Source: Gemmatimonadota bacterium (GTDB lineage Bacteria > Latescibacterota > UBA2968 > UBA8231). From it: a stretch of 27,544 nt of DNA. Below, piece after piece: positions 1 to 27,544 of this stretch. The position numbers and the translations under genes are program-made. Below the pieces are notes generated by a model, which saw only the letters and a list, made by a program, of their open reading frames with translations, was not told where the DNA came from and did no database searches. The DNA lies in the NCBI GenBank assembly GCA_002712305.1, contig PATE01000106.1, forward strand, positions 1 through 27,544, read 5' to 3'. Every line of letters begins with the position of its first letter. Position 1 is the first letter of the stretch.

Positions 1-60
1 CCTGCAAACGCCATAGACGGCCAGAACGTCCAGACCAATCGGCCCGAGTCAACGGTCAGA

Positions 61-570
61 CTAGTCCACGGACTTTACGATCTCGATCATCACCTTCGTG
101 GTCCCGGCCTGTACCATCTCGAGTTCGAGAGCGGCTGCAAAGGAGAGATCGAGTATTCGCCCCTCAATAAAGGGACCACGGTCATTCACCTTGACCACGA
201 CCCATCGGCCGTTGCTGAGATTGGTGACTTTCACAATCGTGCCTAAGGGCAAGACCCGATGGGCGGCGGTGAGTTTGTACATGTTGAAAACTTCACCGTT
301 GGCCGTTTTCCGTCCGTGGAATTGCTCGCCGTAGTAGGACGAAACGCCGATCTGGTAGGCATTGGCCGTAGAGATGTTCTGTGGGTCCACGGGATGCGCC
401 GTCTGTGTTGGTTGCACGACGGGAGGTGGCTTTGATCTCGACGTGGTTCCACCTGAACGGGAAGCGCGCCCAGGCGACACCGTCCCGTCAGATCTATAGA
501 TAGGGCGCGGTATGCAGCCGGCGAAGCCAACCACAAGCACAACCCCGAGCACCCACCGACGACCTCTCAT
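61..570 (-). CDS. rlpA: RlpA-like lipoprotein (double-psi beta-barrel)
   Basis: A 169-residue protein. Residues 1-19 form a lipoprotein signal peptide: basic start, hydrophobic core, then a lipobox ending VGFAG-C, so the mature protein should be lipid-anchored in the envelope. A Ser/Thr/Pro-rich linker follows to about residue 70. The C-terminal 95 residues are a RlpA/double-psi beta-barrel domain with recognisable blocks: a [19 protein letters not shown] segment, [12 protein letters not shown], and VNDRGPF followed by GRILDLS. In known RlpA proteins this fold cleaves peptidoglycan strands lacking stem peptides. No SPOR domain is present, which is common in short RlpA proteins. The gene starts 22 nt after the pyrD stop, so it is probably the last visible gene of the carB-pyrD unit. 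Its ribosome binding site is weak. The family call is secure; the enzymatic activity is inferred. Confidence 0.88.
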
Positions 571-592
571 CGTGAATCGTCCGTCGCCGGCC

Positions 593-1519
593 TCAGGACT
601 TCAACGAACCCACAAGGTCATCGAGACGAGCGATCCCCGCCTTCCGACAGTAATCACCAAGTCCTGCGACGATGTCCGCTGCCGCACCAGGTTTCACGAA
701 GGTCGCCGTTCCCACTTGAATCGCGCTGGCCCCCGTAATGAGGAATTCGAGGGCGTCCTGCGTCGACGAGATTCCACCAAGCCCCAGCAGTGGCACATCC
801 ACAGCCTGCCGAACTTTCCACAACATGGCCAGGGCAACCGGTTTGATCGCAGGTCCTGAGAGACCTCCGGTGACATTGCCCAAGATGGGTCGTCGCGCCT
901 CAATATCTACGGCCATACCGACCAGTGTATTGATGAGCGAAACCGCATCTGCTCCGGCATCCACGACACTGCGGGCAATCTCGGTGATGTCGGTAACATT
1001 TGGCGTCAGCTTCGCGATGACCGGTAACTTCGTGTGTCGTCGGACGGTGGAAATGACATCCGCCGACGCTCTAGGGTTGCACCCAAACAGGACGCCACCC
1101 TCCCTGATGTTCGGACAGGAGATATTCACCTCGATCCCCGCGACGCCTCCCAGTGCGTCAATCCGGGCCGTCATTTCGCCGTGTTGCTCGACGGTGGGTG
1201 CGGCGATGTTGACGATGACCTTCGTCTCCAAGGTGGAGAGAAATGGCCATTTGTGCTCGACGAATCCCTCCAACCCCGGATTCTGCAGGCCAATGGCATT
1301 GAGCATCCCAGATGGGGTTTCCACGATTCGTGGCGGCCGGTTTCCCGATCGGGGTTCGGGCGTGATGGTCTTGGTGATGATCCCTCCCACCTCGGCCAGC
1401 CGCAGAAAGGGCTCGAGCTCCTCGCCATACCCGCAGGTGCCCGAGGCGAGCAGGACCGGATTGGCCAGATCAATACCTGCAACCCGCGTGCTCAGGTCAA
1501 CCTGTTGTGCGTCACTCAC
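593..1519 (-). CDS. pyrD: Dihydroorotate dehydrogenase B (NAD+), catalytic subunit
   Basis: A 308-residue class 1B dihydroorotate dehydrogenase, the FMN subunit that oxidises dihydroorotate to orotate in pyrimidine synthesis. Visible signatures are the N-terminal [15 protein letters not shown] block, the NISCPN loop with the expected catalytic cysteine at residue 135, IAKLTPN, a phosphate-binding [10 protein letters not shown] segment, and [15 protein letters not shown] near the C-terminus. Length is normal for the family. The ATG overlaps the pyrK stop by 4 nt (ATGA), implying translational coupling. The adjacent pyrK and the absence of a quinone-type N-terminal extension support the NAD-linked heterotetrameric form over class 2. 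Confidence 0.96.
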
Positions 1520-2325
1520 CAGACGATCTCCGTGGCGTCATAGACAGGACCGTCGACGCAGACCCTGGTGAACTGATCATACGGCGAGTTCGCCTGTGTC
1601 CGGCGTTCCACCACGCATCCTACACATACACCGAAGCCACAGGCCATATATTCCTCCAAAGAGGAATAGCAGCGGACGTCGGCCGACTCGGTGGCCGACG
1701 CGACGGCAGCCATCATGGGGTGGGGACCACAGGTGTAGACCACCGGTTTGTCCTCTTCCTTCAAGGCCTGAGCCAGCAGGTCGGTGACAAATCCGTGATG
1801 CCCGAGACTGCCATCGTCCGTCGCCAGACGAACGTGCTCGGACGCTGGAGACAACAGTTCCAGGGGGAGATGTTTTCCCGCAGTGCGAGCCCCGACGATG
1901 AGGATAGGATCCATCCCTGTTGAGCGCAGGTGTGTGCCCAGGTGAAGCAGAGGAGGTACACCGATTCCCCCACCTACGAGGACGGGACGGGCATCATCGG
2001 GCACGTCGGGAAAGGGATTCCCCAGGGGACCGAGGCAGTCGATTCGATCACCCTCGTTCATGTCGCTGAGGGCTCGCGTCTTGGGCCCGACCACGTCGTA
2101 GAGCACGCCGAAGGTCGAACCCACCCGGTCGACGTGGCTGACGCTCAGTGGCATCCGCAGGAAGGGTGTCGTCGTCGTCCGTGAGGGTCGAATCTGTACG
2201 AACTGGCCCGGTCGTGCGCAAGGCAGATGGCCATCGATCCTGATCTGCAGGAACCGAAAACCGTCGGCCACTTCCTCATGAGAGAAGACGACACCTTCCA
2301 GATCCTTCGTCGTTTCCTCCATCAT
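1516..2325 (-). CDS. pyrK: Dihydroorotate dehydrogenase B electron transfer subunit
   Basis: A 269-residue FAD/[2Fe-2S] subunit that passes electrons from PyrD to NAD+. It has the ferredoxin-reductase layout. An N-terminal FAD-binding barrel carries RMPLSVS (residues 57-63). A nucleotide-binding domain has VGGGIGVPPLLHLG (117-130) and CGPHPMM (199-205). A C-terminal iron-sulfur quartet lies at C229, C234, C237 and C256, the C-x4-C-x2-C spacing expected for PyrK. The reading frame is open further upstream to 2418, but that part overlaps the preceding gene. I chose ATG 2325 because an AGGAG sits just upstream and the homologous region begins there. The gene starts 7 nt after the stop of the TPR gene and overlaps pyrD by 4 nt. 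Confidence 0.94.
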   Translation of the reverse strand: MMEETTKDLEGVVFSHEEVADGFRFLQIRIDGHLPCARPGQFVQIRPSRTTTTPFLRMPLSVSHVDRVGSTFGVLYDVVGPKTRALSDMNEGDRIDCLGPLGNPFPDVPDDARPVLVGGGIGVPPLLHLGTHLRSTGMDPILIVGARTAGKHLPLELLSPASEHVRLATDDGSLGHHGFVTDLLAQALKEEDKPVVYTCGPHPMMAAVASATESADVRCYSSLEEYMACGFGVCVGCVVERRTQANSPYDQFTRVCVDGPVYDATEIVW

Positions 2326-2332
2326 CGCACTC

Positions 2333-5249
2333 CTACTCGGCAGCGCCGGCCGGCTCCCCTGCGTCGGCGATGGCCGGCGGGGAGATCGAGGGTGGCTTGA
2401 GTGTGAGCGCCAGCTCAACCCAGACTGGCATCAGAAACTCATTTCGCCCCTCGGCCGCGTAGAAACGGTAGCGTCTCGCCGCTGCAAGCGCGGCAGTGAC
2501 GAAGGGCTCGTCGCCACTGAAAACGTCGACCAATTCGGGTTCGCCATCTTCATTGATCAGAATATCTACGACGACCTGCGCCGAGTCGCCGTTGGCTTCG
2601 GCCGGATACAGGGGTTGGACGCTCTCGCGGACAAAGGGCTCCTCCACAATGGTGAAAAAGCCGGGCGACAACTCCAGTGCCGTTGAGTCTGGGGCGATTT
2701 CCACCGTCTCTAGTTCTGAGATCTCCACTTCTTCAGGCTCGGCGCGGATCAACGTTGGGAAACGGTCTACGAGTCGCTGAACCTCAATATTGTCGCGATC
2801 CTGTCTCATCGTCAGACGCAGATAGTGGTTGGCGGAGTCAGGATTGTCTTCGCGCACATGATATTCGAAGAGCCGATGCAGAGGAAGCACCGATGTCGAG
2901 GCGTTGACCAGACCAGTGCGGAAGTGCTCGACGGCGTCAGAAAAATACCCCTGCCGCCACGCGGCCTCGCCAAGCCCCGCATGGGCCAGACCGTTTCGGG
3001 TCTGCTTCTCCTCCAGACTCAGTTCGAACCACTCCGCCGCCCGCTCAAACTGCCCACGACGTAGGGCTCGCATCCCCAACCCGAGAAACTTCCGCGAGAA
3101 TCCCGCTGAATCCTCCTCTACTGGTTCGACAGCAAGCAAGGTAAGACGCTCGCCGGGTCGGCTCCCTTCCCCGAGTCTCTGCAGTGTCCGTTCTAGGCGT
3201 GCCACCATGCCGTCACGTTTCGACTGCGTGCGTAGCCGGACGAGCTCCCCATAACGCGTGTGGGAGAACTCATCTCCAATCCGGGCGAAGCGAGCTTCCA
3301 CTTCGACAGAATCCTGTGGCCGGACTGTCTCCAGCGTCCGCGCCACCACGAAGGCGGCCTTGGCCGCCGTCAGCGTTCTCGGATATGCCTGAATCAGACT
3401 GTCGAGTCCTGGCAACCATCGCTCGACCTGCTCTGGTGTTTCGAGCCGCGGCGCCTCGAGTCGCAGGAATTCTTGAACCGCAAGATCTTCGGCACTCGGG
3501 ATGGCATCGAAGCCTAGAAACCGCCGCGCAGCTCCGGCGTGTACGGTGGTCGGAAACTCCTCGATGAGCCGGCGCATGGGGCGTTCTGCTGCCTGTCGAT
3601 CCTGACGAAGTGTCGAATGAACCCAGGCAAGATTCCACAACGCGCGCGGCACGTGAGGTGATTTCGGAAAACGCTGCGCCAGGACCCCATAGAAGTGGGC
3701 GGCAGAGTCGGCCTGCTCCATGCCGGCCCTGTAGAGATCGGCCACCGTGAAGAGTTGATCCTCCAGCGTCTCGGTCCTTGCAGTGCGTGAGCGCCGACTA
3801 CGCGCTTGCTGGATTCGTCGCTGCCGTTCCTCGTCGTCTTCCTCGTCATTCTGCTCGCGCAACGAGGGGCGTGTAACCAAGGGCTGCCAACGGCCGGTCT
3901 CATCGAAGGCGGGTAGATAGCTGGCCGTATCCTCATAAGCGACACTGGACGTATCATCGATGACCGCAGAGACCTCAGCCACCACGGTGTCTGGCATCGA
4001 TACGCTTGTGCTATCGAGAGTGGCGACTTCGTCCACGCCCGTGGAGTCGGGATCCTGCCCTTCCTTGGTCTCGGGCCCCAGTTCAGGCTCGGGTTGGGGC
4101 GGGTGCATCGCAACTGCAGCCAGGGAATCCGCTTCGAAGACATTCTCCAGGAGATCGTCCAGGGCGGTGAAGGTCTTGATCATCTCACGGGCCAGTGAGT
4201 CGGCGATGGAGCCCTGCTTTTCTTTGCTCACCTCCTCCAGATACTCAGAGGCCAGCAAGCGATCTCCTTCCTGCCGCAGATACAGCAGCCCGGTCTCATA
4301 GAGCGCACGGGCAGAGACATCACTCTGTGGAAAATCATCTCGGATCTGTTCGTACTCGGCCAAAGCCTGGTCAATGTCTGCACGCGCCCGGTGGTAGTCG
4401 CCGATCAGCAGACGCGTCTCGCCTTCCCACCCCCTGAACCGCCCCTCTCGCAAGAGCTTCTCGTACACCGCGAGGGCCGCTTCGCCATCGCCCTTGGAAT
4501 ACAACGCCTGTCCTGAGAGGAGTCGAGCGCGGTATTCGATCGAGTCTGGCGGATCTGCCTGCAGGGCCTGTGAGAATGCTGCCAGACTGCTGTCGATTTG
4601 TCCGGGTTCATCAAGGGCCATGTGAGCGCGCCCGATTCGCAGCCAGAGCTGGCTACGCAGCTTCGTGCGTGGAAAGGCCTCCAGCGTCGAGCGATACTGT
4701 TGGATTGCAGAATTCCAGTCCTCGTCGCGATCTGACATCTCTCCCAGTCGGAGCCCGGAGAGCGCACCCACGATGGGCCGACGATCACTCATCAGCGACC
4801 GGAACAACGCGCGTGCCTCTTCGGGTTGACTCAGTTTATCGAGGCACAGGGCTCGCCAGTATCTGGCTTGGTCGAGAAACTCACTGTTGGGAAAATTGTC
4901 TTCGAGATCCTGCAGCGAACGAGAGGCATACTGGTAGTCACGCTTCCAGTATAGCGCACGGCCGATGAGGAACATGGCATCATCGACAAGATCAGACTCG
5001 CGATGTTTGTCCAGGACGAGGGATGCCTTGCGGACGGCCTTCTCATACAGGCCTTCGTAGGTCCCCCGTGCACGCTGATTGACCGAGCGATTTCCGAGCT
5101 CTCGCTCGTATTTCGTCCGCTTTTTCTCGGCGTCTCTAAAGTACTTTTCGGCGTTGTAGAAGGTGTTGAAATAGACACACGACGACAGCACTGCAACAAG
5201 CAGTCCCAGAACCAGCCCGTGCCAGACCCGTCCGAATCGCCAGCGGCTG

Positions 5250-5260
<11 letters not shown>
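2333..5260 (-). CDS. Large TPR-repeat lipoprotein with C-terminal TonB-like domain
   Basis: A 975-residue protein if started at GTG 5260. That start overlaps the end of carB by 11 nt and has GCAGGA upstream. The frame is open to an ATG at 5401, but that would lie deep inside carB. Residues 1-27 resemble a lipoprotein signal with the lipobox cysteine at 28 (LSS-C), followed by [13 protein letters not shown]. Next come many TPR-type helical repeats with [14 protein letters not shown]-like and [16 protein letters not shown]-like segments. An acidic Ser/Thr/Pro-rich linker occupies roughly residues 370-500, and a second TPR block follows. The last 90 residues have the TonB C-terminal pattern (VQPLYPAEA, then [21 protein letters not shown]). 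It is probably a periplasm-facing envelope scaffold, resembling outer-membrane TPR lipoproteins; the partner is unknown. It sits between carB and pyrK with tight junctions on both sides. Confidence 0.82.
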
Positions 5261-8477
<3,217 letters not shown>

Positions 8478-8653
8478 GCAGCCAGCTCCGCCGCGTTCGT
8501 GACGCGGTAGTGAGGAGATTCGATGTGAGTGACAACGGGGAGGCGAACCCGAGGGCCCTGACAGGCAACCTGAAGGCCCAGATACGGCGAGAGCAGGAGT
8601 GCATCAAGGCACGCCTGCTCGATTCAACACGACGGTTAATACCCAGATCTCGA
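8478..8653 (-). other. 176-nt spacer upstream of carB with two hairpins
   Basis: Two inverted repeats are visible. One spans 8591-8620 (seven paired bases, an internal mismatch, then four more pairs and a 6-nt loop). The other spans 8491-8507 (CCGCGT/ACGCGG with a 5-nt loop) and abuts the carB ribosome binding site. Neither is followed by a T-run on the minus strand, so neither looks like an intrinsic terminator. They could affect carB translation or mRNA stability; no known riboswitch class is recognised. Confidence 0.4.
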
Positions 8654-9250
8654 TCACGATTTCTGCATGAACCCCAACCAGATCAACAGGATGATGAGGG
8701 CCACCGTGGTGGCGTAACCCACCTTCAGCAGATTCGTCCGCACTTGAGACCAGTCGACCCTGCCACCAAGAATCTGCCGGCGGAACACGGGTCGTTGGGG
8801 CTCGTCAGCCTCTCCTTGAAAACGCTGCCCATCGATGAGACGAACCAGACGTGGATCCACCTCGGCAATGGTGCGAAGGATCTGTCGTTTGCGTCGGGCG
8901 ACCTTCTCCGAGAATTCGTGCGCGGCGCGAGCCGCGTCATCGACGGTCTCGTCCGATGCGACCGCCTCGAGGGCCTGGTCTGCAGCCTCCTCGATGGCAT
9001 CCTCGACGGTGTCCGCTGCCTCGGTACGCTCCGTCTCGGCACGATCGGCGATGAGAATGACCGTCTGTTCCCGGGCCAAACACTCCGCCAGACCACTGAC
9101 GGCATCGCGATCTTTCACATTTTCCTGGATCACGGCGTAACAGGTATCAATGAAGCGTTTGAAGTCCTGGCGGACCTCATGCTGAGACAAGCCCAGGAGA
9201 TAGGACTCCTCGATCATCTCCTCAATCGCTTCTTTCACCTTGGAGGACAT
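8654..9250 (-). CDS. Hypothetical tail-anchored membrane protein
   Basis: A 198-residue protein not recognised as a named family. Residues 1-170 are soluble, highly charged and largely helical, rich in Glu, Ala, Asp and Arg, with an alanine/glutamate-rich stretch near 75-110 that could be coiled coil. A single hydrophobic segment at the extreme C-terminus (VGYATTVALIILLIWLGFM, then QKS) would anchor it with the bulk in the cytoplasm. I chose ATG 9250 (MSSKVKEAIEEMIEE) over the in-frame ATG at 9289 because a CAGG-type ribosome binding site precedes it and the 13 extra residues look unlike a protein start. It lies 176 nt upstream of carB, downstream of a plausible promoter. Function is unknown. 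Confidence 0.72.
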   Translation of the reverse strand: MSSKVKEAIEEMIEESYLLGLSQHEVRQDFKRFIDTCYAVIQENVKDRDAVSGLAECLAREQTVILIADRAETERTEAADTVEDAIEEAADQALEAVASDETVDDAARAAHEFSEKVARRKRQILRTIAEVDPRLVRLIDGQRFQGEADEPQRPVFRRQILGGRVDWSQVRTNLLKVGYATTVALIILLIWLGFMQKS

Positions 9251-9345
9251 ACGATCGCCTGCTACGGTCAGGGAAATCAGGGCCCGCATGCGGTAGGCAA
9301 ACGAGCCCGGAAGTCAGAATCTGTCTTGGGGAGCAGATCGCTCTT

Positions 9346-9374
9346 ACAGTACCCTATGTCCACTCGACTGTCAA
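9346..9374 (-). promoter_or_regulatory. Predicted sigma70-type promoter for the tail-anchored gene/carB unit
   Basis: On the minus strand TTGACA (9369-9374) is followed after 17 nt by TACTGT (9346-9351). This gives a start near 9339, about 90 nt before ATG 9250. The -35 is a perfect match and the -10 is weak. It lies in the gap between nnr and the next gene, where a new transcription unit would be expected to begin. Confidence 0.5.
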
Positions 9375-9411
9375 GAATTGGCCGATGTACAATCTCGCCG
9401 CTGTTCTCGCC

Positions 9412-10980
9412 CTATTTGAGTCGATTGAAGGCGTGACGAGCATCGAGATAGCTCTGAGGCAGCCGGTCGAGCAGATCACCGGCCATCATTCCCCATTCGC
9501 CCAGGTCGTCACGGCTGCGGTCGCCGGCTGCTCCGTGGAGATAAGCGCCCATACAGCTGGCATCCTGTCCTGCAACCCCCTGCGCCATCAGTCCGGCGAT
9601 CAAACCGGTCAAAACATCCCCTGCGCCAGCCGTCGCCATGCCGGCGTTGCCCGTGGGATTGACGAACGTTCGCCCATCGGCTGACGCGATCACCGTGGGT
9701 GAGCCCTTCAGCAGCACGACCGCCTCAGTACATTGTGCCACCTGACGCGTGACCCCGACAGGGTCTTCTCCAACCTGCTGCACCGACCAGCCACTGAGCC
9801 GAGCCATCTCTCCCGAGTGAGGAGTCATCACGACGGGTGTCTTCATCCGCTGCAATATCGACAGATCGTCGCCGATGGCGAACAAACCGTCTGCATCGAC
9901 CACGATGGGCGGGAGATTCGTGGATGCGAACAGACGACGGACCAGTTCCATCGTCTCGCGGTGGCGGCCCAGACCTGGCCCGACGGCCGCCACGTCGCTC
10001 GAGCCGACCAATTCTAGCACATCGCCGAGGGCGCGAACCGAAAGACATCGGCGCCGGCGCACTTCGGGCAACGGCCGGGTCATGGCTTCAGTAACCTTGG
10101 TCTCGAGAACATCATGCAGGCTTCTGGGGATTCCCACCCGCACACGACCCGCCCCGGCGCGCATCGCTCCCTGGGCGGTGAGAGCGGCGGCCCCCGTCAT
10201 CCCTGCAGATCCGGCGATGACCGCTACACTCCCACAGGATCCTTTGTGTGCAGTGGCTTCGCGCTCGGGAAGATTTGCACCGACCCACTCCTGCGTGAGC
10301 AGTCGAAGTTCGCTCTCGCAGGCGTCGATGGCCGCCTGAGGGAATCCGATCTGGGTGAGCGCCAGGTCTCCGCACTGACCCCGGGCCGGATGGAACAGAT
10401 GGGCGATTTTTGGCAGGTCAAAAGTGACGGTCAGATGGGCCCGGATCGCAGGTCCGGGGAGGATTCCCGTGTCCCCATCAACACCGGATGGCAGATCGAT
10501 CGCCACGACGGGGCAACGGCTGGAATTCACCGCATCGATGATCGTCGCCTGGGGTGTCCGCACGGGTCCCTGTACACCCGTTCCCAGAATGGCATCAACG
10601 ATGAGATCACATTCTGAGAAGTCCGCCACTGTGGTCGTGTCGAGAATCCTCGGCGTCAGATCGACCTCGGCGAGCCGGTCCAGGTGGACTGTTGCATCTT
10701 CGCCGAAACGATCAGGAGGCTCGAGCAGATATAGATCGACTTCGACCCCCGCATGCTTCAGTCGGCGGGCTACCACCAGCCCGTCGGCTCCGTTGTTCCC
10801 CTTCCCACACACGACGGCGATGCGCAAACCTTCCAGTCCATCCCAGCGATCACGAATGGCCTCCACCACGCGTGCACCGGCGCGATCCATCAGTTCGTAT
10901 CCTGGGATCCCATGCTCGCGTATGCTGCACTCATCCACACGATGCATCTGGGCACTGGTAACGATCTTGGGCCCCATCAT
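9412..10980 (-). CDS. nnr: Bifunctional NAD(P)HX epimerase / ADP-dependent NAD(P)HX dehydratase
   Basis: A 522-residue fusion that repairs hydrated NADH and NADPH. The N-terminal half (about 1-220) is the YjeF_N epimerase: MHRVDEC, the CGKGNNGADGLVVARRL motif, and VDAILGTGVQG. The C-terminal half (about 230-522) is the ribokinase-like dehydratase: GSAGMTGAAALTAQGAMRAGAG, GPGLGR, VVDADGLFA, VMTPHSGEMARLSG and GNAGMATAGAGDVLTG, the last holding the catalytic Asp region. The frame is open upstream to 11106, but homology begins at the MMGPKIVTSAQM block and AGGAG lies 8 nt before ATG 10980. It starts 22 nt after the stop of the membrane protein gene. The fused epimerase-dehydratase form is the common bacterial arrangement. 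Confidence 0.95.
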   Translation of the reverse strand: MMGPKIVTSAQMHRVDECSIREHGIPGYELMDRAGARVVEAIRDRWDGLEGLRIAVVCGKGNNGADGLVVARRLKHAGVEVDLYLLEPPDRFGEDATVHLDRLAEVDLTPRILDTTTVADFSECDLIVDAILGTGVQGPVRTPQATIIDAVNSSRCPVVAIDLPSGVDGDTGILPGPAIRAHLTVTFDLPKIAHLFHPARGQCGDLALTQIGFPQAAIDACESELRLLTQEWVGANLPEREATAHKGSCGSVAVIAGSAGMTGAAALTAQGAMRAGAGRVRVGIPRSLHDVLETKVTEAMTRPLPEVRRRRCLSVRALGDVLELVGSSDVAAVGPGLGRHRETMELVRRLFASTNLPPIVVDADGLFAIGDDLSILQRMKTPVVMTPHSGEMARLSGWSVQQVGEDPVGVTRQVAQCTEAVVLLKGSPTVIASADGRTFVNPTGNAGMATAGAGDVLTGLIAGLMAQGVAGQDASCMGAYLHGAAGDRSRDDLGEWGMMAGDLLDRLPQSYLDARHAFNRLK

Positions 10981-11002
10981 GAGAGGGTCTCCTGCAGGCG
11001 AT

Positions 11003-11794
11003 CTATTCCCACGGTCGCAGAATCTCTCGCCAGGTTCGCGTTCGGGTCGGCAGTGCATCCAGGTGCGGCAGGAGACCGGCCAGGACTCGATACGACTGGA
11101 CGGCAATAAGGCTCATCACACCACACAACCACCCAACACCGCTGAGAATACCCATAGCTGCAACGCAGATCACGGTGGCGAGGAGCATCAGTGCCGTGAG
11201 AGGCCGGCCAAACACGAGCATCACTCCCTGTTGCAGAATCTGACGGACAGGGGTCGAAGAGTCGAGACAGAGCAGGGGCAGCCAGTAGATACTGATCAGC
11301 ACGAGGGCAAGCACGAGCCACATCATGAATCCGCTGAGCATGGCGCCTATCCAGCCACCCAAGTGATGGTAGAACACCGCATTAGCTCCCAGCAACGCCA
11401 CAGCGAGCGCTTCCCCAAGTCCGATGGCTTGAACCACCAAGGCCCGTGTCCGGACGATGGCCATCAACTGGCCTCGGTCGGGTGAATCTGCACCCCGGAT
11501 CCAGGGCGCCGTAGCGGCCAACAACAGCACGGTGGGCGGTGAATAGGTGACCAGAATCAACCCCGCAACAAGACCGATGACCATCACGATGGGCGCGTCG
11601 AGGCGTACCCCCACCAGTTGAGACGTCTGCAAAAGCCAGAGGGCGGCAGCAAACCACGGAAGCGAGAGCAGTCCCCACAGCAGATTCAGAACGACCGCGC
11701 CACCGAGGTGATCGTAGACCGTCCCGAACAGCCCTGCAACGCGACGTGAGTTCTGTGAGTCAGTCGTCGACGCCACGACGGAGGAAATCGGCAT
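11003..11794 (-). CDS. Multipass membrane protein, possibly DUF624 (YesL)-like
   Basis: A protein of up to 263 residues with about five or six hydrophobic segments: near 30-60, 70-90, 115-140, 145-170 and 190-235. The N-terminal YDHLGGAVVLNLLWGLLSLPWFAAAL segment resembles the start of DUF624/YesL proteins, which have no firmly assigned biochemical role; this is a weak visual match. The ATG at 11794 overlaps the M20 peptidase gene by 35 nt. An in-frame GTG at 11776 would shorten the overlap, and no strong ribosome binding site separates the two choices. Tight spacing to the peptidase upstream and nnr downstream places it in the same operon. Confidence 0.7.
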   Translation of the reverse strand: MPISSVVASTTDSQNSRRVAGLFGTVYDHLGGAVVLNLLWGLLSLPWFAAALWLLQTSQLVGVRLDAPIVMVIGLVAGLILVTYSPPTVLLLAATAPWIRGADSPDRGQLMAIVRTRALVVQAIGLGEALAVALLGANAVFYHHLGGWIGAMLSGFMMWLVLALVLISIYWLPLLCLDSSTPVRQILQQGVMLVFGRPLTALMLLATVICVAAMGILSGVGWLCGVMSLIAVQSYRVLAGLLPHLDALPTRTRTWREILRPWE

Positions 11795-12998
11795 AGGTCT
11801 TGGCCGTCAGCAGAAGATCTCTGATCGGAACGCGTTCGTCTGCACCGTGGGGCCTCTCCCCATCGACGCCATACCCAATCCCCGGCAAACCGGCTCCCTC
11901 CACGAAATAGTGCAAATCCGTGAACCCTGTGGTGACGCGAAACGCCGGCGCCCTGCGTCGCACACTTCTAACCGCCTCGGAAAACGTCTGCGCCAGAGGG
12001 TCCTGCTGCTGAGTGACGCAAGGTTCGATGGCAAGAAGCGTGTCGATGTGAACTTTGGCTCCCACGGCCGAGACGGCAGCGTCAATGGCGGCCACCAGTT
12101 CACTGCGGGCGGCGGAGATCCGTTCTCCGGGAACCAGACGACGGTCGATGCTGAAATGAGCTGCACCCGGGACGGTATTCACCTTTTGCCCTTCGCCGCC
12201 CGAGAACACGCCACCAATGCTGATGGTGGGTGAGCGGTCCGATCCAGAAGGGTCCCGCCACTTGCGGCTGCGAGTGACGAGGCGCCGCTTCACATCTTGT
12301 AGTCTCGACACGATGAGGGCCATGTGCTCGAAAGCGTTGATTCCGCGCTCCGGACTCGAAGCGTGCGCCGCCTTGCCCGCAATCGACACGTCGAGCCAAA
12401 GGACGCCATTGTGACCCAGACCGACACGAGGGCCAGAGGCTCCTTCGCAGACAATGGCGTAGTCTGCATTGACGAGTCCCTGTTTCACAACCCATCCCGC
12501 TCCCAGAGCGCCCCCGGTTTCCTCATCGGCTGTGAAGGAACACTCGATGTTCATCTCCAGGGGGGTCTGGGTTGCCTGGAAGGCTTCGATGGCGGCAAGC
12601 AGACTGGCGATGGAGCCCTTCATGTCCCCTGCACCACGGCCGATAAGCCATTGTCCGTGGATGTCAGCGCCGAAGGGAGGATGTTGCCAATCGGCGGCGT
12701 TGACGGGAACCACATCGTAGTGGGCGTTGAAGTGAACCGTCCGTGGAGCGCCCGAATCGAGACGGGCAACGACGTTGTAACGCGGAAAGGAAGGATCCAC
12801 ATCTTCGGCGACCAGATCTCTATCGGCGACCCGATGCACCCTGGTGCTCATGCCAAGGGAGCGACAGCGTTCGGCCAGTTGATCTGCCATCCCCCGATAC
12901 CCGTCGCCGGGCGGATTCACCGTGGCGTGGCGGACCATCTGTTGTAGGTCGCGCACGATGCGGCGTTGGGATCGGTCGATGTGCTGGAAGATGTTCAT
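11760..12998 (-). CDS. M20-family metallopeptidase (ArgE/DapE/ACY1 group)
   Basis: A 412-residue zinc amidohydrolase. Metal and catalytic motifs are in order: HYDVVP (His93, Asp95), GRGAGDMKGS with the bridging Asp125, TADEETGG with the catalytic Glu159-Glu160, a VCEGASG segment with Glu185, and a C-terminal GERPHGADERV histidine. A dimerisation (lid) domain sits between about 195 and 310, containing GKAAHASSPERGINAFEHM. These proteins remove acyl or aminoacyl groups from amino acids or small peptides. The exact substrate (acetylornithine, succinyl-diaminopimelate, another acyl-amino acid or a dipeptide) cannot be read from sequence, and no arginine or lysine pathway genes adjoin it. Its ATG overlaps the stop of the upstream fusion gene by 4 nt. 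Confidence 0.9.
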   Translation of the reverse strand: MNIFQHIDRSQRRIVRDLQQMVRHATVNPPGDGYRGMADQLAERCRSLGMSTRVHRVADRDLVAEDVDPSFPRYNVVARLDSGAPRTVHFNAHYDVVPVNAADWQHPPFGADIHGQWLIGRGAGDMKGSIASLLAAIEAFQATQTPLEMNIECSFTADEETGGALGAGWVVKQGLVNADYAIVCEGASGPRVGLGHNGVLWLDVSIAGKAAHASSPERGINAFEHMALIVSRLQDVKRRLVTRSRKWRDPSGSDRSPTISIGGVFSGGEGQKVNTVPGAAHFSIDRRLVPGERISAARSELVAAIDAAVSAVGAKVHIDTLLAIEPCVTQQQDPLAQTFSEAVRSVRRRAPAFRVTTGFTDLHYFVEGAGLPGIGYGVDGERPHGADERVPIRDLLLTAKTYADFLRRGVDD

Positions 12999-14143
12999 GC
13001 CAACCCGCCTGACTGTCGCAGTTCGGAAGAGCTGATATCCACACGGAAGCTTGCTTCCGGAATTCCGACGAAAAGGGGTCGGTGTCGGGAGGAGATCTCC
13101 ATGGATTCCAGCCCCCTATAGCTTCCCTGCCAGACTCGACCCGCAACGAAAAAGCGCGATCCACCCTCTAGTAGCTCATCCAACGCCAGCTCCATCTTTT
13201 GTACCGATCCGTAGTAACGCGGCTCGATCACACGCTGTGCTGTGTCATAACCGATGGCGAAATCGCAACCGGGAAACAAGCGGGCTTTGCCATCGAAGGT
13301 GGGCTCGCCTGTGACGATCAGACCCAGTTCGTGTTCACGTACACTCTCCCACCTCATCCACACCTCGTCGTAGCCCAAGGGTGGTTTATCTACGTTCTGC
13401 ACTGACAGTTCCAGGATCGGCTCGCGCCCACTGAGATGACCTGCCGCCGAAGCCAGTCCGAGGTGTCCCGCATGGATTGGATTGAAGGAACCGGCCACGA
13501 GCAGCCGCTCATGCCGACTCGGTTCGGCCGTGGCCGACTCCCCATTCCATTCGATCGCCGGCACCCGTCCCGCGAGCAGATCCTCAAGTGGCAGGTCGAC
13601 GGGTATCTGCGAATCGGTGATCGACACCCACTCGGGGCACGGATCGTCGACGCGCCGGGTTTCGAAGGCGGCGGCGAGCAGATCGACCAGCGCGAGACTG
13701 AGCGCTCGTTCTTGTTGTTGCCGGTCGACGGCGTCTTTGTCGAAGGCGACCTGGCGAAGGTGGTATCGCTCGTTCGCCCTTACAACCAAAGATGCACGGT
13801 CTGCACCACGACGTTGCCGCGACGTGGTCAGTGCCGCCGTCACGCCGACGCCCGCCGCATCCGATCGGCTCGTGTGCCGGCCCGCGCGTTGGCAGGCGAC
13901 CAGGGCCATGCGTCGCGCGGTCTCAGGGTTGGTCGGATGGGGTCCCTCTTGCTCGAGATACTCTGCGAGGGCCGCTTCGTGGTAAGGAATCTGTGCATCG
14001 GTGATGGACCGCGAGGCACCGGGATGACCCAAGAGCCAATTCAGGGCCAGTGACCCGCCACCGGTCACCGCCAACGCGACGGGACGCTGGGTGGCCTGGA
14101 TCGCCTCAATGACCTCTCTCAATCCGCTGTGCGAACCACTCAC
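12995..14143 (-). CDS. CinA-like domain fused to NadD-like nucleotidyltransferase
   Basis: A 382-residue protein if read from GTG 14143, which overlaps the transporter's stop by 4 nt. The frame is open to 14461 but that part is a shadow of the transporter gene. Residues 1-165 resemble the CinA C-terminal (NMN deamidase/PncC) fold: VTGGGS at 26-31, PGASRSITDAQIPY, an ETARRMA helix, and GVGVTAAL. Residues about 210-382 are a nucleotidylyltransferase of the HxGH superfamily: VAGSFNPIHAGH with His224 and His227, and a C-terminal ISSSELR matching the ISSxxR motif of NadD-type enzymes. The canonical PncC Ser and Lys catalytic residues seem replaced, so the first domain may not be a deamidase. Similar two-domain proteins occur, from memory, in plants and some bacteria. 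A role in pyridine nucleotide metabolism is inferred. Confidence 0.8.
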   Translation of the reverse strand: MSGSHSGLREVIEAIQATQRPVALAVTGGGSLALNWLLGHPGASRSITDAQIPYHEAALAEYLEQEGPHPTNPETARRMALVACQRAGRHTSRSDAAGVGVTAALTTSRQRRGADRASLVVRANERYHLRQVAFDKDAVDRQQQERALSLALVDLLAAAFETRRVDDPCPEWVSITDSQIPVDLPLEDLLAGRVPAIEWNGESATAEPSRHERLLVAGSFNPIHAGHLGLASAAGHLSGREPILELSVQNVDKPPLGYDEVWMRWESVREHELGLIVTGEPTFDGKARLFPGCDFAIGYDTAQRVIEPRYYGSVQKMELALDELLEGGSRFFVAGRVWQGSYRGLESMEISSRHRPLFVGIPEASFRVDISSSELRQSGGLA

Positions 14144-15567
14144 AGGGCGCCCACGAAATCGAACACACCACGAATGCCCCACCCAGTGAGAAACAGACCA
14201 CTGGCGATGTTCAGCACGAGTAGCAGCTTGCCCATCCTCAACTGTGGAGGAAGGAAACGACGATCGGTCCACACCATGAGTAGACACCACAAACCGCATG
14301 TGAGAACCCCCCCAAAGATCGCCGCCGGCGTGACGATCTGCACGGGATTGCCGCCCAACCACATGATGAGCACCCCACCGATGCCGCAGTAGCACACAAC
14401 CCAGGGCCGCAGTTGAGAAATCGACATCTCTCGAACGCGGGCAACGACCGGGCGGAGACACTCATGGGTCGTGCGCACATACAATTCGTAGGCACCCATG
14501 ATGGTTCCGAAGAAGGCCGTGAACACACCCATCTGATACACGTAAAGCAACTTGGGGTGCATGTTGGTGAGAAAATCCGCCTGCACTGAAAGCAGCTGCA
14601 GACCAGAGGGAACGATATGGCTTGGGTGCAGGAGCGTCGCCCCGAGAATCATGAAGGCCATGGTGAACAACACAACACAGGCGAAGGACCCGACCGAATC
14701 TGCAAGAGGTGCTCTCAACCAGCGGCGCCCCCGTTCGAGATTCTCGTCGTCTTCGGCGATCGGCACAGGGGCCGTCGCCATGGTCGACGAAGAGTCTGCC
14801 ATCAAACCCCATCGTTTCTCACGAAGCAGACCGATATAGCCAAAATAGTCCTGACTGCCTCCGCCGATCGCGCCCAGATAGACACCCATCTCGATCCACG
14901 CCGAGCGAGCCGCCACCACGGGATACTTGTCGGCAACCCAGGCGGGATAGTGCGGAACCACAGGTACTACACTGCCGTGAACAACGGCAAGCCAGTCAGG
15001 TTGAGAGGCGAAGGTCGCTGCCAGGATCAGGCACAGGAGAACTCCTACGATGATAGTCTGCATCCGCTCCAGGGCTCCGTAACTCTGCACCATCGTCAGC
15101 GTAATCGCGGCCAGGACAAAGAGTGTCCCCCACAAACGGGCATCTCCCCAGACCTCGACGTCTTCCAGGCCACCGATCCACACGACCAACCCACCCAGCA
15201 TCTTGGGAAGGCCAGAAAGCCAGAGCGGAAAACAGGCGATGGTCAGAACGGCCAGGACCCAGACGGCCCATCCGGACGGCCCAGGCAACAGGCGCCATCG
15301 CTCCATGGGGTGTTCCCCCGTAAGCGTGATGAACCGCGCAGCACTGTAGACCTGCACGAATTTCATCACACCGCCGCCGATGAAACACCACAGCAGAGCT
15401 GTGCCGAATATCGCCCCTCCTCGCGACGCGAAGACCGTCTCGCCACTGCCGATCGTCACCGAGGCGATGATCGCCCCGGGTCCAAAGAAGCGCAGCAGTG
15501 GGAGTAGACCTCCGCCGGCCAACGAACGGGGAAGCTCTGGAAAGCGACGGAGTGGGGTATCAGTCAT
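14140..15567 (-). CDS. Nramp-superfamily transporter lacking the canonical metal motif
   Basis: A 475-residue polytopic protein with about eleven hydrophobic segments. The first membrane segment has GPGAIIASVTIGSGETVFASRGGAIFG, which aligns with the start of Nramp transporters. The Mn/Fe-binding DPGN of TM1 is replaced by a TIGSGE sequence. The TM6-equivalent region reads AIGGGSQDYFGYIGLL where Nramp has the MPH metal-binding motif. It is therefore a divergent member, and its substrate (metal ion or otherwise) should not be assumed. It is the first gene of the minus-strand run and is divergent from galU. The ATG is preceded by GAGGTG at about 11 nt. Confidence 0.82.
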   Translation of the reverse strand: MTDTPLRRFPELPRSLAGGGLLPLLRFFGPGAIIASVTIGSGETVFASRGGAIFGTALLWCFIGGGVMKFVQVYSAARFITLTGEHPMERWRLLPGPSGWAVWVLAVLTIACFPLWLSGLPKMLGGLVVWIGGLEDVEVWGDARLWGTLFVLAAITLTMVQSYGALERMQTIIVGVLLCLILAATFASQPDWLAVVHGSVVPVVPHYPAWVADKYPVVAARSAWIEMGVYLGAIGGGSQDYFGYIGLLREKRWGLMADSSSTMATAPVPIAEDDENLERGRRWLRAPLADSVGSFACVVLFTMAFMILGATLLHPSHIVPSGLQLLSVQADFLTNMHPKLLYVYQMGVFTAFFGTIMGAYELYVRTTHECLRPVVARVREMSISQLRPWVVCYCGIGGVLIMWLGGNPVQIVTPAAIFGGVLTCGLWCLLMVWTDRRFLPPQLRMGKLLLVLNIASGLFLTGWGIRGVFDFVGAL

Positions 15568-15623
15568 GGGCGGCAGGTCACCTCAAGGTCGATAGCGGGG
15601 TGGCGGATACGGATGGGCATCAA

Positions 15624-15653
15624 ACGGTAGCCGTGTCTCGGCGCTGCTGTCAA
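15624..15653 (-). promoter_or_regulatory. Candidate promoter for the transporter operon
   Basis: On the minus strand TTGACA (15648-15653) is followed after 18 nt by TACCGT (15624-15629), giving a leader of about 50 nt before ATG 15567. The -35 is perfect and the -10 is poor, so this is a candidate only. Confidence 0.35.
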
Positions 15654-15730
15654 TCGACCGACACCGCATGAGACAGGGTGCGTCACGTGAGTTCGGAATT
15701 GAGATCACCGAGCGCTCTACGCCCTTCATC

Positions 15731-15776
15731 GACCGTTGACCCCACAGACCGTTGTCCCAGAGACAGTTGACCTATG
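15731..15776 (+). repeat. Three tandem degenerate 15-16-nt direct repeats upstream of galU
   Basis: Copies begin at 15731 (GACCGTTGACCCCACA), 15747 (GACCGTTGTCCCAGA) and 15762 (GACAGTTGACCTATG). The shared core is GACnGTTGwCC with a period of 16 then 15 nt. The third copy contains the predicted -35 hexamer of galU, so the array may be an operator or activator site. Confidence 0.6.
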
Positions 15777-15795
15777 TCGAGGTCAAATCCATATT
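15767..15795 (+). promoter_or_regulatory. Candidate galU promoter giving a leaderless transcript
   Basis: TTGACC (15767-15772), a 17-nt spacer, then CATATT (15790-15795). The expected start falls on or next to the galU ATG at 15802, and no ribosome binding site is visible at a normal distance from that ATG. An inverted repeat TTGACC-N8-GGTCAA (15767-15786) overlaps the -35 and spacer. Confidence 0.45.
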
Positions 15796-15801
15796 GGCCG
15801 C

Positions 15802-16731
15802 ATGCCTATAGACAAAGCCGTGATTCCCGTGGCAGGCCTCGGAACAAGGCTGCTGCCGACGACGAAAGCCGTACCCAAGGAGATGTTACCCGCGGGGCGA
15901 TTGCCGATCATCCACCATGTGGTGGAAGAACTGATCGCCGCCGGCATCCGTCGAATTCTCTTCGTGTCGAGTCGGAGCAAAGTCGCCATCGAGAACCACT
16001 TCGACGACTATTCTCAGTTGCTGATGGCCCTCGAACTCGACGGCCGAGACGCTCGAGAGGTAGTCCGTTTCGACTATCGACAACGCGGGATCGAATTCTT
16101 CTTCACAAGACAACAAGTACCTCTCGGGGGCACCAAGCCACTTGGCACAGGAGACGCTGTGGCCGCCGCCGAGAGCTTCGTCGGCGACAGCGATTTCGTC
16201 GTCGCTTTCGGAGACAGCATTATCCATGGCGGTGAAGAGCCGTCGTTGCTGCAGCGGATGGTCGCTTCCCACGATCACCACGACGCGGCCTGCACGATCG
16301 GCGCCTGGAATGTCAGTCCTGACCAGGTCTCCAACTACGGGATCCTTGTGCCGCGTGAGCAAGAGGCTGCCGAGGCGGACTGTCGCTTACAGGATGTCAT
16401 CGAGAAACCAGCAGCCGGTGTAACCAGCAGCCGTCTCGCGATCAGTGCTCGGTATGTCTTTAGGGCCGAGATCTTCGCCCAGATCCGGGCCGTTGCCCCG
16501 GCACAGAACGGTGAGATCTATCTGACCGATGCGATCCGGCGACTGATCGAGAATGGCCGTGAGGTCCGCGCAGTTCGGGTCGGCGAAGGAGAGCAACGGT
16601 ATGACATCGGCAACCACAGAGCGTATTTCCGCACGTTCGTGGATTTCGCTCTCGAAGACCCGGAATGGGGCCCAGATCTGATGGACTATTTGCGGGAGCG
16701 GATCAAGGCCGAGGATGTTGACAGTCCGTAG
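15802..16731 (+). CDS. galU: UTP--glucose-1-phosphate uridylyltransferase
   Basis: A 309-residue sugar nucleotidyltransferase making UDP-glucose from glucose-1-phosphate and UTP, a precursor for envelope polysaccharides. The N-terminal nucleotide-binding signature AGLGTRLLPTTKAVPKEMLP is diagnostic, followed by HHVVEELIAAGI, a metal-binding FGDS segment, EKP at about 203-205, and YDIGNHRAYFRTFVDFAL near the C-terminus. The usual GLGHAV of GalU appears as GTGDAV with a short insertion before it, so a different sugar phosphate remains possible. The frame is open upstream to 15736, but homology starts at ATG 15802, which lacks a nearby ribosome binding site. It is divergent from the transporter operon. 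Confidence 0.88.
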   Translation: MPIDKAVIPVAGLGTRLLPTTKAVPKEMLPAGRLPIIHHVVEELIAAGIRRILFVSSRSKVAIENHFDDYSQLLMALELDGRDAREVVRFDYRQRGIEFFFTRQQVPLGGTKPLGTGDAVAAAESFVGDSDFVVAFGDSIIHGGEEPSLLQRMVASHDHHDAACTIGAWNVSPDQVSNYGILVPREQEAAEADCRLQDVIEKPAAGVTSSRLAISARYVFRAEIFAQIRAVAPAQNGEIYLTDAIRRLIENGREVRAVRVGEGEQRYDIGNHRAYFRTFVDFALEDPEWGPDLMDYLRERIKAEDVDSP

Positions 16732-16794
16732 GCCGCCTCTATCTTACCGGGCTGATTAACACGGAAATACGTCGATTTTCTGCATTGCTCGTAC

Positions 16795-16812
16795 GTTGAC
16801 GTTAACGTCAAC
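16795..16812 (+). promoter_or_regulatory. Perfect 18-bp palindrome upstream of the nitrite/sulfite reductase
   Basis: GTTGACGTTAACGTCAAC is an exact inverted repeat, centred about 52 nt before the ATG at 16856. It resembles a dimeric regulator's operator. The TTGAC-N6-GTCAA layout has the arm spacing of a CRP-type site rather than the N4 spacing of FNR/NNR boxes. The regulator is unknown. Confidence 0.6.
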
Positions 16813-16855
16813 CCGTGCTGCGGTCCAACAACTCTACTGTGATGGAAGACGCCCC

Positions 16856-19117
16856 ATGAGCGGCTTGACCTGGAAGGACGAACTCGGTGACCGCATCCCG
16901 GAGGACTTGGGACGCGAGATTGATATCTTCGAAACCGAGATCGAGTTGCGATCGCAAGACAAACTCGACGAGACCTTGTTCGCCGAAACACGACTGCGTC
17001 GTGGGGTATATGGTCAGCGCTACGACAACGGTCAGCGCTTCGATGGTACCGAGACACAGCAACTGGCCTATCCGGAAGCCCTGACCAAGGGGCCGAATAC
17101 GATGTGGCATGCTCCTGGCATGCAGCGCATCAAGATTCCATTTGGCGGCCTGAGTGTAGAGCAGATGGAAGTGTTGGCCGACCTCGGTGAGGAGGTCTCC
17201 GACAGTATCCTGCACGTGACCACACGTCAGGACATTCAGTTGCACTACGTCCACATCGAAGACACGCCAGATATGATGCGTCGCCTTGCCGCCGTCGGTA
17301 TCACGACCCGTGAAGCCTGCGGCAATTCGGTACGCAATGTCACGGCTTGCCCCCTGGCTGGGGTGTGCAACACGGAATCCTTCGATGTCACCCCCTACTC
17401 TCGTGCTCTGGCCAGATTTCTGTTGGGTCACGAGGACATGCAGGACTTCGGCCGCAAGTTCAAGATCGCGTTCTCCGGATGCCGCCACGAGGCATGTGGA
17501 CTGACCAACATGCACGACCTGGGTGCCCTTGGGGTCACGCGGATGGTCGATGGTGTCGAGAAACGCGGCTTTGAGGTCTGGGTCGGCGGCGGCCTGGGAG
17601 CGGTACCCCATCAGGCAAAACTCTTCGATGAGTTCGTCTCCGAAGAGGAGCTACTGCCGCTGGCACAAGCGATCGGTCGTGTTTTCGCCCGTCTTGGCGA
17701 GAAGCGCAACCGGGCTCGTGCACGGGTCAAGTTCCTGATCGCCAAGCTCGGAATTGAAGAATTCAAGCGGCTTGTATTGGAAGAGCGCCAGCAATTGCCC
17801 CACGATGACCGCTGGACCTCCTATCTCGATGATCTTGACGAGACCGATGAGGAACCTCTCAAGCCCGGCCAGGCCCTCAATGGCGCCGACCAGCCAGAGG
17901 GCTTCGAGGCGTGGCATGAGACCAACGTGTACCGGCAGCGACAGACGGGCCACGTGGTGGTAACCGTCTATCTGCCCCTCGGTGATCTGACGTCCAATCA
18001 AATGCGCTCGCTGGCCAGCATTTCCCAGCGATACGTGAAGGATACGGTCCGCCTCACGGTGGAGCAGAATGTCGTCCTTCGCTGGATCAGTGAGGCCGAC
18101 CTACCCGCTCTCTACAGCGAACTGAAAGCGATCGGTTTGGGTGGCGCTGCGGCAGGCACCATCGTCGACATCACGGCCTGCCCGGGAACTGACACCTGCA
18201 AACTCGGCATCTCCTCCTCTCGCGGCCTCGCCGGAGAGCTGCGTCGTCGCCTTGCCGAGCGTTATCACACGCTGGATGCGGCTGTGCAGGATCTACGGAT
18301 CAAGATCAGCGGATGCTTCAATTCGTGCGGCCAGCACCATGCGGCGGACATTGGATTCTACGGGATCTCGCGCAAGATCAACGGTCTGACGGTCCCTCAC
18401 TTCCAGGTCATCCTTGGTGGTCGGTGGAAGGACAACGCGGGCTCCTTCGGCCTGCCCATGGCCGCCGTCCCATCGAAGAACATCCCCGCCGTGGTCGAGC
18501 GGCTGGCGGAGAGATTCATCGGCGAACGCCAACAGGCAGAGAATTTCCAGGACTATATCGGCCGCATCGGAAAACGCGAGGTCAAAGCGATTCTCGATGA
18601 TCTGGCCCAGGTTCCCACCTATGAAGAAGACCCGTCCTTCTATCGCGACTGGGGTGATGTGCGCGAATACACAATCGACGACATGGGTAAGGGCGAGTGT
18701 GCCGGCGAAGTGGTACCGCTTGCGCAGTTTGAACTAACCGCCGCTGAACGCGAGGCCTTCGAGGCGCAGATTCTGCTGGATGAGGGTGATGCGGGTGTCG
18801 CGTACAGCATCGCATGCGGCGCCATGGTTCAAGCTGCGCGTGCCCTTGTGCGAACACAGTTCCTTGATGTCGGCGACGATGCGGAACGGATCATCGAAGA
18901 ATTCCGTACTCGTTTCGTCGACACCGAACTCTTCTTCGATCCCTTTGCGAAAGACAAATTCGCCAGGTATCTGTTCCGCAATCACGAAGAACCCCTGACA
19001 AACCCCAGTGCTGAGGACGCGCACCGCACGATCGAAGAGGCACAACTCTTCATCGAGGGGGCCTTCGCCTGTTATGGTCGTATCTCGGACGCCGAAGGCA
19101 CATTGGCGGGCAGTTGA
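16856..19117 (+). CDS. Siroheme [4Fe-4S] nitrite/sulfite reductase with C-terminal helical domain
   Basis: A 753-residue assimilatory-type nitrite or sulfite reductase (six-electron reduction, probably ferredoxin-dependent). Two ferredoxin-like/NIR_SIR repeats are present. The first (about 40-330) has LRRGVYGQR, HVTTRQDIQLH and TACPLAGVC. The second (about 355-600) has TVEQNVVLRW and the siroheme-[4Fe-4S] quartet C442, C448, C487, C491. Unusually, the first repeat also carries four cysteines (C165, C171, C209, C214). Residues about 625-745 form an extra helical domain of HEPN-like appearance. I chose ATG 16856 because GGAAG lies upstream and the longer open frame begins inside the palindrome. 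Sulfite versus nitrite specificity cannot be decided by eye. A 7Fe ferredoxin two genes downstream is a plausible electron donor. Confidence 0.9.
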   Translation: MSGLTWKDELGDRIPEDLGREIDIFETEIELRSQDKLDETLFAETRLRRGVYGQRYDNGQRFDGTETQQLAYPEALTKGPNTMWHAPGMQRIKIPFGGLSVEQMEVLADLGEEVSDSILHVTTRQDIQLHYVHIEDTPDMMRRLAAVGITTREACGNSVRNVTACPLAGVCNTESFDVTPYSRALARFLLGHEDMQDFGRKFKIAFSGCRHEACGLTNMHDLGALGVTRMVDGVEKRGFEVWVGGGLGAVPHQAKLFDEFVSEEELLPLAQAIGRVFARLGEKRNRARARVKFLIAKLGIEEFKRLVLEERQQLPHDDRWTSYLDDLDETDEEPLKPGQALNGADQPEGFEAWHETNVYRQRQTGHVVVTVYLPLGDLTSNQMRSLASISQRYVKDTVRLTVEQNVVLRWISEADLPALYSELKAIGLGGAAAGTIVDITACPGTDTCKLGISSSRGLAGELRRRLAERYHTLDAAVQDLRIKISGCFNSCGQHHAADIGFYGISRKINGLTVPHFQVILGGRWKDNAGSFGLPMAAVPSKNIPAVVERLAERFIGERQQAENFQDYIGRIGKREVKAILDDLAQVPTYEEDPSFYRDWGDVREYTIDDMGKGECAGEVVPLAQFELTAAEREAFEAQILLDEGDAGVAYSIACGAMVQAARALVRTQFLDVGDDAERIIEEFRTRFVDTELFFDPFAKDKFARYLFRNHEEPLTNPSAEDAHRTIEEAQLFIEGAFACYGRISDAEGTLAGS

Positions 19118-19182
19118 AACGACGTCAGTCACCAATCGGTGGCTATCACTTGTGAACACGCTTCAAACGAACGATCTGACCC

Positions 19183-19764
19183 ATGCCCAACGATCTGCAG
19201 CGCCTCAATATCAAGTTCTACCTTGAGGATGAGACCAGTGTATCCCCCGAGGAGGTCTTTCGCATCTTCAACCGGTGGATCTCAGAGCCCCGCGATGAGG
19301 TCCTCATCGATGTCGCTGACTACACACACATCCCCAATGGCCCACAGACCCTGCTGGTCGGTCACGAGTCGGACTACAGTCTCGATAACACCGATGGTCG
19401 TATGGGTTTACGCTATGGCCGCAAGCGACCGGTCGACGGCGACGCAAGACAGTGCCTTCGAGCAGCACTGTCGGCGGCCTTGAACGCTTGCCAACGTCTC
19501 GAAGAAGCACCCGAAGTCGAGGGTCGCGCCCAGTTCCGCGGAGCTGAACTGCAGATGTCCGTCTTCGATCGATTGGGCTCTCCGAATTCGGCACAGACTC
19601 TCGAGGCGCTGCGCGAGGACCTTCTGGCTGTCTTGTCTGAGATCTATGGTGAGGCACAGATCAGCCTCACTCGCGACGAGGACGAAAGACAGTGCCTTAC
19701 TGTGCAGATTCAGGCTCAGGGTGACTTCAGTGTGGCCTCGATGCAACAGGCGTTGGCCGCCTGA
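19183..19764 (+). CDS. Conserved hypothetical protein, reductase companion
   Basis: A 193-residue soluble acidic protein. The opening LQRLNIKFYLEDETSVSPEEVFRIFNRWI, the segment DEVLIDVADYTHIPNGPQTLLVGHESDYSLDN and GLRYGRKRPV recall, from memory, a conserved uncharacterised family in cyanobacteria, myxobacteria and others. No catalytic motif or transmembrane segment is evident. It starts 65 nt after the reductase stop, so co-transcription is likely. A link to siroheme reductase function is inferred from position only. The ATG has only a weak ribosome binding site. Confidence 0.75.
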   Translation: MPNDLQRLNIKFYLEDETSVSPEEVFRIFNRWISEPRDEVLIDVADYTHIPNGPQTLLVGHESDYSLDNTDGRMGLRYGRKRPVDGDARQCLRAALSAALNACQRLEEAPEVEGRAQFRGAELQMSVFDRLGSPNSAQTLEALREDLLAVLSEIYGEAQISLTRDEDERQCLTVQIQAQGDFSVASMQQALAA

Positions 19765-19777
19765 CGGGGGTCCGTTC

Positions 19778-19806
19778 TTGACAGTTTTCGAGGGCCTGTC
19801 TATATA
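19778..19806 (+). promoter_or_regulatory. Strong sigma70-type promoter of the ferredoxin gene
   Basis: TTGACA (19778-19783), exactly 17 nt, then TATATA (19801-19806). This is the best promoter match in the window, with a start near 19813 and a leader of about 46 nt before ATG 19859. Confidence 0.75.
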
Positions 19807-19858
19807 GGTTTCCAACAGCAACAGCAGACATTTTTCAGAAGCTTGGGAGAAAAAAAGA

Positions 19859-20113
19859 ATGGCGTACATCATCGCGGAGCCCTGCATCGACGTAAAGGAC
19901 AAGGCTTGTGTCGAAGTCTGTCCCGTTGACTGCATCCATCCTGTTGACGGTGAGGGCGTGAATATGCTCTACATCGATCCGGATGAGTGCATCGATTGCG
20001 GCGCCTGCGAGCCAGAATGCCCTGTGGAGGCCATCTTTGCTGAAGAGGACCTGCCGGAAGAATGGAACAAGTATACCGAGATCAATGCCGCCTACTTCCG
20101 AGACAAGCAATAA
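19859..20113 (+). CDS. fdxA: 7Fe ferredoxin ([3Fe-4S][4Fe-4S])
   Basis: An 84-residue ferredoxin. Cysteines are at 9, 17, 21, 25, 44, 47, 50 and 54. By analogy with Azotobacter ferredoxin I, C9, C17 and C54 would hold a [3Fe-4S] cluster, C21, C44, C47 and C50 a [4Fe-4S] cluster, and C25 would be free. The C-terminal EEDLPEEWNKYTEINAAYF tail is typical of FdxA. GGGAG lies 9 nt before the ATG. It has its own strong promoter and is followed by an intrinsic terminator, so it is probably monocistronic. It may feed electrons to the upstream reductase or accept them from an oxidoreductase elsewhere; the partner is not shown by sequence. Confidence 0.95.
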   Translation: MAYIIAEPCIDVKDKACVEVCPVDCIHPVDGEGVNMLYIDPDECIDCGACEPECPVEAIFAEEDLPEEWNKYTEINAAYFRDKQ

Positions 20114-20151
20114 ACCTCCGCATTCCGCATACGATCTTTAGAACGAAGAAG

Positions 20152-20187
20152 CCGGCGACGACCTCGGGTCATCGCCGGTCTTTTTTT
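20152..20187 (+). terminator. Intrinsic terminator after fdxA
   Basis: A 12-bp stem (20152-20163 with 20167-20178, one mismatch) with loop TCG, followed by TC and seven T. It lies 39 nt after the ferredoxin stop codon. Confidence 0.88.
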
Positions 20188-20205
20188 GCACGATCCTTCA
20201 CCTTC

Positions 20206-20233
20206 TTGACCAGGTTCAGGCGCCCGCTATCTT
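20206..20233 (+). promoter_or_regulatory. Candidate promoter for the E1 dehydrogenase operon
   Basis: TTGACC (20206-20211), a 16-nt spacer, then TATCTT (20228-20233), just after the fdxA terminator and about 70 nt before ATG 20305. The match is moderate. Confidence 0.4.
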
Positions 20234-20304
20234 CAGCCCGCTCCTCAAGGCCAACTGACTTCAACTCAAGTCTGCCCTCATGATGCAGAGCAAAACGACC
20301 ACGG

Positions 20305-21366
20305 ATGCCACGTAAACCTGTGCCACGCAAGAAGGCCCCGAGCCGTGGGGCAGGGCCGGCTACGCGCAACCCCGCCGCACCTCGACGTGCCCGTTCTCCG
20401 GTCAAAGTTGATCCCGAGATGATGTGGCAGATGTATCGGAAGATGGTCGAAATCCGCAAGTTCGAGGAGCATGTGTGGGACGTGTACACACGCGGTTGGA
20501 TGCCAGGTCTGGCGCATCTGTATATCGGTGAGGAAGCGGTTGCCACGGGCGCGTGTTCGGCACTCCGTGACGACGATTACATCACCTCCACACACCGAGG
20601 CCACGGTCACTGCCTGGCCAAGGGCGCTCGCCTCGAACCGATGATGGCCGAGATCATGGGCAAGGAGGCCGGATACTGTCGTGGCAAGGGTGGCTCGATG
20701 CATATCGCCGACATGTCGGTTGGCAACCTGGGGGCCAATGGAATCGTCGGCGGAGGATTTGGCATTGCCACAGGGGCTGCCCTGTCGGCCAAGACGCGCG
20801 GTACGGATCAGGTGGCGGTCTGTTTCTTCGGAGATGGAGCGGCCAACCAGGGGATTTTTATGGAGACGGCCAATATGGCCTCGGTCTGGAATCTTCCCGT
20901 CATCTACCTGTGTGAGAACAACCAGTATGGAGAGCATACACCCTTTCAAGCGGTGACGGGTGTCGATGAGATCGCTGATCGTGCTCACGGCTTCGGCATG
21001 GAAGGGACTCGCGTTGACGGGTCGGATGCACTCGCCGTGCACGATGTGGTACGGCACGCTGTCGAGCGTGCACGCGAAGGCGGTGGCCCCACACTGGTCG
21101 AAGCGTTGACCTATCGATTCCGTGGCCACCACGTCGGTGATGCTGCTCCCTACCGCACCAAGGAAGAGCTGGAGTGGTGGATGTCGAATCGAGATCCCAT
21201 CGAATTGCTCGGCCGTGAAATGCGACGTCGACGCATTGCCACACAGGCCCAACTAGATGAAGTGCAGACAGAGACGGAGACGGCCGTCGTCGCCGCCGTA
21301 GAATTCGCTCGCCAGGCCCCCTACCCCGAACCAGAACAGGCGTTCGAGGACGTCTACTCGGAATGA
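20305..21366 (+). CDS. pdhA: Pyruvate-type dehydrogenase E1 component, alpha subunit
   Basis: A 353-residue thiamine-diphosphate enzyme subunit that decarboxylates a 2-oxo acid. The TPP/Mg motif is complete: GDG at 176-178 and NN at 205-206. Other family blocks are HLYIGEEAVATGA, STHRGHGHCLAKG, GKGGSMHIAD, NLGANGIVGGG and the loop YRFRGHHVGDAAPYRTKEE. The first 33 residues are basic, rich in Lys, Arg, Ala and Pro, and outside the fold; a shorter start near residue 39 is possible because no strong ribosome binding site marks ATG 20305. Its stop overlaps the beta-subunit ATG by 4 nt. The sequence fits pyruvate or acetoin dehydrogenase better than the branched-chain type, but the substrate is not proven. 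Confidence 0.92.
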   Translation: MPRKPVPRKKAPSRGAGPATRNPAAPRRARSPVKVDPEMMWQMYRKMVEIRKFEEHVWDVYTRGWMPGLAHLYIGEEAVATGACSALRDDDYITSTHRGHGHCLAKGARLEPMMAEIMGKEAGYCRGKGGSMHIADMSVGNLGANGIVGGGFGIATGAALSAKTRGTDQVAVCFFGDGAANQGIFMETANMASVWNLPVIYLCENNQYGEHTPFQAVTGVDEIADRAHGFGMEGTRVDGSDALAVHDVVRHAVERAREGGGPTLVEALTYRFRGHHVGDAAPYRTKEELEWWMSNRDPIELLGREMRRRRIATQAQLDEVQTETETAVVAAVEFARQAPYPEPEQAFEDVYSE

Positions 21367-22370
21367 CACAGGCGGCAACAACGGACACGAACGAGCGTCA
21401 GCTCAGCTATCGCGAAGCGATCATTGAGGCCATGGCCGAGGAGATGCGCCTGGACGAGACGGTCATCCTCATCGGTGAGGATGTGGGACCGTCGGGGGGC
21501 ATCTTCAAGTGCAGCGAAGGGTTGTTCGACGAGTTTGGCCACGATCGCGTCATCGATGCACCGATCTCAGAGGCGGGCTATATCGGCCTCAGCGTGGGGG
21601 CCGCCATGACCGGCCTGCGGCCCATCGCCGAGTTGATGTTCGGCGACTTCTCACTACTCACGATGGATCAGCTCGTCAACCAGGCTGCCAAGATCCGTTA
21701 TATGACGGGTGGCCAGTGTCAGGTGAATCTCACCGTACGCATGACCATGGGGGCGGGCAGATCCTCTGCAGCTCAGCACTCGCAGAGCTTACACGCCTTG
21801 TTCGCGCACATCCCCGGACTGAAGGTGGCCGTACCCTCCTGCCCCTACGATGCAAAAGGGCTCCTGAAAGCTGCAATTCGAGACGACAATCCTGTTCTCG
21901 TCTTTGAGGACAAGATGATGTACAACGACGTTGCTCACGTTCCAGATCACGACTATGTCGTAGACCTCGGCACTGCCGCCGTGCGGCGAGCCGGATCGGA
22001 CGTCACCCTCGTAGGGACGTCAAGCATGGTGGGCGTCGCCCTCGAAGCGGCCGATGAACTGGCGGCCCTGGGTATCGAGGCTGAGGTCGTCGACCCTCGC
22101 ACTCTGTTCCCACTAGACATCGACGCCCTGGTCGACTCCGTCCGCAAGACGGGTTATGCCGTCATCATCGATGAGGGTGTGCAACGCTACGGCGCCACGG
22201 GTGAGATCGCCGCGACGCTGCAGGAGCAAGCCTTCGACTACCTGGATGGCCCCGTCCTGCGGATAGGCGCCGCAGACGTGCCGATTCCATTCTCCCCCGT
22301 TCTCGAGATGCCCACGATTCCCGACACGGCTCGTGTCGTGGAAGCAGTCCAGTCGCAGCGCCGCCGATAA
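21363..22370 (+). CDS. pdhB: Pyruvate-type dehydrogenase E1 component, beta subunit
   Basis: A 335-residue partner of the alpha subunit, completing the E1 heterotetramer. Family marks include SYREAIIEAMAEEM, VILIGEDVGPSGGIFK, and DAPISEAGYIGLSVGAAMTGLRPIAELMFGDF with the expected catalytic Glu at 70. TVRMTMGAGRSSAAQHSQSLHALFAHIPGLKV and a transketolase C-terminal domain from about 205 (SDVTLVGTSSMV, EVVDPRTLFPLD) follow. It overlaps pdhA by 4 nt (ATGA). No E2 or E3 gene follows; an SDR reductase does. Confidence 0.95.
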   Translation: MTQAATTDTNERQLSYREAIIEAMAEEMRLDETVILIGEDVGPSGGIFKCSEGLFDEFGHDRVIDAPISEAGYIGLSVGAAMTGLRPIAELMFGDFSLLTMDQLVNQAAKIRYMTGGQCQVNLTVRMTMGAGRSSAAQHSQSLHALFAHIPGLKVAVPSCPYDAKGLLKAAIRDDNPVLVFEDKMMYNDVAHVPDHDYVVDLGTAAVRRAGSDVTLVGTSSMVGVALEAADELAALGIEAEVVDPRTLFPLDIDALVDSVRKTGYAVIIDEGVQRYGATGEIAATLQEQAFDYLDGPVLRIGAADVPIPFSPVLEMPTIPDTARVVEAVQSQRRR

Positions 22371-22400
22371 CAGCCTCCCTCCAAACCAAAGGTTCATCGC

Positions 22401-23321
22401 GTGTCGAACCCTGTTTGCCTCGTCACCGGTTCAAGCAGCGGCATTGGTGCCGCTGTCGTCGATCACTTCGCCCGGCATGGCTACGACATCGTCATCAACT
22501 ACAATTCTGGTCAGGATCGTGCTGAGGCGATCGCCGGCAGGTTGCGGCAGGAACACGGCGTTCGGGCGATCTGCATCGGCGCCAACCTTGCCGAACGAGA
22601 CGAGTCTTTTCGACTGGTCGATGAGGCCGTGGCGCACTATGGCAGACTTGACGTTGCCATCAGCAACAGTGGTGTTGCCAACTATCTGAAGGACGAGCAG
22701 ACGGGAGAGTTGATCCGTCATCGATTCCACGAGTGCCCCCCAGAACATCTCGATCGCGAGATGGCCAGAGTTCTCGATCTCAATCTGATGGGGGCGTATC
22801 GATTCGGTCAGCGATCACTCAAGCACATGATTGACTTCGCCTCGGCACAGCGTCAGGCGGGCGAGGAGCCGAGCCACAGGAGCCTTCTGTTCATCACGTC
22901 CGTCTCGGACGTGGCTCCCGAGGCCACGCGCATCCCCTACGGTGTGAGCAAGGCCGGTCTAAACCACGCGGTCATCGGCGCAGCCTTCGAGGGCGGACCT
23001 CATAACATCACAACCAATGCGCTGCGCCCCGGCGTGGTGGATACACCCCTCACCTCGAGGCCCTCTGGGATTACCGATCCGGAGACCGGTGACGAGTTTA
23101 CCGTGGCCGAGACTTACGGCCTGATGGCCGAAGGCGGTTCGCAGGCACTCCCCTGGATTGCCGAGCCCGGAGACATCGCCGTCGCCGCCTACGCCTTTAC
23201 GCAGATCCCGTACATGACGGGCCAACTGGTCGCTGTGGATGGAGGCTTCACACTTGCAGGCGGTTTTCCGAATCGGGAGCTCTTCCTGAACGAGGGCCTC
23301 CGGCGCCGCCAACGGGACTGA
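22401..23321 (+). CDS. SDR-family reductase, 3-oxoacyl-ACP reductase-like
   Basis: A 306-residue short-chain dehydrogenase. The NAD(P)-binding TGSSSGIG lies at 10-17. Then come an NSG motif in place of NAG, the DLNLMG catalytic Asn region, a Ser in LLFITSVSD and the YGVSK Tyr-Lys pair, so the active site is complete. A roughly 15-residue insertion near ECPPEHLDREMARV and the GEEPSHRSLLFI segment match, from memory, a FabG-like subgroup annotated as 3-ketoacyl-ACP reductase. The substrate is unknown. The start is GTG 22401 with AAAGG 8 nt upstream. It follows pdhB by 30 nt and is probably co-transcribed, ending at a bidirectional terminator. Confidence 0.88.
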   Translation: MSNPVCLVTGSSSGIGAAVVDHFARHGYDIVINYNSGQDRAEAIAGRLRQEHGVRAICIGANLAERDESFRLVDEAVAHYGRLDVAISNSGVANYLKDEQTGELIRHRFHECPPEHLDREMARVLDLNLMGAYRFGQRSLKHMIDFASAQRQAGEEPSHRSLLFITSVSDVAPEATRIPYGVSKAGLNHAVIGAAFEGGPHNITTNALRPGVVDTPLTSRPSGITDPETGDEFTVAETYGLMAEGGSQALPWIAEPGDIAVAAYAFTQIPYMTGQLVAVDGGFTLAGGFPNRELFLNEGLRRRQRD

Positions 23322-23361
23322 TCAGCCGACGGATCTCCCGAATACGATTTCATCAGAACAA

Positions 23362-23398
23362 AGAGAGGCGGCCACCCTTTGGGTGGTCGCCTCTTTTT
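23362..23398 (+). terminator. Bidirectional intrinsic terminator between convergent genes
   Basis: A 13-bp GC-rich stem (23365-23377 with 23381-23393, one G-T pair), loop TTT, followed by a T-run on the plus strand. An A-rich segment precedes it and serves as a weaker T-run for the minus strand. It separates the SDR gene from the convergent ABC ATPase gene. Confidence 0.88.
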
Positions 23399-23423
23399 CG
23401 TGATAGCTGGATCGACCCGTCGA

Positions 23424-24176
23424 TCAGTGCTCTTTGATACTGCCCATGCGAATGTCGATGTCCTCGCGATTGGCGATTCGCTCGAGGGCTCCGTCTCGAA
23501 TCCAGGCCATACGATCTGCAGATGACAGCATCTTGTCGTCGTGGGTGACGGTGATGATCGTCGATCCCATTTCCTTCTGCAGACTCTTCATGTAATCGAT
23601 GATGGTCTGACCCGTTTTGCTGTCGAGATTTCCCGTCGGCTCGTCAGCGAGGATGATCCGGGGCTTGTTCACGAAGGCCCGTGCGATAGCGACGCGCTGC
23701 TGCTGACCACCGGACAACTCGGACGGCAGGTGATGAGCCCGGTCATCGAGACCGACGATCTCTAGACATTCCATGGCCCTTTTCTCTCCCTCGGCCGTCG
23801 TCAATCCGGCGAAGATCGTCGGCAAGGCGACATTCATCAGCGCACTCATGACCGGGAGCAGATTGTAGGTCTGGAAGATGTAGCCCAACTCAAAGCAGCG
23901 CACTGCCGCCAATTTCTGTGGCGTTAGCGATGCGAGATTGACCCCTTCGATCAGGACTTCGCCAGAGGTGGGCGTCTGGAGAGCGCCGATCTGATTGAAC
24001 AAGGTGCTCTTGCCAGACCCCGAGGGACCCATGATGGCGAAGAACTCATTCTCATAGACCTGGACGGAAAGTCCCCGCAAGGCATGAACGTGGGTCGATT
24101 CGTCCCGGTTCTTGGCGTTGTAGACCATCGTGACATCGCGGACATCGACGATGACTTCACCTAGCGCCTGCGTCAT
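23424..24176 (-). CDS. ABC transporter ATP-binding protein, LolD/MacB-like
   Basis: A 250-residue ATPase. Walker A is GPSGSGKST (near 51-59), the Q-loop is [17 protein letters not shown], the signature is [15 protein letters not shown], Walker B is [12 protein letters not shown], and the H-loop is TVTHD. The [17 protein letters not shown] segment and the [10 protein letters not shown] block are typical of the LolD/MacB/FtsE group, which drives lipoprotein release, macrolide export or related mechanotransmission. No permease gene is adjacent: the terminator lies downstream and a divergent regulator upstream. The partner must be elsewhere, and the transported substrate is unknown. It has its own predicted promoter. 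Confidence 0.92.
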
Positions 24177-24251
24177 AAGTTCAATCTCTACAGTGTTTTA
24201 TGCTAACTTCCTTAGCGCGGCCCCGACGATTGGGCCTCAAAGATCGTCTGC

Positions 24252-24280
24252 AATCTACAGGCACGATGGCGATGGGTCAA
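24252..24280 (-). promoter_or_regulatory. Predicted promoter of the ABC ATPase gene
   Basis: On the minus strand TTGACC (24275-24280), 17 nt, then TAGATT (24252-24257). This predicts a leader of about 70 nt. The -10 hexamer is the same as that proposed for uvrB. Confidence 0.55.
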
Positions 24281-24304
24281 ACCTCGAATCAACCCAATAT
24301 CGAA

Positions 24305-24337
24305 CCTCAGAGAGAGGGTTGAATCCCTTCTCTGAGG
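24305..24337 (+). repeat. Imperfect inverted repeat between divergent promoters
   Basis: CCTCAGAGA pairs with TCTCTGAGG, then one weak pair and a bulge, then GGG/CCC around a TTGAAT loop. No T-run follows on either strand, so it is not an obvious terminator. It lies upstream of both predicted promoters and could be an operator. Confidence 0.5.
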
Positions 24338-24400
24338 ACGATTTGTGCGCCAAAACTAAACAGATTCCAGGTTCTGCCGATAATACAAACAAGCAATGAC

Positions 24401-24430
24401 TTGACGTCAAACGCTACTATTTGGTATTCT
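24401..24430 (+). promoter_or_regulatory. Candidate promoter of the MerR-REC gene, -35 inside a palindrome
   Basis: TTGACG (24401-24406), an 18-nt spacer, then TATTCT (24425-24430). The -35 is embedded in TTGACGTCAA (24401-24410), a perfect 10-bp palindrome. A second, CTTGTACAAG (24439-24448), covers the expected transcription start. Confidence 0.5.
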
Positions 24431-24507
24431 ACATAGTCCTTGTACAAGATACTGTGGAGGACGACACCAGAGTACGGTGCCGTTCGTCCGTCTGAGGAGC
24501 CAGTCAC

Positions 24508-25182
24508 ATGCCCGAAGAGCAATTGATCGATATCAAAGAAGTTGCTGAGACCCTGGGCAAGTCCGTTGAATCTATTCGCAAGTACAAGAATTTTGGGATC
24601 ATACGCGTCACTGACAAACGCGGAAACAAAGACCTGTTCGATCGTGATGAGGTCCTGAAGATCCGCGAGCGGCTACGCGAACTGAGACTGAAAGGGCTGT
24701 CCCTGTCACAGATTGCCGACCAATTGGCGATCGCCAGGCAGGAATCGATGGGAGGAGGCGTCGCTGCGACAAGCGGGACTGCCGCTCAGCGAGATCCCGA
24801 TCAACCCATGCGAATCCTCATCGTCGACGATGAGGAGGAAGTTCGCGCGAGCATACGCGAATACCTTGAGAGCAACGGATTTGCCATCGTCGAAGCTGCC
24901 GATGGAGAAGAGGCGCTGGCAAAGGCCTTTACCGAGAAGCCTGACCTGCTTCTACTCGACCTGCGCTTGCCGAAGGTTGACGGCTACCAGGTTTGCCAGA
25001 CGTTGAAGGGGAATCCGATCACTTCCGTCATCCCCATCATCATGGTCACCGCCTTGAATGCAACACCGCAGAAGGTGAAGGGGATCGAATACGGCGCTGA
25101 TGACTACATCGAGAAACCCTTCGATCTGGAAGAGCTTCTGGCGCGTATCAAGATGGTCATGCGACGCCAGCAGGTTGCCTGA
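24508..25182 (+). CDS. MerR-type HTH fused to a response-regulator receiver domain
   Basis: A 224-residue two-domain regulator. Residues about 5-75 are a MerR-like winged helix: IDIKEVAETLGKSVESIRKYKNFGII, then a wing-like RVTDKRGNKDLFDRDEVLKI, then LRELRLKGLSLSQIADQL. After a Gly/Ala/Ser/Thr-rich linker (80-98), residues 101-220 are a complete CheY-like receiver. Its acidic pair is D107-D108, phospho-acceptor Asp151 lies in LLLDLRLP, Thr181 in VTALN, and Lys203 in EKPFD. The order (DNA-binding domain first, receiver last) is the reverse of typical response regulators, and MerR-type output is unusual. AGGAG lies 8 nt before the ATG. No histidine kinase is in the window. Palindromes at its promoter suggest autoregulation. 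Confidence 0.9.
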   Translation: MPEEQLIDIKEVAETLGKSVESIRKYKNFGIIRVTDKRGNKDLFDRDEVLKIRERLRELRLKGLSLSQIADQLAIARQESMGGGVAATSGTAAQRDPDQPMRILIVDDEEEVRASIREYLESNGFAIVEAADGEEALAKAFTEKPDLLLLDLRLPKVDGYQVCQTLKGNPITSVIPIIMVTALNATPQKVKGIEYGADDYIEKPFDLEELLARIKMVMRRQQVA

Positions 25183-25252
25183 ACAGCACTAGCCTAGAAC
25201 GTGTTGGTTTAGAACGGGTGGATCGGCAGACAAACCCGAAACAAGAGATACA

Positions 25253-25289
25253 GCGGGGTGAGTGCTCGAGGCGCTCACCCCGCTTTTTT
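25253..25289 (+). terminator. Intrinsic terminator of the MerR-REC gene, overlapping the uvrB stop
   Basis: A 13-bp stem (25253-25265 with 25271-25283, one T-G pair) with loop TCGAG, followed by six T (25284-25289). The uvrB stop codon on the other strand lies at 25275-25277 inside the right arm. The T-run encodes lysine codons of the UvrB C-terminus. Confidence 0.9.
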
Positions 25290-27284
25290 CTTGTCTCCCG
25301 CCTGGTGCAGGCGAGTAATCTCGTCGCGAAGCTGGGCGGCACGCTCGAAGTCGAGGGCCGTGGCTGCCTCTCGCATCTGCGCCTCTATATCAGCGATCAC
25401 ATCGGCGACGGCATCTTCAGCAACAACTGCGTCCACATCGATCGAGGGTGCCTCCGCGGTGGGATCGACTTTACGTACACTCTCCAACACCGATGTCTGC
25501 TGGATGATTTCTTCGCGGGATCGCAGAATCGTGGATGGTGTGATGTTGTTCTCTTGATTGTACTGCTCCTGCACGGCGCGGCGGCGATTTGTCTCATTGA
25601 TCGTCCGCTTCATCGAGTTCGTCATCTTGTCTGCGTAGAAGATGACGAGACCTGCCGCGTTTCGAGCAGCGCGTCCAACCGTCTGAATCAGCGCCTGCTC
25701 CGACCGCAGGAAACCTTCCTTGTCGGCATCGAGGATCGCCACCAGGGAGACCTCAGGCAGATCCAGGCCTTCACGCAACAAGTTGATGCCCACGAGTACG
25801 TCAAACTCTCCCAGACGAAGGTCCCGAAGGATGCTGACGCGGTCGAGGGTGTCGATCTCGGAGTGTAGATAACGAACCCGAAAACCCATCTGCCCGAGGT
25901 AGTCGGTGAGTTTTTCGGCCATCCGCTTCGTCAGCACCGTGACCAGGACTCGCTCCCCTTTTTCAGCACGAGTCCGAATCTCGTCCATGAGGTCGTCCAC
26001 CTGATTGCCGAGTGGACGTACGTCGATCTCTGGATCGATGAGTCCCGTAGGACGGATCACCTGTTCGACCACGACACCTTCGGAACGCTCCAACTCGTAC
26101 GCAGCAGGCGTCGCCGAGACAAAGACCGTCTGCCCCATCTGCTGTTCGAACTCGTCGAAATAAAGGGGTCGATTGTCATAGGCAGAGGGCAGCCTGAATC
26201 CGTGCTCGACGAGCATGTCTTTACGGGAGCGGTCGCCCCGCCACATGCCTCGCACCTGCGGGATCGTCATGTGCGACTCGTCGACCATGAGCAGATAGTC
26301 GTCACCGAAGTAGTCCATCAGCACATATGGTGGCGCCCCGGGTTCGCGATGGTCCATGTAGCGCGAGTAATTTTCGATGCCGGGGCAGTAGCCAACTTCC
26401 TTGATCATCTCCACGTCGTATTTCGTGCGCGTCTCGATTCGATGCGCCTCGACCAATTTGTCGTTCTCTTGTAGCTCGAGACGCCGCCCCTCGAGCTCCA
26501 TCAGAATCCCCTCACATGCACGCTCAATCTTGTCGTCGTCGGTGATGTAGGCTTTGGCAGGATAGAGAGTCACGCCCTCACGGGTTTCCACCAGTTTGCC
26601 GGAAACCGATTCGAGGATGGAGATCTGTTCCACTTCATCACCGAACATCTCGATGCGGACGGCCAAGTCTTCGGCGGCGGGAACGACCTCGATCACATCG
26701 CCACGCACGCGAAAACAGCCGCGCTTGAGCTCGAGATCATTGCGCGTATAGAAGATGTCGATCAGCTGACGAAGAATGTCGTCACGCTCGACCTGCTCCC
26801 CCACTTTCACCGTCAGCTTCTGCGCCTCGAACTCGCGGGGAGATCCGATGCCGTAGATGCATGAGACGGTAGCGACGATGATGACATCCTTGCGCTCGAG
26901 CAGAGAGCTCAACGCCTTCAGTCGAAGGCGATCGATCTCTTCATTGATGTCGATCTCCTTCTCGATATAGGTGTCCGTCGCGGCCTTGTAGGCTTCCGGC
27001 TGATAGTAGTCGTAGTAGGAGACGAAGTATTCGACGGCGTTCTCAGGGAAGTACCCCTGGAACTCGCCGTAGAGTTGGGCTGCGAGCGTCTTGTTGTGGG
27101 AGATGATGAGCGTGGGTCGGTCGAGGTGGGCGATGACGTTCGCCATGGTGAACGTCTTGCCGCTGCCAGTGACTCCCAGCAGAGTCTGACAGGCATCTCC
27201 TCGGAGAATGCCCTCGGTCAGCTCTTCGATCGCCTTTGGCTGATCGCCGCTGGGCTCGTATTCCGCATGCAGCTTGAATGACAC
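25275..27284 (-). CDS. uvrB: Excinuclease ABC subunit B (UvrB)
   Basis: A 669-residue nucleotide-excision-repair helicase-like subunit that verifies damage after UvrA delivery and recruits UvrC. Walker A is GVTGSGKT (37-44). The damage-probing beta-hairpin region has [13 protein letters not shown], and [14 protein letters not shown] is the DEAD-like motif. [10 protein letters not shown] and [45 protein letters not shown] are helicase motifs. A C-terminal UVR domain (about 628-662, [14 protein letters not shown]) binds UvrC. Length is normal (E. coli 673). The start is GTG 27284 with a strong AAGGAG 8 nt upstream. The gene is convergent with the MerR-REC gene. Confidence 0.98.
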
Positions 27285-27544
27285 GACTCGAACTCCTTGA
27301 ACGAACTACCAAGCTGCAATCCAACCGACGTGTCGCGCCGGAGCGGCTGGCACGAGTTGCCCCCGAATAGATCGGCCAATCTATCGGACGGATGTGACCC
27401 TGTCAATCGAGAGATCACTACGGCATCCCGCGAATATAAATCTGCCACAATGGCGCTCTTAGCTGTCTTTTTGGCGCATTCGCATCTGAGGTTCCCTCTC
27501 TTCTGGGTTTTCATTAGTTGTTGTTTTCAAACGAATAATGGAAC
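27285..27544. other. Upstream region of uvrB, no gene seen
   Basis: A 260-nt stretch that becomes AT-rich towards the window end. It holds the uvrB ribosome binding site (27293-27298 on the minus strand) and a predicted promoter. The only open frame across it is a weak minus-strand shadow. No clear LexA-type palindrome (GAAC-N4-GTTC or CTG-N10-CAG) was found near the promoter. Confidence 0.5.
27378..27406 (-). promoter_or_regulatory. Predicted promoter of uvrB
   Basis: On the minus strand TTGACA (27401-27406), exactly 17 nt, then TAGATT (27378-27383). This gives a leader of about 87 nt before the GTG start. Confidence 0.65.

Follow-up and report, generated by a model that had tools for sequence, protein, structure and literature searches.

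A MerR-like DNA-binding head fused to a C-terminal PhoB-type receiver in Latescibacterota, with a conserved element in the promoter of its own gene

A 224-residue protein from a Latescibacterota genome carries a MerR-like winged helix-turn-helix (wHTH) at its N-terminus and a complete PhoB-type receiver at its C-terminus, and the promoter of its gene holds a conserved element between the -35 and -10 hexamers. Taken as a whole, we consider it reasonably probable, judging from sequence comparisons and structure models, that this protein is an autoregulated, phosphorylation-controlled orphan response regulator. Within this reading, the step likeliest to fail is which protein binds the promoter word, followed by the geometry of binding (symmetric dimer versus head-to-tail). 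The window, meaning the whole stretch of 27,544 nucleotides that was analysed, is contig C106 in its entirety and part of a 4.77-Mb genome, and in it the gene occupies 24508..25182 (+ strand, ATG start) behind a Shine-Dalgarno-like GAGGAG at 24494-24499.

A sequence-only reading of this DNA had proposed an inverted domain order, with a MerR-like HTH in front and a complete receiver behind in place of the effector domain, and a Pfam domain search bore out both halves. MerR_1 is matched at residues 9-71 (24532..24720, +), scoring 26.3 bits over the full length and 28.1 bits when residues 1-100 are searched by themselves (cut-off 21.6), so that the N-terminal domain does find a model of the MerR/HTH_17 kind; this assignment also draws on the head model and on ortholog conservation. 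An HTH_17/excisionase identity for the head was dropped, as it scored 17.4 against a cut-off of 27. After a linker of low confidence and variable length (residues 79-100; 24742..24807, +), the receiver follows at residues 103-215 (24814..25152, +), where Response_reg scores 112.2 bits (cut-off 30.2) and where Pfam and structural matches are PhoB/PhoP/RpaB-like. Here, the receiver occupies the place of the ligand- or metal-sensing domain of MerR proteins, of which Pfam found none, and the Pfam result likewise holds no OmpR-type winged helix (Trans_reg_C), the protein stopping after the receiver. An assembly chimera or frameshift fusion is excluded by full-length orthologs in many genomes, among them a 94% identical copy in the same genus.

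Relatives of the head were found by profile in 23 of 64 Latescibacterota genomes, which belong to five families: the protein's own (f1), three others of the same class (f2, f3, and f4), and one elsewhere in the phylum, outside the class (f10). Full-length orthologs are present in f1 to f4 and, by profile, in f10, where the head in the one genome concerned is likewise fused to a receiver. Those near relatives of the protein that bear a name are Candidatus Latescibacterota MAGs and one filed as Gemmatimonadetes, and it is from these that we take the genome to be Latescibacterota. Within f1, the fused gene occurs in 16 of 25 genomes (in some, truncated or divided by contig ends), and the nine absences fall mostly within one genus and thus represent few independent events. 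No relatives of the head were found in 82 KSB1-phylum and 398 Pseudomonadota genomes, a search that had no positive control there and is therefore weak, and one specific to this head, so that other kinds of MerR head may be joined to receivers there; tblastn against plasmids gave receivers only among the matches listed.

A stand-alone, 101-residue copy of the MerR-like head was also encountered (genome G000, contig C31:28715-28948, -; locus L131, 8701-9006, -). Heads of this class are encoded in 12 of the 16 f1 genomes that carry the fused gene, and none of the 25 f1 genomes has the stand-alone head without the fused gene; in the other four, which have just the fused gene, completeness is 73-86%. 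The stand-alone head probably recognises the same sites as the fused regulator, with which it may compete or co-bind.

The AlphaFold2 model of the whole protein, built with 14 orthologs, comprises two domains, with the last helix of the head stopping at residue 80 and a pLDDT below 50 for residues 82-94. Because a structural search at full length was filled by receivers, the head was modelled alone (model m63e161714fe1), and nearly all of its best 50 structural matches are MerR-family proteins. Foremost among these, MtaN gave a Z of 10.4 (rmsd 1.7, with 71 residues aligned) and SoxR likewise a Z of 10.4, and these two, BmrR, CarH, CueR, and other MerR proteins match along the whole head with Z of about 8-10. 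Moreover, the first PDB match of the head's sequence profile is GlnR, and no substitution occurs within S22-N28 or the GNKD wing across the alignment of 14 full-length orthologs. Absent after the wHTH is the long antiparallel coiled-coil dimer helix of MerR proteins, as judged from the AlphaFold2 model and from the ortholog linkers, which are about 18 residues shorter in f2-f4. MerR regulators act on the promoter spacer by twisting it, for which they rely on a rigid coiled-coil dimer; with this helix missing, the fused regulator cannot simply be taken to work in the classical MerR way.

In the receiver, structural superposition places the domain with those of RpaA, VicR, PhoP, and PhoB (Z of 20-23), with 40-47% sequence identity to RpaA, PhoP, and PhoB. 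The active-site residues named from the sequence (D107/D108, D151, T181, and K203) are as described, though position 107 is a glutamate in f3/f4; D108, E109, D151, T181, and K203 are invariant across the 14 aligned orthologs, and Asp151 (24958..24960, +), the predicted phospho-acceptor, is conserved together with the domain order in many orthologs, as had been anticipated. Among the dimer-face positions of the same alignment, D198, D199, A212, and R220 are invariant and R213 is kept in 13 of the 14, while K189 and E209 are retained together in f1/f2 and both changed, to T/V, in f3/f4. In PhoB numbering, these positions are, as we take them to be, D100, D101, A114, R122, and R115, with K91/E111 for the last pair. 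The pattern suggests that the receiver would dimerise in the PhoB manner through its α4-β5-α5 surface, on which the role of such residues has been described (PMC2586830; PMC4773095).

Upstream of the gene lies the promoter TTGACG-18 bp-TATTCT (24401..24430, +), and in its spacer the near-palindrome TACTATTTGGTA (24415..24426, +), our proposed operator, which reads TACYA-N2-TRGTA in orthologs and is overlapped by TTGGTAT (24421-24427). A further element, CCGATA (24377..24382, +), is also conserved in the ortholog upstream regions and in several of them adjoins an inverted TTRGTAT. When aligned on TTGAC, all 12 f1 promoters have a spacer of 18 bp, and in them TACYA-N2-TRGTA spans the spacer and the start of the -10 hexamer, as a perfect palindrome in seven and with one mismatch in five. 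No covariation of the two arms was detected among these 12 promoters, and conservation within f1 is in part a matter of relatedness. Spacers of MerR promoters are typically 19-20 bp, against 18 bp here; in its place between the -35 and -10 hexamers of the gene's own promoter, the element fits a MerR-like position.

The arrangement differs in the other promoter groups. In four of six f2-f4 promoters, TTRGTAT lies 10 bp downstream of where the -35 hexamer begins, with a second GTAT 10 bp further on in the best cases, and the f3 promoters carry TTGGTATTAC/TTCGTAT as 10-bp direct repeats. For the stand-alone genes, CGATA-N3-TTAGTAT precedes five of six, most with a second GTA-type site 10 bp on, the 10-bp direct repeats being TTAGTATTAC/ATGGTAA. 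As TTRGTAT forms a 10-bp direct repeat in f3/f4 as against the near-palindrome in f1, the binding geometry would not be uniform.

To compare the three promoter groups (f1, f2-f4, and stand-alone), we scanned 7-mers with one R/Y position, and the best word common to all three is TTRGTAT, found in 11/12, 4/6, and 5/6 promoters, respectively (0.92, 0.67, and 0.83), with CCGATAR second. Its score was never reached in 300 relatedness-preserving column shuffles, a test that covers the choice of word and not that of region, the motif having been found after looking. The word is absent from the upstream stretch read for the f10 ortholog and from the uvrB promoters read. TTRGTAT is an uncommon word, at 0.017 per 200 bp per strand. 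Searched without mismatch, TTGAC-N9-TACYANNTRGTA occupies the promoter of the fused gene in each of the 15 f1 genomes in which the region is visible and is found only once elsewhere, in one (G021) of the nine f1 genomes without the gene. In f1, CGATANNNTTAGTAT marks the promoters of stand-alone HTH genes and recurs at a single further place common to genomes G007 and G019, the sequence of which reads as coding in G007, and the TTGG form of the site has a few further, unrelated matches.

Alternatively, the element could be the site of another factor or a promoter feature of the lineage, with no self-regulation at all, which we regard as unlikely, if deserving of weight. It overlaps the -10 hexamer, a region constrained in any promoter, but TTRGTAT is rare and, outside HTH genes, the full site is almost never seen; moreover, the word is common to the promoters of the paralog and of distant orthologs, whose genes share this head only. 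A large regulon was rejected on strict patterns, which match few places other than the promoters of the HTH genes themselves. The pattern TTRGTATTA-N2-T-N-GTA does occur before recG in G011 (L235) and G008 (L236), at about position 1500, and next to a gene for flagellin in G025 (L229), both names being readings of translations. These possible further targets are leads only, as the total matches of the pattern do not exceed those of a reversed-pattern control.

How the heads would be arranged on this DNA is the second matter to be weighed. It is possible, albeit with similarly low probability, that they assemble as a BldC-like multimer, head-to-tail on the 10-bp TTRGTAT direct repeats, with the receiver merely tuning or capping the assembly. 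In its favor, the coiled coil is absent from the fused regulator, direct repeats are present in the f3 and stand-alone promoters, the 101-residue stand-alone head is near BldC in size, and BldC itself, a MerR-like wHTH with no coiled coil, acts on 9-bp direct repeats (PMC5859096). Nevertheless, the f1 promoters carry a near-palindrome instead, and the PhoB-type dimer-face residues are retained in the receiver.

Around the gene, the f1 locus has a divergent ABC-transporter ATPase gene on one side and a convergent uvrB on the other (ATPase in nine and uvrB in 12 of the compared loci), and the regulator appears to form a transcription unit of one gene, with a promoter and a terminator to itself, the latter a hairpin with a T run of intrinsic-terminator type (25252..25284, +). 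We also noticed that this hairpin overlaps the last codons of uvrB (25275-27284, -), that the ATPase gene has a conserved divergent promoter, TTGACC-17-TAGATT (24252-24280, -), in the same intergenic region, and that short tandem repeats (GCCTCACGAAACGATGTGAGGTCC) precede uvrB in the same-genus genome G001 (L112, ~13626-13800). Downstream of the fused gene in f3/f4 come genes for a small protein whose N-terminus has a hydrophobic stretch, for a protein of two receivers in tandem, and, in most loci, for a DUF445 protein; these receiver-rich clusters (L125, 6889-9390; L127, 781-5412; L129, 9585-11020; L130, 10118-12725) have no kinase in view.

That no kinase is encoded nearby, as the sequence-only reading had it, agrees with the lack of any HATPase_c match on the window contig, 16 such matches lying over the cut-off elsewhere in the genome. 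A crude motif scan of the compared gene contexts likewise found no kinase near the orthologs, whose genomes hold many each, and the multi-genome kinase search gave, among the matches listed, a single nearby entry about 14 kb away in G001. The fused regulator is an orphan in all contexts seen. This orphan state, with no linked kinase, would suit a constitutive regulator whose receiver serves as a dimerisation module independent of phosphorylation, as in atypical response regulators, but such receivers usually lose some catalytic residues, and the invariance of these residues across divergent orthologs makes this quite improbable.

For the preferred reading, an autoregulated and phosphorylation-controlled orphan regulator, we envisage that Asp151 would receive its phosphate from a kinase encoded elsewhere or from a small phosphodonor and that phosphorylated receivers would then pair through their α4-β5-α5 faces, the PhoB-type receiver taking over dimerisation from the coiled coil. 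Such pairing would set two heads on adjacent TRGTA half-sites, at the regulator's own promoter first, from the spacer of which it might control RNA polymerase, as an activator or as a repressor. A more specific form, in which phosphorylation-driven receiver dimerisation replaces the coiled coil and distorts the DNA in a MerR-class spacer-binding switch, and in which the stand-alone head shares the operators as a partner or competitor, is a tentative suggestion that we think rather doubtful. Of what was imagined from the sequence, the MerR-type head, the intact receiver in an effector's place, the inverted order, and the lack of a kinase on the contig have stood; a phosphorylation-driven switch acting by MerR-type promoter untwisting would be one possible mechanism. 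A natural MerR protein with a receiver in place of the dimer helix would be a way to ask whether the coiled coil is indispensable to the MerR mechanism. It would also bring a regulator and its predicted operator, and with the latter the means for a direct binding test, to a phylum in which there is little or no genetics.

As far as the literature and genomes were searchable, the architecture did not prove to be widespread and already characterised, and no report of a MerR head and receiver in this order was found in literature of partial coverage; MerR-output response regulators and the HTH-receiver order are each already known separately. With the MerR family (MtaN, SoxR, BmrR, and GlnR/TnrA), the protein shares a complete wHTH with wing and the following two helices, and its promoter shares a conserved element between -35 and -10 in a spacer slightly longer than the usual 17 bp. 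In contrast, the fused regulator has a receiver and neither the coiled-coil dimer helix nor the ligand or metal domain. Its sites, a near-palindrome in the 18-bp spacer in f1 and direct repeats in f3, are candidate operators. The OmpR/PhoB family (PhoB, PhoP, and RpaA/RpaB) resembles it in the sequence and active site of the receiver and in most residues of the dimer face, but here the receiver is C-terminal and the output is MerR-type rather than an OmpR winged helix. MerR is listed among the output domains of response regulators by papers citing Galperin (PMC2222644; PMC3353171), and regulators of that class likewise combine a receiver with a MerR-type DNA-binding domain, though, going by the citing papers' description, in the usual receiver-first layout. 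Archaeal LtrR and FilR1 have the DNA-binding domain first and the receiver last, yet theirs is an archaeal HTH or wHTH that is not shown to be MerR-like (PMC5847659). Lastly, BldC of Streptomyces, which shows a MerR-like head to be functional in the absence of a coiled coil, resembles the head in its wHTH and in the direct-repeat candidates seen here, and differs in being a 68-residue protein with no receiver, whereas the window protein is fused to one (PMC5859096).
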